A stretch of DNA of 64,000 nucleotides. Origin: a virus. Position 1 is the first letter of the stretch. Each line of letters begins with the position of its first letter. The DNA lies in the IMG/VR virus record IMGVR_UViG_3300027832_000016, positions 1 to 64,000 of that record; one strand, written 5' to 3'. The notes beneath the pieces are model-generated. The model made no database searches. It saw only the letters and a list, made by a program, of their open reading frames with translations, and was not told the DNA's origin. The position numbers and the translations under genes are program-made. This document shows positions 1-64,000 of the stretch, one piece after another.

Positions 1-1290
1 GGTTCAGTATGGATTAACGATGCCGTAAACCTTTCAACGGACACTATTGGTGCGTATGTTGAGAGCCTCGTCGCGGGCACTGGCATATCGCTATCCAACA
101 ACTCCGGTGAGGGTGCAACACCAACGGTTGCTGTTGACACTGCCGTGATGCAGGCAAGGGTCACTAATGTTAGTGACACTGAAATCGGTTATTTGGATGG
201 AGTAACTTCCGCTATCCAAACGCAGATAGACACAAGAGCACCGATAGCCGACCCGGTATTCACGGGCACCGTTTCTGGCATTACGAAAGCAATGGTTGGT
301 CTCAACAACGTCAACAACACCGCCGACGCAAATAAACCCGTAAGCACCGCAGGGCAGGCATCACTTGATTTGAAGTCCGACTTGGCCGACCCAGTGTTCA
401 CGGGCGAACCAAAGGCTCCGACCGCGATAGCGGGTACCGATACAACTCAACTCGCTACTACGGCATTTGTTAGAGCCGAGGTTGCCGCGCTTGTTGATAG
501 TGCCCCAGCCGCATTAGATACTCTTAATGAGTTGGCGGCGGCGTTGGGTGACGATGCGGCGTTCGCTACTACGGTTACGAACAGTTTGGCGGAGAAAGCC
601 CCACTCGCTTCTCCTGCCTTCACCGGTACACCAACAGGGATTACTGCAACGCATGTGGGGTTGGGTTCAGTAGATAACACGACAGATGCTGCTAAGCCTG
701 TTTCTACTGCTGGTCAGACGGCACTGGATTTGAAGTCAAATATTGCTTCCCCTACGTTCACTGGTGTTCCCACTGCGCCAACGGCGACAGCGGCAACCTC
801 AACGACTCAACTTGCTACAACAGCATTCGTGACAACTGCGGATAACTTGAAAGCAAACCTCGCCAACCCAACATTTACCGGCACTGTTGGCGCGGACGCT
901 ATAGTGGTAACCGGCAGATTTGATGCCTCGACCGTGCGACAGGTCATCCTTAGTTCATCAATCTCGGCAAGCGTGATGACCGCCAACTATGCAACAAATG
1001 ATGTCCATTTCCAAGCAAGCGCGCCAACAGCAAACTTCACTTTGAATGTGACAAATGCACCCACGGATGACGACAAGACGTTGACCGTTGTGGTATTTGT
1101 GACGCAGGGAGCAACCGGATACATCCCCAGTGCGGTGCAGGTGGCTGGCGTTGGACAGACAATCAAGTGGGCAAACGGCGCCGCACCAACACCAACTTCA
1201 TCTGCTGGCAAAATAGATGTCTTTTCATTTACCTTCATACGCAGGGCTTCTGCGTGGACGGTGTTTGGAAGTTCAAACTTAGGCTACTAA
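1..1290 (+). CDS. Tail fibre protein with FTG repeats (5' end outside the window)
   Basis: The reading frame is open from base 1, so the N-terminus lies upstream. The protein contains four copies of a phage tail-fibre repeat with the core P-x-F-T-G. Longer units run on through AMVGLNNVNNTADANKPVST and end in TTQLATTAFV; the second long unit starts near base 600. Such repeats form trimeric fibre shafts in many phages. The last 130 residues lack the repeat and look like a beta-rich tip, ending near the motif WTVFGSSNLGY. The next gene starts one base after the stop, so the two are probably co-transcribed. A role in host recognition is inferred from the repeat family and the Cys-rich neighbour. 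The internal ATG at 145 is unlikely to be the true start because fibre-like sequence continues upstream of it. Confidence 0.85.
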   Translation, partial: GSVWINDAVNLSTDTIGAYVESLVAGTGISLSNNSGEGATPTVAVDTAVMQARVTNVSDTEIGYLDGVTSAIQTQIDTRAPIADPVFTGTVSGITKAMVGLNNVNNTADANKPVSTAGQASLDLKSDLADPVFTGEPKAPTAIAGTDTTQLATTAFVRAEVAALVDSAPAALDTLNELAAALGDDAAFATTVTNSLAEKAPLASPAFTGTPTGITATHVGLGSVDNTTDAAKPVSTAGQTALDLKSNIASPTFTGVPTAPTATAATSTTQLATTAFVTTADNLKANLANPTFTGTVGADAIVVTGRFDASTVRQVILSSSISASVMTANYATNDVHFQASAPTANFTLNVTNAPTDDDKTLTVVVFVTQGATGYIPSAVQVAGVGQTIKWANGAAPTPTSSAGKIDVFSFTFIRRASAWTVFGSSNLGY

Positions 1291-1291
1291 A

Positions 1292-1951
1292 ATGCCATTT
1301 ATAACCACGACATCAGCAAGACAGGCGGGGTGGATGTGGGCGAATGCATCCAAGTTAAATGATGCAGTACTTGGAGCGCGGACGAAAGGCACTAATTTAT
1401 TCACTTCCGTCATTGAAAATTATGATTCTACGGCAACCTATAATCTCTCGACTACTGCTGGTTCAATTGGTCGGTCTGGCTCTACCATTACTGTTTCTGG
1501 GCTGAGTCATAGCCAAAGCGCTACAATTTCGGTGTATGTAAGTAAAAATGGTTGGCTTACATCAGGGACATCTAATGGAAGCGGTGCGGCATTTACATAC
1601 ACATGCCCAGTTAACTCGGGCTATATGACATTATCAGGTACAACCTGTAACTATCCAGGGAGCCCAATCAACTTTGGCACATACACCGTAAGCAGCTGCA
1701 CTACTACGTATAGTTGCCCAGTCGGTGGAGGCCTCAGTGGTACCACATGCGTTGCGGGACTCGGTGGCGATGGCCCTGGCCCCTGTAACCACCACTGGGG
1801 GTGGAATCCCTGCGGAGGTAGTTGCTGTACTGGTGCAACAGCGAGTTCCTCTTGTGTTAATACCACCTACTGGAACGCTTGTGCGGCTCCAACAACGGGG
1901 TCTGCACCAAGCTGCTATTACCCAGCAAACTATGCGGCAACCGCTTCTTGA
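1292..1951 (+). CDS. Cys-rich fibre-tip or adhesin-like protein
   Basis: 219 residues. Residues 1-95 are Ser/Thr/Gly-rich and beta-prone. Residues 96-212 hold about 12 cysteines, spaced in motifs of the type YSCPxGGxLSGTxCxYP followed by YAATAS. The same motif appears several times in the protein at 8402-9601. There it is followed by another repeat unit, whereas here the protein stops right after YAATAS, as if the repeat array were cut short. Paired cysteines suggest disulphides in an extracellular part of the virion. It sits directly behind a fibre gene, so an accessory fibre or adhesin role is likely. No enzymatic motif is visible. This is a recognition by repeat pattern, not by a named family. 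Confidence 0.7.
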   Translation: MPFITTTSARQAGWMWANASKLNDAVLGARTKGTNLFTSVIENYDSTATYNLSTTAGSIGRSGSTITVSGLSHSQSATISVYVSKNGWLTSGTSNGSGAAFTYTCPVNSGYMTLSGTTCNYPGSPINFGTYTVSSCTTTYSCPVGGGLSGTTCVAGLGGDGPGPCNHHWGWNPCGGSCCTGATASSSCVNTTYWNACAAPTTGSAPSCYYPANYAATAS

Positions 1952-1960
1952 GAATTGGTT

Positions 1961-1989
1961 TTGACGCACGAGTTAAAATATGCTATAGT
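1961..1989 (+). promoter_or_regulatory. Sigma70-type promoter for the 2027 gene
   Basis: TTGACG at 1961-1966 and TATAGT at 1984-1989 are separated by exactly 17 bases. An AT-rich stretch follows, then a strong Shine-Dalgarno (AAGGAG, 2016-2021) and the ATG at 2027. It is the best consensus promoter I found in the window. It lies in one of the few gaps between genes. Confidence 0.65.
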
Positions 1990-2026
1990 GAAAAAATATT
2001 CGTTAAACTAGAACTAAGGAGAAATA

Positions 2027-2362
2027 ATGGAATACACAATAGTAACAACATCTAATGGGCCAGTAATAAATACTGACGCAAAGCATGTGGTCGTCACAGA
2101 TGCACAAGATATGATTACCATAGCTGAAGAGAATGTTGACTTTCTAAACCAACTAGAAAATCACATTGTTACTGAAACACAGGCGGCAGTGGCTGAGGTT
2201 CTGGAAGGATTTTCGTCAAACATAAACATGACACCCACAAAAATTTATGCGTACACAAATGCAATTCAGCAATTCTTGCAATTCAAGAATCAGATTTTTG
2301 CACAATACATCTACATCAGAGACCACCCTCCGACTGGTGATGAACATGATCATGTTGCCTAG
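2027..2362 (+). CDS. MEYT-family small phage protein, copy A
   Basis: 111 residues, unknown function. It is clearly paralogous to the protein at 9617-9931: both start MEYT, share TSNGPVIN and QDMI-A-E, and share the helical stretch around YAYxNAxQQFLQF. Predicted mostly helical after residue 30. The Shine-Dalgarno, leader and first codons are almost identical in the two copies. Each copy follows a Cys-rich fibre-type gene and is followed by a CxxC protein, so the unit behaves as a cassette. A role as fibre chaperone or accessory protein is a guess from position. The start is set by AAGGAG six bases upstream. Confidence 0.75.
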   Translation: MEYTIVTTSNGPVINTDAKHVVVTDAQDMITIAEENVDFLNQLENHIVTETQAAVAEVLEGFSSNINMTPTKIYAYTNAIQQFLQFKNQIFAQYIYIRDHPPTGDEHDHVA

Positions 2363-2513
2363 TCCATCAGCATTAACCCATGCCGAGCGGTGGGTTATCT
2401 GTCAGGACTGCCCCAGGTTATTCAAGCCAACAGGGACATGCAAGGAGTGCGGGTGTTTTATGCGCCTTAAGACCCGCATACCTAGCGCGGTTTGTCCAAT
2501 AGGGAAGTGGTAG
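2352..2513 (+). CDS. Small zinc-knuckle protein, copy A
   Basis: 53 residues with CQDCP, then CKECGCFM and a conserved end SAVCPIGKW. The cysteine pairs fit one or two zinc sites. Nearly the same protein is encoded at 9924-10082. Similar tiny proteins ending in CP-GKW are known from T4-like phages of aquatic bacteria, with no assigned function. The ATG at 2352 overlaps the end of the preceding gene by 11 bases. I chose it over the in-frame ATG at 2346 because it gives the same N-terminal length as the paralogue. There is no clear Shine-Dalgarno, so translation is probably coupled. Confidence 0.75.
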   Translation: MLPSPSALTHAERWVICQDCPRLFKPTGTCKECGCFMRLKTRIPSAVCPIGKW

Positions 2514-2527
2514 GCGCCACTATTGCT

Positions 2528-2554
2528 TGTGGTTTTGCATAACCTCATTTTTTT
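2528..2554 (+). terminator. Weak intrinsic terminator-like hairpin
   Basis: A short stem (TG plus GGTT pairing with AACC plus CA, one mismatch, six-base loop) is followed directly by seven T at 2548-2554. The T run touches the ATG at 2555, which has no Shine-Dalgarno. It could attenuate transcription out of the 2027-2513 cassette. The stem is short, so confidence is low. Confidence 0.3.
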
Positions 2555-3160
2555 ATGAATTACACATCAAATTTAATGGAAAGACTGCACTCAATAAATT
2601 CAGACAATTTGCCCGTCCTCGCGGATGGGAGGTTGGTGAAATCAAAAACGATTGTAGAAAATCAAGAGCAACTTTTATTAGCCATAAATGCTCAAGCGGA
2701 TATTTTTGAAAAGACTTATGGTCATAGGAATTTTAATAGTTCATACTGGACATACAACATATTTTCGTTAGTCGAGCGGGATTTACATATGTACAATCTC
2801 TTAAGTGAGGTAAAAAGATTCGTCAGGACAGTTATCCCAGATGGAAGACCCCTGTGGGCGCAGGCATGGTTAAATATGCACACACAAAGTCAAGTTCTTG
2901 ACTGGCATATCCATTCCGTGAAATGGTCTGGCTATATCTGTATTGACCCAAAGAAAACAGAAACCATATTTGAATCATTCAAAATTAAAAACGAAGTCGG
3001 CAACATGTATTTTGGAACAGGAGGGGAGGCTCATAAGGTTCAGGTCCTGGAGCCTTACTCCGGTTATAGAATAACATTGGGATTTGATGTGACAGATGAG
3101 ACAAAAGACTATGGCAATATAAGTGATAACCGAATGAATCTTGGTTTGATGCCAATATGA
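2555..3160 (+). CDS. Putative 2OG-Fe(II) oxygenase
   Basis: 201 residues. The C-terminal half has the layout of the phage-type 2-oxoglutarate/Fe(II) dioxygenase family. An aromatic strand with W-L-N-M-H is followed by the metal motif DWHIH and WSGYICI. A glycine-rich strand, the distal AHKVQ histidine, and the arginine strand YRITLGFDV complete it. Such enzymes hydroxylate protein or nucleic-acid substrates using 2OG and O2. The first metal motif is H-x-H rather than H-x-D, as is usual in this phage subgroup. The N-terminal 90 residues are not recognised. It overlaps the next gene by four bases (ATGA). The target is unknown; virion or fibre proteins are a possibility given the neighbours. Confidence 0.6.
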   Translation: MNYTSNLMERLHSINSDNLPVLADGRLVKSKTIVENQEQLLLAINAQADIFEKTYGHRNFNSSYWTYNIFSLVERDLHMYNLLSEVKRFVRTVIPDGRPLWAQAWLNMHTQSQVLDWHIHSVKWSGYICIDPKKTETIFESFKIKNEVGNMYFGTGGEAHKVQVLEPYSGYRITLGFDVTDETKDYGNISDNRMNLGLMPI

Positions 3161-3912
3161 AAACGAAAGATAATCCAATAACCGTTTACTGGTGTCATTG
3201 GCTGAATGTGGATAGCGTGACAGACGGGACAAATCTCGAATGTGGTTACACCGACCCTGTGAATGTTCTGGAAGAGTTGGCTTCTAGGCGCGAAACCCAA
3301 ACAGATGACAGTTTCTTTCGGTGCCCCGTGCTAACTGAGAAGTTTAAAAACATGTATATGGTTCGCAATATGGTAAATACTGATTTACAAGTTCGCTTTG
3401 ATGAAAGCAACCATCCGTACACAGAGTATTTAAACACAGAAGGTGCAAATGCTGCTGTTAAATATTCACACCCTCCTTCATTAAAGGGGAATCTCTTAAT
3501 TGAATATGATGTGGGGTATGGTTTGTTCGCTGATGAACCACTGCTAATGGCGATGAGTTCTCCTTATTTCCATCGAGCGGAGCATCTGCAGTATGGGGCT
3601 ATTCTCCCAGGGGCGTATGATATTGGGAGATGGTATAGACCAATCGTTACTGAATTTAATTTATGGGAGGGAAACACAAGGCTTCATGTTCCATCTCAAG
3701 ACCCATTGATGTATTGGGATTTTCACACTGATAGGGATATTGTTATTAAAAGATATGAAATGACAGATAAACTAAAGGGTATTATGTCCTCTATTATCCA
3801 TGCCACCCCTCCAAGCCCAAGAAGCAAACTTTGGCCCCGTTATGATAGATTTGAACGGTCATCATTGAAAACCGCAATTCTTGAAGAAATTAACAAAAAC
3901 TTGGTTGAGTAA
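3157..3912 (+). CDS. Conserved-type phage protein of unknown function
   Basis: 251 residues, translationally coupled to the oxygenase (ATGA overlap). Early features are VYWCHW, FFRCP and MVRN. The middle is beta-rich with many aromatic residues, including FADEPLLM and the stretch FHTDRDIVI. It looks like a globular soluble enzyme or adaptor, but no catalytic motif can be named. Proteins of this general type occur beside 2OG oxygenases in aquatic phages, so the pair may act together. That link is inferred from position only. Confidence 0.6.
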   Translation: MKTKDNPITVYWCHWLNVDSVTDGTNLECGYTDPVNVLEELASRRETQTDDSFFRCPVLTEKFKNMYMVRNMVNTDLQVRFDESNHPYTEYLNTEGANAAVKYSHPPSLKGNLLIEYDVGYGLFADEPLLMAMSSPYFHRAEHLQYGAILPGAYDIGRWYRPIVTEFNLWEGNTRLHVPSQDPLMYWDFHTDRDIVIKRYEMTDKLKGIMSSIIHATPPSPRSKLWPRYDRFERSSLKTAILEEINKNLVE

Positions 3913-4034
3913 TTGGCATAAGTCGGGACTAGAGTTTTGGCGTAAATCACTTTTGGCATGTCGCTACTGCCGCGCTGTAACAGTGATACACTAAAGTTAC
4001 CCCTCGCGGTGCTTAGGCTACGCGATTCAACTGT

Positions 4035-4070
4035 CCGTCGCTAGGTTTCCTAGGGCGGGCGGTTTTGTTT
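4035..4070 (+). terminator. Rho-independent terminator after the 3157 gene
   Basis: A GC-rich hairpin is built on CTAGG-TTT-CCTAG, with an outer CCG/CGG stem and small bulges. It is followed by GGTTTTGTTT. It lies about 120 bases downstream of the stop at 3912 and would close the first transcription unit. Confidence 0.45.
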
Positions 4071-4094
4071 GAAACCTGATATGGTGGCGGGACA

Positions 4095-4159
4095 AGGCGC
4101 ATAGCAGGTTTGCCTCTCCGAGTATCGGTAGGGTTTGGGTTCGAGTCCTAATGCGTCTA
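4095..4159 (+). other. tRNA-like element (degenerate or unusual tRNA)
   Basis: A seven-pair acceptor stem can be formed between 4095-4101 (AGGCGCA) and 4152-4158 (TGCGTCT), with one G-U pair. Between them is a perfect five-pair T arm (TTGGG / CCTAA, 4135-4151) closing the classical loop TTCGAGT. The remaining 33 bases are too few for normal D and anticodon arms. A small D-like hairpin around GGTT and a CCG-AGTAT-CGG hairpin are possible, but no seven-base anticodon loop with T33 is seen. The total is 65 bases and CCA is not encoded. It may be a decayed tRNA or a tRNA mimic. Confidence 0.4.
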
Positions 4160-4305
4160 CGGCGGGTGGCGGGGTGCGGGGCTCTTTATGGGCCACGGTC
4201 TAGACCCCGCCACCCCAACCCAATTCCCTCCCATTTAGATGCTAATCCCATTCTATTAGGGGTACCCTCCTCTTTAGTGAGAGCACCCTACAGCCATATG
4301 AGAGT

Positions 4306-4338
4306 GGCGATTCCATCTCATATAGATATAGAATCGCC
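4306..4338. repeat. Inverted repeat GGCGATTC / GAATCGCC
   Basis: Eight-base perfect arms (4306-4313 and 4331-4338) extend to ten with one G-U pair, around a 17-base AT-rich loop. No T run follows, so it is not a classical terminator. Confidence 0.55.
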
Positions 4339-4362
4339 GCCGCGTTATTCTAATATGCTCCA

Positions 4363-4413
4363 AAAGAGGGGGGGGTCTAGAGGCAAAAATGTAACAAAGA
4401 GGGGGGGGTCTAG
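4363..4413. repeat. Direct repeat pair with G8 tracts
   Basis: The 18-base word AAAGAGGGGGGGGTCTAG occurs at 4363-4380 and again at 4396-4413, 33 bases apart. Each carries an uninterrupted run of eight G. Such a pair is unlikely by chance and could be a protein-binding iteron or take part in G-rich secondary structure. Confidence 0.7.
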
Positions 4414-4503
4414 GAACATCCAAAGTACAGTAGCGTTTATCCAGCCCAAACCCAAGAAACACAACGGGTTTATGACAATTTACTAATTGCCGCTTTGTGT
4501 AGG

Positions 4504-4533
4504 GTGTAAGGTCTGGGGTGTAAGGTGTAAGGT
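4504..4533. repeat. Three copies of GTGTAAGGT
   Basis: The nonamer begins at 4504, 4518 and 4525; the last two copies share one junction. It is a short iteron-like cluster within the non-coding block. Confidence 0.55.
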
Positions 4534-4730
4534 CGTTGTCAGTGACACGTCTTATCCGCTAACAGGGTACGTCGAACGTGTATAAGTGTAAATAGGGTTA
4601 ACCTTATTGCGCCAATACTATACCCAGATGTTTAGATTGGGTCCTGAATAGCAAACTGTAGCAACATTTTGACACACTTCCTAATCAACTGTCACTTAGA
4701 CCCCTACTTCCCCGCATAGTCACTAATTAG

Positions 4731-4829
4731 GGGTTGGCATGCCAGCCCGAAAAGGTAGCGTAGAGCAGCCCGAAATGGATTCCTTTACCTACTTTGCAGT
4801 AGACTACCGTCGAGTAGACAAGCCCGAAA
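4731..4829. repeat. Palindrome plus three AGCCCGAAA words
   Basis: 4731-4748 is a near-perfect palindrome centred on TGGCATGCCA (4735-4744), flanked by GGGT and GCCC. The word AGCCCGAAA occurs at 4744-4752, 4767-4775 and 4821-4829, and the first copy overlaps the palindrome. Two AGTAGAC words lie between the second and third copies. The arrangement resembles a repeated binding-site cluster. Confidence 0.55.
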
Positions 4830-5136
4830 CGGACGAATTGGAGCCTAGTGAGCGGGCCGATGGTAGTGTAGCGCCCCAATATATATATATACAATCAGGT
4901 ATAGCGTTTAGATAAGAATAATGTATCTATTGAATCCACCAATATACCCAAACTAAACGCCACGTTTCTTTTGGGCAACTATATGGCAATTCCTAATACA
5001 TCAACGTCGCACTGCTATATATCATTTCACTGAGGTATTAATGCGGATTCAAGTTTGTATTACTAGACTTTGTGATGCTTATACCATACAAAAATAAAAA
5101 GTATCTTAAACCATATGGTTTGGCACAGGTTGGCAC

Positions 5137-5171
5137 AATCCCGCCATACTGGCGTGGTAACTGGCGGGATT
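5137..5171. repeat. Perfect 10-base inverted repeat
   Basis: AATCCCGCCA (5137-5146) and TGGCGGGATT (5162-5171) are exact reverse complements around a 15-base spacer. Two TTGGCACA words lie just upstream. Confidence 0.6.
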
Positions 5172-5186
5172 TGGCCCAAGTTACTA

Positions 5187-5211
5187 ACTGTCTCAGAGGG
5201 ACTGAGACAGT
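5187..5211. repeat. Perfect 10-base hairpin with 5-base loop
   Basis: ACTGTCTCAG pairs exactly with CTGAGACAGT around AGGGA. It is compact and GC-balanced, lacks a T tail, and lies only 15 bases from the preceding inverted repeat. This points to an operator or a structured RNA rather than a terminator. Confidence 0.6.
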
Positions 5212-5284
5212 ACTAAGAAGTCTACTCGGAAGTTATTCGCAACTGGAGGGTCTAACAATTCGAGATTGGAGGGGCAATACGCAA

Positions 5285-5330
5285 GTTTGCAGGACATCTA
5301 TACCCCAGTTTGCGGGACTTTTACACCCCA
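5285..5330. repeat. 23-base imperfect tandem repeat
   Basis: Two adjacent units (5285-5307 and 5308-5330) match at 19 of 23 positions. Both begin GTTTGC-GGAC and end ACCCCA or ACACCCCA. A partial third copy (GATTGTGG) follows. Another inverted repeat, TTCAGTT / AACTGAA, spans 5393-5423. Confidence 0.5.
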
Positions 5331-5736
5331 GATTGTGGAACCTGAAACACGCAATTCGAGGGCCTCTACGTGCGCAACGCGAGGGGTCGGGTTTCAGTTG
5401 TCTACATTTTGTCGATAACTGAACTGCCAGTATTATGGCGAAAATCGCCCTAAAACGCTAAAGCATTATCAGTTGTTGCTTAAATGACAACATGTGCGGA
5501 ATAGTTATCACTTGTGCAGTATTTCGCACGGAGTTCAGTATTTAAACCAACGGTCACAGCCTGTAGCACCCTGAAGAATGTACCCCTAAACGGGCATGCC
5601 ACCATGAGGAACGTAGGGTTGGTAGATTCGACCCCCTTCCTTCTGACAGTTTGAATCAGCGTTCGGTCGTCGGTGAATGGCGAACGCTTGCGCATGGTAT
5701 CTAAAAGTGATGTAGTTGGAGAGTGGTTCCCCGCCT

Positions 5737-5757
5737 AAACCCAAAAAACACAACGGG
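5737..5757. repeat. Second copy of a 21-base dispersed repeat
   Basis: This copy differs at one base from 4448-4468; both begin AAACCCAA and end AACACAACGGG. The copies are 1.3 kb apart in the same orientation, near the two ends of the non-coding block. A small hairpin (AGCCGT-CCA-ACGGCT) lies downstream at 5847-5861. Confidence 0.6.
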
Positions 5758-6192
5758 CGTGAGAGGTTTCCGTAGCAATAACCTCGCACATTGTTAAACG
5801 CGACTACTGCCCCTATGGGTGCGTTTGTAACTTTTACCGCGACCAAAGCCGTCCAACGGCTCTGAAAGCAACCATCACGCCAAATACAGTACCGAAATGT
5901 CACTAAAAATGGGCTGAAAAGCAACCGTTGCGTCAGTTCTATGTCGTCTTGAGTTGATTGTGGCTACAAACTGCTCAACGGAACCGCCACATACTGCTCA
6001 CTCAAACCGCCCCAAACTGCCCACTGTGTCATGAGTGCGTCCGTACACATTATGACTATGGGTGCTATCGCTCACATTATGGTTGATGCTTATGATAATC
6101 AGGTTAATGCCCACATTTACGGGCGATAATACCTAGATGTCTCCGTGTCCATAAAATGAGACCAGTATTTTTGTTGTGGGATAATTGTTACG

Positions 6193-7509
6193 ATGCGCAA
6201 AAAACCGAACACTCGCTGGATGATTATTGCGCCAGCCATATTCTTTGCGATATTGCCACAGCAGGCACACGCGGCTGATGCACTAGTTAACCCCAACTTC
6301 GCCTTTGATGGTGGCGGTTGGGACGGTGCGAGATTCACCGGCACGGGCAATGACGCCTGCGCGGGTGGAGAGGCGAACATTGGCACATGGACAGTCAACG
6401 CATTATCTTTCTCATACGTCTTGAAAACGGTGGCTCAGACAGTCACCATCTCTACCCCGTCTACGGTATCTTTTACATGGTCGTCCCAAAACCGTAGTGA
6501 TGCCTCGGGGGCGACAGCGACAGTCACGCTTGCCGATGCCGACCAAAGTTTGAGTTCGGGCTCGTTTATCTCATCTATAAGCGGTCAATCAGGGAGCATT
6601 GGTCCTATTGAAACGACAACCAATGACGAGGTCGTGACAATCAACATTTCGGGTAAAGATAGTGTCGGATGGGCTGGTTGTTACGGGACGCAATTTACTG
6701 TAAGTGCGCTAGATGTAGTACCTGTTAGCCCTCCGACTACAATTACAACAACTACTACATCTACTACCGTTCCTGAGACTACTACGACTGTCCCTGAAAC
6801 AACTACTACAACTACTCAGCCCCCCGAGACTACGACTTCAACATCCACAACGACAGAGACAACATCATTACCCCCAGAAACAACCACAACTCCGGTCGCC
6901 ACAACAACCACAGTAGAAACAGTCCCCCCAACCACAACAACGACCACAACAACGACAGAAGTCCCAACAACGACAACATCCGAGCCTCCTCCGATTCCAA
7001 TAGATACAACTTCTACTATACCTAAGCCACCTGTCACAATAGTACCGACCTCGGTACTATTAACGACAACCACGGAAACTTTACCACTATTGGTAAACAC
7101 TTCAACAACGCCCGTATCCGTTGAGATACCCCCTACGACCACCACTTCCCCCGCCGTAGTGGCGGCGCTTGCTGTGACTGAAGGCCAGACAGTAACCCCA
7201 GCCGAAGCCGTAGCCCTTATCAATAACCCGAACCTTGCCGAACTACCAGCCGCCCAAATAGCAGCAGTCTTCCAAGCCATTGATGAAAGCACCCTTACTA
7301 CTCAAGACATTGTTGCTATCACCGAATCCTTGGTAACCGCCCCAACAAATGTTAAAGAGGCGTTTGAAAAGGAAGTGGACATATTCAAATCAGGTTTTGA
7401 CGATTATGTGCCAACAGGGTCAAACATTCCTGTCGGTCAACGTCGGACACTCGTAGCCATAGGTGCGGTACTCGTCGCTATGCCGTCTGGTAAAATTAGA
7501 CGTAAATGA
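6193..7509 (+). CDS. Secreted protein with Thr-rich linker and C-terminal hydrophobic anchor
   Basis: 438 residues. Residues 1-27 form a signal peptide: basic MRKK, a hydrophobic core, then AHA before ADALVNP. Residues 28-176 are a beta-rich domain. Residues about 180-320 are a Thr/Pro/Glu/Val-rich linker with repeats such as TTTVPETTTT. Residues 325-405 are a helical domain (AVALINNPNLAELPAAQIA). The C-terminus has a short hydrophobic run followed by GKIRRK, typical of a membrane stop signal. The architecture is that of a bacterial surface protein. It resembles Thr-rich exported proteins of freshwater Actinobacteria and may have come from the host. A role such as surface modification or superinfection exclusion is speculative. 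No good Shine-Dalgarno is visible before the ATG. Confidence 0.75.
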   Translation: MRKKPNTRWMIIAPAIFFAILPQQAHAADALVNPNFAFDGGGWDGARFTGTGNDACAGGEANIGTWTVNALSFSYVLKTVAQTVTISTPSTVSFTWSSQNRSDASGATATVTLADADQSLSSGSFISSISGQSGSIGPIETTTNDEVVTINISGKDSVGWAGCYGTQFTVSALDVVPVSPPTTITTTTTSTTVPETTTTVPETTTTTTQPPETTTSTSTTTETTSLPPETTTTPVATTTTVETVPPTTTTTTTTTEVPTTTTSEPPPIPIDTTSTIPKPPVTIVPTSVLLTTTTETLPLLVNTSTTPVSVEIPPTTTTSPAVVAALAVTEGQTVTPAEAVALINNPNLAELPAAQIAAVFQAIDESTLTTQDIVAITESLVTAPTNVKEAFEKEVDIFKSGFDDYVPTGSNIPVGQRRTLVAIGAVLVAMPSGKIRRK

Positions 7510-7673
7510 AGCGTCTCGCCAACTACATCCTAGAGAACTCTTGGACATGGGCTGGTACCGCCATGGTTCTAATCACCTTGTCGGGCCCAACATTCAAGCA
7601 GGCGCTAGTAATTACGGGTGTTGTGGTAGCGGTACACTTGTCTATATCCCTCACACAAGGGGACTCAACCTAG
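7506..7673 (+). CDS. Small membrane protein
   Basis: 55 residues beginning MKRLANYILENSW. It has hydrophobic segments around TAMVLITLSG and QALVITGVVVAVHLSI, which fits one long or two short membrane helices. The ATG overlaps the previous stop (ATGA), so it is coupled to the secreted protein and may work with it in the membrane. A holin-like role is possible but two other candidates lie nearer the endolysin. Confidence 0.6.
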   Translation: MKRLANYILENSWTWAGTAMVLITLSGPTFKQALVITGVVVAVHLSISLTQGDST

Positions 7674-7709
7674 TATAAACTAGGCACACTACAGACTTTA
7701 AGGAGTAAT

Positions 7710-8039
7710 ATGCCACAGGCGTACAAAGTTCTCGCGCAATCCGCCCCATCTGCAACAACCAGTACTGATTTGCTGACTGTAGGGGGCGGGAAATCAATCG
7801 TATCTTCGACGTTGTCGGTGTGCAACAGAGGTTCAACCTCGGCTACTTACAGGGTGTCTGTACGTCCAGCAGGGGCTTCTTTGGACAACCTGCACTATGT
7901 CATCTACGACGCTGCCATTATGGGCAATGACACGGTTACCTTGTCCCTAGGTGTCACTCTGGCTGCTACGGGTATAGTGTCTATCTACGCATCCAACGGC
8001 AACCTCTCCTTCTCGCTGTTTGGGGTAGAACTTTCGTGA
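7710..8039 (+). CDS. Small beta-rich virion-type protein
   Basis: 109 residues with a good Shine-Dalgarno (AAGGAG) before the ATG. The sequence alternates short hydrophobic strands with Ser/Thr/Gly turns (TLSVCNRGSTSATYRVSVRP) and looks like an immunoglobulin-like beta sandwich. Small proteins of this type accompany fibre genes in many phages. It is coupled to the next gene by a GTGA overlap. Structural role inferred, no specific family named. Confidence 0.6.
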   Translation: MPQAYKVLAQSAPSATTSTDLLTVGGGKSIVSSTLSVCNRGSTSATYRVSVRPAGASLDNLHYVIYDAAIMGNDTVTLSLGVTLAATGIVSIYASNGNLSFSLFGVELS

Positions 8040-8398
8040 TTAGACGCCTTAGCGAAAATAGTTCCTCACGAAACTTAGTGGGCTTTAACTCAACGATTAA
8101 CGCCCAAGTTGGGACCACCTACACCCTTGTCTACAATGACTTGGGAAAGGTTGTTGAGTTAAACAATTCCAGTAGCATAACCGTTACCGTCCCAGCCGAC
8201 ACTACAGGGTCTTTTAACATTGGGGACAGGGTTGATCTCCTTCAAACGGGAACTGGCCAGGTGTCTATTGCTCATGCGGGGGGTGTCACTCTCAATAGTC
8301 ATGACACACAAAGAAAACTTACTGGCATATGGGCTGCGGCTACGTTGATTAAACGCGCTGCTAATAGTTGGGTGCTTGTCGGAAACATAAGCCTCTAG
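8036..8398 (+). CDS. Fibre-associated beta-structured protein
   Basis: 120 residues from a GTG start that overlaps the preceding TGA. It matches a pattern common at the ends of phage fibres: VGTTYTLVYNDLGKVVELNN, then ITVTVPA, IGDRVDLLQTGTGQVSI, GVTLNS, and the end WVLVGNISL. This module usually forms a beta-prism or beta-roll at a fibre tip or as a separate subunit. Here it is encoded as its own small gene between two fibre-type genes. Confidence 0.65.
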   Translation: MIRRLSENSSSRNLVGFNSTINAQVGTTYTLVYNDLGKVVELNNSSSITVTVPADTTGSFNIGDRVDLLQTGTGQVSIAHAGGVTLNSHDTQRKLTGIWAAATLIKRAANSWVLVGNISL

Positions 8399-8401
8399 CC
8401 C

Positions 8402-9601
8402 ATGATTACTGGGGTTATAGACTCAGCAGGTAAAGCAATAAGGTCTGCATTTACCGACGATTTTACTAGGGCGGATAGTTCGGATATAACCACATCTGCT
8501 ATTAGGTGGCAAGAACTTACTGGAGACTGGACAATTTTGTCCAATAGCCTTTCAACAGGTACAGCACCATCGTCTAACCCAATGGCTGTAGTACGAACAA
8601 ACACATATAATGCTGATGTACAAGTTGGGAAGGGTGCGTCTGGTTTTGGATGGGGCGTTGCTTTCTGGGCCCATGACTCTGACAACTGGTATGCCGCCGT
8701 TACAGACATGACATCATCTGTTGGGTATTCCTGTCCAAGCGGTGGAACTCTTAGTGGCACCAACTGTGTGTACCCAAGCACATATGCTGCTACTGCTTCA
8801 ACATCTTATTCTTGCCCAAGCGGAGGAACCAGCGATGGTGCTGGAACTTGCGTTAGAACCTGCTGGAACACCTGTGGTGGTGAGTGTAATGGTTATGCAC
8901 AAGGTGATTGTGGGTGTGCGAACTGTTGGAGGCCTAATGCGCAGGCTTATGTTCTAGGAGGTAGTACTATAACCTGCTACTACAACATATATCGTGGGTG
9001 GTGGGCATTCGACTTCTCTGTGGGTAGTACATGTGACCCTGCGTATGGTGGCCCAGGCGGATTCCTCGGTACATACGGGGTAGAAGGGTATGGTTGTTAC
9101 GCCCTATATCAACCAATTACTAACCAAGACCAGTGCTGTGGGTGGTTACAGGGTCCATGTAACTCGTGGACAGCAACCTACTCTTGCGAGCCCTATGCTT
9201 GCAACTATGGTGCCACTGCCACAGTTGCATACTCTTGCCCAAGTGGTGGGTCAGTTAGTGGGGCGAATTGTGTCTACCCATCTAACTACTCCGCTACATC
9301 AACTACAAATTACAACCATGTAATTACACTGAAGAAGGCAGTGGCTGGAACGGTGTCTACTGTGTCCACCAGCAACACAATTTCTACCACATCATCTTCA
9401 GCAAGGGCTTCTTATGTGCGGGCAATTACCAATGGAACTGGTATCTCTATTACGGCCCCAATGGACAACGCCACTGGTACTATGACAATTAACATTACAG
9501 AAGCAGGGGCTAAACGCGCCAAGAAGCAGGGAGTTGCGCTATCATCAGTTACTGCAACAGCAGCAACAACGGTGGATAACTACTCATACGCACCATATTA
9601 A
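8402..9601 (+). CDS. Cys-rich tail fibre or adhesin with lectin-like N-terminal domain
   Basis: 399 residues. Residues 1-105 resemble a concanavalin/LamG-like domain (DDFTRADSSDITTSAIRWQE, then GWGVAFWAHDSDNWYAAV). Residues 107-300 hold about 20 cysteines with repeats of YSCPSGGxLSGxNCVYPSxYAATAS, together with aromatic and Gly-rich stretches. Residues 305-399 are Thr/Ser-rich and helical-poor. The Cys-rich part is related to that of 1292-1951. The cysteine number suggests a disulphide-stabilised extracellular tip for host binding. It starts 3 bases after the previous stop and is followed by a second MEYT/zinc-knuckle pair. Confidence 0.7.
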   Translation: MITGVIDSAGKAIRSAFTDDFTRADSSDITTSAIRWQELTGDWTILSNSLSTGTAPSSNPMAVVRTNTYNADVQVGKGASGFGWGVAFWAHDSDNWYAAVTDMTSSVGYSCPSGGTLSGTNCVYPSTYAATASTSYSCPSGGTSDGAGTCVRTCWNTCGGECNGYAQGDCGCANCWRPNAQAYVLGGSTITCYYNIYRGWWAFDFSVGSTCDPAYGGPGGFLGTYGVEGYGCYALYQPITNQDQCCGWLQGPCNSWTATYSCEPYACNYGATATVAYSCPSGGSVSGANCVYPSNYSATSTTNYNHVITLKKAVAGTVSTVSTSNTISTTSSSARASYVRAITNGTGISITAPMDNATGTMTINITEAGAKRAKKQGVALSSVTATAATTVDNYSYAPY

Positions 9602-9616
9602 CAACAAGGAGAAATA

Positions 9617-9931
9617 ATGGAATACACGTTAATATCAACATCCAATGGCCCGGTAATAAACATTCCTGGTGGTCATGTGGTGATTGTGGATACACAAGAC
9701 ATGATTGCCTTAGCCGAAGAGGGCGATGACTTCCTAAACCAGATGGAGAAGCACATCGCCACTGAAGCACAGGCGGCAATGACTGCTTTTTTGGAGGGCT
9801 TTTCGGCAAACATGCACATGATGCCTGCAAAGATGTATGCATATGTTAATGCCGCTCAACAGTTCTTACAATTTAGGAACTCCAGTTGGGCGCAATACAT
9901 ACACCAACGGGACAACCAACCCCATGCCTGA
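9617..9931 (+). CDS. MEYT-family small phage protein, copy B
   Basis: 104 residues, paralogue of 2027-2362. Both share STSNGPVIN, QDMIA-AEE, a run of helices with E-F-L-EGFSAN, and YAYVNAAQQFLQF. The leader, Shine-Dalgarno (AAGGAG) and first codons are nearly identical to copy A. The body has diverged, so the duplication is old or under different selection. Function unknown; conserved coupling to a Cys-rich fibre gene suggests fibre assembly or attachment. Confidence 0.75.
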   Translation: MEYTLISTSNGPVINIPGGHVVIVDTQDMIALAEEGDDFLNQMEKHIATEAQAAMTAFLEGFSANMHMMPAKMYAYVNAAQQFLQFRNSSWAQYIHQRDNQPHA

Positions 9932-10082
9932 TTCCGTAAAACTAAACCAAAGCGAGCGTTGGGCCATCTGTCAGGACTGCCCACGTTTCTTTAAGCCGAC
10001 TGGAACGTGCAAAGAATGTGGGTGTTTCATGAGGCTTAAGACACGTATACCGTCGGCAGTGTGCCCAATAGCCAAGTGGTAG
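9924..10082 (+). CDS. Small zinc-knuckle protein, copy B
   Basis: 52 residues, nearly identical from ERW onward to the protein at 2352-2513: CQDCP, CKECGCFMRLKTRIPSA and the end CPIAKW. It overlaps the stop of the MEYT gene by eight bases. The strong conservation of this small protein compared with its MEYT neighbour suggests selection on the zinc site. Function unknown. Confidence 0.75.
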   Translation: MPDSVKLNQSERWAICQDCPRFFKPTGTCKECGCFMRLKTRIPSAVCPIAKW

Positions 10083-10181
10083 ACTCCACTATGAGTTTAA
10101 ACGCCCCACATAGGCCTCTAGGAGCCTCTCAGAGCCCCGCAAATCAAGATATAGTAGTAACCTACCCCTAGGAGCATATTC

Positions 10182-10892
10182 ATGGCTAAATCACGAGGGC
10201 TTGGCTCCGCAGGGCGTGACCGCGTCAAGCACAACCTTGCGGGTGGTGGGGTTGGTGGGGAACTAACTACCCAAACACAGGCCGATAGGGATGCTGGAAA
10301 TGCCCCTCCTGGGGATGGTGGACGTGGTTCTGCCTTTGACGCCTTTGACGCCTGGCATGCTAAAAGCCCACAGTCTGCGCGGGACATTCAAGGGGTAAGG
10401 GATAAGAACCCAGCACACCTTGGTGAAAACACTGCGGGAACTGACAGCACCAGAGTAACTACTGCCCAATACTTCTTTGACGCTGGAAGTGGGATGGGTA
10501 AGATGTATGTCACATTCCGTCGAGCAAGTCATCAATATGTCTACCACAGTGTTCCTGTTTACGCCGCAGTTCACTTTTATGATGCCTTGTCTAAGGGCAA
10601 AACAATTGGTCCTAGAAATGGTTTAGAGAAGTACGGGTACTACAGAGCCAGTGGTAACGAAGGTGGGGTTTACTTCGCGGGCGGAGAAGGTACAGAACTT
10701 GGTAAGAGATTACAAGGTGGAACTGTACTAAATCAGGCTCCGCAACCGTTTGGTCCTAGTGGGGTAGATGATATGACAGATAAGAATATGCCTTCTACTG
10801 GCCGCAAAAAGTCTAACCTTGATCCATACACTGGTGGGGCTATCCCACCACGCTCACGACCTGGACTGGGACGTAAACCTACGTTTGAGTAA
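10182..10892 (+). CDS. KTSC-like domain protein
   Basis: 236 residues behind a good Shine-Dalgarno (AGGAG). The N-terminal 70 residues are Gly/Ala/Asp-rich and disordered. Residues about 105-150 match the KTSC pattern: a strand MYVTFRR, Y-V-Y-HSVP, a helix, then LSKGKTIG and the closing YGYYR. KTSC domains are small RNA/protein-associated modules of poorly known function found in phage and bacterial proteins. The C-terminus is again Pro/Gly-rich. It precedes the packaging genes and may be a minor virion or host-takeover protein. Confidence 0.55.
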   Translation: MAKSRGLGSAGRDRVKHNLAGGGVGGELTTQTQADRDAGNAPPGDGGRGSAFDAFDAWHAKSPQSARDIQGVRDKNPAHLGENTAGTDSTRVTTAQYFFDAGSGMGKMYVTFRRASHQYVYHSVPVYAAVHFYDALSKGKTIGPRNGLEKYGYYRASGNEGGVYFAGGEGTELGKRLQGGTVLNQAPQPFGPSGVDDMTDKNMPSTGRKKSNLDPYTGGAIPPRSRPGLGRKPTFE

Positions 10893-10909
10893 CGTTGTAG
10901 TATACGCAC

Positions 10910-11185
10910 ATGGGCTTGAACATTGTGTACGGGTTCTACAAGTTTTATTGGATTGTTAGGGATACTGCTAAACCAACAACACCTAGGGTATGTATTGGGT
11001 GGGTGCATGAGTTGGGGGGCTATTGGCGGAAGGGAAAGGGCCCCCAAATTAAACTTAGTAGATATATCCTTCAGTTTGGTGTATGCTCAAAAACAACTGT
11101 GGCAAGCGAGGATGATGGATATCTGGCAGCAGTTGAGGGTAGAGTGATGGACACAACAACAAGGGAAATTTCAGCGTGGCACTAG
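10910..11185 (+). CDS. Small hypothetical protein
   Basis: 91 residues starting MGLNIVYGFYKF. It has basic and aromatic segments (GGYWRKGKGPQIKLSRYI) and two cysteines. An overlapping frame from a TTG at 10923 is also open for 74 codons. I prefer this one because it has an ATG, fuller length and more soluble-protein-like composition. There is no clear Shine-Dalgarno. Function unknown. Confidence 0.45.
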   Translation: MGLNIVYGFYKFYWIVRDTAKPTTPRVCIGWVHELGGYWRKGKGPQIKLSRYILQFGVCSKTTVASEDDGYLAAVEGRVMDTTTREISAWH

Positions 11186-11198
11186 ACGAGGAGACAAA

Positions 11199-11441
11199 TT
11201 GAAGTTATTCAAGAAAGACACTACAGAAACTCTTACTGGTTTGCCTAAGAGTAGGGCACAGCAGAGGGCAGCAAAATTAGACAATTCATCCTTGTGTGTG
11301 TGGATGGATAACACTATAATGCAACTAGGAACAACCTTTGACTCTTGGAGATACCATGATGCTCCATCAAGTGAGGTTGCAGACTGCATAGAAGCATTAG
11401 CCGTAATATGGGAAGAACTAGACAAAAGGAAGACAACATGA
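11199..11441 (+). CDS. Small hypothetical protein (TTG start)
   Basis: 80 residues. The TTG is favoured by a GAGGAG Shine-Dalgarno just upstream; no ATG is available. Acidic and helical, with the motif LPKSRAQQRAAKLD and a C-terminal helix (VADCIEALAVIWEELDKRK). It overlaps the next gene by ATGA. Its place between the KTSC gene and terminase would suit a small terminase or packaging accessory, but no DNA-binding motif is obvious. Confidence 0.55.
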   Translation: MKLFKKDTTETLTGLPKSRAQQRAAKLDNSSLCVWMDNTIMQLGTTFDSWRYHDAPSSEVADCIEALAVIWEELDKRKTT

Positions 11442-11680
11442 ACGAAATGCGCTCAAAAGAAGAACTTAAGATGGATGCCACTATTGACTTCATGCGCCTT
11501 CTAGCATTCAGAATTGGGGCTTACCCAAAGCATAAGTTGCTTACCAGAATTGAGTATAAGTTAGTCGCGGACACAAATGATCTGGCTGACTTTCTCTACT
11601 GTGTAGAAAAGTTATTAGACGAACTTACTGCTCTAGCCCCACCACCAAAAGTGAACCCAGACCAGTTAACACTGTTTTAA
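11438..11680 (+). CDS. Small helical protein upstream of terminase
   Basis: 80 residues, start at the ATG overlapping the previous stop. Almost entirely helical (FMRLLAFRIGAYPKHKLLTR, then DLADFLYCVEKLLDELTAL) with a short Pro tail. It lies 20 bases before the large terminase, so it is a positional candidate for a small terminase subunit, although it is shorter than usual and has no clear helix-turn-helix. Confidence 0.5.
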   Translation: MNEMRSKEELKMDATIDFMRLLAFRIGAYPKHKLLTRIEYKLVADTNDLADFLYCVEKLLDELTALAPPPKVNPDQLTLF

Positions 11681-11700
11681 TATCAGTGTAGTCTTAGGGT

Positions 11701-13266
11701 ATGGACTCCGAACTACTAGACGACGAACAAGAACTGCTTCCCGAAGAGTTTGGGGAAGAACTTGACGAGACTTCTGCGGAGTTTGTAGACCAGTTAGTCA
11801 CTAAACTAGTCCTGTTTACCGAGCAGTTCTGTAATGTAGAGTTTTTCCCCTACCAAGTACCTATTGCCTATCGAACCATTGAGTCAATAGTCCTAGGAGA
11901 CGGTGAAGAGATTACCTTGATTGCTACTCGTCAAAGTGGCAAATCCGAAGTTCTATCCAATGTGCTCGCGGCAATGATGGTTATCTTGCCAAAACTTGCG
12001 AAGGTTTACCCAACATGGTTAAGCAAGTTTGATAAGGGGTTTTGGTGTGGTGTATTTGCGCCAACTGAAGACCAAGCGGACACGGTGTTTAGCAGGATAG
12101 TAAATCGCCTTACAAGTGACCACGCTTTAGACTTCCTACTTGACCCTGAGATTGATGACAAGGCCATCTCTGGTGGTACTCGGGGTAAGGGAAAGATAAT
12201 CTCTCTTAAGAAGTCTGGGTCTCTCTGCCGTATGCAGACTTGTAACCCTAAGGCCAAAATTGAGTCTAAGACTTACCACTTCGTGCTGATTGACGAAGCA
12301 CAGGAGGCCGATGAGTTTGTCATTACTAAGTCTATTAAGCCCATGCTGGCGTTTAATAACGGAACCATCATGCTCACAGGAACTGCCAGTAGGTACAAAT
12401 CTTACTTCTATAAAATGATCCAGTACAACAAGAGGCGGATTAACCAGGGGCGTAGGAACATACGGGATTGCCATTTCGAGTATGACTACAAAGTTGCATC
12501 AAAGTACAATACTAACTATGGAAAATTCATCTCTAAAGAGAAACTCAGAATCGGAGAGGATTCAGACGAGTTTCAAATGTCCTATTGCAACCGATGGATG
12601 TTGGAAAAAGGAATGTTTGTTACCGAGGAACGCATGGAACGGATCTATGACTCCTCCATGCCTATCGTTAAGCAGTGGTGGAGAACACCTGTCGTTGTGG
12701 GAATTGACGTTGCGAGGTCCAACGACAGCACAGTTGTAACCGTTGTCTGGGTGGATTGGGATCATGCTGACCCCTTTGGGTTTTACGAGCACCGAATCCT
12801 TAACTGGTTGGAGATAAACAACGAGGAGTGGGAAAACCAATACTTTGAGATTATTGACTTTCTAAAGAACTATGACGTGTTTAGAATTGCCGTGGATGCT
12901 CAAGGCGTTGGTGGGGCTGTGGCGGAGCGCCTAAAGATATTGTTGCCAGACATCGAAGTGTTCCCAATGAACTCAGACTCAAAGAACCAAAACGAGCGCT
13001 GGGTGCACTTAACTGAGTTAATCCAAAGGGAGCAATTAGTGATCCCTGGGCATTCTAAGGCCCGCCGAACACGTAACTGGAAGCGGTTTAACCAGCAAAT
13101 GAACGACTTGGAGAAGGTGTATCGTGGCCCATACCTTCTGGCTGAGGCCCCAAATGAGAAGGGGGCATTTGATGACTACCCAGATTCCCTTGCCTTGGCA
13201 TGTGCCATGACAGTTCATGATACTATGCCTACGGTACAAGTTGGCGAGAACCCCTTCTTCAATTAG
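11701..13266 (+). CDS. terL: Terminase large subunit (packaging ATPase-nuclease)
   Basis: 521 residues, normal for a T4-type large terminase. Residues 75-82 ATRQSGKS are the Walker A motif, and 195-200 VLIDEA the Walker B with catalytic Glu199. TGTAS is the coupling motif. The C-terminal RNase H-like nuclease has acidic residues at Asp336 (GIDVARS), Asp399 (AVDAQG) and Asp491-495 (FDDYPDS). The protein pumps DNA into the prohead and cuts the concatemer. The first 30 residues are very acidic. No Shine-Dalgarno is obvious; the gene follows the 11438 gene by 20 bases. Confidence 0.95.
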   Translation: MDSELLDDEQELLPEEFGEELDETSAEFVDQLVTKLVLFTEQFCNVEFFPYQVPIAYRTIESIVLGDGEEITLIATRQSGKSEVLSNVLAAMMVILPKLAKVYPTWLSKFDKGFWCGVFAPTEDQADTVFSRIVNRLTSDHALDFLLDPEIDDKAISGGTRGKGKIISLKKSGSLCRMQTCNPKAKIESKTYHFVLIDEAQEADEFVITKSIKPMLAFNNGTIMLTGTASRYKSYFYKMIQYNKRRINQGRRNIRDCHFEYDYKVASKYNTNYGKFISKEKLRIGEDSDEFQMSYCNRWMLEKGMFVTEERMERIYDSSMPIVKQWWRTPVVVGIDVARSNDSTVVTVVWVDWDHADPFGFYEHRILNWLEINNEEWENQYFEIIDFLKNYDVFRIAVDAQGVGGAVAERLKILLPDIEVFPMNSDSKNQNERWVHLTELIQREQLVIPGHSKARRTRNWKRFNQQMNDLEKVYRGPYLLAEAPNEKGAFDDYPDSLALACAMTVHDTMPTVQVGENPFFN

Positions 13267-13306
13267 TGATATTCTTAAAGAAACCCTTATCTATGAGGAG
13301 TAATTC

Positions 13307-13708
13307 ATGACAGTAGCACCAGCACCACAGTTCCCAGAGCGGGACGCGAACATCTTCGAGCGCAATATGGCTCCGAGCATCCCTGGAAACAAAGGACCTC
13401 TTCGTTTTGAAGAGGGAGTGGCCACCGATACTGATGTCCCTAATGACTTTGCTAAGGGTGCCTACTCGGATACTGCCCCCTCGTCAATGCGGATGAACCA
13501 TAACAACCCAGAGATGTTCTACAAGCATGCCGCCGACACAATGCGCGAACGCGCCCATGTCGGTTCTGCTTCGTGGATTGAAGCCCCATCGGTGCTCTCA
13601 GAGTTTGTTGAGGGTGCAATTGCAGGTGATGACATGCCGAAGTGGGAGTATTCCTACAACGACGGTGGTCACATGAACCGTCCAAACGCAACAGTCGTCT
13701 ACGACTAA
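13307..13708 (+). CDS. Hypothetical protein after terminase
   Basis: 133 residues behind an AGGAG Shine-Dalgarno. Rich in Pro, Asn, Asp and Ala with few long hydrophobic runs, including MRMNHNNPEMFYKHAADTM. It looks extended or partly disordered and may be a small virion protein. Unknown function. Confidence 0.6.
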   Translation: MTVAPAPQFPERDANIFERNMAPSIPGNKGPLRFEEGVATDTDVPNDFAKGAYSDTAPSSMRMNHNNPEMFYKHAADTMRERAHVGSASWIEAPSVLSEFVEGAIAGDDMPKWEYSYNDGGHMNRPNATVVYD

Positions 13709-13710
13709 AC

Positions 13711-14250
13711 ATGTCCGAGGACACTGGCGACAGTGCTTCTTCTGACGGGAACAGCAGCGAAGTAGACCCAACACCACTGCTGAACTCATCAGTGGGGGGA
13801 CAGACCTACGCACCAACGACGGATGCGGAGATTGCCCAACAGGGAATGCTTCCTGCGAACCTATATGAGAGTAGGGCGGGAATCTTCTTGTCAGCAGTTA
13901 TGACTACGCCCCCTCCGTATGCTAGAGAGAGCCGACATCCCTTTGTGCTTACCTCATATCTTAAATCCACTACGGGTGCTTCGGTGTACCAACCAACTGG
14001 TTATGCAGTAAACAAGGCGTTGTCTGGGAACGAACAACTTAGCCAGGAGCAGTTTATTGCGGACAACACCACACCTATTGGTGGGGATCCTGTTGATGAT
14101 TCTTTCTCGAAGCAAGGGCCCGCTGTGGACAGTAACCCTAGGGATGTCGCCCGCCCAGATCAGGCAGGCAGGCTTACAAAGGAAACAGATCTACGTCGTA
14201 GGGCAATACACGTATCCAAGGGTCGTATAGACCAATATGATTACCAGTAG
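13711..14250 (+). CDS. Hypothetical, partly disordered protein
   Basis: 179 residues from the ATG two bases after the previous stop (MSEDTGDSASSDGN). The N-terminus is Ser/Asp-rich. A central segment (LYESRAGIFLSAVMTTPPPY) may fold. The C-terminus is charged and ends in QYDYQ. An upstream in-frame start at 13642 would overlap the preceding gene and adds a basic tail unlike the rest, so I left it out. Function unknown. Confidence 0.6.
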   Translation: MSEDTGDSASSDGNSSEVDPTPLLNSSVGGQTYAPTTDAEIAQQGMLPANLYESRAGIFLSAVMTTPPPYARESRHPFVLTSYLKSTTGASVYQPTGYAVNKALSGNEQLSQEQFIADNTTPIGGDPVDDSFSKQGPAVDSNPRDVARPDQAGRLTKETDLRRRAIHVSKGRIDQYDYQ

Positions 14251-14262
14251 GATGTAGACCTA

Positions 14263-15369
14263 ATGGCTAAGAAAACGTTGGTCGAGGACAACTTAGCGCA
14301 AGTGTCCGTTCGGGATATAGAGAAGGTGAACCTTCCTAAGGCACAAGCACTCTTTAGTGATGTTTCTAGGAACACGGCTCACCCTCAGGGGCGAAGATAC
14401 CCCATTACCAGCAAAACTCGTCCAGGGGAAGTAATGATGGGGTCGGATGACCCAAGTTTCTTGTCATCTAGTGTTAAGTTTGACAAAGGCATCAATAGTG
14501 CAGATCCTGTAGTGAGTAGGGTTAGGCAGAAGGGCATGTATGCAATGCCCGCTGGTAATTTTGAAAGTGCGGATTGCTGCAAAGACAAGACTGCTGGGTG
14601 TGCAGCGGCGTGTTTAAACACCACAGGGCGTCTTGGGCTCCACACGGCTACCCAGTTAGCACGAACTAAAATGCTTTCTGAACACCCCGCTGAGTCTTTG
14701 GCCCTTCTTGCTCACGAGGCCCATAACCACTTTGAGAACACTATAAGACAGGGATTCCTACCAGCATTACGTCTTGATGGCACATCAGAGTTGCACATTG
14801 ACGAGATGGACGCTGGAGACTACATCTTTGGTGGACAAGGTGGTGAGTACCAAAAAACAAGGACTGAACGAGGTCCTCTAAGAGGACTACCACAGGCTGT
14901 GGGTAGTGAGTACGGGAAGCGTCATGCTAAGGGTGCTCTTTCTGGGCCTACCCCTAGATCAAGGCAGTCTAATGTTACTAGGGTTGCTAGTTGGAGTGAG
15001 GGCTTAACAAAGGATCGTGCAGTGGAGATAACAAGCGAAGGCTTGGACATCGCAACCCCAGTGACCAACTTTGGGTCATCTATTGACAGTTTAGGGAAAA
15101 AACCACTCCCATCGCACATTGAGATGCAGTTTTCTAGGGGTGGTAGCGGACTAATCTTGCCAGCAGTTAACTATGATGAGCATGATGCTGTTGGGGTAAG
15201 AAGGCAGACCGGGGCGATGGGTGTACTTCGCGCTAAATCTCCTGGTTTTGGAGCAGTGGGTGCGGGGGCTCCTGGTAGGAAAGATTCTTTCTTGAGGGAA
15301 CACCCAGCAGTTCCTGTAAAACTTTCAGCATCAAGACATGTAAGCAGACAGCAAGTAGGAGAACAATGA
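14263..15369 (+). CDS. GP88-like phage protein
   Basis: 368 residues. Residues about 100-175 fit the GP88 family known from actinobacteriophages. They hold a cysteine cluster (ADCCKDKTAGCAAACLN-TGR), a helix with ARTKML, then FLPALRLDGTSELH. The family has no established activity; the cysteine spacing suggests a bound metal. The second half is Gly/Ser-rich and likely extended. It ends in a four-base overlap with the holin-like gene, so it is part of the late operon. Confidence 0.65.
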   Translation: MAKKTLVEDNLAQVSVRDIEKVNLPKAQALFSDVSRNTAHPQGRRYPITSKTRPGEVMMGSDDPSFLSSSVKFDKGINSADPVVSRVRQKGMYAMPAGNFESADCCKDKTAGCAAACLNTTGRLGLHTATQLARTKMLSEHPAESLALLAHEAHNHFENTIRQGFLPALRLDGTSELHIDEMDAGDYIFGGQGGEYQKTRTERGPLRGLPQAVGSEYGKRHAKGALSGPTPRSRQSNVTRVASWSEGLTKDRAVEITSEGLDIATPVTNFGSSIDSLGKKPLPSHIEMQFSRGGSGLILPAVNYDEHDAVGVRRQTGAMGVLRAKSPGFGAVGAGAPGRKDSFLREHPAVPVKLSASRHVSRQQVGEQ

Positions 15370-15614
15370 GTCCTGAAACTGCCACCATTCTCGCCGCCGT
15401 CGCCGCACCAGTACTGGGTGGTCTTGGGTGGCTTGCCGTTAATTTGCGTATGGAGTGGAAAGTGTTCAGAAATGAGAACCACGAAGACCATGGTCGTGTT
15501 GTGGCTGCGCTTGATGAAAACAATGCTGAGATTAAGCGAACTAATGTTGAAATTACTAAACTAGGTGATAGATTAAATGGCCATATAGATTGGCATGTTA
15601 AAGGAAAGAAGTAA
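15366..15614 (+). CDS. Holin-like small membrane protein
   Basis: 82 residues. An N-terminal hydrophobic helix (ATILAAVAAPVLGGLGWLAV) is followed by a charged coiled coil (VAALDENNAEIKRTNVEITK) and a basic tail. This layout is common in phage holins and holin partners. It immediately precedes the endolysin gene (3-base gap), which supports a lysis role. Pore formation itself cannot be shown from sequence. Confidence 0.6.
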   Translation: MSPETATILAAVAAPVLGGLGWLAVNLRMEWKVFRNENHEDHGRVVAALDENNAEIKRTNVEITKLGDRLNGHIDWHVKGKK

Positions 15615-15617
15615 ATT

Positions 15618-16220
15618 ATGCCAAAAGTTGTAGCCAAGAAACCAGTAGCCAAGAAACCAGTAGCCAAGAAACCAGTAGCCAGAAAAGTTGCTTGGGATTA
15701 CATAGTTCCTGTTAAACTGCCTGCTGACCTTAAAGGAGTTACCCCTGGAAAACTGCCCGAACACCTACTCGTCCCCGCTGTTGGTGGAGGAAAACTACAC
15801 CACATCGCCGCAATCGCATGGGCAGCAATGGTTGCCAAAGCCAAAACAGATGGAATCATACTCAAACCCACGTCATCTGGCGACTGCTATCGCAGTTACG
15901 CATCACAACTGGCGGGCTTCAAACAGCGCTACCAACTGGCACCGATTGCAGGCACAAGCACTAAATCGTTTGAAGGAAGCACCTGGTATCTAAAAAAAGG
16001 CATGGCAATGCTTGCCACACCAGGACGGAGTCAACATAACCTTGGTATTGCTGTTGATGTTCATTCCGCTTCGGAACCCAAGAGGCTTGCTTGGTTAGTT
16101 GCCAACGTTAAAACATTTGGCTTTTCATGGGAGGTTGTCCCTTCTGAGCCGTGGCATCTACGCTATGTTTGTGGGGACAGTCTGCCTCCAGCAGTTGCTG
16201 CGTTCAAAGGCCAAGGTTAG
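15618..16220 (+). CDS. Endolysin: M15 D,D-carboxypeptidase-type peptidase
   Basis: 200 residues. The M15 (VanY-like) zinc site is intact: His140 and Asp147 in SQHNLGIAVD, and His180 in EPWHLRY; SxxD-like sequence SSGDCYRSY precedes it. Such enzymes cleave peptide cross-links in peptidoglycan. The N-terminus carries a basic AKKPV repeat in place of a known wall-binding domain, and no signal peptide is visible. It therefore probably relies on a holin. A second M15 domain occurs in the tape measure protein. Confidence 0.85.
   Translation: MPKVVAKKPVAKKPVAKKPVARKVAWDYIVPVKLPADLKGVTPGKLPEHLLVPAVGGGKLHHIAAIAWAAMVAKAKTDGIILKPTSSGDCYRSYASQLAGFKQRYQLAPIAGTSTKSFEGSTWYLKKGMAMLATPGRSQHNLGIAVDVHSASEPKRLAWLVANVKTFGFSWEVVPSEPWHLRYVCGDSLPPAVAAFKGQG
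15631..15681 (+). repeat. 15-base tandem repeat encoding KKPVA
   Basis: Three exact copies of GTAGCCAAGAAACCA plus a partial fourth. They encode the basic N-terminal arm of the endolysin. Such exact repeats readily change copy number. Confidence 0.85.
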
Positions 16221-16235
16221 TTGCTTCACTAACGC

Positions 16236-16265
16236 TTGACAACCCTACTTAAGGTAGGGTAAGGT
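16236..16265 (+). promoter_or_regulatory. Promoter with internal inverted repeat
   Basis: TTGACA (16236-16241) and TAAGGT (16260-16265) are 18 bases apart. The spacer is filled by an inverted repeat ACCCTAC-TTAAG-GTAGGGT (16242-16260), an operator-like arrangement. It lies in the gap after the endolysin and would drive the 16294 gene and those downstream. The -10 match is only moderate. Confidence 0.5.
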
Positions 16266-16293
16266 ACACAACCGAGAAACAAAAGGTGGTAGG

Positions 16294-16437
16294 ATGAAGT
16301 CACATCAACTTGAACGTGTCATCTTCTTTTTGCGCAAGGTATACCCAGGGCAAATGGACATTGACGAGTTATTTGGTTTGATTGAAATTCTTACCCTTGA
16401 GATACAAAGGTTGGACAAAAAGAATGCCAAAAAGTAG
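16294..16437 (+). CDS. Tiny helical protein
   Basis: 47 residues, MKSHQLERVIFFLRKVYPGQ and a second helix rich in Leu/Ile ending KKNAKK. First gene behind the promoter at 16236, with AGGTGGTAGG upstream of the ATG. It overlaps the next gene by 14 bases. Function unknown. Confidence 0.5.
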   Translation: MKSHQLERVIFFLRKVYPGQMDIDELFGLIEILTLEIQRLDKKNAKK

Positions 16438-16708
16438 TTTCGTAGAAGACCTAAAGGTAGACCTTGCTCCCGCTAAACAGTGCGGTGTCGAGAGGGTTAG
16501 ATCTCAAATGGGTGCAGACGATAGAACTGCTCTTGATGCTGCTTTTGAAAAAATTAGGGACAAGAACTCATCATACAAATCGGTACAAACAACGGGTGGG
16601 TACACGTACAAATGGTTACATGACGTGCTAACCAAGCATGGGCATGTAGTCTCCATCAGATCAGTAACCAAACATAGTAGAAAGTTGTGTGCTTGCGATG
16701 TCAATTAA
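16424..16708 (+). CDS. Putative DNA-binding small protein
   Basis: 94 residues from MPKSSFVEDL. The C-terminal half (YTYKWLHDVLTKHGHVVSI, then SVTKHSRKLC) looks like a helix-turn-helix in which the second helix reads SIRSVTKHSR. This suits a small regulator or a small terminase-like protein. It precedes the metallophosphoesterase gene and overlaps it by 11 bases. Confidence 0.5.
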   Translation: MPKSSFVEDLKVDLAPAKQCGVERVRSQMGADDRTALDAAFEKIRDKNSSYKSVQTTGGYTYKWLHDVLTKHGHVVSIRSVTKHSRKLCACDVN

Positions 16709-17864
16709 ACAAGAACTACAAGTTGGACCACCACAAAGTGCAAAAGAAGTCCTTGGGAAACTTGCTGATTTATTGGCAAGACAGAACATTGACATTAATG
16801 AGATAGGAGATATAACACGAGTTTCGTTGTACCAAAGCATCACGAAGAATGAGGCGGGCGAAGCAGAGATCCACGACCTTGCTGGTATGCAATTTAAGTT
16901 TAGTCCTAAGTGGGAAACTGGCCCTGAGTGGCAAGTGGTTCAGCAGGGTCCTGCAATAAAACTCCCACCGATTTCGGCCAAGACTAAGAAGGCATCTACC
17001 TTTAAGACTTGTGTTGTAGTACCTGATATTCAGATCGGGTATTACAGGGGGCGTGATGGGGAACTAGAACCAACACATGATGAGGATGCTATTCAGATTT
17101 GCCTAAAGATGATCGATGACATCAAGCCAGAAGTTATTGTTTGTGTGGGGGACAATCTAGACCTTCCTGAAATGGGGAAGTACCTTATTTACCCAGCGTT
17201 TGCTCAAACAACGCAGGCTTCCATTAACAGGGCCACATTGTTCTGTGCGGAAATGAGAGCAGCAGCACCTAACGCAACCATAGTTTGGCTTGCTGGGAAC
17301 CACGAAGAAAGAATGCCAAAGTACCTGTTGGTAAATGCGGGAGCCGCTTATGGGTTGCGCAAAGGTAACACCCCAGACTCTTGGCCAGTTCTTAGTGTTC
17401 CATATCTTTGCAGGATGGAAGAGTTTGGTGTGGAATACCGCCCAGGATATCCTGCTGCTGATTATTGGATTAATGAGAAACTTAGAATCATTCACGGTGA
17501 TCGAGTTAAGTCATCTGGTTCTACCGCCCACATTTATCTCAACCAAGAAAAGACATCGGTTATCTATGGACATATCCATAGGATTGAGACAGCCTTTAAG
17601 ACACGTGAGGACTTTGATGGCCCTCGCACAATCATGGCAGCGTCCCCAGGGTGCCTTGCTAGGATTGATGGCGCTATTCCCTCAACACGAGGGGGTGTTG
17701 ACTTAGACGGAAGACCTTTGACTCGTTATGAGAACTGGCAACAGGGAGTTGGTGTGGTCACCTACGAAGATACAGATGCTCATAGATTTAGTTATGACGT
17801 GACACCAATCTACAATGGCTGGGCCATGTACAACGGCAAAGAGTACCAAGCAAAACAGTCATGA
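16698..17864 (+). CDS. Calcineurin-like metallophosphoesterase
   Basis: 388 residues. Metal-binding motifs appear in the standard order: PDIQIGYY (D), GDNLDLPE (GDxxD), GNHEERMP (GNHE), then IIHGDRV and GHIHRIE. This is the dinuclear phosphoesterase fold, acting on phosphodiesters or phosphoproteins. The N-terminal 100 residues are extra and helical. The ATG at 16698 is preferred over a GTG nine bases upstream. Phage members of this family lie in late operons like this one; the substrate is unknown, with nucleotide or DNA ends the likeliest. Confidence 0.8.
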   Translation: MSIKQELQVGPPQSAKEVLGKLADLLARQNIDINEIGDITRVSLYQSITKNEAGEAEIHDLAGMQFKFSPKWETGPEWQVVQQGPAIKLPPISAKTKKASTFKTCVVVPDIQIGYYRGRDGELEPTHDEDAIQICLKMIDDIKPEVIVCVGDNLDLPEMGKYLIYPAFAQTTQASINRATLFCAEMRAAAPNATIVWLAGNHEERMPKYLLVNAGAAYGLRKGNTPDSWPVLSVPYLCRMEEFGVEYRPGYPAADYWINEKLRIIHGDRVKSSGSTAHIYLNQEKTSVIYGHIHRIETAFKTREDFDGPRTIMAASPGCLARIDGAIPSTRGGVDLDGRPLTRYENWQQGVGVVTYEDTDAHRFSYDVTPIYNGWAMYNGKEYQAKQS

Positions 17865-17986
17865 TGCCACAGGTGCTGTATGCAGCAAGGTTGCTGGCGT
17901 TTATCTGTTGGCGTGACAATCAGACAGAGAACAACTGGCGCATCTATATGGAAGCCCGCGATGCCCTAAGACTACTTGATCTATGA
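17861..17986 (+). CDS. Tiny protein between phosphoesterase and Ntn-hydrolase
   Basis: 41 residues, MMPQVLYAARLLAFICWRDN then an amphipathic helix ending LRLLDL. It overlaps both neighbours by four bases, which argues that it is translated. Function unknown. Confidence 0.5.
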   Translation: MMPQVLYAARLLAFICWRDNQTENNWRIYMEARDALRLLDL

Positions 17987-18618
17987 CAACAATTATAGCC
18001 GTTCAAGGAGATGGTTTCGCTGTTATAAGTGTGGACTCTAGGATTTCACGTAGTTACTTTGGGGGAGCATCCATACAGACAGCCACCCTAAAAGATGGTT
18101 CAAGCAAGGTGGCCCCTAACGGAAAATATCTACTTGGTGCTGCTGGCGATGTGCGGGCGATTAACATCATTCAGCATGTATTCCAACCACCGACACCCCC
18201 ACCAAACCTCAAGGGTAAAAAACTTGACCAGTTCTTTACGGCCAAATTTATACCAGCACTTAGAGAGTGTTTTGACGCACAAGGATATTCTGTTCCTGAT
18301 ATTGAAGATAAGGAACATATCGCTGAGCAGGGTTCCGCAATCCTCGTAGTAATAAATGGGACCATTTATATTGTGGACAGTGATTACTCGTGGTCATCTG
18401 ATTCCTATGGACTTTATTCGGTAGGTTCTGGGTCTGACTATGCTTTGGGGGCCATGCAGATATTGACACATAACAAAAAACAGACTATCCAGCAGGCGAA
18501 AACGAACGCTATAAAAGCCCTTATTGTGACTGCTAGGTATGACCCCTATACGGGACCTCCCTTTCACACCTTTGTCCAAGAGCAGGATGGAAACAGGAAA
18601 ACTGCAAAACCTGTATAA
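17983..18618 (+). CDS. HslV/proteasome-like Ntn-hydrolase
   Basis: 211 residues beginning MTTIIAVQGDGFAVISVDSR. After removal of Met the new N-terminus is Thr-Thr, as in HslV, and Asp lands exactly at position 17 (VDSR). A Lys-Val (SKVAPNGKYLLGAAGD) stands where the catalytic lysine strand is expected, eight residues later than in HslV. Further strands (SAILVVINGTIYIVDSD, then YSVGSGSDYALGA) match the proteasome beta fold. The reaction would be threonine peptidase cleavage. It sits two genes before the portal, where many phages keep the prohead protease. A capsid-maturation role is my inference. Confidence 0.65.
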   Translation: MTTIIAVQGDGFAVISVDSRISRSYFGGASIQTATLKDGSSKVAPNGKYLLGAAGDVRAINIIQHVFQPPTPPPNLKGKKLDQFFTAKFIPALRECFDAQGYSVPDIEDKEHIAEQGSAILVVINGTIYIVDSDYSWSSDSYGLYSVGSGSDYALGAMQILTHNKKQTIQQAKTNAIKALIVTARYDPYTGPPFHTFVQEQDGNRKTAKPV

Positions 18619-18648
18619 TCGAGTATCCAACAAGCAAAGGACATATCT

Positions 18649-18924
18649 ATGGCTACAGCAAACCAGACAACAGACCAGGCAACAAAGGGCGGTGTTTTAG
18701 GCATTGTCACATATCTAGGCATCAAGTACAGCGTTGACCCAGCACTTCTCGCCATGTCTTTGCCCCTCATTGCCGCAGGCCTTGCGTGGGTTTCAACCAG
18801 AATTGGTGACCCAACTGTTGCCGCATTCTTTGGGGATAAGGGCTGTAAACCAGTCAGCATTAGCATCACCAAGGCACCTGCAAAAAAGGCACCTGCAAAA
18901 AAGGCACCTGCAAAAAAGAAGTAG
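18649..18924 (+). CDS. Holin-like membrane protein with Lys-rich tail
   Basis: 91 residues. Two hydrophobic segments (GGVLGIVTYLGIKYS and LLAMSLPLIAAGLAWV) could span the membrane. The C-terminus has three KKAPA-type repeats and ends KKK. Small size, two segments and a basic tail fit many holins, but the endolysin is 2.4 kb upstream. It could equally be a virion or scaffold-linked membrane protein. Shine-Dalgarno is weak. Confidence 0.5.
   Translation: MATANQTTDQATKGGVLGIVTYLGIKYSVDPALLAMSLPLIAAGLAWVSTRIGDPTVAAFFGDKGCKPVSISITKAPAKKAPAKKAPAKKK
18871..18915 (+). repeat. 15-base tandem repeat encoding KAPAK
   Basis: Three exact copies of AAGGCACCTGCAAAA, giving the Lys/Ala/Pro tail of the preceding gene. 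It resembles in style, but not in sequence, the KKPVA repeat of the endolysin. Confidence 0.85.
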
Positions 18925-18963
18925 TATCTTATCAACCCCTCTTATGTTGATAAGGAATAACTA

Positions 18964-20652
18964 ATGCCTGTTGACTTCTGGTCTCCCTCCTACAGAGCCG
19001 CTTCCAGCGACTTAACTGTTGCGATCTCCCCGTTAGGTCTAGTTGAACTGGCTGACGAGGAATTTGAGGTTCACGGCCCACGTCTAAACAGGTACTCTGC
19101 TGCGTGGGCTTGGTACTTGGGGCATCACTGGAGCCATCGTAGGGAAATGGGTGATAACAACATCACCCTTAACTACGTTAGGACAATGGCCGATTTCATT
19201 ACCAACTTCTGCTTTGGTAAGGGGATTCAGTTCAAGGTCCCTGAGGCAAACCAAGCAATTATCCCGCACCTACTCCATGAGGTCTGGGATAACCACAACA
19301 ACAAGCATTACCTGTTGTGGCAAATTGGACAACTTGCCGGTGTTTGTGGTGACGCTTTTGTGAAGATTGCGTTTGATGAACCTTACGCAGATCCAACAGG
19401 GATGGTGCACCCAGGACGAATTAGAATCCTTCCGTTAAACCCAGCCCACTGCTTCCCCGAGTATCACCCCCATGACAGGGAGAGGTTGCTTAGATTTAAA
19501 CTGAAGTACAGGTTCTGGGGCACATCACCAGAAGGAACTCGTCAGGTCTACACCTTTACGGAAATCCTTACGGACGATAATGTACAGCAGTTCATCAACG
19601 ATGAACTAATCGACCAGTATGAGAACCCATTGGGCATGGTTCCTATTGTCCACATCCCCAATGTCACCATCACATCATCCCCTTGGGGTCAGTCCGACAT
19701 CTGGGACATTATTCAACTGAACCGTGAACTGAACGAAAAGATGACTGAGATTTCGGACATCATTAACTATCACGCCGCCCCAGTAACAATCATCACGGGC
19801 GCTAAAGCAAGTCAGTTGGAGCGTGGTCCTAAGAAGGTTTGGGCTGGGCTTCCTAAAGATGCGCAGGTGTTTAACCTAGAGTCCAAGGGGGAAATGGCTG
19901 GTGCTCTAGAATATGTGCAACTTATTAAGAGAGCGATGCATGAGATTACTGGTGTCCCTGAAACAGCCCTTGGGCAATTCCAGCCAGTGTCTAACACCAG
20001 CGGTGTTGCTCTAGCAATTCAATACCAGCCTTTGATGAACCGTTACCAGATGAAGAAGATTCACTTTACAAATGGGTTGGAGAAATTAAATGAGATTATT
20101 ATCCGCACTGCGTCGGTTTTCCTTCCAGAACTTCTCATTTACAACCCATCAGAGTCTGCCGCCCCAGAGGCTTCAATGCTCACACAGTTGGATCCTAGAG
20201 ACCCAAACACGTATAAAACAACAATCCATTGGCCTCAACCGCTGCCAGTTGACGAACTCATCAAACTTAATGAGGTGCAGTCAAAGATGGCCCTTGGGCT
20301 AGAGTCCAAGCGTGGGGCGCTACAACTACTTGGCGAAGAATTCCCCAATGAGAAGATGCTTGAGATCTTTGAGGAACTCCGTGATGATGCTATAGACCAG
20401 GGTGCACTAGACATGATTAGGGCTCAAATAGGCCAGGCGGTCATGATGGCGACTGGTTTACTCCCCTCAACAGGCGGTCTCGAAAACGTCTCCGCTGGAG
20501 GTGATAGTGTTAGTACAGCAGGCAGTCCTCAAGGGGGCGGTGTGCTTCCAGGAACTAGTGTTAATCCAGTTGAAATGGATTTAATAAACCAAATAACAAG
20601 CAAGGCATACGGAGCCAGGTTCGCCCAGCGCCGTATACCTGACGAAAATTAA
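18964..20652 (+). CDS. Portal protein
   Basis: 562 residues, typical length. Features of phage portals: an N-terminal clip/wing region with LNYVRTMADFITNFCFGKGI, and IGQLAGVCGDAFVKIAFDEP. The central stem segment has PWGQSDIWDIIQLNRELNEK and ITGVPETALGQF, followed by a long helix. The C-terminal 60 residues are Gly/Ser-rich. The dodecameric portal forms the DNA entry pore and docks terminase and connector. It precedes scaffold and capsid genes in the classic order. Confidence 0.9.
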   Translation: MPVDFWSPSYRAASSDLTVAISPLGLVELADEEFEVHGPRLNRYSAAWAWYLGHHWSHRREMGDNNITLNYVRTMADFITNFCFGKGIQFKVPEANQAIIPHLLHEVWDNHNNKHYLLWQIGQLAGVCGDAFVKIAFDEPYADPTGMVHPGRIRILPLNPAHCFPEYHPHDRERLLRFKLKYRFWGTSPEGTRQVYTFTEILTDDNVQQFINDELIDQYENPLGMVPIVHIPNVTITSSPWGQSDIWDIIQLNRELNEKMTEISDIINYHAAPVTIITGAKASQLERGPKKVWAGLPKDAQVFNLESKGEMAGALEYVQLIKRAMHEITGVPETALGQFQPVSNTSGVALAIQYQPLMNRYQMKKIHFTNGLEKLNEIIIRTASVFLPELLIYNPSESAAPEASMLTQLDPRDPNTYKTTIHWPQPLPVDELIKLNEVQSKMALGLESKRGALQLLGEEFPNEKMLEIFEELRDDAIDQGALDMIRAQIGQAVMMATGLLPSTGGLENVSAGGDSVSTAGSPQGGGVLPGTSVNPVEMDLINQITSKAYGARFAQRRIPDEN

Positions 20653-20713
20653 GCGAACCACACGTTTACATTACCTAAGTTAATATAAGCCCAACAACAT
20701 CTAGGAGATAAAT

Positions 20714-21508
20714 ATGCCAAAGACAGTGGAAGATACCGTAACCATCCCCGCAATTGCGCTTGATGCGTTTAACGCAGAAGCGAACCAAACCCAGCAGAGC
20801 CCCCCACCAAAAGGTCGGGTCTTCTCCGAGGACGAGGTCGAGGCAATTCGCAAGCAGGAAAAGGACAAACTCTACAAGCGTATTGAAGAGTCCGACATCC
20901 GCACAAAGACATTGGAAGATCAGATTTCAGTCATTGCAAAAGAGCGGGAAGCGTCTATTAACGCCGCTAAAGACCTCGTGCGCAAGGAAGAGGAAGTCCG
21001 TCATCAGCGTGAGTTTGATGAGTTAAGTTCCAAGGAACTGCTAAAGCGCACAGAAGATGACTTCAACACCAAGATCAAGGACATTGACAAGGTGTGGCAG
21101 GAGCGCTTTGCTGGCATTGAGCAGGAGCGCCAAGCATCCCAAGCCCTCCTTGAAAAGGAGCAGCAACTACGGGCGGTTGAGGTTTACCGTCAGCGCCGCT
21201 TGACGGAGGCCCAAGAGAACATCATCCCAGAACTGCTTGATTTGGTCTCTGGTAACACCCCTGAGGAGATTGACGCCTCTGTGGAAATCCTTAGCCAGCG
21301 CAGTGCTGCTATAATCGAAAGTATCCAGCAAACGACTCAACCGAGTCGTGTTAGAGGAACGGTTGTTTCGCAGCCACCTGTTGGACCAATGGAGACCCAA
21401 ACGGAATACCAAACGTTGAATGCGGATGACATCCGAAACATGACCATGGACCAGTATGTTAAAATGCGTGACAGGCTTTTGAGTTCACGACCCAAGGGTC
21501 GTTTTTAG
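20714..21508 (+). CDS. Capsid scaffolding protein
   Basis: 264 residues, very rich in Lys, Glu, Arg and Gln, with a long coiled coil between residues 40 and 165 (EAIRKQEKDKLYKRIEESD and similar). The C-terminus (MTMDQYVKMRDRLLSSRPKG) is a short basic helix, as in scaffolds that bind the capsid protein. Position between portal and capsid genes fixes the role. No protease domain is fused to it. Preceded by AGGAG. Confidence 0.8.
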   Translation: MPKTVEDTVTIPAIALDAFNAEANQTQQSPPPKGRVFSEDEVEAIRKQEKDKLYKRIEESDIRTKTLEDQISVIAKEREASINAAKDLVRKEEEVRHQREFDELSSKELLKRTEDDFNTKIKDIDKVWQERFAGIEQERQASQALLEKEQQLRAVEVYRQRRLTEAQENIIPELLDLVSGNTPEEIDASVEILSQRSAAIIESIQQTTQPSRVRGTVVSQPPVGPMETQTEYQTLNADDIRNMTMDQYVKMRDRLLSSRPKGRF

Positions 21509-21551
21509 TAAGGCAAGTAATTTAACCGATACGTAACCCCGGAGGTTATCC

Positions 21552-22664
21552 ATGGCACTACCAGCACCAGTAGGTGGAGCAATCACAGGAGCAGGACTTG
21601 GTTCAATCACAACCACGGGCTACTCAAGCGATGCAACCCTTTCCCCAGCAATTCAACAGATTTGGTCAAAAGAGATTTTGTTTCAGGCAATGCCTGTTCT
21701 CCGCTTTGAGCAATTCGCCGTCAAGAAAACAGAACTCGGCGTACAGCCTGGTTTGACAATCAACTTCATGCGTTACAGCAACCTCGCAACGGATGAGGAC
21801 ACAGGTGCAACCTTGACTGAAGGTGTGCGTATGGAGCCAGTCGCTCTGTCTGCATCACAGATTCAGATCACAGTTGGCGAACAAGGCCAGGCCCTTGCCG
21901 TAACCGAACTGTTGCTCAACGCTTCGTTCGATGACGTGATGGCTTCGTCCAGTCGTTTGCTCGGTCGTCACATGGCACAGTCCATGGACATCCAAGCGCG
22001 TAACACGCTGTACAAGACAGCCATTCCATTCGGTGGTGGTTCTGCTGTAGCAGCGAACCTCGTCTACGGTCGCAACGTCGCATCTGGTGCTCGTACAACG
22101 ATCTCGCCATACGACGCTGGTACTGTTGGTACTGCCGCCGCCCCTGGCTATCTGTCCCCAGCAGCCATCAAAGATGCCGTTACGGTTCTTTCTGGCCAAA
22201 ACATCCCACGCCTTGGTGATACCTACGTTTGCTTCGTTCACCCAGCACAGAGCCGCTCGCTCCGTGACTGGCCTGAATTCATTGAAGTAACCAAGTACGC
22301 TGCCCCAGGCAACTTCATGCTCGGTGAAATCGGTCGTATCTACGACGTAGTGTTCATTGAGACCACACAGGTTAAGAAGGGCCTTGACGCAACAGCGTCA
22401 ACTGGCGCTATCTACGGCCTTTCAGGTGTTGATGCTGACTCAGGCACCGAAGGTGTTCAAGAGAACGCCAATGCGTACAACGCCATCATGATTGGTGACA
22501 ACGCCTTTGGTCACGCCATTGCTTTGCCAGTGGAACTCCGTGATGGTGGTGTCATTGACTTCGGTCGTGAGCATGGTCTTGCTTGGTACTCCATTTGGGG
22601 TTTCGGCATGATTACCCACGAATCGCGTGTCATTCTAAACACACTCGGTGGTGCAATCGCCTGA
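21552..22664 (+). CDS. Major capsid protein (HK97 fold, N4 gp56-like)
   Basis: 370 residues. The N-terminus is Gly/Ala-rich; EILFQAMPVLRFEQFA marks the start of the long N-arm helix. The motif GLTINFMRYSNL, the ALTEGV-type loop (GATLTEGVRMEPVALSASQI) and LGRHMAQSMDIQARNTLY match the N4-gp56 type of HK97-fold capsid proteins. A long A-domain strand (YVCFVHPAQSRSLRD) and RDGGVIDFGREHGLAWYSIW follow. It is the abundant shell protein. GGAGG precedes the ATG and codon choice is unusually even, as expected for high expression. Confidence 0.9.
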   Translation: MALPAPVGGAITGAGLGSITTTGYSSDATLSPAIQQIWSKEILFQAMPVLRFEQFAVKKTELGVQPGLTINFMRYSNLATDEDTGATLTEGVRMEPVALSASQIQITVGEQGQALAVTELLLNASFDDVMASSSRLLGRHMAQSMDIQARNTLYKTAIPFGGGSAVAANLVYGRNVASGARTTISPYDAGTVGTAAAPGYLSPAAIKDAVTVLSGQNIPRLGDTYVCFVHPAQSRSLRDWPEFIEVTKYAAPGNFMLGEIGRIYDVVFIETTQVKKGLDATASTGAIYGLSGVDADSGTEGVQENANAYNAIMIGDNAFGHAIALPVELRDGGVIDFGREHGLAWYSIWGFGMITHESRVILNTLGGAIA

Positions 22665-22682
22665 GAATAATAATGTAGTGTT

Positions 22683-22716
22683 AGGGGGGGCGGAGTAACG
22701 TACTTCGTCCCCCTTT
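22683..22716 (+). terminator. Terminator behind the capsid gene
   Basis: A long hairpin: AGGGGG pairs with CCCCCT, and an inner seven-pair stem (CGGAGTA with TACTTCG) closes a three-base loop. TTT follows. It would limit read-through and boost capsid over downstream genes. The short T run makes it partial. Confidence 0.6.
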
Positions 22717-22741
22717 AACAACCAACAATGAGGAGAAACAC

Positions 22742-22975
22742 ATGGCAACAAAGAAAGCAATTACAGAATTTGTAGAAGACGAGGAAATTGCTGAAGTTCC
22801 CGCACCAGAACCCCTAGTCCTTACTAAGGACGAAGTGTCCGCAAGGGTTAAAGGAACTTGGACCTTGTTTTATGCCCAAGCATCATATGACTTTGTTGAT
22901 GGGACACGCTACAAACTCTCACGCGATTTGTATGAGTACCTAAAGCGTTCAGGAAACATCTACGACACACTCTGA
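22742..22975 (+). CDS. Small head-region protein
   Basis: 77 residues, good Shine-Dalgarno (AGGAG). The acidic N-terminus (VEDEEIAEVPAPEP) leads to an aromatic-rich C-terminal part with YKLSRDLYEYLKRSG. Location directly after the capsid gene suggests a head-associated or connector-related role. No family named. Confidence 0.6.
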   Translation: MATKKAITEFVEDEEIAEVPAPEPLVLTKDEVSARVKGTWTLFYAQASYDFVDGTRYKLSRDLYEYLKRSGNIYDTL

Positions 22976-22982
22976 GGTTTAA

Positions 22983-23621
22983 ATGCCAGGATTAATAGTA
23001 CCCAACGCAAACGAGTATGGGGCATCAATCCAGAGCCTCGACCAGGCGGAACCAGACTCCTTAGACTTTAGTATCTTAGGAAATGCGAACTATGGTGTCC
23101 TTACTGGCTGTGACATCACCGTGTCAGGGGCCAGTGACGGAAGTGCAACTCTTACTGTAGGGGAAGTCATTATTAATGGCGCTTACGGATACCTCGGGAT
23201 TGGGGCCCTTACCTTTACAGCACCTAGTGCTGACCCACGTTTTGACATAGTTGTCGCCAGCGTATCTGCTGGGGTATTCTCGTATGCAACGGTATTGGGT
23301 ACTTCTGACGCAACAAACCCCGTTTTCCCAATCATTGCGTCAACACAGGTACCACTGTTTGCCCTCTACCGAAAATCTGGTGTTTCACTATCTGCAACGA
23401 GTGTGGTTGATAAGCGCAGATTTAGTAAGGCCGTTAGGACAGGCACAGCAGTCCCAACAATTGCCGCTTCCACTGGGGATACTTATGTTCGTACAGGGTC
23501 TTCTCCCGCATCTGGACAATCCACGATGTATGTGTACGTTGGAGGTCTTTGGAAAAACTTAGGGGAGTATGTTGCTCCTCCAGACCCAGAACTTCATCAG
23601 TTCTTGTTTTCTGGGCTGTGA
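22983..23621 (+). CDS. Virion structural protein, possibly capsid decoration or fibre-like
   Basis: 212 residues, beta-rich (ATLTVGEVIINGAYGYLGI, FDIVVASVSAGVFSYATV). The form resembles appendage or decoration proteins: an upper beta domain, a segment ending in DKRRFSKAV, and a terminal module with TGDTYVRTGSSPASGQSTMYVY similar to fibre ends. Placed among the head genes, it is a candidate head fibre or decoration protein. It overlaps the next gene by GTGA. Confidence 0.6.
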   Translation: MPGLIVPNANEYGASIQSLDQAEPDSLDFSILGNANYGVLTGCDITVSGASDGSATLTVGEVIINGAYGYLGIGALTFTAPSADPRFDIVVASVSAGVFSYATVLGTSDATNPVFPIIASTQVPLFALYRKSGVSLSATSVVDKRRFSKAVRTGTAVPTIAASTGDTYVRTGSSPASGQSTMYVYVGGLWKNLGEYVAPPDPELHQFLFSGL

Positions 23622-23773
23622 CCGAAGAGCGACTTCTTCCAGTTCCTTCTGGAACGGTTACTGACATTGTTCGTGTTAGGCGAGCACCTGTTGGGCGATT
23701 TAGGGAACAACAGCCAGCCCTTAACCAGCCAATGCAAGATACGGTTCCGGGCTCTGGGTCTGGTGACCAGTAA
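23618..23773 (+). CDS. Tiny basic protein of the connector region
   Basis: 51 residues from a GTG overlapping the previous TGA. Contains VPSGTVTDIVRVRRAPVGRF, then a Gln/Pro/Gly-rich tail ending SGSGDQ. Small size and coupling to structural genes suggest a minor virion part. No family named. Confidence 0.45.
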   Translation: MTEERLLPVPSGTVTDIVRVRRAPVGRFREQQPALNQPMQDTVPGSGSGDQ

Positions 23774-23790
23774 TAAAGTAAACTAGTAGC

Positions 23791-24624
23791 ATGGAAACTC
23801 AATACTCTGATACAGACATTACTAGGGTTACGACAATTGCTAGGAACTTTTTGCGCGACTTTCCTAAGTACTTCCAAACATCCTTTGATGCAGTTGGGCG
23901 AACATACGAGTTGGGGAACCCAAACATTGATGCGGGCTCACTGTGGGTGGGAACCTACACTACTGGTAGCCCAACAACGATCACAGCCACAACAACCGAT
24001 TCTGTTTACTATTCCTTGGATTCTCGTAATGGTGTGCTGCGCTTTAATTCAACCTTGGCGGCGGGCACTAAGGTTCTGGTAGAAGGTTATTACTACGAAT
24101 GGGTAATCCCCACCGATTTGACCTTTTACGCAAGGCAATCCATTACCCAGCATGTCTATAACTTAGACCTACCCTTTAGTAATATGGCCCAAATTGTCAT
24201 AGACACTATTGGGATGCATACGGTTGTTGAGGCTTTGTGGGGGTTAATGACGGAGTTCAGTCGAGACATTGATGTCACTACCTCAGAGTCAATTCATATT
24301 CCCGCCAGTCAACGGTTTAGGATGGTTCAAAGCCTTCTAGAGTACTGGATGAATGCCTACAACAAGCAGGCTAGGGCGCTTAACATTGGTGTTGAGAAGA
24401 TTGAAATGCTTAGTTTGCGCCGAGTGTCCAGAAGCACTGGAAGATTAGTTCCTCTCTACAAGGAGCGCGAACTCAATGAGTATGGCCCAGTTACCCAGGT
24501 GTTCCCTGAAATTGGTAAGGGGGATCTACAAATTGCGGAAGTTGAGGAAGAAATTCGTGAAGATGTTTATATCGACCTAGAACCAGTCACTGGGTTTTCT
24601 TCCGCTGCATTGTTAGGTTTCTAA
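23791..24624 (+). CDS. Head-tail connector/neck protein
   Basis: 277 residues. It starts METQYSDTDITRVTTIARNF, with an early helical domain, a beta region (SVYYSLDSRNGVLRFNST), and a helical part with ESIHIPASQRFRMVQSLLEY. The order after the capsid gene (portal, scaffold, capsid, small proteins, then this) matches the adaptor/neck position of myoviruses. The assignment rests mainly on synteny. Confidence 0.6.
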   Translation: METQYSDTDITRVTTIARNFLRDFPKYFQTSFDAVGRTYELGNPNIDAGSLWVGTYTTGSPTTITATTTDSVYYSLDSRNGVLRFNSTLAAGTKVLVEGYYYEWVIPTDLTFYARQSITQHVYNLDLPFSNMAQIVIDTIGMHTVVEALWGLMTEFSRDIDVTTSESIHIPASQRFRMVQSLLEYWMNAYNKQARALNIGVEKIEMLSLRRVSRSTGRLVPLYKERELNEYGPVTQVFPEIGKGDLQIAEVEEEIREDVYIDLEPVTGFSSAALLGF

Positions 24625-24628
24625 GCGT

Positions 24629-25159
24629 ATGGACCCACGAAGGGAACTTACCCATATTCGGAAGAACTACAGGCAGTACCACAGGACCATAGGTGAGTTC
24701 ATCGTCTGGTTTCCATATATTAAAACGGGTACTGACGGGGTTGTATACGATGACATCTATGATGAGGGTAATTACCTTACAGGCGGTAAGACTTACGAAA
24801 CTGGGATAAGTGTTCCTGTTTTGATGATTACCGAAACTGAAGATACCAAGAGGGCAATTCCTGAAGGTCGTCAGCCAGTACAAGTAGTTAACGTCGTTAT
24901 GTCTATAGAAGACATGCGCACTGCTGGAGTTCCAGAACCGTTTGAGTACCAGAGGCATTTAAATGACATGTTCTTCTACGACGCCAGGTATTACTCTGTG
25001 TCCATGTACCGTGTAAGAGGGCGGGCAAAAGACGACGTTCTCGTAGTGGTTGAAGGGCTTGAGGTCTATATTGACCAGGAAATGGTTAACGATCCAGGCC
25101 CAATGCCTATGGCGGTGCAGAGCCATCCGTGGCCCGCTAATTTCCCTATCTTAACCTGA
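24629..25159 (+). CDS. Neck or head-completion protein
   Basis: 176 residues with a mixed alpha-beta composition. Includes YRQYHRTIGEFIVWFPYIKT near the start and AKDDVLVVVEGLEVYIDQEM near the end. It lies between the first neck protein and the tail terminator candidates, which suggests a stopper role. Assignment by position. Confidence 0.5.
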   Translation: MDPRRELTHIRKNYRQYHRTIGEFIVWFPYIKTGTDGVVYDDIYDEGNYLTGGKTYETGISVPVLMITETEDTKRAIPEGRQPVQVVNVVMSIEDMRTAGVPEPFEYQRHLNDMFFYDARYYSVSMYRVRGRAKDDVLVVVEGLEVYIDQEMVNDPGPMPMAVQSHPWPANFPILT

Positions 25160-25172
25160 TAGAATATAGAGG

Positions 25173-25188
25173 CTTGACGTGCGTCAAG
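25173..25188. repeat. 16-base inverted repeat CTTGACG-TG-CGTCAAG
   Basis: Seven-base perfect arms with a two-base centre, in the short gap before the 25218 gene. Its left arm contains TTGACG, a -35-like word, but no convincing -10 follows. It may be an operator. Confidence 0.45.
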
Positions 25189-25217
25189 TAAACATCGCCT
25201 AGAACTAAGGAGCCCTC

Positions 25218-25619
25218 TTGAAAGGTAAACGACCTAGTTCTACCCCGATTGTAAAAGGGACGCCCTTCCCCGTTGCCTACCTTATGGATTTCTTTCTAAA
25301 CATGGAGACAATCCTTTCAGAGACTGTAAGTGATGCCATGACCACTGAGGTCAAGCGCTTACGAAAAGAACTTCCAGCCATTGAGCCTGAGTACAAAACC
25401 CTGGCTAAAGACTTTGACATCATGTGGGATCAAAAAGAGATGATAATGAGTTATGGAGTCGGTGGGGATTCCAAATACCGCGCAGGCGAACTGGAGTATG
25501 GGACGCCAGAAACCCCCGCTAAATCTATAATCCGTAAGATCGCCATTTACCCAGCGTTGGCAGGGCAGGTTAGTGATAACTTGGATAAGGTTCTAGTACG
25601 AAGGACTAAGCAGTCGTGA
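25218..25619 (+). CDS. Tail completion or minor structural protein (TTG start)
   Basis: 133 residues; the TTG is well placed behind AAGGAG. N-terminal helices (VAYLMDFFLNMETILSETVS) are followed by a loop region (YRAGELEYGTPETPAKSIIR) typical of the HK97 gp10-like minor tail proteins. It overlaps the next gene by GTGA. Position between neck and sheath supports a tail-completion function. Confidence 0.55.
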   Translation: MKGKRPSSTPIVKGTPFPVAYLMDFFLNMETILSETVSDAMTTEVKRLRKELPAIEPEYKTLAKDFDIMWDQKEMIMSYGVGGDSKYRAGELEYGTPETPAKSIIRKIAIYPALAGQVSDNLDKVLVRRTKQS

Positions 25620-26293
25620 AAACAGGGTTCATCCTTGCCGAGGACGAGGCGGTAAAACTACGGTTTAGTAACCTCACGGTGCGTGATGACAAGAATTCCG
25701 CCCGCCCAATAGGTGTGTACTTCAGGTACCCAGAAGCCGAGACGGAGCGGGACTACCCGTTCATAACCATAGAACTCATTGATGTCCTACACGCGACTGA
25801 TAGGCAACACTCTGATAACCCTATCTATGCGGACACCCAAACAGAGATGGGGAACGACTCTAGTTACTTCACTTATTGGCCTAGCGAGAAAAGTGATGTT
25901 ACTGGTCCAGTTCCCACTACCTTAGGGTTTGGGAACAATGATAGGTTCCAAATAGCAGACCCATTTATCCCAGTTGACCTTTTGTACCAAGTTTCTACCT
26001 ACTGTAGAAGCGCCCTTCACGACAGGCAACTTACTTCCTCCCTTCTACGAAAGGTAATTCCCTTTCGCTATAACTCAATATTCATTGAGGCGGACGGTAC
26101 AACTAGGCGTTTTGACACGCTCGATTGGACCAACGCTGACCTATTGGATACTGAGTCTGGATACAGAAAACGTATATTCCGTAAGGTGATAACATTGAAA
26201 ATGTCTGCGGAAATAACCCATCAAGATATGGACCACCTGGCCAGCACACTACCTGTCACATCTATACATAGTACAATTGCCCTTACCAATTAA
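25616..26293 (+). CDS. Tail terminator-like protein
   Basis: 225 residues. A middle stretch (RDYPFITIELIDVLHATDRQ) and the C-terminal strands (RKRIFRKVITLKMSAEI) match the general layout of tail-terminator or tail-tube-capping proteins, which sit just before the sheath gene. Start GTG, coupled to the previous gene. Assignment by layout and synteny. Confidence 0.5.
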   Translation: MKTGFILAEDEAVKLRFSNLTVRDDKNSARPIGVYFRYPEAETERDYPFITIELIDVLHATDRQHSDNPIYADTQTEMGNDSSYFTYWPSEKSDVTGPVPTTLGFGNNDRFQIADPFIPVDLLYQVSTYCRSALHDRQLTSSLLRKVIPFRYNSIFIEADGTTRRFDTLDWTNADLLDTESGYRKRIFRKVITLKMSAEITHQDMDHLASTLPVTSIHSTIALTN

Positions 26294-26349
26294 AGTTTTA
26301 AGTTGAGTTTTAGACACTTTTGTCCAATTAACACTGTTTAGGAGATATC

Positions 26350-27897
26350 ATGGCATACGAGCGCCCAGGGGTTTACGTTAAGGAAGCCGCTTTTACAACG
26401 AACATTTCAAACGCGACTGGTGCAACTCCAGGTGCATTCATTGGCTTGTCGGCTCGCGGCCCAATTACGCCAGTACTGGTAACGACATGGTCACAGTACA
26501 AGAATGTCTTTGGCAACTTAGAAAACACTTATGACCTCGGTTATGCGGTGTACCATTTCTTTGCTAACGGTGGGCAGGCTTGCTACGTAACCCGCGTAAT
26601 TGATCCAACAGCGGTTACCGCTGTAAGTGTTGTGCAAGGAACTCCTACTGGTGGTAGCGCTGCGACGTTGTGGGCGTTAAATGCCAAGTCCCCTGGTGTT
26701 TGGGGCAACAGCCTTACCATAAACTACGTATTTGATTCAGACACATTAACAACCCCTACATCTGCACCCATGTTCAACAACGCATCAACATTCAGTATGT
26801 CAGTCTTGCTGAGTGGTTTGGAAGTAGAGTTGTGGACGGGACTTTCTACAGACCCTTCGTCTAACCGTTTCATGACGACTATCCTGAGCCTGTACTCGAA
26901 CTACGTGTCTACTTCTTCAGTTGCCACTGTTGCCTCTGGCACACCACTAGCCATTTTGGGTTTGGATATTGCAGACATGGATGTGTCTGGAACATTCGCT
27001 TCTGGCACAGATGGCTCAGAAAGCATTGATGCGTCTTCATGGGCTGTAGCCGTTGAGGCACATGATCTAGTCAAAGGCTCTTTGTTGTTCAACCTTGTAA
27101 ACCAGACGAGTTCAACCGTTATTAACGCCACAATCGCAACCCTAACGGTGCGCGGAGATTCATTCTTAATTGTTGATACCCCAAAAACCGCTACAACCAA
27201 GGCAGCACTCGTTTCGGCAGTTACGTCATACACGGCATCTAGTTATGCTGCTGTTTACGGCCCAGCCCTTAAGATGTTTGACCCAACCAAGACAGGTGCT
27301 GCCGCAGTGCGCGACACCTTCTGTGGTGGTGCTGTTGTTGGAGCGTTTGTTCGTTCAGAAGTAGAGCGTGGTGTATCCAAGGCCCCTGCTGGTTACGGAC
27401 TAGATATCCGTAACGTGTTCGGGATTGTCGCCAACCTTACAGAGACTGAGCAAGGTGCTCTGTACAAGGATCAGCAACTAAACACATTCACAATTGTCCC
27501 AGGTGTTGGTGTCATCATCAATGGCTCGCGTACTCTTGCGCGAAACACAAAGGACAAGTTTGTAACGGTTCGCCGTTCCCTTAACTTCCTAAAGACAACT
27601 ACCAAGAATGCAACTACCTTTGCGTTGTTTGAGCCTAACGACGAGCGTCTATGGTCCACAATCTCTGTCAAACTTTCCGCCATGCTTACAACCTTCTGGG
27701 GAACTGGTGGCTTGAAAGGCAATACGGCGGGAGACGCCTTTTATGTAGTTTGTAGTTCAGTAAACAACACGGTCACGTCAATTGATGACGGAATAGTAAA
27801 TATTGAGATAGGGGTTGCCTTGCAATCTCCTGCTGAATTCATTGTAATAAGCATCAGTCAATGGACTGGTGGAAGTACTGTAACTACGAGTATCTAG
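26350..27897 (+). CDS. Tail sheath protein
   Basis: 515 residues. The N-terminus MAYERPGVYVKE with TPGAFIGLSARGP and the YAVYHFFANGGQACYVTRV pattern are diagnostic of contractile-tail sheaths. The C-terminal domain (NVFGIVANLTETEQGALYKD, then KFVTVRRSLNFLKTTTKNAT) carries the conserved intersubunit strands. It makes the contractile outer tube. GGAG precedes the ATG, and the tube gene follows within nine bases. Confidence 0.92.
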   Translation: MAYERPGVYVKEAAFTTNISNATGATPGAFIGLSARGPITPVLVTTWSQYKNVFGNLENTYDLGYAVYHFFANGGQACYVTRVIDPTAVTAVSVVQGTPTGGSAATLWALNAKSPGVWGNSLTINYVFDSDTLTTPTSAPMFNNASTFSMSVLLSGLEVELWTGLSTDPSSNRFMTTILSLYSNYVSTSSVATVASGTPLAILGLDIADMDVSGTFASGTDGSESIDASSWAVAVEAHDLVKGSLLFNLVNQTSSTVINATIATLTVRGDSFLIVDTPKTATTKAALVSAVTSYTASSYAAVYGPALKMFDPTKTGAAAVRDTFCGGAVVGAFVRSEVERGVSKAPAGYGLDIRNVFGIVANLTETEQGALYKDQQLNTFTIVPGVGVIINGSRTLARNTKDKFVTVRRSLNFLKTTTKNATTFALFEPNDERLWSTISVKLSAMLTTFWGTGGLKGNTAGDAFYVVCSSVNNTVTSIDDGIVNIEIGVALQSPAEFIVISISQWTGGSTVTTSI

Positions 27898-27906
27898 GAG
27901 ATATCC

Positions 27907-28530
27907 ATGGCAAGCACCCAAAGAACAGACCCTCTACGTAACTTTAAGTTTACGGTTAATTTTGAACCCCTTGATGATGAACTAACCGCCCTCACAACGG
28001 GTATTGGTAATCTAGGGTTTGCCCAGGTCGGTGGCCTATCAGTACAAAACGAGTTGATTGCCTACCGCGAAGGTGGCATGAACACACATCCTCACAAAAT
28101 GATTGGTCAGTCTGACTTCCCAGCCGTAACCTTCGCTCGTGGGGCATTTGCCGAACAAAGCCAGTTGTGGTTGTGGCAGAAGTTTATGCACTCGTGGATC
28201 AATGGTGGCGTCGGCGGCTTAGTAAATGGTGGTAAAGGAGATAATACTAACTACCGTTGCAATGTCATTGTAAAGGTGTATGACCACCCATACACTTCGA
28301 GTGACGCTAGGTACAGCATGGACAGCGCTGATGCCAGTGGCCCATTACTCAAGCATGGCAACGTCAAGGTGGCTTTTAAGTTGTTTAACGCTTGGCCAGG
28401 TGCCTATGGCCTCAGCGACTTGAACGCTGGTGACAACGGAATCATGGTGCAACAGATGAACATACACCACGAGGGTTTTACGGTAGCATGGACGCAGGAT
28501 GAGATCAAGGATATTGCTACAGCAAACTAG
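27907..28530 (+). CDS. Tail tube protein
   Basis: 207 residues, an expected length. It starts STQRTDPLRNFKFTVNFEP and contains LGFAQVGGLSVQNELIAYRE with HPHKMIGQSDFPAVTFARG, a pattern shared by myovirus and contractile-injection tube proteins. A late strand VAFKLFNAWPGAYGLSDL is equally typical. It forms the rigid inner tube through which DNA passes. It sits immediately after the sheath gene. Confidence 0.9.
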   Translation: MASTQRTDPLRNFKFTVNFEPLDDELTALTTGIGNLGFAQVGGLSVQNELIAYREGGMNTHPHKMIGQSDFPAVTFARGAFAEQSQLWLWQKFMHSWINGGVGGLVNGGKGDNTNYRCNVIVKVYDHPYTSSDARYSMDSADASGPLLKHGNVKVAFKLFNAWPGAYGLSDLNAGDNGIMVQQMNIHHEGFTVAWTQDEIKDIATAN

Positions 28531-28555
28531 TACAACTAAAAACAAGGAGCAGTAA

Positions 28556-29350
28556 ATGTCTACACAATCGGAAGCAACATCCCTTGCATCTGCAATGCAA
28601 GACCCAACACCACGAATTGGTGTTACCCCTAAAACAACAACTGAGTTGTTTCGTGGGGTGTACAACCAAGAGGCACGACAATGGGAAACTACCGCAACAG
28701 TCAATGAGTTGACTGGTGAGGACGAAGAAGCGCTTGCTTCTATGGACGCGGATAATGGGCTGCTGTACGCACAGTACATGTCGGCCCTTCTTAAACGGAG
28801 CGTAGTTTCCATTGGAAACACCCTTATAAGCAACCACCCAGAAACCATTGATTCCCTAATTATTGGGGATAGAGATATGTTGTTCTTGGCCACAGTACGG
28901 GCCACCTATGGTGACTATCGTGAATACGAAATAAACTGCCCTCATTGCGGAAAATCAAATGATGTACAAATTGGCTTAGATGAGTTCCCAATCCGTAAAG
29001 GAGTGGGCAACCCACAGGAACCTTTAATAGTGACACTTAAGGATGGCACACTACAGGCTTTTAGGCTTATGACTGGCGCGGATAGCCAGTATGTGAGCAA
29101 GAAGGCCAAGACTGTTCCTGAGCAAAACACCATTCTAATCGCACGATGCGCTGAGTGGGCTGATGGGCAGAAACCAAATAGCCCAGAGGATTGGGCTAAA
29201 AAGTTAGGAAGTAAAGATCGTTCCAAGATCATTGACAAGTTGTTAAAGGCCCAGCCAGGCCCTGATATTAAGGAGGTGGAAGCCCTTTGCGCCCATTGTG
29301 GAAAAGCATTCCCAATCATGCTCAACTGGGCCTCACTTTTATTCGGCTAA
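28556..29350 (+). CDS. Tail assembly chaperone or hub protein with two CxxC motifs
   Basis: 264 residues behind AAGGAG. The first part is helical (NELTGEDEEALASMDADNGL). Two zinc-type pairs are visible: CPHC near residue 130 and CAHC near residue 250. It lies between tube and tape measure, where tail chaperones are found, and an overlapping downstream frame follows. Similar zinc-containing T4-type baseplate-hub assembly proteins exist, so the role is either of these. Confidence 0.6.
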   Translation: MSTQSEATSLASAMQDPTPRIGVTPKTTTELFRGVYNQEARQWETTATVNELTGEDEEALASMDADNGLLYAQYMSALLKRSVVSIGNTLISNHPETIDSLIIGDRDMLFLATVRATYGDYREYEINCPHCGKSNDVQIGLDEFPIRKGVGNPQEPLIVTLKDGTLQAFRLMTGADSQYVSKKAKTVPEQNTILIARCAEWADGQKPNSPEDWAKKLGSKDRSKIIDKLLKAQPGPDIKEVEALCAHCGKAFPIMLNWASLLFG

Positions 29351-29486
29351 TATAGTAAGTACATACTGGGACTACGATTCGATTGCTGCTGTTTACAAGG
29401 GCTTCTCGCTCAAGGATATTAAAACGATGACGGTGCGTCAGCGCACTTACTGGTCGGCAATGAGCAGATGGCATAGACAGGACTAA
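29298..29486 (+). CDS. Overlapping downstream frame, possible frameshift extension of the chaperone
   Basis: 62 codons in the +1 frame relative to the preceding gene, overlapping it by about 50 bases. The part after 29350 (AAVYKGFSLKDIKTMTVRQR, then YWSAMSRWH) is protein-like and resembles the second half of tail assembly chaperones, which are often made by programmed frameshifting. A GTG at 29298 exists, but the nearest good Shine-Dalgarno (AAGGAGG, 29270-29276) is about 20 bases away. A +1 or -2 shift is the alternative. The start is therefore uncertain. Confidence 0.5.
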   Translation: MEKHSQSCSTGPHFYSANIVSTYWDYDSIAAVYKGFSLKDIKTMTVRQRTYWSAMSRWHRQD

Positions 29487-29488
29487 TC

Positions 29489-32263
29489 GTGGCAGCAACA
29501 GCAGAAAAAGCAATAAACCCAGATATCAAGGCAAAGTTTAAGGTTGATATTGTCCAACTAGACAAACTTGCTAAGGGCGTATCTGGAATTAGAAAAGACT
29601 TTGAGTGGCTGAACACTAACTTAAAGTCAATCAATGCTGAACTGAACAAGACCCTCACCAATCTCCAGCAAATGGAGGGGCTAGGCCCTAATGGTATGGG
29701 GAGCGCGAAGGCAAGTGCTGGAGCAGTTAAATTGCCCCTAACCCAGACAGCAACGAGTGCTGCTCAGAATGCCATTGCCTCAGGTAACACATCTACCCAA
29801 AGCATATATAAAACTGTAAACATCATCAACAAAGGAATGGATGAGGATGTTGCCAATGGTGGAAGGGGGGGCAGGGAAGATGGCGTTGCTGCTAAGGGTG
29901 CCCGTGTGTGGCCGCGACTTATGGGCCAAGCGGTTGCGCTGGCTATCCAAACAATTGATAATCGTACAAACAGCGCCTACGGAAGGGTGTTATCTAACGA
30001 CAAACTGACCAATTACATGATGCAAACTCGTGGTCTAACTCAGATGCAGGCTATGGACTTAAGAACCCCAATAAGCAAGTCAAAACTTGGTGTGGATGGA
30101 ACTAGCACAATGCTTGCGCTACAACAAGCAACTGGTCTTAACGCAAACTTAAATGCTGGGGCAGTAGAGGGTATGAGGGCGCTTTCAGGGTGGTCACAGT
30201 CCACGGGGCAAATTGCTGGGATGATGCAATCTCTTTCTTCTGCCCAAGTAAACAACAGAATGACTATGACCTTAGGAACAGGGATGTATGGCCCTGGTGG
30301 GAAGCAGCGAGACATTGGTGAAGTTATCAGGAACATAACCAAGGGCTCTGGGTTAACCAACGAAAATGTGCTTAAAGGAGCACGACAGGCTGGGTCTGTC
30401 ACTAGGGCCAGACTTTCGTCAATGGGTGTCCCAGAGGACATGATAGACACCGTATTGGATTACGCGGAATCAAATGTCCAGTATCAAAAGAAGACTGGCA
30501 AAACGGATATGTACGACCCTTCAAAGAAGAAGGACCGCACGACTATGGGTATTGAAGATACCTTTGCGACCCAAGCGGAAGAGACAACCCGTGTAAAGGA
30601 AAGTAGGGAAGATAAATTCGCCCGTAGACAAGTAGATAACTATGCGGATCTTGAAGTGGCAACACAGAAGTTAACTCAGGCCATGGGAGGTTTAGAAGAC
30701 TTCCTTAGTAGCGCTATTGGGCTCAGAACCAGCACCAAGAACACGTGGCAGAGCAAGGTACTTGGCTATGGTATGGCTGCGGTTGGAATGGGGATTACGG
30801 CGGGTACTCTTGGTGGCGGAGCGCCATTGGGTATGGGTCTTATCGCTGGTGGTCTTACCATTGCTAATACTGGTGACCCTGTACCCGGTGCGGTGGGGAA
30901 GAACCAAACTGGCGCAAAGGTTCCAATGGGGTATGCAAGACCCCCAGGGCGAGTAAGCCTTGGGGAACTTACAAACTCTGCAACATTCCGTCCATTGAAT
31001 TCTAGGTTCAAAAACCAATTGTTGGCCATGATGCAGGAAAACCCAAACGTTGGTATTGGGCAGGGGCATCGTTCTGCATCAGAGCAAGCAACAATGTTTT
31101 TCTCGCGCTACAAAAAAGCAGGGCCTGGAGAGAAAGGAGAGGTGTCCTACAGAGGAGAAGAATACATACGACACTCAGGTGCACCTGCTATGCCCCCAGG
31201 AAAGTCTATGCACGAAATTGGCTTGGCTGCTGACTTAGTTGGGGACCTTGATTGGGTACAAGAGAATGCTGCGAGATTTGGGCTCAAAACATTTGGTGAT
31301 GTAAACAATGAGCCATGGCACGTTCAACCTGCGGAACTACCAAATGGCCGCTGGGAGTACGAAAAGATTGGTGCTCCGTGGGGGCTTCCTGCTGGGGCAA
31401 AGGCTTACGAAGATAAACTAGATGCTAATGGCAACCCTGTTGGTGGGGGCGCTCTTGGGGACACATACCAAAGGGATATCAACACCTCGTCTGGGAGTGG
31501 TTCTACGGTAGGTAGGGGTCTTCAAACGTTTAATCAAATAGGGATAGGCGCTGGAATATCAGCAATTTTGGCAGAGAACCGCACACACATGGGCGGGGCT
31601 ACTGGGTCAACAGGGGGCAATGGCCTCAGTGTGTCCAGCACTAGCACTGGGCGGTCCACTCCTCAGTCAGCAGGAACTGGGGGCTCGATGAAGGCTATGG
31701 ACCCTATAGAACTTGCGGGGCTTATGCACAAGCGAGGCTTTAAGGGTAAAGACCTAGTGAACATGCTCGCCATCGCTGGACGTGAATCAAACTGGATTCC
31801 AGGTGTGTACAACGGCAAAGGTCCCGACAGGTCTTATGGCTTGTTCCAAATAAACATGTTGGGGAAGATGGGGGAGGCCAGGAGAGAGCGCTACAAAATA
31901 GCAACCAATGAAGAACTGTATGACCCCGCAACGAATGTTAAGGCGGCACGTCTTGAATTTGGTGGTGGAAATTATGTCCCGTGGAACAAACGTGGGAATC
32001 CGATGAATGATACGGAAGCGTGGTATCCAAAAGCCCAAGCAGCAGTTAAGGCGGGTGGGTTCTCTACGGGCGATCCAATCACCAATGCCCCCCAGCGTGG
32101 TGGAACAAACGTAACAGTTGCTGGAGGAAGCAGTGTTACTATTGCCCCTAACATCTACATGACATCCACAGGAAGTACCACTAATGATGCCCATGCAATC
32201 GCCCAACGAATTGCCCGAATTCTGGAAACAGATCTTAAAAGAGAAGTGTTGAGGACTACATAG
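29489..32263 (+). CDS. Tape measure protein with M15 peptidase and lytic transglycosylase domains
   Basis: 924 residues; GTG start two bases after the previous stop. Residues 15-60 are coiled coil, and 60-400 long helical tape. Residues 415-470 are a Gly-rich hydrophobic segment likely to enter the membrane. About residues 505-620 form an M15 peptidase: GHRSASEQ, His575 and Asp582 in MHEIGLAAD, His611 in EPWHVQP. Residues 735-830 form a transglycosylase fold with the catalytic Glu766 in AGRESNW and YGLFQIN. The protein sets tail length and, on ejection, opens the wall with two different activities. Confidence 0.88.
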   Translation: MAATAEKAINPDIKAKFKVDIVQLDKLAKGVSGIRKDFEWLNTNLKSINAELNKTLTNLQQMEGLGPNGMGSAKASAGAVKLPLTQTATSAAQNAIASGNTSTQSIYKTVNIINKGMDEDVANGGRGGREDGVAAKGARVWPRLMGQAVALAIQTIDNRTNSAYGRVLSNDKLTNYMMQTRGLTQMQAMDLRTPISKSKLGVDGTSTMLALQQATGLNANLNAGAVEGMRALSGWSQSTGQIAGMMQSLSSAQVNNRMTMTLGTGMYGPGGKQRDIGEVIRNITKGSGLTNENVLKGARQAGSVTRARLSSMGVPEDMIDTVLDYAESNVQYQKKTGKTDMYDPSKKKDRTTMGIEDTFATQAEETTRVKESREDKFARRQVDNYADLEVATQKLTQAMGGLEDFLSSAIGLRTSTKNTWQSKVLGYGMAAVGMGITAGTLGGGAPLGMGLIAGGLTIANTGDPVPGAVGKNQTGAKVPMGYARPPGRVSLGELTNSATFRPLNSRFKNQLLAMMQENPNVGIGQGHRSASEQATMFFSRYKKAGPGEKGEVSYRGEEYIRHSGAPAMPPGKSMHEIGLAADLVGDLDWVQENAARFGLKTFGDVNNEPWHVQPAELPNGRWEYEKIGAPWGLPAGAKAYEDKLDANGNPVGGGALGDTYQRDINTSSGSGSTVGRGLQTFNQIGIGAGISAILAENRTHMGGATGSTGGNGLSVSSTSTGRSTPQSAGTGGSMKAMDPIELAGLMHKRGFKGKDLVNMLAIAGRESNWIPGVYNGKGPDRSYGLFQINMLGKMGEARRERYKIATNEELYDPATNVKAARLEFGGGNYVPWNKRGNPMNDTEAWYPKAQAAVKAGGFSTGDPITNAPQRGGTNVTVAGGSSVTIAPNIYMTSTGSTTNDAHAIAQRIARILETDLKREVLRTT

Positions 32264-34185
32264 TGGTGCACCAAAAAAATAAACAAGGAAAACCCAAAAA
32301 GCACCTGGCCAAGCCCAAGGTAGAAAGCGCTCCGAAAACGTATGGTGGGGCAACATTCGTTCCCGCTCTTCTATCGGAGATGGAGTGGATTAAGGATGCG
32401 CAGAAGGCAGGAATGGTTAACCCTGACTTCATCTATCCTGGGCCTGCCTACACGATTGCTGCAAACGCAGATGCTGCGAAGCGTGGTTTACAGAAGGTAA
32501 CACGGGGGTATATACGAAAACTAAATGAAGCCGTGTACCTAGGGGACTCTCTTGGAAAGAGTTATTGTAAGTTTCAGTTTAATCCAGACGTGATCCAACG
32601 TGGTGTACAGGCGCGAAATGATATTCAATATTGGTTTAACCAAGACGCTGCGCAAATGACCCAACCAATTCCTGGTGACGCAAGTTTTGGTTTTGTACTG
32701 CTATTTAATCGTGAGGCCGAAGTAAACAGTGGAAAGTATATTGGCGGTGTTGGTGGGACACTTAAAATAGGAAGTAATTGGTCCCCCCCAAAGACAGGCT
32801 TTGAAGAGGTTGCGGACGCTGCCAGCCGCCTGTCTCAAAGAGATGCGGTTAACACAGAGGCAGCAAGGTGGGCCGCGCTGGCGAAGGCTCATGCGAAGAT
32901 GACATCCGCAGCGGCTGGGAGTTCCTTTAACCCTGCGTGGGTTACTGATCTTGGGGTTCTGGTAGATCTTATGGTGCTGGATGACATAACTGGGCAAAGC
33001 ATTTCTGAGGCTTCGGTTAAGGCCATAATCGCACGGAATGAGAAAGCAACAGAAATACAGGTCGCTGACGCAGCCAAAGAAGCGTTGGAGAATACAACTG
33101 TTGAAGAGGACAAAAAAGATACTGCTAAATCAAAAGATTTCGTTACTGAGGAGTCCCTAAGTGCGAACGTCGGTAACACTGCCTTCTTGATCTCCCAGCC
33201 GGTTCGTGTGGTATTCACAGAGTGGTTTATGGTGGAGGGGTATATCTCTAGCATAAACGTAACCTTCAATAAGTTTTCAGCAGGCATGATCCCAACTCAG
33301 TGTGTGGTGGATATCCAGATGCAGGCTCTTTACATGGGCTTTGCCAAAAAAGATACATACCTTACTAAGATTGGCACCATAGTGAATGATAAACTGGCGA
33401 GTGGTACGTCAAGTAAACCAAGTACCATACAACAAACAACGGTTGTTGACCCTTCAATAAAACTAACGGAGACTATAAATAGACCTTTCCTACTAGCAAG
33501 TAACTTTTGGGGTTCAGCACTGCCATACCAAAAAGCCACCCTCCAAACCCCGTACTTCTCGGACAAGAAGTTTCTTTTGGGGAATATGTTGTTTTCTCGT
33601 AAGGCCGAGTTTGAGATAGAGATACTACTGCCCCTAAATGAGATTAGGCCGCTACTTCCAAGTGTTGATTCCTACAGGAATACTGGTGTAACTGGAGTAT
33701 TAAACTTACAGTTGTACTGGCACAGCCATCAAAAGGATGCAACAAATAGGGTAGTGGGGAAGGATGATAAGGGAACAGGTGCTAGCGATCTTATACCATC
33801 AGTAGGTGGGGTGCTAACACTCTCACCAGTCCCAACAAACTTGACTGCTCCTGGTCTTTCAACACCATCGAAGGTGTGGGAAATCTTAGAACTTAAGACA
33901 GTCCCTGCCAACGGGTACTTTAGGTATACTGGGTCTTCGGACGCGGTGTGGTTGGTTTTTAAGGTAACACCAACGGAACGCTACGCCGATCTTGGGAATC
34001 TTAGACCCTTCTCTGACGAAAGGTTTACATTAAAAGGGGACTGTTCTCTCTCTCTTTCGTACAACACCACCAACCTCGATGAGACCATTAACCTGGGTAA
34101 GTGTGAGTTTAGTAAGGACTTCGCTCTTAGCCAGCAGGTTGTTATTAACAACATCATGTGGCAACCTGCGTTGAAGGGTAAATAA
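32263..34185 (+). CDS. Baseplate tube-initiator-like protein
   Basis: 640 residues; GTG start overlaps the preceding stop by one base. A segment KFQFNPDVIQRGVQARNDIQ and the later MVEGYISSINVTFNKFSAG with MIPTQCVVDIQM match proteins that join tube and baseplate in contractile systems. An inserted stretch (residues about 250-310) is charged and helical. The remaining C-terminal half is beta-rich and ends in VVINNIMWQP. The neighbour is a LysM protein, as in injection systems. Confidence 0.6.
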   Translation: MVHQKNKQGKPKKHLAKPKVESAPKTYGGATFVPALLSEMEWIKDAQKAGMVNPDFIYPGPAYTIAANADAAKRGLQKVTRGYIRKLNEAVYLGDSLGKSYCKFQFNPDVIQRGVQARNDIQYWFNQDAAQMTQPIPGDASFGFVLLFNREAEVNSGKYIGGVGGTLKIGSNWSPPKTGFEEVADAASRLSQRDAVNTEAARWAALAKAHAKMTSAAAGSSFNPAWVTDLGVLVDLMVLDDITGQSISEASVKAIIARNEKATEIQVADAAKEALENTTVEEDKKDTAKSKDFVTEESLSANVGNTAFLISQPVRVVFTEWFMVEGYISSINVTFNKFSAGMIPTQCVVDIQMQALYMGFAKKDTYLTKIGTIVNDKLASGTSSKPSTIQQTTVVDPSIKLTETINRPFLLASNFWGSALPYQKATLQTPYFSDKKFLLGNMLFSRKAEFEIEILLPLNEIRPLLPSVDSYRNTGVTGVLNLQLYWHSHQKDATNRVVGKDDKGTGASDLIPSVGGVLTLSPVPTNLTAPGLSTPSKVWEILELKTVPANGYFRYTGSSDAVWLVFKVTPTERYADLGNLRPFSDERFTLKGDCSLSLSYNTTNLDETINLGKCEFSKDFALSQQVVINNIMWQPALKGK

Positions 34186-34439
34186 TGCTACGACTACGAG
34201 TTACTTCCCGATACACCTACGGAGACTACGACGACAATGGAAACTTGTTGTCTGAGCGCAAAACTGCATATCTGGGTGCTTACCAGGCCTACACTGTTCG
34301 GGCTGGGGATACCCTTGATGGGCTTGCGCACCGCATGTACTCGGATGCAACTCAATACTGGAGAATCGTTGATCTAAACCCACAACTTAGATTTCCATTG
34401 GGGCTCGTCCCTGGGACAATTATTAGGTTGCCATTATGA
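34185..34439 (+). CDS. LysM-domain baseplate protein (gpX-like)
   Basis: 84 residues. Residues 35-83 form one LysM domain: YTVRAGDTLDGLAHRMYSDA, then YWRIVDLNPQ and IIRLPL. In contractile tails such a short LysM protein links tube and baseplate hub (P2 gpX-like). It overlaps the following hub gene by four bases. Whether it binds peptidoglycan is not shown. Confidence 0.85.
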   Translation: MLRLRVTSRYTYGDYDDNGNLLSERKTAYLGAYQAYTVRAGDTLDGLAHRMYSDATQYWRIVDLNPQLRFPLGLVPGTIIRLPL

Positions 34440-35596
34440 TATTTAGCGGAGCAACTAAATCTGCGCCAACTGTTAAGGTTGACATTACAGGTGGGGTTGT
34501 TGATGACTCTTCAATAGTTTCTGTTGAGGTTTCTCTGGCCGAAAACAAGCATGACATGGCAACAATTACCTACGCTGGTTTTCCGGGCCTCGCTGTTACT
34601 GACTACAAGGGGCTACCAGTAAAGGTGTCCATCAGAAGTGACTCTGTTAACTTCTTGCACTTCTATGGGTATGTTTCCTATGTTGAAGTGGAGTCAAGAA
34701 CACACGCTGGGATTGTTAACAAGTCGGCAATTCAACTTGCCAAGGTTGTATGTTTTGGCACCAGTTACCAGATGAAGGGGCTTAAAAGTGCTTCGTATAA
34801 GAACATAACTTTGCCAAAGTTACTAGCCTCTATTTCTAAAAAATACAACCTCTCGTACTCAGTCCCCAACAATAGACTTGTGTTTAAACTCCTTACTCAA
34901 ACCAACCAATCGGATTGGGAGTTTCTAGTTTCCGTATGTGACAGTATCGGGTATGCAATCACCGCTAGTGATGCTCACCTAACTGTGTATGACCCCTCTT
35001 CTTCGTACCACAGGGGAATTGCTTCCATTCCATTAAGCACCCTCTTGTCAGATAACGGGGCGGACGAGAAGCCTGGGAATGTTGTTGACTTTACTGGGTA
35101 CATCGGGGATGTTACTCCGTATGGTTCGTCCGCAGGACAAACCCTTAAGGCGTTAGACATCAAGGGGAAACTACAATCCCACACGTCAACTACAACTTCT
35201 GGGCTTGGTAGGCCCTTCGGGCAACGCTTTATGGACGAAATAACTGTGAATGCTGCTACCAAAGAAGAACTAGTTAGCAAGACCGAGGGTTTCGCCCAAA
35301 AAGAATGGCCACTACGGGCGGATGTAACTGTTCTTGGAGTGGCCTCGGCTACCCCAGGACGGTTGGTTAACCTTAATAGGTATGATTCTGCATTTGATAT
35401 GGACTGGGTTATTGCGGAAGCAACACACTTCGTAACGCTAAGTAGGTACTTAACCACGCTCAAACTTAAAACAGATTCATTAAACACATCCCCGAGAGTT
35501 GATCGTGCGGGAAAGAGGTTTGTTGCCCCTCCAGTCCCAGTACTTAGTGCAGGCAATATATGGAGAAGTTCTGTGGATGTTGCAAATGTCTATTAA
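34436..35596 (+). CDS. Baseplate hub protein (gpD/VgrG-like)
   Basis: 386 residues. The N-terminal half has the strand pattern of late-control-D hub proteins (VSVEVSLAENKHDMATITYA, then LPVKVSIRSD). A helix at LPKLLASISKKYNLSY is followed by SDWEFLVSVCDSIGYAI. The C-terminal beta region is typical for the second tube-like ring domain. The trimeric hub attaches the spike to the tail tube. Overlaps LysM upstream and the OB protein downstream by eleven bases. Confidence 0.8.
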   Translation: MIFSGATKSAPTVKVDITGGVVDDSSIVSVEVSLAENKHDMATITYAGFPGLAVTDYKGLPVKVSIRSDSVNFLHFYGYVSYVEVESRTHAGIVNKSAIQLAKVVCFGTSYQMKGLKSASYKNITLPKLLASISKKYNLSYSVPNNRLVFKLLTQTNQSDWEFLVSVCDSIGYAITASDAHLTVYDPSSSYHRGIASIPLSTLLSDNGADEKPGNVVDFTGYIGDVTPYGSSAGQTLKALDIKGKLQSHTSTTTSGLGRPFGQRFMDEITVNAATKEELVSKTEGFAQKEWPLRADVTVLGVASATPGRLVNLNRYDSAFDMDWVIAEATHFVTLSRYLTTLKLKTDSLNTSPRVDRAGKRFVAPPVPVLSAGNIWRSSVDVANVY

Positions 35597-35879
35597 CTCT
35601 TACGGGGCTTTCAGGGCTGTTGTTTCCCGTGTGTCTTCGTCAACAGGAGAAATCGTTGTAAGGATGCCACCCTCTTTTGGTACAGATCTAACTGCTTCTA
35701 TTTCTAAGATAGGACGTACTTCTATAAATGGAGTGTGGCCAGTTCCCACAGTTGGAGAACAAGTACTGGTGGTGTCTGACGACGAGAACTTAACTAATGT
35801 GTTTATTGTTGATGTAAGCCCGTCATTAAACAAACTTAAAAACCTTGAAAACAGGGTATACGCATTGGAGCACCCATAA
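35586..35879 (+). CDS. Small OB-fold baseplate protein
   Basis: 97 residues from the ATG at 35586 (MSINSYGAFR). The strand set FRAVVSRVSSSTGEIVVRMP with VGEQVLVVSDDENLTNVFIV fits a gp5/gpV-like OB domain. The protein ends in a coiled coil (LNKLKNLENRVYALEHP) and has no beta-helical needle. It may be a reduced spike or an adaptor for a separate tip protein. The longer upstream start at 35499 overlaps the hub gene heavily and is unlikely. Confidence 0.6.
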   Translation: MSINSYGAFRAVVSRVSSSTGEIVVRMPPSFGTDLTASISKIGRTSINGVWPVPTVGEQVLVVSDDENLTNVFIVDVSPSLNKLKNLENRVYALEHP

Positions 35880-36292
35880 TGGCTGTTTTAAAAGTACCGT
35901 TTCAGATAGATTACTCTGGCTCAGTTTCAAGGGTTACAAGTTTTGAAACAATGATTAACCAGCAAATCCTTGATTTTATTGTTACTTCTCCATTCGAGCG
36001 AACTGTTATATCCAACTATGGCGCTGGGGTTGCTGGGATGCTCTTTGAGAATGAAGGCTCGTTACAGATGGCTGAGTGGCGAACCGCTGCCATGGCTAGG
36101 TTGAGTCAGGCTGTCCCTGGAGTACGAATTATAGAGTTATCAGTCGGCACACCCCCACAGATACAACAAGACCCAGAGACTGGGTCAACTATTCAAGTTA
36201 CTGTGTATTACTCAATCCCCTCGCAAGGAAATGACATCCAAACCTTTAGTACACTAGTCCCACGATTGATTACCGAGGAAACACTATTATGA
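35879..36292 (+). CDS. Baseplate wedge protein, gp25/gpW-like
   Basis: 137 residues. Contains VTSPFERTVISNYGAGVAGM and LFEN, the family hallmark for gp25-like lysozyme-fold wedge proteins, with the helix MAEWRTAAMARLSQAVPG. It forms the inner wedge ring that triggers sheath contraction. ATG overlaps the previous stop by one base. The next gene, baseplate J, overlaps by four. Confidence 0.85.
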   Translation: MAVLKVPFQIDYSGSVSRVTSFETMINQQILDFIVTSPFERTVISNYGAGVAGMLFENEGSLQMAEWRTAAMARLSQAVPGVRIIELSVGTPPQIQQDPETGSTIQVTVYYSIPSQGNDIQTFSTLVPRLITEETLL

Positions 36293-38103
36293 GCACCTTC
36301 AGTTACACCAACCGAGACTATGCTTCTATCAAAGAGGATCTACTTGCCCGTGCTGCGGTTATTTTCCCCGAATGGACATCACGAGAGAACTCGGACTTTG
36401 GGGTGCTACTGGTGGACCTTTGGGCGTATATGGGTGACACCCTGCACTACTACGTGGACCGCGCTGCTCGTGAGGCCTTTCTAAACACAGCCACACAACG
36501 CTCTTCGTTATTGGCCCTTGCTAACCTGCTGGACTATATTCCGTCTGGAATGTCCGCGTCCACTTCTAGTATCACCATCAACGCTTTGGAGTCTGGGGCT
36601 ACAGATGTAGACCCAATCCTTATTCCTGCTGGTACAAGGTTTACTGGGAAGTCCTTAATTGAGGACTCCGCAGATGTGATCTTTACTTCCAATCGTGCCA
36701 TAGCGTTTAATGGAACTGGTGCCGCTATTTCTGGATATACGGTCTACCAAATATCCCTTACTGAAGCAACCCCAGTGTTGTTTACCTTAACTCAGGGCGA
36801 AATCTTTACTGAGGAGTTTGTCAGTGATGGTCAGCCTGGACAGGTATTCTCGTTAACGCGCATTGGGGTAGTTGGCTCCAGCGTGACTGCAAGTGTTTCA
36901 GAAGGAGTTTCAGGGGCTGCTGTCACGTACTCTCGTGTATCTAGATTGATTTCTTCTGGAGGTACCACCCCAGTGTTTGTAGTGAACACCTATTCAGACG
37001 GAGTAACCGCTGTCACCTTTGGTAACAATGTGTACGGGAAAATACCTTCAGTGAATGCGGTCATCTCTATTACCTACCGAAAGAGTTTGGGTTCTTTGGG
37101 GAACTTAGCACCCAACTCAATCAATGCTTTTGAGTCAGTAACCAACACTTTTGGCCCGTCCTACGATGGGCTAATAATCATCCCCAACGTCAATAGGGCT
37201 GCTGGTGGTGTAGACACTGAGTCCTTAGAGTCTCTGCGGATTAACGTTCCAGCATCCTTTAGGTCACAAGATAGGGCGGTGTCCTTAGCAGACTACAAAG
37301 ACCTGTTGCTTAGGGTGGCGAATATCACAAAGGCAACAGTCTCTGTAGTTGTTGGGTCTACTTCTAAGTCTGGGCTCATTGTGAATAAGGCGCTAACAAC
37401 TAACGTGGCCACACTGACAACGTCCACCGCTCACGGGTTGACCGTTGGAGAGTCCATAGCGGTCTTTGATGTTGATGACACCTTCAATGGAACACATGTG
37501 GTTGTCGAAGTGCCTCTCACTACTACATTTACCTACGCCAAAACTGCCACCAATGTTACATCTGTCGCCGTTTCATCTGCCGCCCGTTTTAAAAATGCGC
37601 AAATAAAGTTGTTTCCAATGAGTACCCCAGATGTGTATGACGGAACCTTGCCAGTGGGGCCAACAACCAGCCCTCTGACACTCTCTGATGACACTAGGGC
37701 TAACGTGTATGACTACATCGTTCCACGAGAGATGGTTGGAATCAACTCTGTAGTAATCCCATCGGTTGTTTTAGAACTTGTAAAGGTTGAATGCACCATA
37801 AATGTGCTTCCTACGTTTGTTCAGACGACGGTTACAGACGCCGTCAAGGCAGCGATAAAAGAACTGTTTGTGTTTGATTCTGTGTCCTTCAGCCAGGTGG
37901 TCACATTGGGAACACTTTACAGAACTATTATGGATGTTGATGGTGTTGACTACACCAATATCTCGAAATTTACAACAGCAACTTCCGGAGTTGACACGGT
38001 GGCGCTTTCCCCATCTGTTCAGGGCGTTGCCTCTGGGGAGGTATCACTGCTGCTAATCTCTGATGTTGTGGTTACAGCAACTTCTGGTATTACGGTTGCC
38101 TAA
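36289..38103 (+). CDS. Baseplate J-like wedge protein
   Basis: 604 residues, somewhat long for the family. The N-terminus FSYTNRDYASIKEDLLARA with FGVLLVDLWAYMGDTLHYY and LLALANLLDYIPSGMSAS is characteristic. A central beta-rich insertion spans residues 350-430. A later GTLYRTIMDVDGVDYTNIS stretch is the conserved tail module. It bridges wedge and fibre attachment in the baseplate. Confidence 0.88.
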   Translation: MSTFSYTNRDYASIKEDLLARAAVIFPEWTSRENSDFGVLLVDLWAYMGDTLHYYVDRAAREAFLNTATQRSSLLALANLLDYIPSGMSASTSSITINALESGATDVDPILIPAGTRFTGKSLIEDSADVIFTSNRAIAFNGTGAAISGYTVYQISLTEATPVLFTLTQGEIFTEEFVSDGQPGQVFSLTRIGVVGSSVTASVSEGVSGAAVTYSRVSRLISSGGTTPVFVVNTYSDGVTAVTFGNNVYGKIPSVNAVISITYRKSLGSLGNLAPNSINAFESVTNTFGPSYDGLIIIPNVNRAAGGVDTESLESLRINVPASFRSQDRAVSLADYKDLLLRVANITKATVSVVVGSTSKSGLIVNKALTTNVATLTTSTAHGLTVGESIAVFDVDDTFNGTHVVVEVPLTTTFTYAKTATNVTSVAVSSAARFKNAQIKLFPMSTPDVYDGTLPVGPTTSPLTLSDDTRANVYDYIVPREMVGINSVVIPSVVLELVKVECTINVLPTFVQTTVTDAVKAAIKELFVFDSVSFSQVVTLGTLYRTIMDVDGVDYTNISKFTTATSGVDTVALSPSVQGVASGEVSLLLISDVVVTATSGITVA

Positions 38104-39743
38104 TGGCATTTACATCCTTTAGGATACGCCGCGCAGACCTTGTAGAGGCCCCAGACTTAAACCCATTTGGGTCATATGTTCGTGGTTCAGATACTGAGGC
38201 TCCGCCGGGGCAAACACGTCTTGTCTCAGACTCCGCCCTCCGTGCTGATGGGTTTATCATTGCAACAGACAAGTTCATCAGCGTAACCTTTACGGCCAAG
38301 GCGATAAGTTACTCAAGCGTGTTATTGGAGTGGACTCCATTTACTCTGAATAACCCAGTGTTAAACACTACAGGAGATACAACAATCACAGATGTTGTAA
38401 TTGTTTACTCAAAAACTGGCCCCCCAGAAACCGTAAGAAATGGTACTGTGGTTAAGACGCAACTGTGGTCAGACCCTTTGTATAGTGCCACACATATTAA
38501 TGCCCCCGAAGGCAGGTGGGCGTACTACTCCATGTTTTTGCACTACAACCAAAACGGAACGGGAGCGAGTGGCGTTAACTGGTACGAAAAGGTTGCTGAA
38601 CTCCAAGAGTTAGTTCCTAAAGACCTTGGATCTGTGGCACAACTGTGGGGCAGAATCCCTCAGTATTATCGAGTGGCAGACACCATTGGTCGAAATCTTG
38701 ACCCAGAAATTAAGAATCGTGGTCAGTTGGAGAGGTTCATCAACATATTTGGTTTTGAGTTAGATAGAACCAGAACTCTTATTGATTCTGTTATGTCCCA
38801 GTACGACCCAAACATCACCGACGCTAGTTCCATCGAGAACCTTTCAGAAATGTTTGGCTTGGAGATGACCCCACCTGAGATTGGCATATCCAAGTCCAGG
38901 CAAATTCTGCAAGACATTGGGTATTACCGCCAACGAAAAGGAACGCTGGCATCGGTTCAGCAGTACCTATCTGCGGTTACAAACACACAGGTAGACATTC
39001 TTGAGTCCCCTGTTTCCCCAAGGTACTCCTTTAGGGTTTACGCAGAGAGAGTAAACCTGGTTGTTGATTCTAAGTTCGTTATCACCTCCGGGACTAAAAA
39101 ATGGAAGGTAGAACAACAGGACGTAGACACAACTGTTGTAAACGCCGCTGGTGTTCTTACCATCTCTAACCCAACTGCTGCTGCTGTGCAGGTTGCGTTG
39201 GTATCTGATATTGCTGTTCCCGTACTCGCAGACATTGAGTACTGGTCATCTGTAAAGATGACTGGCGACGGCTCAGTGTACGGGGGGCAGTGGGCCGCAA
39301 GTGGGGACTGGTCTGACTGGGCAACAGACCCACAGGATGAGTTGTTGCTCACTGCGGAGATAGCACCTACCGATAGGGTTGTTATTAAAATGCCAGACCT
39401 AGCAACTACTGGGTCGAAATTCCCAGTTACTATATTTAGCATTGCGGCAGAATCAAGCATAACTCTCACAGAGTGGATGGTGGAACCCTACACTTCCGGA
39501 ACCTTTTGGAATGGTGACTCAGACTTTGGTGGATTTATCTACCAAAACTTCTTCGCAGACTACGCATGGAGTGGCTCTCCGTACGCATCCTATTCGCTCT
39601 ACTCCACAAGCAAGAAGAGAACACAAGATGCTGTGACTACCCTTCTCCCCAGAATACTTCCTGTTAGTATGCTTATTGACACCACTATTTTTGATATCAG
39701 TACTGACTTGACATTTGATTGGATTCCTGGCAGGCTAAGTTAG
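38103..39743 (+). CDS. Tail protein I-like baseplate protein
   Basis: 546 residues. Residues about 175-300 hold the tail-protein-I core: RIPQYYRVADTIGRNLDPEI, LERFINIFGFELDRTRTL and GYYRQRKGTLASVQQYLSAV. The N-terminal 170 and C-terminal 220 residues are beta-rich additions, longer than in P2. They probably connect to tail fibres. It is the last structural gene of the baseplate block. Confidence 0.75.
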   Translation: MAFTSFRIRRADLVEAPDLNPFGSYVRGSDTEAPPGQTRLVSDSALRADGFIIATDKFISVTFTAKAISYSSVLLEWTPFTLNNPVLNTTGDTTITDVVIVYSKTGPPETVRNGTVVKTQLWSDPLYSATHINAPEGRWAYYSMFLHYNQNGTGASGVNWYEKVAELQELVPKDLGSVAQLWGRIPQYYRVADTIGRNLDPEIKNRGQLERFINIFGFELDRTRTLIDSVMSQYDPNITDASSIENLSEMFGLEMTPPEIGISKSRQILQDIGYYRQRKGTLASVQQYLSAVTNTQVDILESPVSPRYSFRVYAERVNLVVDSKFVITSGTKKWKVEQQDVDTTVVNAAGVLTISNPTAAAVQVALVSDIAVPVLADIEYWSSVKMTGDGSVYGGQWAASGDWSDWATDPQDELLLTAEIAPTDRVVIKMPDLATTGSKFPVTIFSIAAESSITLTEWMVEPYTSGTFWNGDSDFGGFIYQNFFADYAWSGSPYASYSLYSTSKKRTQDAVTTLLPRILPVSMLIDTTIFDISTDLTFDWIPGRLS

Positions 39744-39767
39744 TAGACACTGCAAAGTTTTAAGGAC

Positions 39768-40025
39768 ATGATGACCTACATAATTTGTGCACTAGCAGTT
39801 TACAAAGTGATGCAATTGTTGGACGCGGTCACCCCGAGAGAGGCTATGCCGTGGGTAAAGGTATTGGCAGGGATTGTCTTATCTTACGCCGCCACCTTTA
39901 TTTTGCCCTTTGATGACCGTTGGCTTGCAGGGCTTGCGGTGTCTGCTTTGGCTGGGGGTTGCCATGCGGTACTAAGGTTGCTAACCTTGTTGGGAGATTG
40001 GGCGAATAAACGTTCACTAAAATAA
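39768..40025 (+). CDS. Small membrane protein after baseplate genes
   Basis: 85 residues. Hydrophobic segments around YIICALAVYKVMQLL, VLAGIVLSYAATFILPF and LAVSALAGGCHAVLRLLTLL indicate two to three membrane helices, with a basic C-terminus (NKRSLK). Similar proteins occur at this place in actinobacteriophages. A holin-like role is possible, but the lysis genes are elsewhere. Confidence 0.6.
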   Translation: MMTYIICALAVYKVMQLLDAVTPREAMPWVKVLAGIVLSYAATFILPFDDRWLAGLAVSALAGGCHAVLRLLTLLGDWANKRSLK

Positions 40026-40037
40026 AAAGGAGACAAC

Positions 40038-40655
40038 ATGGAATACCTGATTGCAGGTACAGGCAACTCATCAGACAACGTCATCGAGGCGGGTCTTGGT
40101 GATGTTAAAGAGGGCGCAAAGTTTCACTACTTGTGGACTGGTAAACCCACGGCTGGTCAAGCACGAGTATTGGATTGGCTGCTGGATTACTCCGCAGACT
40201 TCACAATTTACACAGAGACTGGACGCATACCCACCAACCTAGGTCAGGCCACTAGTGAAATTGTCAAGGTAGATAGCCTGTTCCCAGACGCATTAAACTT
40301 CAACAAAAAGGCTAAGGTTCTTTTGCTGTGGGATGAGAACGAGCAAAATGACCCAACTGAAACAACTAAGGAAATAGTCCTGTTGGCGGACTCCTTGGGA
40401 ATGACCATTTTAGACCTCACCAATGGGTTAGTCCCTATTGAGGTGGAGGGGGACACCCCTACCCCTACAATCCCCGCTAAGGCCACTGAGAGCCCCGTAG
40501 CGGTGTCAAAAGCATCTTCTGGTAGGTCAAGGCCCTCTCTCACTTCTGAGGCCTTAGAGAGGCTTACAATGGTTCATATGGTGCTTACCTACGAGGATGG
40601 CACACACTCTTCAATGATTCTTACCCCACAGGAAATCGCCCTCGTATTTCCTTAA
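40038..40655 (+). CDS. Conserved-type phage protein of unknown function
   Basis: 205 residues behind AAGGAG. The N-terminal 140 residues look like an alpha-beta fold: LWTGKPTAGQARVLDWLLDY, KVLLLWDENE, VLLADSLGMTILDLTNGLVP. The C-terminal part has a disordered Pro/Thr/Lys-rich linker, then LTSEALERLTMVHMVLTYE and a final short domain. The alpha-beta part could bind nucleotides or nucleic acid, but no motif is diagnostic. It lies between the structural and replication blocks. Confidence 0.6.
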   Translation: MEYLIAGTGNSSDNVIEAGLGDVKEGAKFHYLWTGKPTAGQARVLDWLLDYSADFTIYTETGRIPTNLGQATSEIVKVDSLFPDALNFNKKAKVLLLWDENEQNDPTETTKEIVLLADSLGMTILDLTNGLVPIEVEGDTPTPTIPAKATESPVAVSKASSGRSRPSLTSEALERLTMVHMVLTYEDGTHSSMILTPQEIALVFP

Positions 40656-40664
40656 AGACTGTGG

Positions 40665-40703
40665 GGCGGTGGTAGGAAAAAGGGGAAGAAACCCACCACC
40701 GCC
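40665..40703. repeat. Inverted repeat GGCGGTGGT / ACCACCGCC
   Basis: Nine-base perfect arms around a 21-base purine-rich spacer, just after the 40038 gene. No T run follows. It may act as an operator or attenuator before the replication genes. Confidence 0.5.
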
Positions 40704-40797
40704 GCAGACACAGCGCCCACATCCGAAGATTGGACTATCAGGGAGAAGGGGACCCCGACTAATAACAAGACTAGCACAACAACAGAAAGAGCACAAC

Positions 40798-41370
40798 ATG
40801 ACAAAGAGCAAGTTTGGCGGACAATTCATACCAGTACCGAGATGGGCATTGGAGTATCTGAGAGGGGACAATTTGGCCCTTGCGGTGCTGGTTAACGCCC
40901 TGCAATACATGGACAATGACACTCAGCAACTAACAACATCATATGAACACTTGGCCAAACTGACTGGGACTAGCAGAAGGACAGTAATCAGGGCTATGGC
41001 TCGTTTGGTTGAAATTGGGGTTATACACAAGAAGGTTCGTCGTGGAACAAAGGGCAGTAATCAGACAAACAGGTACACGATTGACTTCAACAACCCAGCA
41101 TCTGGACTGGGGGGTAGTGTCACCACAGACACTAGGGGGGGTGTCACCACAGGCACTACCCTAGTGTCACCACGGACACCCTCGGGGGGTGGCCCCAGTG
41201 ACACCCAATCTATAGAGACTTATCATAATCTAGAAGGGGGAGAAAACCAAACCAAAGAAAAAGACCTATTTCTGTCGGACCCTAAGTGGGAACGTCAGTT
41301 CAAACTAATCACGGAGAAGACTTGCAGAGAGTCTGGAGAACATGTAGAGTATCCTCCCACAGGAGGCTGA
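40798..41370 (+). CDS. Winged-helix replication-type protein
   Basis: 190 residues from ATG 40798. The motif FIPVPRWALEYLRGDNLALA with AVLVNALQYMDND and YEHLAKLTGTSRRTVIRAM is the wHTH of phage replication initiators. The C-terminus is Gly/Thr-rich and disordered, with repeated VTT-G-T segments. It stands first in the replication block and may recruit the helicase loader. An upstream GTG at 40669 would add a Pro-rich tail across an inverted repeat, so I rejected it. Confidence 0.7.
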   Translation: MTKSKFGGQFIPVPRWALEYLRGDNLALAVLVNALQYMDNDTQQLTTSYEHLAKLTGTSRRTVIRAMARLVEIGVIHKKVRRGTKGSNQTNRYTIDFNNPASGLGGSVTTDTRGGVTTGTTLVSPRTPSGGGPSDTQSIETYHNLEGGENQTKEKDLFLSDPKWERQFKLITEKTCRESGEHVEYPPTGG

Positions 41371-41371
41371 T

Positions 41372-41551
41372 ATGGATGCCGAGATAGATATCGTGCTGGA
41401 ACATCTTCAGGCAAATTGCCAAGAGACATTAGCCAGATGGCGTAAAACAGCACCTGGCCCACTCAAGCAGATGGCTTGGAACAGTTACTCTGAGGATAGA
41501 GACAAACTAGAAGAATATCAAAGCGGTATAACAGAAGGAGACAACAAGTGA
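41372..41551 (+). CDS. Small acidic helical protein
   Basis: 59 residues behind a strong AGGAGG at 41361-41366. Sequence MDAEIDIVLEHLQANCQETL and ARWRKTAPGP. It overlaps the ligase gene by four bases (GTGA). Function unknown. Confidence 0.55.
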   Translation: MDAEIDIVLEHLQANCQETLARWRKTAPGPLKQMAWNSYSEDRDKLEEYQSGITEGDNK

Positions 41552-42336
41552 TAGAAGAACACAAAGTGCGTGAAGAGCGGTACCCAGCATTTGGAAAGAT
41601 TCCGCGCCATCGTAGACCAATCACAATCACCGAAAAGATTGATGGTTCAAATGGTCTAATTTTAATCGAGCAGCACCCAGAGATTCTGGATGAGTTCCAT
41701 GTCCGTGCTGGTGGCCGCACACGGTGGTTGTCCTACGAAACCAAAGAGGCAGACAATCATGGTTTCGCCCGTTGGGTACAAGAGAACAAAGACACACTGG
41801 CAGCAGATCTTGGCGTGGGCCATCACTATGGCGAGTGGTGGGGTTCAAGCATCAATCGTGGCTACGGACTTCTCAACGGTGATAAACGATTCAGCCTGTT
41901 CAACATCTCTCGCTGGTTCGAGGTTCCATTTCTAACGCCGAAACTCTGTAGTGTTCCCGTGATCGCGGGGAACATCCCATGGCTTGAGGCTGAATCGGCT
42001 ATCGGGGAAGCGCTCACTGGCTTGAGGCTGCGTGGTTCATTTGCCGCCCCAGGCTACATGAAGCCAGAAGGCGTTGTTATCTTTGAACATTCAAGTAATC
42101 GTCTGTCAAAAGTTACTATTGAAAAAGATGCTGAGTGGAAGGGGAAGCAAGCAAAGAAGTCCAAAGAGGAACTCGACGCTGAGGCGGGGGAACTTTATGA
42201 GAAGACCACGGCGGATGCGCTGGACGAATACAATGAGTCAACCAAAGCATTCGCGGCGGTTTACAATGAGGCAATGAAATCTGCAAACAAACGGTTCAAC
42301 GCAACGATAGACCTCATAAGTAGCGGGAGAGAATAA
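41548..42336 (+). CDS. RNA ligase (Rnl2-type nucleotidyltransferase)
   Basis: 262 residues. Motif I is EKIDGSNG with nucleophilic Lys30. GEWWG is motif III-like, KPEGVVIF is motif IV and KVTIEKD motif V. This is the RNA/DNA ligase nucleotidyltransferase core, which joins 3'-OH and 5'-phosphate ends using ATP. The C-terminal 65 residues are helical and charged. No polynucleotide kinase gene is visible nearby, so its partner may be host-encoded or outside the window. Phages use such ligases to repair cleaved tRNAs. GTG start. Confidence 0.75.
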   Translation: MIEEHKVREERYPAFGKIPRHRRPITITEKIDGSNGLILIEQHPEILDEFHVRAGGRTRWLSYETKEADNHGFARWVQENKDTLAADLGVGHHYGEWWGSSINRGYGLLNGDKRFSLFNISRWFEVPFLTPKLCSVPVIAGNIPWLEAESAIGEALTGLRLRGSFAAPGYMKPEGVVIFEHSSNRLSKVTIEKDAEWKGKQAKKSKEELDAEAGELYEKTTADALDEYNESTKAFAAVYNEAMKSANKRFNATIDLISSGRE

Positions 42337-42337
42337 C

Positions 42338-42610
42338 ATGTCACAATTTCCACGGGATCATGCACTGGCAGTGTTTATGCAAAACATCGTAGAGATAACA
42401 ACTAGACGTGTCTTAGACACTGTTGAGATAGATAATGAGTTTGAGATAGCCATGAGTTCTTTGCGCATACATTATGAAAATGAGATAATGGACATTGAGC
42501 AAGATGAAGCCTCGGCTGAAGCAAACCGTCTCCACGCCTTGGATAAAAGAGATGCCGAGCAACAAGAAATAACTGCATATAACCTCTCCTGTGATGAGGG
42601 AGGAGATTGA
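42338..42610 (+). CDS. Small acidic helical protein
   Basis: 90 residues, mainly helix: NIVEITTRRVLDTVEIDNEF and IEQDEASAEANRLHALDKRD. Highly acidic. Coupled by single-base overlap to the next small gene. Unknown function. Confidence 0.5.
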   Translation: MSQFPRDHALAVFMQNIVEITTRRVLDTVEIDNEFEIAMSSLRIHYENEIMDIEQDEASAEANRLHALDKRDAEQQEITAYNLSCDEGGD

Positions 42611-42786
42611 TGAGTGGCAGGAACAAGATAATTGGCATGGCTAAAGAACGAGACATGTTAATGGCTAGAATTGATTTCTTGGAACATGAAGTGGAACGGC
42701 TACGGAAGTTTGAGGTTCAACATTACATCCGTTATGGGCAGGGAAAGTTCGTCCAATACGAGACATTAGAGGAGGGGCTGTTATGA
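42610..42786 (+). CDS. Tiny coiled-coil protein
   Basis: 58 residues with a clear heptad-like helix (LMARIDFLEHEVERLRKFEV), then YIRYGQGKFVQYETLEEG. ATG overlaps the preceding stop by one base, and its own stop overlaps the next ATG. This chain of coupling supports translation. Function unknown. Confidence 0.5.
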   Translation: MSGRNKIIGMAKERDMLMARIDFLEHEVERLRKFEVQHYIRYGQGKFVQYETLEEGLL

Positions 42787-42935
42787 AGCGAACGATGCGC
42801 TGGATGTGGGAGTACGAAACTCTTGGAACGGATGAAAAGGGTAAGCCGCTAAAGGGAACAGCAATGTCCCTAACACCAGTTGAGAACAGTAGAAGGATTC
42901 GAGTTGCACATTATGGTGAAAATAAGAAAGACTGA
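42783..42935 (+). CDS. Tiny basic protein
   Basis: 50 residues, MKRTMRWMWEYETLGTDEKG and a basic C-terminus. Overlaps both neighbours. Function unknown. Confidence 0.45.
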   Translation: MKRTMRWMWEYETLGTDEKGKPLKGTAMSLTPVENSRRIRVAHYGENKKD

Positions 42936-43323
42936 CGACTGGGATGTCAAATCCATAGGACAGGACATAGATGAAGGCGTGGTACACCCACTAGAAAAGA
43001 CTGGGAGTTTACTTCGTCTTGTTAGTTACTTTCGAGAGGCTACAACGTCGTCGTCCATGACACTGAACGCACCAGTAAACGGCCCAGCCTTAACAAAGGC
43101 ATTCAAGAACATGCGTGAGAAGGGAGTGACATCCAATCAGATGTACCAGATGATTGATCTGTTCGCAAAGGAGATTAAGCAAACACCACTACCAATTGAG
43201 GTTTCAGCCTGGCGAGGATTCCTTGCCAAGCAAGATAAACTATTCAAACTTGTGACTATTGGGGTTGCTGTTGTTGACGACTCAGAGTACATTTTGGACT
43301 CAAGATTGGAAAAATACTTATGA
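42913..43323 (+). CDS. Hypothetical protein before helicase loader
   Basis: 136 residues from ATG 42913 (MVKIRKTDDWD). Mixed helices and strands; features NGPALTKAFKNMREKGVTSN and MYQMIDLFAKEIKQ. It is coupled to the helicase-loader gene by a four-base overlap, so it may belong to the replisome. No motif identified. A start upstream at 42880 would overlap the previous gene more. Confidence 0.55.
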   Translation: MVKIRKTDDWDVKSIGQDIDEGVVHPLEKTGSLLRLVSYFREATTSSSMTLNAPVNGPALTKAFKNMREKGVTSNQMYQMIDLFAKEIKQTPLPIEVSAWRGFLAKQDKLFKLVTIGVAVVDDSEYILDSRLEKYL

Positions 43324-43964
43324 CCGAATGGCGCTCAGCAAGATACTGGAGAAATCGCTCACCCCTAGAACGGGTAGCAAACGCACACATTCCAAAGAGG
43401 TTTATGGGGAAGACTTTTGCGGAGTACGAGCATCAAGGCGGGGTTGACATTGTTAATTTGCTAACGGGGTGGTTAACAAACTTTGAAACAAATAGAGAGT
43501 CTGGGGAGGGCTTGTATCTATGCGGCCCAACAGGTACAGGAAAGACACACATAGCAGCAGCACTCTTACGAGAAATCGTGTTCACCAAACAACTGGGTGG
43601 CTTCTTCGTAACTAGTGACAAGTACATGGAAGCAGTATTTGACCACATGAATAAGAAAGATCGAGAATTTGATGACATGTACGGGGACCCAGACATGATT
43701 AAATACATCTACTCGGTGTACGACATTCTTGTGCTAGATGGTTTGGGGATGGAGAGGCAGTCAGATTATACTAAGAAGGCGATTACCACGATGCTCAACA
43801 GCCGCTATGAACAGAAGTTGCTCACCATAGTGACTTCGGAGTACCCAATCGACAGACTTGACACACTGTATGGTAAGCGACTACCATCCATTCTTCAAGA
43901 ATGCACCCTCTCAATTCCGTTCTCGGGGAAGGATTATCGGTTAACCAGTAATGGAAAGAAATGA
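43320..43964 (+). CDS. DnaC/IstB-type AAA+ helicase loader
   Basis: 214 residues. Walker A GPTGTGKT at residues 69-76, Walker B DILVLDGLGM, and the sensor motif LLTIVTSEYP. The N-terminus has IPKRFMGKTFAEYE typical of DnaC-like loaders. It would place the DnaB-like helicase encoded at 44391 onto DNA. The arrangement with helicase and primase genes supports this strongly. Confidence 0.85.
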   Translation: MTEWRSARYWRNRSPLERVANAHIPKRFMGKTFAEYEHQGGVDIVNLLTGWLTNFETNRESGEGLYLCGPTGTGKTHIAAALLREIVFTKQLGGFFVTSDKYMEAVFDHMNKKDREFDDMYGDPDMIKYIYSVYDILVLDGLGMERQSDYTKKAITTMLNSRYEQKLLTIVTSEYPIDRLDTLYGKRLPSILQECTLSIPFSGKDYRLTSNGKK

Positions 43965-44391
43965 TCTTGCGCCATACGCATCAAAAATGCAGGCGACAAT
44001 GTTTGAAGGCGTTCTGGCATCAGCACCTGAGGGGGTTGCTGCAATAAAGGCAAAGTTTTATCTAAAGACAGAAAAGTGGGAAGCGTACTTAAAGATGTGG
44101 AAACCAAACGTTCTACCAATAAAATACTTAGGGGATGCCATTAACCGTCTTGGGATTGGTACTGAGGTGTACACCTTGTTAAATGCTGGTATCGGTGGCG
44201 CTATCGAGAACTGGTTATCGCGCAAAGGTATAGCGACCAACGTAGTTGCCTACGACAACATCGAAGATTTGGCCTTCGACCTTCAATTTAATCGAGGCAT
44301 AACCAAGATATATACAGCAGACCAAGAACAGGCTCAGATAATTGGATTTAGGTCTACAGTGGTTACTCCAAACACAGCGTGGTCTATCTAA
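43951..44391 (+). CDS. Hypothetical replication-block protein
   Basis: 146 residues between loader and helicase. N-terminal helices include KFYLKTEKWEAYLKMWKPNV. The C-terminal part (NWLSRKGIATNVVAYDNIED, then IYTADQEQAQIIGFRSTVV) resembles a small alpha-beta domain like those of HAD-type proteins, but no catalytic Asp motif is visible. It overlaps the loader by 14 bases and the helicase by one. Confidence 0.5.
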   Translation: MERNDLAPYASKMQATMFEGVLASAPEGVAAIKAKFYLKTEKWEAYLKMWKPNVLPIKYLGDAINRLGIGTEVYTLLNAGIGGAIENWLSRKGIATNVVAYDNIEDLAFDLQFNRGITKIYTADQEQAQIIGFRSTVVTPNTAWSI

Positions 44392-45656
44392 TGTCTAGTG
44401 CCGAGCATCTACTTGTTAGTAAGGTAATACAAGAAGCAGACTTTACATACCCATTAAAACATGGGGTTAAAGCAGAGCACTTAACTACTGAGTGGTCCAT
44501 TGTATGGGCATGGATGCTCACCTTTTGGCGCGACCATGATGCCGTCCCAACTGTTCGTGCGGTCAAGCAAGAGTTTGGCGACCTCACATTTGTTGATGCA
44601 ACTAATGAGCCCTTTAGTTCTCTTATTGGAGAGGTGTTTAAAGCCTCCAGACAGCGGAATCTCGTTGAGGCTATGTCCTCTGCTATGCCCGCCCTGGATA
44701 GTGGGAACACGGATGCAGCGTTTAAGATACTCGCGTCTGGTGTGGAGAGAGCGGGCGCAGATGTGGCTCGTCTTAGGGACATCAACCTCATTGATACATG
44801 GGAAGAGCGTGTCGCACGTTATGACGAGATGCGCAAAACCCCTAATGGTCTTCGTGGAATACCAACTGGAATCCCCACGCTCGACAGAATCACATCGGGC
44901 TTACGTCCACAACAGTTAGTAACCTTTGTTGGTGAAGCCAAAAAGGGTAAGTCATTGATGACACTCATGATGGCAAACGCTGCCCACCTTCATGGAAAAC
45001 GCCCTCTCTTTGTATCCTTTGAGATGTCTTATGAAGAACAGGCCTCTCGTTATGACGCCATTGTTGCGAAGGTTCCCTACAGCAACATCCTACGAGGGTC
45101 TATGACAGACAAAGAGTTTGATAGGGTCAAGGAAACCCTTAGACAACGTAAGAACATGCACCCGTTTGTAATTTCTGAGGACACATCATCACTAACGACC
45201 GTTAGTTCCTTGATGGCAAAGGTCAAGGAGTACCGCCCAGATATCCTGTTCATAGACGGTGTGTACCTAATGGATGATGAGCATGGCGCACCTAAGGGGT
45301 CACCACAGTCCCTTACAAACATCACACGCGGACTGAAGAGGTTGGCGCAGAATGCAGACATCCCCGTGGTTGGGACAACTCAGATCTTGGCATGGAAGTT
45401 AGGTAATAAGAAGTCTCGTAGAGTTACTGCTGACGCCATTGGCTACACTTCATCTTTCGCCCAAGACTCAGACCTGATCTTGTCCATTGAGTCTGACCCA
45501 GACATTGAGAACCAGGGAATCATTCGCGTTGTACTCGCTCGTTCAGCACCTCTTGGGGAGATACGCATTAACTGGGATTGGGACAACATGGACTTTACAG
45601 AAGTGGGGGCGGGTGATGATGCAGACACAGACGAGAGTGACAAATGGTACTACTGA
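44391..45656 (+). CDS. DnaB-like replicative helicase
   Basis: 421 residues. The N-terminal 140 residues are helical, then GIPTGIPTLDRITSGLRPQQ marks the start of the RecA fold. Walker A GEAKKGKS is at 181-188, Walker B ILFIDGVYLM later, and DnaB-type motif DIPVVGTTQI follows. It unwinds DNA ahead of the polymerase. ATG 44391 overlaps the previous TAA (TAATG); a GTG at 44379 is a less likely start. Confidence 0.85.
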   Translation: MSSAEHLLVSKVIQEADFTYPLKHGVKAEHLTTEWSIVWAWMLTFWRDHDAVPTVRAVKQEFGDLTFVDATNEPFSSLIGEVFKASRQRNLVEAMSSAMPALDSGNTDAAFKILASGVERAGADVARLRDINLIDTWEERVARYDEMRKTPNGLRGIPTGIPTLDRITSGLRPQQLVTFVGEAKKGKSLMTLMMANAAHLHGKRPLFVSFEMSYEEQASRYDAIVAKVPYSNILRGSMTDKEFDRVKETLRQRKNMHPFVISEDTSSLTTVSSLMAKVKEYRPDILFIDGVYLMDDEHGAPKGSPQSLTNITRGLKRLAQNADIPVVGTTQILAWKLGNKKSRRVTADAIGYTSSFAQDSDLILSIESDPDIENQGIIRVVLARSAPLGEIRINWDWDNMDFTEVGAGDDADTDESDKWYY

Positions 45657-46548
45657 CGTAGCCGACATCCTGCGCCAACTCGGTGTAGAGGTTAAGCGGG
45701 TTGGTGAAAAGGAGATCTCAGCCCGTTGCCCAGTGCACATTAAACGTGTTGGGAAGGCAGACCAATCACCGTCTTGGTCTATGAATGCCCACAACGGTTT
45801 ATGGCTGTGCCACTCCTGTGGGGCCCGGGGCACACTATCCAGTCTTGTTGCGGAACTTACAGGTGAACCAGACTCCATTATTGCTGTGCACTCCTTTTTA
45901 GTACATGCAGGATTGGACAGATTAAACTCTGAAGAGGTTGTAGAAAAACGCCCAGAGGTTGATTGGAAGGCCTTCAGTGCTTTTGCCGCCCCATCAGATA
46001 ACAGACTACGCACACGGGGGATTGATCGTGCGTCTGCTAGTAAGCATGGTATTAGGTTTGTTAGGGAATCTCAAACATGGGTATTACCAATAGTTTCTCA
46101 GCATGGAGAGTTGTGGGGGTGGCAGGAGAAGTCACCAAGCAAGGTTCGTAACTATCCACAGGGTGTTAAGAAGTCTGAGACACTCTTCGGGCTGGACACG
46201 CTGAGTAGTTCCATTGGAGTATTGGTGGAGTCCCCATTAGACGTAGCCCGCATTTCTACCGTCGTTGATGGTTGCAGTGGTTTATCCTCCTTTGGGGCAC
46301 ATGTCAGCAAAGAGCAAATATCACTGTTAGCAAATTCTGTTGACCTACTGATTGTTGCCCTAGACAACGATGCGGCTGGGATAGCCTCTGGAAAAGTTCT
46401 TATGAGAAAGTTGCCAGCATTCCGCCATGGCATAAAGTGGTTGCAGTACTCACACACAGATGCGAAAGACATTGGGGACATGGGACACGAAGACATAGTG
46501 ACCGCCCTCAGTAAAGCATCGGTATTCCCATGGTGGTCCCATGTTTAA
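45637..46548 (+). CDS. DnaG-type primase (CHC2 zinc finger and TOPRIM)
   Basis: 303 residues from GTG 45637, overlapping the helicase gene by 20 bases. The CHC2-type zinc site is CPVH then CHSCG. The TOPRIM strands are GVLVESPLDVARI with catalytic Glu, and LIVALDNDAAG with the DxD-like acidic pair. The length is short compared with DnaG, and the helicase-binding domain is missing, as in phage mini-primases. It makes RNA primers for the polymerase encoded at 49703. Confidence 0.75.
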   Translation: MTNGTTDVADILRQLGVEVKRVGEKEISARCPVHIKRVGKADQSPSWSMNAHNGLWLCHSCGARGTLSSLVAELTGEPDSIIAVHSFLVHAGLDRLNSEEVVEKRPEVDWKAFSAFAAPSDNRLRTRGIDRASASKHGIRFVRESQTWVLPIVSQHGELWGWQEKSPSKVRNYPQGVKKSETLFGLDTLSSSIGVLVESPLDVARISTVVDGCSGLSSFGAHVSKEQISLLANSVDLLIVALDNDAAGIASGKVLMRKLPAFRHGIKWLQYSHTDAKDIGDMGHEDIVTALSKASVFPWWSHV

Positions 46549-48082
46549 GGGTAAGTTGTACCCCTTTCAAGAAGAGGCCGCAGAGTTAATGATTGACCGT
46601 GGCCAGATGTTGTTAGCCCTGGTGATGGGCGCTGGGAAGACAGTAACGACACTCGCAGCGCTGGAAACACTCAAAGCCAGAGGAGACATTTCTAAGACAC
46701 TTATTGTGGTGCCAGCCTCTTTAAAGTTTCAGTGGGAACGAGAGATCCACAAATTTACTGACGCTAAGGTAACAGTTATTGATGGCAGTGCCTCACAAAG
46801 AAAGAAGTTATGGAGGACAGCGATAAGCGTAGATTACGTTGTAGTAAATTCTGAGTCATTGATTAACGACCTCCCGCTGTATGAGAAGCATGTGTTTGAC
46901 GCCATCGTGGTAGACGAAGCGACAATGATTAAAACCCCACGAACAAAGCGCTCTCGACTACTCAAGAGGATAGGTAAAAAGTACCACTACCGCTTTGCAC
47001 TAACGGGTCAACCTATTGAGAATAAGCCAGAAGAGTTATTCTCAATTATGGAGTTTGTTAACCCAGCGGTATTGGGGAAGTTCTCTATCTTTGATGCTAC
47101 CTTCATCGTTCGAGACGGGTTTGGGAGACCAAAAAGGTATCGTAACCTTAGATCACTACATGAGAGCATGCTCCCAGTAATGATTCGCAAGACACGAGAA
47201 GATATAGCAGACCAACTCCCCCAAGTAATCACACACTTCATACCCGTTCCCTTCGACTACAGCGGGGCCATAACTTACAAGATATTGGCGGAAGACTTAT
47301 TGGACAGCATCCAGAAGGCGCTTGATTCTCATGGGGGCAACTTTGATCTGTGGTCCCACTACTATGGTAAAGAGGGAGATGCAGTACGCGGTGAGATAAT
47401 GTCGCGCCTGACAACCCTACGAATGTTCTGTGACAACCCAGAACTAGTCGTTAACTCCGCCAACAACTACAACTTGTACGGAGCGGGGAAGGGTAGTCAA
47501 CACGCGGCACAGATGCTTGCTAAAGGTTACTTGAACAAATCAACCGCTACTCCAAAACTTGATGCGGTGCTTCAATACATAGAGACAGTATTGGACGAAG
47601 ACCCAATCAATAAGGTTGTAGTGTTTTCGTTCTTCAAGAACAATTTGCGCCTCATCCAAAAAGCATCAGCAAGCATTACGAACAGTGTGCTGTTTATGGG
47701 TGACATGGCTATGAAGGACAGGGACAAGTCTAAACAGCAGTTTTCCACAGACCCAAAAACAAGATTGTTTCTATCGTCAGACGCAGGAGGGTATGGTGTT
47801 GACCTACCTATCGCTAATTACCTTATATCATATGACCTTCCGTGGTCCGCTGGAAAACTAGACCAACGCGAAGCCAGAATCATAAGGTTGTCATCTGAGT
47901 TCCCGCATGTTAATATTGTGTCATTCGTAATGAAGGGAAGTATTGAAGAACGGCAATATGAAATGCTGCAACAAAAGAGAGGGATTAATAAAGCCTTCAT
48001 AGATGGTGGTTACGACACCAGCGGAAACTTCCAATTAAACTTAAGCACACTATCCACATTCATAACAAACAGCGAGGTATAA
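46541..48082 (+). CDS. SNF2-like superfamily 2 helicase
   Basis: 513 residues. Motif I MGAGKT at 29-34, DEAT at 125-128 (motif II) and LTGQPIEN (motif III). A C-terminal helicase domain has FSFFKNNLRL and SSDAGGYGVDLPIANYL (motif V), then the arginines QREARIIRL (motif VI). SNF2/ATP-dependent DNA translocases remodel protein-DNA complexes; phage members probably support recombination or replication fork handling. The gene overlaps the primase by eight bases. Confidence 0.85.
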   Translation: MFKGKLYPFQEEAAELMIDRGQMLLALVMGAGKTVTTLAALETLKARGDISKTLIVVPASLKFQWEREIHKFTDAKVTVIDGSASQRKKLWRTAISVDYVVVNSESLINDLPLYEKHVFDAIVVDEATMIKTPRTKRSRLLKRIGKKYHYRFALTGQPIENKPEELFSIMEFVNPAVLGKFSIFDATFIVRDGFGRPKRYRNLRSLHESMLPVMIRKTREDIADQLPQVITHFIPVPFDYSGAITYKILAEDLLDSIQKALDSHGGNFDLWSHYYGKEGDAVRGEIMSRLTTLRMFCDNPELVVNSANNYNLYGAGKGSQHAAQMLAKGYLNKSTATPKLDAVLQYIETVLDEDPINKVVVFSFFKNNLRLIQKASASITNSVLFMGDMAMKDRDKSKQQFSTDPKTRLFLSSDAGGYGVDLPIANYLISYDLPWSAGKLDQREARIIRLSSEFPHVNIVSFVMKGSIEERQYEMLQQKRGINKAFIDGGYDTSGNFQLNLSTLSTFITNSEV

Positions 48083-48083
48083 C

Positions 48084-48506
48084 ATGGCAAACATAAAACG
48101 GGAAGCCCCACAAAGCACACCACTAGACGTTGAGTACACACGCAAGTTGGTAGAGGAGTACCGAAGCAGCAAAGGACTTTTGGAAGCCCTGCAAAAGCGA
48201 GTTGATGGGTTTAAGGCTGAACTGACAGGGACACTACTGGCACACGGTAAGCCTGACGAGAAGGGAAACCTTTGGATTGAGATGGGGGACATTGAAATTA
48301 AGCGAGAGCGTAGATTGACTAAGTCATTTAATAGCGCCGCTGCTGAAGCATGGTCTAAAGAGACAGGCCACTGGGACACTGTAAAAGAAACCATTGAGGT
48401 ACTAAGCGAAGACAAGTTGTTAGGACTGGCTTGGAATAATGACGCCATTCAGGAGACCCTAAAGACGTTCTACAGTGAGAAGGAAGTATGGGCGCTAAAG
48501 GCATAG
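48084..48506 (+). CDS. Hypothetical helical protein
   Basis: 140 residues, N-terminal coiled-coil-like (YTRKLVEEYRSSKGLLEALQ, KRVDGFKAELTGTLL), then a short alpha-beta part (NLWIEMGDIEIKRERRLTKS). It overlaps the next gene by 19 bases. Possibly a replication accessory; unknown. Confidence 0.55.
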   Translation: MANIKREAPQSTPLDVEYTRKLVEEYRSSKGLLEALQKRVDGFKAELTGTLLAHGKPDEKGNLWIEMGDIEIKRERRLTKSFNSAAAEAWSKETGHWDTVKETIEVLSEDKLLGLAWNNDAIQETLKTFYSEKEVWALKA

Positions 48507-48931
48507 ACGCCGCCAACAAGAACTACCCAGGTTCGACGGTTCCCAAAAGCAGGGCAGCAGTAAAGGCGAAGAACCTAACTGACGATCCTTTCTATGGTAC
48601 TAAGCCCGTATACTTTCTAGTGAACGGTGAGAAAACCCCCTTTTATAAGATTGGAGATGTTGCTAGTCTATTACATAGGTCCCCAACCACCATACGGGCG
48701 TGGGAATCCAGGGGTTATATCCCCAACGCCACCTATAGGACAGACAAGCCAACGGGGACACAAATTCCTGGTAAATCTGTAAAAGGATGTAGGTTATACA
48801 CCAAACATCAGGTAGAGTTACTACTACGGTCACTTCAACAGTTCGGTCTTGTCTCACGGAATAGGACCGTTTCGGAAAGAGCGGCTTGGATAGCATTCAC
48901 AAAACACATCAAGGAAAACTGGAAAAAGTAA
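48488..48931 (+). CDS. MerR-like DNA-binding protein
   Basis: 147 residues. Residues about 53-83 form a MerR-family helix-turn-helix: FYKIGDVASLLHRSPTTIRA followed by WESRGYIPNA. A second basic segment, CRLYTKHQVELLLRSLQQFG, completes the winged module. Within the replication block it may regulate transcription or act as an excisionase-like factor. No integrase is seen. Confidence 0.7.
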   Translation: MGAKGIDAANKNYPGSTVPKSRAAVKAKNLTDDPFYGTKPVYFLVNGEKTPFYKIGDVASLLHRSPTTIRAWESRGYIPNATYRTDKPTGTQIPGKSVKGCRLYTKHQVELLLRSLQQFGLVSRNRTVSERAAWIAFTKHIKENWKK

Positions 48932-48974
48932 GCATAATCACATAAACACCCAACACAGAAAGCAAACAACTAAC

Positions 48975-49697
48975 ATGACAAAGAACAGATACGAAGACTT
49001 CGAGACAGACGACGAAGCGGAGTTCACTACTCCGACAGCAAAGAAACAAGCAGGCATATCCGTTAAGGAAGCCGATGACGATGACACACCAGCAAAGGCC
49101 ACAGCCCCCGTCGCCCGCACCATCAAACGCGGTTGGGGTGCAGCAGAAAAGATCAAGGAAGCCTCTTCTGACTTCGCCCAACGTTTCAAGGTTCTTGAGA
49201 CAACTCAGGTAATTAAGTTCCTAGAGGATGAGCCATACGCATCTTTTAGGACTCACTGGATTGAGCGCACGGGTCAGAAGTCCTTCACTTGTCTACATGA
49301 CTCCCCACAGGGTTGTCCACTGTGTGACGCTGGAAACCGCCCAAGCACTAAGTTCGCCTTTAACATCGGGCTAATGGATGAAAGCGGAGACACGACTGTA
49401 AAGTCCTTCGAGGTCGGTGTGCGTTTGATCGACCAGTTGAAGAACTTTCACAACGACCCACGCCAAGGGCCACTGTCCAAGAATTATTGGGCAGTTTCAA
49501 AAACAGGCAAGGGTTCACAGACTCAGACTGTTTTGCAGATGGTTCGTGAGCGTGACTTGGAAGAGTGGGCACTTGTTGCCATCTCAGATGAGCAGATGAC
49601 ATCGTTGGTAACAAACGTGTATGACGCCAGCATCTTAAGCATCCCTACACGCGCTGAGTTGCTTGCTATTGCAACAGAGTTGCTAGACGCTCGGTAA
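48975..49697 (+). CDS. gp32-like single-stranded DNA-binding protein
   Basis: 240 residues. The N-terminal 60 are charged and disordered (YEDFETDDEAEFTTPTAKKQ). The zinc motif is CLHDSPQGCPLC near residues 105-116, as in gp32-type proteins, followed by an OB core (FNIGLMDESGDTTVKSFEVG). It binds single-stranded DNA in the replisome and coats exposed strands for the RecA-like protein. No Shine-Dalgarno is obvious. Confidence 0.65.
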   Translation: MTKNRYEDFETDDEAEFTTPTAKKQAGISVKEADDDDTPAKATAPVARTIKRGWGAAEKIKEASSDFAQRFKVLETTQVIKFLEDEPYASFRTHWIERTGQKSFTCLHDSPQGCPLCDAGNRPSTKFAFNIGLMDESGDTTVKSFEVGVRLIDQLKNFHNDPRQGPLSKNYWAVSKTGKGSQTQTVLQMVRERDLEEWALVAISDEQMTSLVTNVYDASILSIPTRAELLAIATELLDAR

Positions 49698-49702
49698 ACC
49701 AC

Positions 49703-51754
49703 ATGGCTCAAACGGTACTAACCGTTGAGCAGTTGCAAGATCTAGTTGAGGTTGTTACCAACGCTGGAGCCTTTGCATTTGATATTGAGTCCCGTGGGAT
49801 TCTTGAGCGCCATGATGATGTTAACAAGCACTTTTTAAAAGAGTGCGCGGAACACATCACAACGCTTAAGAGCCCCACGGCTGACACAGTCACCCGCTCA
49901 ACTGAGGTAGTTAAACTACGTTACTTAAAAGACCTAGCATTAGACCCATTACGAAACGAAGTGTTTTGGATAGGCATTGCTACACATGGGCGTTCATGGG
50001 CCATCCCCATGGGGCACCTACAAGGGGAAGTACTCATCCCAGAGCAGCGTGGCGATGGGGACACTATCCCTCCAGTTGGCTACCGTAAGGTGCTCAAAAG
50101 TGGTGAGGAGTCCTTAGCAAAGGCTCGCTACCTAATCCCTGGGGTGTATTCAGACCCTCCTAAGCAGTTGACACGCTATGACGTGTTTGAGATATTGCGC
50201 CCACTATTCTTTAGCCCGTTAACTAAGGTTGGGCACAACGTTAAGTTTGATGCTCGCTCCCTTAAGAAGTACTACGGGGAGATTCCCCCAGGACCATACA
50301 TGGATACTATGGTACTCCAACACATTGAGGATGAGAATCTTCAGTCCTTCTCCCTTGTTAATTTAATCGCCCACAACTTTGGTTCTCACTCTGCCTATGC
50401 TAGAGAAGGGAAGTTAGCCAGCGTTATCAACAGCGTCCCCTTTGGTGCAGCCTGTAGGTATGTACACCTTGACGCTAGGTGGACCTGGTTGTTGTATAAA
50501 AAGTTACTTGCCAAGATAGGGCTGACCCCGTCACTTCAAGAGGTAGTCGAACAAGACATGCAGGTGCTAGAAGTGCTGATGCACATGGAAGATGACGGTA
50601 TCTTAGTAGACAGTAAGGCTCTAAAGACCCTTAGGAAAGAACTAGAACTTCGCCAAAAAGAATGCTTGTTGGCTATTGCGGACCACTCCTACTCAGGCTT
50701 TAATCCTGACTCAAATAAAGAGAAGCAAGAGTTCTTGTTCAACAAGAAGCGGGATGGGGGTCTTGGACTTAAGCCTGTAAAGAAAACACTGAAGGGTGCC
50801 CCATCTGTAGACAAGGAAGCATTAACGAAGTTGCTAGATAAGCATCCGTTAATCCCCCTTCTGTTGGGCTACGCGGAACTACAGAAAACAAAATCAACTT
50901 ATGTTGACGGGCTCATACCCAAACTGAACAAGGGTAGATTGCACCCATCGTTCCACCTACACAGAACCGATACGGGCAGGTTGTCATCATCTAACCCTAA
51001 CTTACAGAACATACCTAGAGACTCTACGATTAGAAGTTTGTTTATTCCCCCAATTGGGTACTCGATGTTGGTGGCGGACTATGACCAGATAGAACTTAGA
51101 GTTATGGCGATGTTTAGTCAGGACTCAAAGTTACTAAGAATCTTTAAGAACAACGAGGACATTCATACCGCCACCGCCGCCGCCGTGTTTAAAGTGCCCG
51201 TAGAGGATGTCACAGCAGAGCAGAGGCAGATTGGTAAGGGAGTAAACTTTCTAACCGCTTATGGTGGTGGGGCCGTGAAACTTGCTCGTGTAACGGGTAT
51301 TGAGGATGACCACGCAGAGGAGATTCTTCGCGCCTACTACAGTAACTTCTCTGAGTTGACCAAGTGGAAACAGGTAGCGATAGCAAAAGCAACCAAAGTT
51401 GGGTATGTAACCACTATTTCAGGTAGGCGTAGACGCCTTGCTAACTTAAACCACCCAAGCAGGGAGTTGCAGTCACAGGCACAACGCCAGGCCATCAACG
51501 CAATTATTCAGGGGAGTGCCGCAGACCTTTGTAAAACAGCAATGATAGACGTATACAAAGCGTTTGAGGGGAGTGACTCCCACATGCTGCTCCAGATACA
51601 TGATGAGTTAGTAGCCACCACCCCTCTTGGCAGAGAGTCTGAAACCATAGAGATGCTAATGAGTGCCATGGGGCATAATAGGAGTATTATGGGGGTCACA
51701 TTAAGAGTTTCATGTCACGCATCTACGAGTTGGTCGGAGGCAAAAGGAAAATGA
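49703..51754 (+). CDS. DNA polymerase, family A, with 3'-5' exonuclease
   Basis: 683 residues. Exonuclease: Asp27 and Glu29 in AFAFDIESRG, and GHNVKFDARS. Polymerase: motif A VADYDQIELR with Asp459, motif B RQIGKGVNFLTAYGG with the Phe that controls sugar selection, and motif C QIHDELV with Asp634. A long insertion between residues 60 and 165 is unlike E. coli Pol I. The 5'-3' exonuclease domain is absent. This is the replicative polymerase of the phage. Confidence 0.92.
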   Translation: MAQTVLTVEQLQDLVEVVTNAGAFAFDIESRGILERHDDVNKHFLKECAEHITTLKSPTADTVTRSTEVVKLRYLKDLALDPLRNEVFWIGIATHGRSWAIPMGHLQGEVLIPEQRGDGDTIPPVGYRKVLKSGEESLAKARYLIPGVYSDPPKQLTRYDVFEILRPLFFSPLTKVGHNVKFDARSLKKYYGEIPPGPYMDTMVLQHIEDENLQSFSLVNLIAHNFGSHSAYAREGKLASVINSVPFGAACRYVHLDARWTWLLYKKLLAKIGLTPSLQEVVEQDMQVLEVLMHMEDDGILVDSKALKTLRKELELRQKECLLAIADHSYSGFNPDSNKEKQEFLFNKKRDGGLGLKPVKKTLKGAPSVDKEALTKLLDKHPLIPLLLGYAELQKTKSTYVDGLIPKLNKGRLHPSFHLHRTDTGRLSSSNPNLQNIPRDSTIRSLFIPPIGYSMLVADYDQIELRVMAMFSQDSKLLRIFKNNEDIHTATAAAVFKVPVEDVTAEQRQIGKGVNFLTAYGGGAVKLARVTGIEDDHAEEILRAYYSNFSELTKWKQVAIAKATKVGYVTTISGRRRRLANLNHPSRELQSQAQRQAINAIIQGSAADLCKTAMIDVYKAFEGSDSHMLLQIHDELVATTPLGRESETIEMLMSAMGHNRSIMGVTLRVSCHASTSWSEAKGK

Positions 51755-52101
51755 GCAAAGTTATAGAAAAGCGCAATTTCTGTCTCATGTTGTCACTGCC
51801 TTCTGGACAAGGGTTAGCAGCCAATATGGGCTTCCTAGCAGCCTCTCCAGAAGTTGCGACAATGGAAGACGCCTTAATAAACGCCCAATGGGATATCTTG
51901 CAGGAACTTGGTGTGTACGGGGAAGTAATAGAGTCTGTGAATTGGTTTAGTGAAGTGTTAGACTCCAGCAATGAGAACACAGAAAAACCAACTCCGGAGA
52001 TGATTGCGGGGTCTAAGACGGTTCTGCTATCGTTTGGTATGGCTCTTGTTCAGAAGTTGTTGACTACTGAAAAGATCGCGTTGATGGGAAGGTTTATGTA
52101 A
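51751..52101 (+). CDS. Hypothetical protein coupled to polymerase
   Basis: 116 residues from the ATG overlapping the polymerase stop. Contains LPSGQGLAANMGFLAASPEV and a mostly helical C-terminus. It may be a polymerase accessory factor given the coupling, but no motif is visible. A GTG/ATG start further upstream would overlap the polymerase. Confidence 0.55.
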   Translation: MSKVIEKRNFCLMLSLPSGQGLAANMGFLAASPEVATMEDALINAQWDILQELGVYGEVIESVNWFSEVLDSSNENTEKPTPEMIAGSKTVLLSFGMALVQKLLTTEKIALMGRFM

Positions 52102-52475
52102 TGAGTAGTTGGTGGGATAAAGCCTTGTCTGGTGCTCCTACAGAGGAGCGTAGGTCTGTTCCGTATACCCCAAATCACGTCATCCCAGCCCTCCAGCAAC
52201 AGGCAAGGACATTAGCGGAGCAGAGAATGCCCACTAACACCACTGTGCGGGATAACTCTACAGGTGAAACGACCATGGGTACCGCGATACGCTCGTGGAG
52301 CGGTGGGGAGGGGCATAGACTAGACGGTGGGTTAACCTGCCCACGCTGCGGAAGCAAGAACATCTTTAGTAGAGCAAACGCATCCATGAGTGGTATCTCC
52401 CCAGCACCTAGATGCTTTGAGTGCGGGTGGAATGGCAAGTATGAACAGGCGGATCAGTCCTCATGGTCTGTATAA
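52101..52475 (+). CDS. Zinc-ribbon protein
   Basis: 124 residues. The C-terminal 40 residues contain CPRCGSKNIF and CFECGWNG, a four-cysteine zinc ribbon. The N-terminal part is disordered with the motif MSSWWDKALSGAP. It precedes the RecA-like gene and may assist recombination or transcription. Single-base overlap with the preceding gene. Confidence 0.65.
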   Translation: MSSWWDKALSGAPTEERRSVPYTPNHVIPALQQQARTLAEQRMPTNTTVRDNSTGETTMGTAIRSWSGGEGHRLDGGLTCPRCGSKNIFSRANASMSGISPAPRCFECGWNGKYEQADQSSWSV

Positions 52476-52500
52476 ATCGTAGAACAACTAGGAGCAATAC

Positions 52501-53523
52501 ATGGAAAAGCAGTGGAGTAGTCTTTCTTCAATAATCTCAGCAGTAAACAAGCAACATGGCCCAGGAACTATTGTTAAGGGAAATGAAGCAAGACTAAAGT
52601 TAGAAAGGATTAGCACTGGTGTGCTGTCCTATGACATTATGCTTGGCGGTGGCTGGCCTGTAAATCAGTGGTCGGAAATCATCGGAGATGAATCTTCTGG
52701 TAAAACCGCACTTGCCCTAAAGACTATTGCCACTAACCAGCAATCAAATCCTGACTGGGTAGCCGTGTGGGTTGCTGCTGAGGAATTTGTCCCTGAATAT
52801 GCCCTCTCTATTGGTGTGGACCTCGACCGTCTATGGGTTGTTGAGACAAATAGTATGGAAGAGGCTTACAACCTAGTAATCAACATCATGGCCAATCGTG
52901 CTGCTGACTGTGTTGTCATCGACTCTCTCCCAGCACTTGTCCCCAATGATGAGTCAGAAAAGACAATGGAAGAGTTTACGATGGGTCTTGGTGCTCGCCT
53001 CACATCTAAGTTCTTTCGTAAGGCGTCTGAGGCACAGAAGCGTTCCCTGATTAATGATGAGCGCACCTGTACTGGGCTAATGATTAACCAGTGGCGTCAA
53101 AAGATAGGCGTCATGTGGGGCGACAATAGGACAACCCCAGGTGGACTCGCCAAGAACTTTGCGTATTTCGTTCGAGTGGAAGTACGGAGAGATGAGTGGC
53201 TTAAAGACAAAGATGAAGTCGTTGGCCAAACCATCAAAGCACGCACCCTAAAGAATAAAACACACAGGCCGAATCAATCCGCCATCATTGACTTCTACTT
53301 TGCCGACGTTCAGGGGTTCAAGAAAGGAAACTTCGATACGTTGAAAGACATGCTTAATATTGGAGTTGCCATAGAGGTGATAACCAGAGCAGGAGCATAT
53401 TACTCATACGGAGAAGGCCGTTGGCAGGGTAAGGAAAAGATGCTGGAAGCATTTAGAGAAGACATGGACCTTCAACGTAAATTGATCGCTCAAGTTGAGA
53501 CACATTATGGTGTGTCTAGGTGA
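52501..53523 (+). CDS. RecA-like recombinase
   Basis: 340 residues. Walker A GDESSGKT at 62-69 and a Walker B-type strand CVVIDSLPAL. A DNA-binding-loop region follows near TCTGLMINQW and TTPGGLAKNFAYFVRVEVRR. It resembles bacterial RecA more than UvsX in its short N-terminus and SYDIMLGGGWPVNQWSEIIG. It performs strand exchange with the SSB. The downstream nucleases would process intermediates. Confidence 0.85.
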   Translation: MEKQWSSLSSIISAVNKQHGPGTIVKGNEARLKLERISTGVLSYDIMLGGGWPVNQWSEIIGDESSGKTALALKTIATNQQSNPDWVAVWVAAEEFVPEYALSIGVDLDRLWVVETNSMEEAYNLVINIMANRAADCVVIDSLPALVPNDESEKTMEEFTMGLGARLTSKFFRKASEAQKRSLINDERTCTGLMINQWRQKIGVMWGDNRTTPGGLAKNFAYFVRVEVRRDEWLKDKDEVVGQTIKARTLKNKTHRPNQSAIIDFYFADVQGFKKGNFDTLKDMLNIGVAIEVITRAGAYYSYGEGRWQGKEKMLEAFREDMDLQRKLIAQVETHYGVSR

Positions 53524-53861
53524 CAATCCTAGGAGGAGAACCACGTGACTATAAAAAACGAATACTTAAGAAATCAGTTAAGCAAGAGAAAAGAGCCGCT
53601 GATACATATAAGGGTAGTCGTAACGCTGGCTCTGGTAGTGGTTGGCTTCGTAAGAACGATGTCCGCAGTAAAGAGTTTCTGGTCGAAAACAAACTTACGA
53701 TTGGGAAAACGCAGATAACCATAAAGGTAAAAGACCTCGCAGAACTGAGGGAAAGAGCAATACTTGAGGATAGGATTCCCCTCCTACAGTTCGATATCGG
53801 CAATAAAAAGTATGTAGTGTTGCACGAAGATGACTTCTTGGAGATGACAAGTGAACAGTGA
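53520..53861 (+). CDS. Putative Holliday-junction-type PD-(D/E)XK nuclease
   Basis: 113 residues from a GTG overlapping the RecA stop. A Gly/Ser-rich turn (SRNAGSGSGWLRKNDVRS) leads to FLVENKLT, giving an Asp followed by the E-x-K of the nuclease motif. Strands IPLLQFDIGNKKYVVL follow. This is the layout of small phage resolvases. The first 40 residues are very basic, as expected for DNA binding. Confidence 0.55.
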   Translation: MTILGGEPRDYKKRILKKSVKQEKRAADTYKGSRNAGSGSGWLRKNDVRSKEFLVENKLTIGKTQITIKVKDLAELRERAILEDRIPLLQFDIGNKKYVVLHEDDFLEMTSEQ

Positions 53862-54015
53862 CCAGATACAGAGAAGTCTAAAACTCGCCAATAACTACCA
53901 TAAAAACAGGCTAATTGACCCAACTCGCGCACGAGAGTACTATGATGCACAAATGGAACTAATCCATAACAGGCGAGCCTACGCTAGGAATAAATACAGG
54001 GGACAGCATGGGTGA
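53851..54015 (+). CDS. Tiny basic protein
   Basis: 54 residues from a GTG. A basic and aromatic-rich helix (RAREYYDAQMELIHNRRAYA, then RNKYRGQ). Overlaps the upstream nuclease by 11 bases and the downstream nuclease by eight. Function unknown. Confidence 0.5.
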   Translation: MNSDQIQRSLKLANNYHKNRLIDPTRAREYYDAQMELIHNRRAYARNKYRGQHG

Positions 54016-54997
54016 TTACAACGATTACAAAAAGTTGCTTATGATGCAAGGGCGTATTTTGCCCGCCGTATCCTTACAGATACTTAAAGACAAAGAGAAC
54101 AGAGACAGCGGTAGAGACACTAAGCACTTACACCCCAGTGACTTAGCCAAGCGTGATTGGTGCCCTAGAGCCACTTGGTACACAATAAAAGACAAGCCTA
54201 AAGATGCTGAATCCTTTTCATTCACGAGGCTTAATATTTTTGAAGAGGGCCACTACATCCATGCCAAGTGGCAGAGGTGGTTGCACAACGCTGGAGTTCT
54301 AGAGGGTAACTGGCTCTGTGCTAGTGATGTATGTAAGCACAAGTGGTGGGCAATCGCCCCGCACAACTGTCCGTCGTGTGGGTCACCCCACCCTAAATAC
54401 AAGGAAGTGCCCTTAAGCAACGAAGAGCACCACATCCTTGGACACGCTGATGGGATCATCTCCGATGCACAAGGTAAGGCCCTCATTGAGATCAAGTCCG
54501 TGGGACTGGGTACAATTAGGTTTGAGGCACCAGATTTGGCTAAGGCCTACGAAAAGAAGGAACTAACTTTAGACGGGTTGTGGAAGAAGATTAGGCAACC
54601 CTTCCCTAGTCACATAAAACAAGGGCTGTTGTACATGTACTGCACTGGTATCCACGAGATTGTATATCTGTATGAGTGGAAACCAACGCAAGACGTGAAG
54701 GAGTTCTCCTTGCGGTTCAACAAAGATTTAGTTCAACCAATACTTGACAACTGTAGGAGGCTTCTATTATCCTTAGAGAAAGAGATACCACCGATGCGGC
54801 CAATGTGGGCGGAGAAGCCCACAAGTTCTGGTTGTAAGTATTGCCCATATAAAGAAACATGCTGGAGGACAGATGAGTATAACGGAGACACATGGCACGG
54901 AGATGGAACGGTTTTTGGAGAGGTTCCCGCTTCCGAAGAGGCCGAAGGGGATACTTCCCGACCTCCCACTACAAATCGGAGAGTTACACGACGCTGA
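54008..54997 (+). CDS. Cas4/RecB-type PD-(D/E)XK exonuclease
   Basis: 329 residues. Nuclease core: FEEGHYIHAKWQRWL, then HHILGHADGIIS and the motif EIKSVG (E-x-K). Four cysteines later in CKYCPYKETC can hold the iron-sulphur cluster of the Cas4/AddB type; an extra zinc-like set (CKHK, CPSCG) sits in the middle. Such proteins resect DNA ends before recombination. It follows RecA-like and resolvase genes, which supports that role. Confidence 0.75.
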   Translation: MGDYNDYKKLLMMQGRILPAVSLQILKDKENRDSGRDTKHLHPSDLAKRDWCPRATWYTIKDKPKDAESFSFTRLNIFEEGHYIHAKWQRWLHNAGVLEGNWLCASDVCKHKWWAIAPHNCPSCGSPHPKYKEVPLSNEEHHILGHADGIISDAQGKALIEIKSVGLGTIRFEAPDLAKAYEKKELTLDGLWKKIRQPFPSHIKQGLLYMYCTGIHEIVYLYEWKPTQDVKEFSLRFNKDLVQPILDNCRRLLLSLEKEIPPMRPMWAEKPTSSGCKYCPYKETCWRTDEYNGDTWHGDGTVFGEVPASEEAEGDTSRPPTTNRRVTRR

Positions 54998-55361
54998 CTT
55001 GATGGATTTGTACACAGAGTTCATGGCATGGTTAATTTACGCCAAGATGCAACTAGTGGGTGCAGAGATTGATGAGGAGCGTGAGCGTAACATCTTGGAA
55101 CACCTAGAGTCTTGTGTACTCATCGAGCAGTGGGGTGACAAGGCTAAGGGTGACTTGGTCACAGTGGCTAAGGCTAAGAGAGATGTAGACCCACGAGTAA
55201 CCGAGCAAGTTATGGTTCACCTAGAGCGCCGCGCCTACAGAAAGTTGGTAGACGCAGTGTTTGACAGGTGTGAAAGAAGCGCCCAAGTTGTCTCTCGTGA
55301 ACTGAGCAGAAGGATTAGTCTTGCGCCAATGGACCACCGTACCCATAGGTTTGGGGCGTAA
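54873..55361 (+). CDS. Hypothetical protein overlapping the nuclease gene
   Basis: 162 residues in another frame, overlapping the previous gene by 125 bases. The ATG has a good GGAGG four bases upstream, unlike the in-frame ATG at 54903. Core is helical and conserved-looking: LHDADLMDLYTEFMAWLIYA and AEIDEERERNILEHLE, then a second helical domain. The overlap is large enough to be unusual. Unknown function. Confidence 0.6.
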   Translation: MSITETHGTEMERFLERFPLPKRPKGILPDLPLQIGELHDADLMDLYTEFMAWLIYAKMQLVGAEIDEERERNILEHLESCVLIEQWGDKAKGDLVTVAKAKRDVDPRVTEQVMVHLERRAYRKLVDAVFDRCERSAQVVSRELSRRISLAPMDHRTHRFGA

Positions 55362-55362
55362 C

Positions 55363-55530
55363 ATGGACGACGAGATGACACTCAGCCAGACACTTAGGTT
55401 ACTGACAGACACCATTAAGGAAGGCAAGGGACGGGTTCACGTTGAATTTGTCCCTTCATTTCTCTACCAAATTTGCAATGTCCTGGAGTACTACGAACTA
55501 CAGGAGGCTCGTGATGGGGAACAAGCATAA
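55363..55530 (+). CDS. Small acidic protein
   Basis: 55 residues from ATG 55363, MDDEMTLSQTLRLLTDTIKE and a short second helix. Overlaps the next gene by 17 bases. An accessory role for the neighbouring nucleases is possible. Confidence 0.5.
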   Translation: MDDEMTLSQTLRLLTDTIKEGKGRVHVEFVPSFLYQICNVLEYYELQEARDGEQA

Positions 55531-55882
55531 AAGTAAAGGCACGTCATTCGAGACCGCCATCGTAGGTTGGCTAAAGGAACAAGGCTTCCCCCACGCTCGT
55601 AGAACAGCCTTAGCGGGTGCTGCGGACTCTGGAGACATCCACGGCGTTGTTCAACGCACCACACTTGCCGAGGTGGCTATCCAATGTAAGAACCAGAAGT
55701 CATTCGACTTTAGTGGGTGGTTAAACGCCACCGTAGAACAGGCTGAGAGATTAGGACCGCTTGGTGTTCCACTGCTCGTAGTAAAGCGCCCTGGGAAAGG
55801 AGCCAAGGCTTTAGGAGACAGTTATGCAGTGATGAGGCTCTCAGATATGGTGCTTTTGCTTCAGGATGCACAGTTTAAGTAG
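55514..55882 (+). CDS. Second Holliday-junction-resolvase-like nuclease
   Basis: 122 residues, Shine-Dalgarno CAGGAGG. Typical resolvase features: KGTSFETAIVGWLKEQ, then ADSGDIHGV with Asp and the strand LAEVAIQCKNQK, giving D-E-x-K-like residues. Later VPLLVVKRPG. It differs from the 53520 enzyme in sequence, so the two may cut different structures. Assignment from pattern only. Confidence 0.6.
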   Translation: MGNKHKSKGTSFETAIVGWLKEQGFPHARRTALAGAADSGDIHGVVQRTTLAEVAIQCKNQKSFDFSGWLNATVEQAERLGPLGVPLLVVKRPGKGAKALGDSYAVMRLSDMVLLLQDAQFK

Positions 55883-55925
55883 GTGATACCATTGACTATT
55901 GTATTTACAACAACAAGGAGTCAAA

Positions 55926-56216
55926 ATGGCCACAGAACTTCATTCCAAAGTCGAAGATGTCCTGAAGGTAAGCGGAAGTAGCAACCCCCAGAGTGTGGGT
56001 TCCATCCTTGCTAGGTCTATTGTCGCGGGGCATTACCCAAAGGTAAGAGCGATTGGCGCTTCTGCGGTTAATCAGGCTACGAAGGCTTGTGCTATCGCCC
56101 GTGGTTTTGTCGCCCCACGGGGCATTGATCTTTGTTACATAATTGGCTTTGATGATATAGTTGGGGAGAATGGTGAGTCAATTTCGGCCATCAGTTTCAA
56201 ACCTGTCCAAAGGTAG
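55926..56216 (+). CDS. SpoVS-like protein
   Basis: 96 residues behind AAGGAG. After ten N-terminal residues the sequence matches the small SpoVS family of Bacillus: VLKVSGSSNPQSVGSILARS, VRAIGASAVNQATKACAIAR, then GFVAPRGIDLCYIIGFDDI. SpoVS has an Alba-like fold and is needed for progress of sporulation; its molecular job is poorly known, with nucleic-acid binding proposed. Here it lies in the replication/recombination block. Regulation of host or phage gene expression, or binding of nucleic acid, is inferred. Confidence 0.8.
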   Translation: MATELHSKVEDVLKVSGSSNPQSVGSILARSIVAGHYPKVRAIGASAVNQATKACAIARGFVAPRGIDLCYIIGFDDIVGENGESISAISFKPVQR

Positions 56217-56222
56217 GTAATC

Positions 56223-56405
56223 GTGCCACATAATCATAGAGGTGCCCCAATAGCGGGACCTTATGCTAACGACACTGAGGTACAATGGCGTAGTCCAAAC
56301 CTCGATGAACTGCGTAAGAAATTTGGTACAGATGATGCCCCAATCAAAAAGGTCAAAAACAAGGATGATTCAGATCTCAATGCCCTACGCAAGAGGAGTA
56401 AATAA
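56223..56405 (+). CDS. NHRG-family small protein, copy 1
   Basis: 60 residues from a GTG. It begins with the block M-P-H-NHRGAPIAGPYAN shared with 56405 and 60301, and ends in a basic Lys-rich tail. The N-terminal block is strictly kept while the rest varies. This suggests a sorting, binding or processing signal. Function unknown. Confidence 0.65.
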   Translation: MPHNHRGAPIAGPYANDTEVQWRSPNLDELRKKFGTDDAPIKKVKNKDDSDLNALRKRSK

Positions 56406-56707
56406 TGCCAAAGAACCATAGAGGTGTCCCAATTGCTGGTCCCCACGCTAACACTTACGTAGAGGTTGAGAGTTGGGCAGAAGCAGAAAAGTATAACCCA
56501 CGTGGGTTCAATCCAGAAGATCACGACTTTAAGAATACTGTGCCATCTAGACAAGACGAAGTTGAAGCAATGAATGATTCTCCAGATGACCATCCTTTCT
56601 CTAAGGTGAGTAGGGCTCGTAGGGCTCAGAAGGAAGTGGACACTGGGCAATACTCTAATCGTGATGATGGTCCTGAGTATGATGGTCCGAGGACTTCGGA
56701 TTACTAA
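56405..56707 (+). CDS. NHRG-family small protein, copy 2
   Basis: 100 residues beginning MPKNHRGVPIAGPHAN. The body is charged and disordered (SWAEAEKYNPRGFNPEDHDF). ATG overlaps the previous stop by one base. Unknown. Confidence 0.65.
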   Translation: MPKNHRGVPIAGPHANTYVEVESWAEAEKYNPRGFNPEDHDFKNTVPSRQDEVEAMNDSPDDHPFSKVSRARRAQKEVDTGQYSNRDDGPEYDGPRTSDY

Positions 56708-56709
56708 CC

Positions 56710-57021
56710 ATGGGTTTCATTCGTAAACGTATCCCCGACAACGTAATCTCCATGGAGGAGTACAAGGGTAGAAAACGCCGCGAGAAAATAGATAGAGCGC
56801 ATAATCCATCTAAACCCTCTAATGTAAGTGACGCCCAACCTTACGACTGGGCCAAGTCTGACCCTGATCTAGGTTACACAGGTTCCATAGATTCTGATCC
56901 AACCCCACAACATGGTACTAAGCGACCAACTGGGCGAGGAAAGATCACAGTTGTTCTTGACTCAAGGATGGATCCGACGTGGAAGGATTCCATAAACAAA
57001 ACACTAAGCGCACCAAAATGA
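56710..57021 (+). CDS. Hypothetical basic protein
   Basis: 103 residues, MGFIRKRIPDNVISMEEYKG with a basic coil RKRREKIDR, a disordered middle and GRGKITVVLDSRMDPTWKD. The N-terminus vaguely recalls that of 61911 (VISMEEYKGRK against LVDMEAFRQKK). Likely partly disordered. Unknown. Confidence 0.55.
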   Translation: MGFIRKRIPDNVISMEEYKGRKRREKIDRAHNPSKPSNVSDAQPYDWAKSDPDLGYTGSIDSDPTPQHGTKRPTGRGKITVVLDSRMDPTWKDSINKTLSAPK

Positions 57022-57248
57022 TGTCCCCAGCGAAAGCCCTTGATATGGTAGATCGCCCGTACAAAACTAAGACATCTGGTGGCGCTGGTGGGAAGAAACC
57101 ACCTTTACCACCAAAGAAAACCATGACTGGTGGTAACGGTGATGACTCCAAGGAACCATTCCGTGAATGGGGAAACAAGAAGCCGCCCGCAGATGATAAA
57201 CTAAGGCTCTATGGGAACCAAAGTAAACCCCCCCGCAAAAAGTATTAA
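57018..57248 (+). CDS. Small Lys/Pro-rich protein
   Basis: 76 residues from ATG 57018 (overlapping the previous stop). Rich in Lys, Pro and Gly (SGGAGGKKPPLPPKK) and clearly disordered. It overlaps the next gene by 38 bases. Unknown function. Confidence 0.5.
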   Translation: MMSPAKALDMVDRPYKTKTSGGAGGKKPPLPPKKTMTGGNGDDSKEPFREWGNKKPPADDKLRLYGNQSKPPRKKY

Positions 57249-57354
57249 GCCAAAGCCAAAGCCGAAGGCGAAGCCACGCCCCATCACATCTGTGTCAGGT
57301 GCTGCTGGTGGTTTTATGACAACGGCCAATCCTTCTATTGCTGGTAATCGGTAA
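57211..57354 (+). CDS. Small KPKP-repeat protein
   Basis: 47 residues, with IKPKPKPKAKPRP in the middle and a Gly-rich end. A frame inside the end of 57018-57248 and coupled to 57354 by one base. Disordered, possibly nucleic-acid binding. Low certainty because of the overlap. Confidence 0.45.
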   Translation: MGTKVNPPAKSIKPKPKPKAKPRPITSVSGAAGGFMTTANPSIAGNR

Positions 57355-57845
57355 TGTCTAAGCAGGCATTCGCCAACTGGAGTAGCCCAAGTGAGCCACC
57401 TGGTGCTGGTACACAGCCCATGTTCGGGCCAGAGCCAATCTTCCGCAACAACAAGGATCAGCGGTTGTCTGGGCGTGGAACCATGGCAGACACAACGTAT
57501 CCAGATGGATACCTCGGTACGATGTCGTCTAACCGCCGACAGGACAAGATCTTAGGCACACTAAACCGAAGTAATCAGCGCCAATACTCCAGGGGGGTAC
57601 ACAAGGGAGAACGAGTAAATCCAGGAGATTATGTTTGGCCAGAAGAGTTCAACCTTTGGACTGGTATCGTGTACGAAAAAGAAGGAAAGAAGTTTGCACC
57701 ACCTGGTGCAATTCCTGTACAATTGACTAATGATGGAAAAGTTGGCCCCAAAGGTATACCGCGTACTGCCGAAAAGCAGAACAAAGAGTTCATTGACGCA
57801 GAGCGCCGCGCCCAACTTCAATCTCTTCGTCCAAGTTGGAGATAA
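57354..57845 (+). CDS. Hypothetical protein
   Basis: 163 residues, Gly/Pro/Arg/Asn-rich with few hydrophobic runs (MFGPEPIFRNNKDQRLSGRG). The middle has VNPGDYVWPEEFNLWTGIVY. The C-terminus is helical and basic. Likely an extended virion or nucleic-acid-binding protein. Unknown. Confidence 0.55.
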   Translation: MSKQAFANWSSPSEPPGAGTQPMFGPEPIFRNNKDQRLSGRGTMADTTYPDGYLGTMSSNRRQDKILGTLNRSNQRQYSRGVHKGERVNPGDYVWPEEFNLWTGIVYEKEGKKFAPPGAIPVQLTNDGKVGPKGIPRTAEKQNKEFIDAERRAQLQSLRPSWR

Positions 57846-57848
57846 CTA

Positions 57849-59450
57849 ATGGCTAGAGTAACTAGAGATGGTGACGATATACCTTCACAAAGCCAAAAAG
57901 ACGCGGCAAAGAAGCCAAAGAGGTACTTGCTGGGTAAAACAAAGGAAAAGTATGGCAAGGGTTATGGAGAAATCGTAAGTGGGGACCTCCCAGGAAGGTA
58001 TAACCTCCCCGAGGAGGGTGACCAATTTGGCGTTGCTCTAGCATCTGCTAAAGCAGCAACAGGCAAAAGTTCGAATGAACCATTTAGCAACGATGCCATG
58101 GAACATAATGAGAAACTTAAGCAAGGATTCATCAAATCGGGTAAATGGCGTACACCAGACGGTACCGCAAGTGCCCCCGTAGAAGCAACCCCAACCACGC
58201 AAGGAGCAGCCCCAGTGTCTAAAGCATCCAGGAAAGCAAAGAAAGAGACCAAGGCAACCCCAGCCGTGATTGCTGAAGACCTGAAAGAACGTGGCAAGCC
58301 TGAATCAAGTGGCCCTACGAAGTACGACAATCGTTATGCCAAGGACACTATCCCAGCACCTAAAGCACCAGATGCTGCTACTGCTGCTACTGCGCGTATC
58401 AAGGCTGCTGCCGCTTCTATAGAGCCTTCTAACGAGAAGGGTGATTCTGGCCCAAGTTCACAAGCGGCCAAAACAGTAGAGCGCATGAACGCTGCTAAAG
58501 CACCTAAAGAGGATGCTGGTAGTACTGAGGTAGCACCAGAGGTAGCACCAGCGGCTGAGGCTGCACCAGCAGCACCTAAGAAGGCTTCTAACATTCCAAC
58601 GGATGCACAGGCTAGGGCCAAAGAAATTGCGGCCAATAAAGGTGGTGGCCCATACATGACCAGCACTGATAAGTCTGGAAAATCGCTTCCAACATATGGC
58701 TCTAGCGAAGATGCAAAAGATGCGGCATGGGACAAGAAAGCAGGCAGGGACAAGCCAGGTACTACTCGTGCATTCGACCCAAGTAAAGCCCCAGATTCTC
58801 CTAAGCCCTATGACTATGTCAAGGACAACAGGGATGCTGACTACCCAGACGAGCCTGAATCCCCAACTACGAGGTCTTCCCCAGCAGGTGGTGGTACAGC
58901 ACCCCCACCATCACCATCCGCCCCAAGTGGCGAAGATAGAACCCGTGTTGGACCTTCGGTATCTACACCACGAGGCACGGGGCGTGTTAGTGCTTCGCCC
59001 CCACCTACTGCCGCACCATGGGCCCCACCAAGTAGGGCTGACTCCTTTGCAGGTACTAACACTGGAGATGTCTACGCTACTAATGTAGGGAACATCACGC
59101 AAAAAGGAAGTGGAAGGCAAACTGCCACCAATAATTCCGCTAATGCTATAGGTGCAGGCTCCCGAGCCAACGCTGGTATGGGTAGTAATAACACCTACAG
59201 CGGTGGTGGTAACAGGCCATCTGTGATGTCTACGGGCGGGAACGCCTTTTCAGACAACGCGGATGACAATGTGATGTCTACGGGCGGGAACGCTGTGAAG
59301 AGGTCTCACCCGCGAGCAGATAATGCTGGTGGTGCTGCTCGTAGCACAAACAAGGCTGGTGCTCCTGCCGCTGGTGCTCCTGCTAAATTCGTCCCTACCC
59401 CAATGGCCCCTGCGGACCTCACACGTAAACCTCCTTCGGGAAACAAGTAG
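57849..59450 (+). CDS. Large low-complexity Ala/Pro/Lys protein with a repeat-rich C-terminus
   Basis: 533 residues. Residues 1-230 are Lys/Ala/Pro-rich with many TPA/APA words; 230-400 Pro/Ser-rich. Residues 400-445 hold the module NVGNITQKGSGRQTATNNSA followed by NAIGAGSRANAGM. Then two exact copies of VMSTGGNA, encoded by a 24-base direct repeat (59222-59245 and 59270-59293). The C-terminus is again Ala/Pro-rich. The NITQ/NNSANAIGAG module recurs in 60862-61662. No enzyme fold is visible. Confidence 0.65.
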   Translation: MARVTRDGDDIPSQSQKDAAKKPKRYLLGKTKEKYGKGYGEIVSGDLPGRYNLPEEGDQFGVALASAKAATGKSSNEPFSNDAMEHNEKLKQGFIKSGKWRTPDGTASAPVEATPTTQGAAPVSKASRKAKKETKATPAVIAEDLKERGKPESSGPTKYDNRYAKDTIPAPKAPDAATAATARIKAAAASIEPSNEKGDSGPSSQAAKTVERMNAAKAPKEDAGSTEVAPEVAPAAEAAPAAPKKASNIPTDAQARAKEIAANKGGGPYMTSTDKSGKSLPTYGSSEDAKDAAWDKKAGRDKPGTTRAFDPSKAPDSPKPYDYVKDNRDADYPDEPESPTTRSSPAGGGTAPPPSPSAPSGEDRTRVGPSVSTPRGTGRVSASPPPTAAPWAPPSRADSFAGTNTGDVYATNVGNITQKGSGRQTATNNSANAIGAGSRANAGMGSNNTYSGGGNRPSVMSTGGNAFSDNADDNVMSTGGNAVKRSHPRADNAGGAARSTNKAGAPAAGAPAKFVPTPMAPADLTRKPPSGNK

Positions 59451-59455
59451 CCGTA

Positions 59456-59767
59456 ATGGGCTCTGGAGAAGAAGTAATCGACCTCTCGGACAAGGGTGTT
59501 CACACAATTGATGAGTCTGGTGTTCGCTCTGGTCTAAACATGATTCCATTCCATTGGGAGATGAAGTCTGGCAATCAGCATGGGCCGTTTTTCGCGCTGG
59601 GCAAGAGAAACCTAGAGTTTCGTCGCTCCGAAGCAGAAACCGCAGGAGCCAGCCTTGTATCATGCGACGACGGTAACTGTAATCACACGAACGTAAAAGA
59701 GGATGACGGCGGGTTCAATAACTTAAGAGAGAACTCTGGATTCTTAGATCGAGAGACTCGTGACTGA
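59456..59767 (+). CDS. Hypothetical protein
   Basis: 103 residues, MGSGEEVIDLSDKGVHTIDE; a more structured middle (LNMIPFHWEMKSGNQHGPFF) and a C-terminal charged tail. Contains an NCNH and CDDGNC stretch that could bind metal. Unknown. Confidence 0.5.
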   Translation: MGSGEEVIDLSDKGVHTIDESGVRSGLNMIPFHWEMKSGNQHGPFFALGKRNLEFRRSEAETAGASLVSCDDGNCNHTNVKEDDGGFNNLRENSGFLDRETRD

Positions 59768-60050
59768 TAAGCGCGGTGCTGGGCGGTACTATCACGTTCG
59801 GATCGCAGACACGGTTGAGCAGCATAATACTATTCGCCCAAGAGTAGGTAGCAAACTCCACTTTAGAGATTTCACAGAGTCCAAAGAGTCTGGGAGTCAA
59901 TGGACGGTGCGCTTTATGAACCGTGTGGGGAGTAAGGCGGATGGCACATACCGCGAACAGCCATCTATTTCGCCCTATGAAAGAGAATGGGAAGCAAGGG
60001 CCCACTCTGATAAACTGAATGAAGAGTTTAACCCTAAGGAGCAATCATAA
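59760..60050 (+). CDS. Hypothetical protein (GTG start)
   Basis: 96 residues starting at a GTG that overlaps the previous stop. Contains GRYYHVRIADTVEQHNTIRP and RFMNRVGSKADGTYREQ. Looks globular at the N-terminal half and charged at the end. Unknown. Confidence 0.55.
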   Translation: MTDKRGAGRYYHVRIADTVEQHNTIRPRVGSKLHFRDFTESKESGSQWTVRFMNRVGSKADGTYREQPSISPYEREWEARAHSDKLNEEFNPKEQS

Positions 60051-60301
60051 TGGCTAGAGGAAAAGACACCCGTAATCATCCAAACCGTCAGGTTGGGAGA
60101 CCAAACCCATCTAATTCTGGTGGTGTTTCAAGCGGAACATATTTGGGAAATGTAGGAGACACTCATATGTTTTCTGCCGAAAGCACTGGTGGTGGAGAAA
60201 CAGATTCACATTCTTTCAACTCCCCCAAAGGGTACACCGCCACCTACAATCGCGGGCAAAAGTATGCATGGAGCACCGGCAGCAAGAATATGCCCGTTTA
60301 A
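60050..60301 (+). CDS. Small Gly/Ser-rich protein
   Basis: 83 residues, MARGKDTRNHPNRQVGRPNP and a Gly/Thr-rich remainder ending STGSKNMPV. Disordered composition. One-base overlap with both neighbours. Unknown. Confidence 0.5.
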   Translation: MARGKDTRNHPNRQVGRPNPSNSGGVSSGTYLGNVGDTHMFSAESTGGGETDSHSFNSPKGYTATYNRGQKYAWSTGSKNMPV

Positions 60302-60531
60302 TGCCTACTAATCATCGCGGACAAGTAATCGCTGGGCCGTTAGCCAATGACGACTTAGACCCATCACGATGGGGAGAGCGTGTGCCCTCTGACAACCCCA
60401 ATGCTGCTGCTGTGTGGGGCGCAAAAGATGTAGATGACAAGCACACAGCCTTCGTCAAGAGTATGTCTGATGTGGACTCTCTAAAGAAACGCGCCGCTAA
60501 AGATGACGGTTTGAGGAAGAAGAAGAAGTAA
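60301..60531 (+). CDS. NHRG-family small protein, copy 3
   Basis: 76 residues beginning MPTNHRGQVIAGPLAN and ending in a Lys-rich tail. Third member of the family at 56223 and 56405. Start chosen by comparison with those two; an upstream start at 60268 lies inside the preceding gene. Unknown. Confidence 0.65.
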   Translation: MPTNHRGQVIAGPLANDDLDPSRWGERVPSDNPNAAAVWGAKDVDDKHTAFVKSMSDVDSLKKRAAKDDGLRKKKK

Positions 60532-60854
60532 TGCCTACGGTTGACAACCACCGCACTCGCAGACCGTGGCAGTCACGCGAAGAGATGCTGGTGGACATCG
60601 CCCTCGATTCAGCCGTCTCTGACCCAAAGACTATTAGGGAAATTCGCCCAGTGGTTCCTCAGCAACTGATGCCTGAAAGACGTGGGTTCATTAAGCAGGA
60701 GTTAGGCGTGATGGATATCTTATCCATTGATAGGAGCGCCCCGACCTATCGTTCTTGGATATCAGGTGCTCCTGTTATGTTCCAAAGGGCACAGATGAAT
60801 GACGATCAGTTTAGTGGTTCTGGAAGATACTCGATGCAAAGTTTATGGGTATAA
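60531..60854 (+). CDS. Hypothetical protein
   Basis: 107 residues, with RRPWQSREEMLVDIALDSAV and a Pro-rich middle. ATG overlaps the previous TAA. Ends in MQSLWV. Possibly a small globular protein; unknown function. Confidence 0.55.
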   Translation: MPTVDNHRTRRPWQSREEMLVDIALDSAVSDPKTIREIRPVVPQQLMPERRGFIKQELGVMDILSIDRSAPTYRSWISGAPVMFQRAQMNDDQFSGSGRYSMQSLWV

Positions 60855-60861
60855 TTAGGGT

Positions 60862-61662
60862 ATGACAAACCGATTTGGTGGCGTGGGCATGACCCCGTTG
60901 AGCAACACCACGGGCCGTAACCCTCGCCAGCAAGCACCTGCCGCCTCAGCACCCCAATTCAGCGCTGGCTCGTCTGGTGCTGGTGGTAAGGACTTCTCTG
61001 CGCCTGCGTATCCTCATGGTGGGGGTATATTAGATATGTTAAACAGAAGCCCCTTAGCATATATGACTGGAATGGCCCCATACCAGTTGAGTAACGAACT
61101 CAACAGTCGTGGTAACTGGTCAAGTCTTCAACAAAGTGGTGGCCGTGGTGGTGGTACTCGTTCTAGTGGTGGTACTCGTTCTAGTGGTGGTACTGATAGT
61201 GGGGAGTACGACGACTCAGCAGGGGGTAACAACAGCCGTAATATCACCGTCAACTTTGGGGATGACAAGCAGAGCGCGTATGATAATCAGAGCGTTGATG
61301 CCAGTAATATTGGTAATGTCACCCAAAAGCAAGAAGTAGGCGCTCCCGTTGCTCCTGCTAAACCTCGTGCACCCCGAGCCGGACGTACTGACGAGCAAAA
61401 GGTAAAAAGAGCCGCTGGAGATGCCGCAAGAAGAGCAGCAGGGGTTCCCGCTAGTAACGTAGGCAACATCACTCAGACCCAAAAAGGTGCTCGTGGGGCG
61501 TCTGAACAAACGCAAACAGCAACCAATAACTCCGCAAATGCTATTGGGGCAGGAGCCTCGGCTAGTGGTGGTATGAACAGTAACAACAACCCAGCCCCTA
61601 CTCTTGGTGCTGGTGTTACTCAGACCATTGATAAGAGACTAAGAATTGGCCCAGGCAGATAA
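60862..61662 (+). CDS. Low-complexity protein with NITQ/NNSANAIGAG modules
   Basis: 266 residues. Gly/Ser-rich N-terminal half with a tandem GTRSSG repeat, then a segment NITVNFGDDKQ. It contains NIGNVTQKQ near residue 153 and NVGNITQTQKGARGASEQTQ, then TATNNSANAIGAGASASGGM. The module is shared with 57849-59450. The N-x-G-N-x-T-Q pattern with QTATNN is reminiscent of curlin-type repeats, so a beta-stacked assembly is possible, though this is only a resemblance. Confidence 0.65.
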   Translation: MTNRFGGVGMTPLSNTTGRNPRQQAPAASAPQFSAGSSGAGGKDFSAPAYPHGGGILDMLNRSPLAYMTGMAPYQLSNELNSRGNWSSLQQSGGRGGGTRSSGGTRSSGGTDSGEYDDSAGGNNSRNITVNFGDDKQSAYDNQSVDASNIGNVTQKQEVGAPVAPAKPRAPRAGRTDEQKVKRAAGDAARRAAGVPASNVGNITQTQKGARGASEQTQTATNNSANAIGAGASASGGMNSNNNPAPTLGAGVTQTIDKRLRIGPGR

Positions 61663-61696
61663 TTTCCCATTAACCGCAACATGCTAGGATATACAC

Positions 61697-61900
61697 ATGG
61701 CTGTAAATGACTCACGTTCCCAGAACAAAGACCTACGAGCAGGGATTACTGACGGTTCGTTTAAGAACCTAACCCCAGATCGTGGTGGTGTAGTGGAAGA
61801 CAACACGTCTATTCACCGCAACATGGTCCTGCAAGGGCAATATGGTGTGACACCCCGTAGTCCGCTTGCTGAGGTAGCAAACCCCGTAATCGCTCTTTAA
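61697..61900 (+). CDS. Small hypothetical protein
   Basis: 67 residues, MAVNDSRSQNKDLRAGITDG followed by SFKNLTPDRG and a C-terminal hydrophobic patch. Weak upstream Shine-Dalgarno. Unknown. Confidence 0.5.
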   Translation: MAVNDSRSQNKDLRAGITDGSFKNLTPDRGGVVEDNTSIHRNMVLQGQYGVTPRSPLAEVANPVIAL

Positions 61901-61910
61901 GGAACACCTT

Positions 61911-62294
61911 ATGGGTGAACTCGTTGACATGGAGGCGTTTCGCCAGAAGAAGCAAGAGAAGCAGAGGGCTGCTCACCCTTCTCAGTCTTCACCCCCGACA
62001 CCCTCCCCTATTTCACATTTCCCCAGACGACTCCCTCCTACTAATGTTGTTGAAACTGCTAAAGGTGAGTTAGACGCAAGATTACGCTCTGAGGGGCACT
62101 ATGGGATACTGCTGCAAATGAGTGACCCTGAGGTGCATGACATGGGGCACAAATTGGGGCATATTGGGCATCCAAGTCTTACAGCACACGGAGTTCAAAA
62201 TCCTGACTATAATGAAGTTCGTTGGAAGATAGCCCAAGATCCAGTTTTTCACAGGATAACTAAAGAGTTCTTGGAAAAACCAAAGAAACCATAA
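61911..62294 (+). CDS. Hypothetical protein
   Basis: 127 residues, AAGGA before the ATG. A basic helix (AFRQKKQEKQRAAH) and Pro-rich stretch are followed by a more structured part (VVETAKGELDARLRSEGHYG, then DMGHKLGHIGHPSLTAH). The histidine-rich DMGHKLGHIGH could bind metal. Unknown. Confidence 0.5.
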   Translation: MGELVDMEAFRQKKQEKQRAAHPSQSSPPTPSPISHFPRRLPPTNVVETAKGELDARLRSEGHYGILLQMSDPEVHDMGHKLGHIGHPSLTAHGVQNPDYNEVRWKIAQDPVFHRITKEFLEKPKKP

Positions 62295-62335
62295 GGAATA
62301 AGCAAGTAAAGGCCCACAAAGGAAAGTAGCACAAA

Positions 62336-62791
62336 ATGCCTAGATTGTTAGTTTGTCACAACTGCTCAACAATGATGAAGATGCGAGATTATGACGGGGA
62401 TGTCCAGTACGACATGGAACTCCAAGAAGTCATCAAGATGCACCTACAAAGGGCGCAGGATCAAAGACCAGAATCGCACCTCTCACAAATAATGCGCCTA
62501 GATCAGGCAACTTATGATGCTATGGATGGAGAGACTGGCATCAGAAAAGAACTCATGAAGAATGAGGTCGAAGTCCGTCACATGCGTGATGACCTAAAGG
62601 TTGAGGCTATCAAATGCTTCCACAGACATAGTGACCCCAAAAATGGGTGTATTGATTACGAGCACGAGAGTAAGACCATTGGGACAAAGATAGGTATCCC
62701 AAAAGAGAAAAGACAGTACTTGTGTCATTACTGCCCCGTACAGGCATACGTGACCCATAAGGTACGCACAATAAAAGGGATGTACGACTGA
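62336..62791 (+). CDS. Zinc-motif phage protein
   Basis: 151 residues. The N-terminal CHNC and the C-terminal CHYC flank a helical region (MHLQRAQDQRPESHLSQIMR). Proteins with a cysteine pair at each end occur in actinobacteriophages without known function. It overlaps the next gene by one base. A transcription-factor or RNA-binding role is possible. Confidence 0.6.
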   Translation: MPRLLVCHNCSTMMKMRDYDGDVQYDMELQEVIKMHLQRAQDQRPESHLSQIMRLDQATYDAMDGETGIRKELMKNEVEVRHMRDDLKVEAIKCFHRHSDPKNGCIDYEHESKTIGTKIGIPKEKRQYLCHYCPVQAYVTHKVRTIKGMYD

Positions 62792-63276
62792 TGTTAGTTG
62801 TCACCTTTGATGTCTTAGCCTACGCCCAAACGGAGCAGGCGATGGCCCCAGGAGCACGTCAGCCTATCCCAGAGGGACAGAAACTCTATGAAGCCTTATA
62901 CGCTAGGTATTCTGGAAGAATGGTCATCCTCGCGGATGACGGTTTATCCGAAGAGATACTCTCAGCGTGGGCAAAAAGAGAAGGATTTAAGCATGCCGCT
63001 GTCTACACAACCACTGGGAAAGGCCCAGAGGCTATGCGGGATAAGGTTAGAGACTTAAACGCGGTGTATGGAAAGATTGACTGGTTTGTTGATACAAACC
63101 CAGAGACAGTAACACTAGTGATGAAGGACGCAGTGGCTTGCATACTAATGTGCTTGCCACAATTTGTACGACCTGAATGGCGAAATGATAAGCCTAGAGA
63201 AAGACAAGTTTGGGCTGAATTAACACGAGAACTTGATGTTCAATCCTTGTACCGAGGGACACCAAAAGACGAATGA
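62791..63276 (+). CDS. HAD-like phage protein
   Basis: 161 residues. MLVVTFDVLAYAQTEQAM may hold the motif-I Asp. The middle (MVILADDGLSEEILSAWAKR, then AVYTTTGKG) and the later DWFVDTNPETVTLVM give an alpha-beta fold with DxN-type acidic residues as in HAD motif IV. The HAD assignment is tentative since the normal DxD motif is not exact. Hydrolysis of a phosphorylated small molecule is a guess. Confidence 0.5.
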   Translation: MLVVTFDVLAYAQTEQAMAPGARQPIPEGQKLYEALYARYSGRMVILADDGLSEEILSAWAKREGFKHAAVYTTTGKGPEAMRDKVRDLNAVYGKIDWFVDTNPETVTLVMKDAVACILMCLPQFVRPEWRNDKPRERQVWAELTRELDVQSLYRGTPKDE

Positions 63277-64000
63277 AAGTTTACTTTGCTAACGCCGAAA
63301 AGTCGTCCCACAGAACCTTACTCCAATCTGCGGGGGTTACTCGTTTTGCAATAAACCTAACCCATTTGCCAATCCCTAAAAAGAAAGAGTTAGACCTAAC
63401 TACCCTGTTTGCTGGTGGGGAAATCGCCCTGTACACATCAGAAACAGATGAAGATGTAAACAGGTACGACGCCTTCATCAGACAGCATTATGAGCAACTT
63501 ACCTATATTGTTGGCCGCGCTGACTACGATGGAACATGGCTAAATGAACGATATGTACCTCTCTGGAATGACGCAGATGACATGGAAAGACTGGCGTGGC
63601 TATGCCAGAAGCACGGTAGGGCGGCGGTAAGTGATAAGGCCGTAAACGGGAAGACCATCTCTCGTATAAGGAATTTAGTCAGTCGGTGGGACGCCAAACT
63701 AGTTGGCCTGTCATCTAAGCCTGACATTATCGAGGCGCTCCCTTGGGACTCAGTAATCGTTAGTTCTTGGACATCTGCTATCCGTTATGGGGAGACCCAG
63801 ATATGGGATGGTCACGCCTTGCGTAGGTACCCCGCCCAGCAAAAAGACTCATCTAGGAAGAAGCATAGGGCTGACATTTTAAGGTTAGGTATTGATTACG
63901 ATGCCATCATTCAAGACGATAATGCTGAGGTAGCCAAGTTAGCAATCGTGTCGTGGCGGGCTTGGGAGAGCACAACTTTTGGGGTCTATGAGCCTTCGGA
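63273..64000 (+). CDS. Hypothetical protein (3' end outside the window)
   Basis: The frame starts at ATG 63273 (overlapping the previous TGA) and is open to the end of the window, at least 242 residues. It reads MKVYFANAEKSSHRTLLQSA, later YIVGRADYDGTWLNERYVPL, AWLCQKHGRAAVSDK and DSVIVSSWTSAIRYGE. It looks like a globular alpha-beta protein of the kind found near the replication genes of actinobacteriophages. No named motif. Confidence 0.65.
   Translation, partial: MKVYFANAEKSSHRTLLQSAGVTRFAINLTHLPIPKKKELDLTTLFAGGEIALYTSETDEDVNRYDAFIRQHYEQLTYIVGRADYDGTWLNERYVPLWNDADDMERLAWLCQKHGRAAVSDKAVNGKTISRIRNLVSRWDAKLVGLSSKPDIIEALPWDSVIVSSWTSAIRYGETQIWDGHALRRYPAQQKDSSRKKHRADILRLGIDYDAIIQDDNAEVAKLAIVSWRAWESTTFGVYEPS

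Follow-up and report, generated by a model that had tools for sequence, protein, structure and literature searches.

The gene at positions 17983-18618 (plus strand) of the window, that is, the whole 64,000-nucleotide stretch of the virus record IMGVR_UViG_3300027832_000016 analysed here, encodes a proteasome-like Ntn-hydrolase of 211 amino acids. It is best read as a phage-encoded group-I proteasome homologue, similar to BPH and AAH, and not as HslV proper. In our opinion, this peptidase is probably an accessory enzyme, which mostly occupies second place in a metallophosphoesterase-peptidase cassette, and would be directed at host or phage proteins or peptides, not at the capsid.

The only Pfam family matched by the product was Proteasome (PF00227; E 3.1e-6, 27.4 bits against a gathering score of 22.4). 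The same family was matched, with E up to 0.001, by 35 of 35 non-redundant relatives, the alignment of which was the basis of the AlphaFold model and of the search profile. A match was also obtained to phrog_1040, named 'peptidase HslV family' (E 7.1e-25). The equivalog cut-offs for HslV in NCBIfam were not reached (22.8 against 137 and 22.1 against 157.75 bits), and with scores so far under them 'HslV-like' is a correct term for the peptidase and 'HslV' is not. As for the known prohead protease families S78, S14 and S49, the product matches none of them in Pfam.

The translation of the reading frame begins M-T-T-I-I-A-V-Q. Three features that had been pointed out from the letters alone, namely Thr-Thr at the N-terminus after Met removal, an Asp at position 17 and a Lys-Val strand, are borne out: the frame reads M-T-T, D18 is residue 17 when counted from Thr1, and 'SSKVAP' is found at residues 40-45. 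T2, D18, R20, K42, D187, T190 and G191 are invariant in the alignment of 35 relatives, including the Thr-Gly after D187 (T190-G191), and G52, in the Gly47 region, is present in 33 of the 35. The codons of the putative active site, all on the plus strand, are located at 17986-17988 (T2, the nucleophile Thr1, which Met removal would expose), 18034-18036 (D18, Asp17), 18106-18108 (K42, the Lys33-equivalent) and 18541-18552 (D187 and T190, equivalent to Asp166 and Ser169), the equivalences of K42, D187 and T190 being drawn from sequence. The AlphaFold model has a mean pLDDT of 77 and a pTM of 0.77, with low confidence around the Lys33-equivalent. It shows the predicted Ntn sandwich fold, and Foldseek related it to BPH, HslV and proteasome beta subunits with a probability of 1.00. 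The best PDB match was BPH (5ovs; E 8.5e-10, TM 0.71 by target), followed by HslV and proteasome beta, and the best viral structure matches included a phage protein annotated as HslV. Pfam, PHROG, the predicted fold and the invariant active site agree on the class of Thr-nucleophile Ntn-hydrolases, to which the sequence-only reading had assigned the product. Helix H2 (residues 78-99) is present in the model, and the loop after it (residues 99-118; 18277-18336, plus strand), which corresponds by model and alignment to the pore loop of BPH, is net acidic in all 35 relatives.

A use of the Ntn fold for non-proteolytic chemistry, either ligation or hydrolysis of small-molecule amides, seems quite improbable. 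Connectase is a member of the family that acts as a ligase (PMC8665760), and a conserved non-canonical stretch, FQPP...LDQF...KFIPALRECF, was found in the alignment of the peptidase, but the predicted structure contains the helices H1 and H2, which are missing in connectase, and the full set of proteasome-type residues is present. The action of the enzyme as a peptidase may be presented as follows. The host methionine aminopeptidase would expose Thr1, which together with Asp17 and the Lys33-equivalent would form the standard threonine-peptidase site. Judging from the family, the subunits probably assemble as a self-compartmentalising ring with the acidic loop lining its pore; such a pore may draw in short, basic or unstructured polypeptides, for which a dedicated unfoldase would be unneeded. 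Most likely, the peptidase would act during infection, in host takeover, proteostasis or counter-defence. We know of no substrate of BPH.

The gene found most regularly beside the peptidase is that of a calcineurin-like metallophosphoesterase (16689-17864, plus strand; PF00149, phrog_20266), which adjoins it in two phage lineages; in this window, unlike in most relatives, the two genes are separated by a gap of 118 bp. In the phosphoesterase, D-I-Q replaces the usual first motif D-x-H, and GDNLD, GNHE and GHIH are intact. Further upstream, on the same strand, are the genes of a small protein of unknown fold (16382-16708), of a probable peptidoglycan endopeptidase with a lysin domain (15618-16220; phrog_16823, weak phrog_2649) and of the terminase large subunit (11701-13266; phrog_2, 6e-28). 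Downstream, also on the plus strand, a protein of 91 amino acids with a hydrophobic segment and a Lys/Ala-rich tail, as read from its sequence, is encoded between the peptidase and the portal (18649-18924), and no confident family was found for it. It is followed by the portal protein (18964-20652; phrog_64, 5e-48), the scaffolding protein (20714-21508; about 30% identical to the annotated scaffolds of LuckySocke and GiJojo) and the major capsid protein (MCP; 21552-22664; phrog_1357, 1.5e-62). The lysin-like protein opens with (15618-15690), and the 91-residue protein ends in (18880-18924), Lys/Pro/Ala repeats (KKPVAKKPVA; AKKAPAKKAPAKK). A promoter and terminator scan near the peptidase gene gave nothing above chance.

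The order phosphoesterase, peptidase, 91-residue protein, portal, scaffold and capsid is kept across one phage family (lineage A), some members of which have additional genes ahead of the portal. No cultured phage with the peptidase gene beside its portal was seen in the collections. Peptidases with 58-72% identity are found in other settings in lineages B (L076/L110, L077, L128, L136, L147 and L148; contigs up to 216 kb) and C (L129, L137, L145 and L153). The peptidase of lineage B adjoins KTSC, uracil-DNA-glycosylase-like (UDG) and SSB genes. In lineage C, a weak homologue of the small protein of unknown fold (profile matches with E 1e-4 to 1e-6) precedes the phosphoesterase, and the phosphoesterase-peptidase pair is followed by a WhiB gene where this was tested; a 54-kb contig of this lineage (G015) carries a tail-sheath-like gene, assigned from sequence, at about 1 kb and the peptidase at about 52 kb. 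Unrelated large actinophages carry the peptidase without the capsid genes of this phage nearby, and other settings include WhiB, KTSC, Hsp20, a tRNA/MazG/ThyX block and an early block. Both flanks were available for 66 distinct loci: portal and phosphoesterase accompany the peptidase in 51 of them, the phosphoesterase alone in 4 and neither gene in 11, and in no case was the portal present without the phosphoesterase. WhiB is encoded in all 15 peptidase-carrying records tested, which indicates actinobacterial hosts; the virus of this window would be one of freshwater actinobacteria. A scan of genome contigs for the peptidase gave one MAG contig only.

Several side observations concern these loci. 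A KTSC-domain gene lies directly upstream of the peptidase or a few genes off in two unrelated phage groups (L110 7596-7886, L128, L136, L257 and L258, the matches in L257 and L258 being weak), and a divergent proteasome-like gene of a sister phage has an Hsp20 small heat-shock gene (L259 2507-2986) at a distance of about 0.4 kb. A short basic C-terminal tail of the peptidase, mostly ending RK(P/T)V (18592-18615 of the window), is kept in the main clade of lineage A; tails of this type are absent from lineages B and C, and the peptidase of Actinomycetia phage DSL-LC01 has a longer Lys/Arg tail.

The gene context also bears on the idea that the peptidase is a late accessory of the lysis module. 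In this window it has the lysin gene on one side and the gene of a membrane protein on the other, and lysin-like genes occur upstream in lineage C too, but no annotated lysis gene is close to the peptidase in D'Alembert, Microbacterium phage Pumpernickel (homologue gp135), pT24 and lineage B, and such a role is the least probable of those considered here.

Among known systems, the group-I proteasome homologues BPH, AAH and PPH stand nearest to the peptidase. BPH is a ring without an unfoldase and has a long acidic pore loop (PMC5777263). The peptidase resembles BPH (5ovs/5ovt), its best PDB match, in having Thr1 without a propeptide and an acidic loop after H2, and no unfoldase was found in the eight records of the lineage-A phage family searched; it differs in the identity of only about 21%, in being a phage gene, in an insertion before the Lys33-equivalent and in a gene neighbourhood that bears no relation to BPH operons. 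AAH and PPH group-I homologues were reported in phages, and no actinophage with AAH was found (Fuchs, Alva and Lupas 2021, PMC8665760). The nearest plasmid matches of the peptidase belong to Rhizobium/Sinorhizobium/Mesorhizobium and Streptomyces; this taxonomy (Rhizobium group and Streptomyces) is the signature of AAH, to which the peptidase may belong. In contrast to that survey, in which AAH was seen in no actinophage, all the peptidase carriers tested here encode WhiB. PPH is about 140 amino acids long and without H2, and the size of 211 amino acids and the helix at 78-99 rule against this identity. The fold, the Thr1 active site and the PHROG name are shared with HslV, from which the peptidase is distinguished by scores far under the equivalog cut-offs and by the fact that no HslU-type AAA_2 was found in the eight lineage-A records searched. 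The 'ATP-dependent protease subunit' of the lake actinophage DSL-LC01 (OQ999401) is a 51% identical orthologue; unlike in this phage, its gene adjoins WhiB and precedes the terminase by about 6 kb and the portal by about 10 kb.

The work of the peptidase with an ATP-dependent unfoldase as a phage-controlled unfoldase-protease, the partner being host ARC/Mpa, ClpX or ClpC or the lineage-B phage's own AAA+ protein, is unlikely, although less so than a non-proteolytic function. The fold resembles that of HslV, and all four large lineage-B records searched contain an AAA_2 unfoldase and no ClpP, so that an unfoldase-assisted mode is possible in that lineage. On the other hand, HslU-type AAA_2 (PF07724) was unmatched in eight lineage-A records (the incomplete record G000 and seven lineage-A relatives), DSL-LC01 and D'Alembert, the unfoldase gene is not adjacent to the peptidase, and the acidic loop resembles that of BPH, which is free of an unfoldase. 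The AAA_2 proteins have 475-503 amino acids (L263 871-2382 and L264 1171-2598, from G013 and G009; also in G010 and G012), and their sequence is like that of a Clp D2 module ('GSPPGYVGHDEGGQL'), preceded by an N-terminus specific to the phages.

The history of the peptidase gene was followed in a maximum-likelihood tree, in which the three phage groups interleave and group A must have changed at least 3 times, given the branches with strong support. Within this group, peptidase distances correlated with those of the phosphoesterase at r = 0.81, of the portal at 0.58 and of the MCP at 0.50, and the partial correlations were 0.74, 0.36 and 0.29, respectively; some correlation is expected from physical linkage alone, but the portal is almost as near as the phosphoesterase. 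The gene history tracks the phosphoesterase better than the portal or capsid.

The sequence-only reading had proposed that the Ntn-hydrolase may serve as the capsid maturation protease; the enzyme class stands, and this role is contradicted by the comparative evidence. Its observations on the locus were accurate: the portal starts at 18964, two genes downstream of the peptidase, and no ClpP-like or U35-like protease was seen nearby, searches of this record for S78, ClpP and S49 proteases being empty. A search for S77 gave no match either, but it had no working control. As a prohead protease of this phage family, the enzyme would enter the prohead and cleave the scaffold and/or the capsid N-termini. 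In all relatives with this portal type the peptidase is located within about 1-1.8 kb ahead of the portal, and S78, ClpP and S49 proteases were not found in the lineage-A records searched. A comparison with other phages showed that the position before the portal is kept in lineage A, but in other lineages the gene is away from capsid modules. Moreover, this portal (52% identical), scaffold (about 30%) and MCP (about 58%) recur, in unchanged order, in the Streptomyces phages GiJojo, BRock, pSt2308 and LuckySocke, and the 35-sequence peptidase profile, which does detect the DSL-LC01 and D'Alembert homologues, had no match in these four complete genomes even at E 10; S78 is absent from all four and S49 from the three that were searched for it. 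Further contigs of the sister group, BRock itself among them, have portal, scaffold and MCP without the peptidase in the flanks covered (33 of 33), and the terminase is present in all but one. A search of whole sister records found divergent homologues (31-41% identical) in 4 of 10. In G021 and G022 the distance to the portal is about 9 kb, the remaining two have the homologue elsewhere, and three of these four copies are accompanied by KTSC-like or Hsp20 genes; distant homologues in these four records, which have the same capsid module, mean a looser tie to the phage group. Psychrobacter phage D'Alembert has a homologue outside the structural block and, in addition, a head-maturation protease of family S49 (phrog_53, 6.8e-68), encoded between its portal and capsid genes. 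By alignment, the MCP has about 24 residues ahead of the conserved N-arm and lacks a delta domain, and scaffold sizes are similar whether or not the phage carries the peptidase. The discordance of the peptidase tree with the phage groups and the poorer fit of its distances to the portal and MCP also speak against a prohead protease, which we regard as very improbable. From the module without peptidase, the coexistence in D'Alembert, the MCP without a delta domain and the scaffold sizes, it may be concluded that a capsid maturation role is unlikely. The peptidase is missing from complete genomes that have the same module and present in phages without homologous capsid genes beside it, which is not what a prohead protease would show. 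No paper was found in which a prohead protease and a scaffold are linked with an Ntn hydrolase.

Because related viruses have the peptidase far from capsid genes, or the same capsid without the peptidase, it is most likely a mobile accessory gene passing between actinophages. The phosphoesterase, as its regular neighbour, may share an accessory task with it in infection and is a testable functional lead. A more specific proposal, tentative at present, is that the phosphoesterase and the unfoldase-free peptidase form a dedicated two-gene actinophage module that removes specific host proteins, possibly those of defence or stress. The tempting but very probably wrong assignment of a proteasome-fold capsid protease is removed by these data. 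Proteasome-like peptidases are widespread in freshwater actinophages, which goes against the 2021 statement on the lack of AAH in actinophages, if the peptidase is an AAH. If the proposal of a two-gene module is true, these phages would run a mini-proteasome of their own inside hosts, some of which possess proteasomes themselves.
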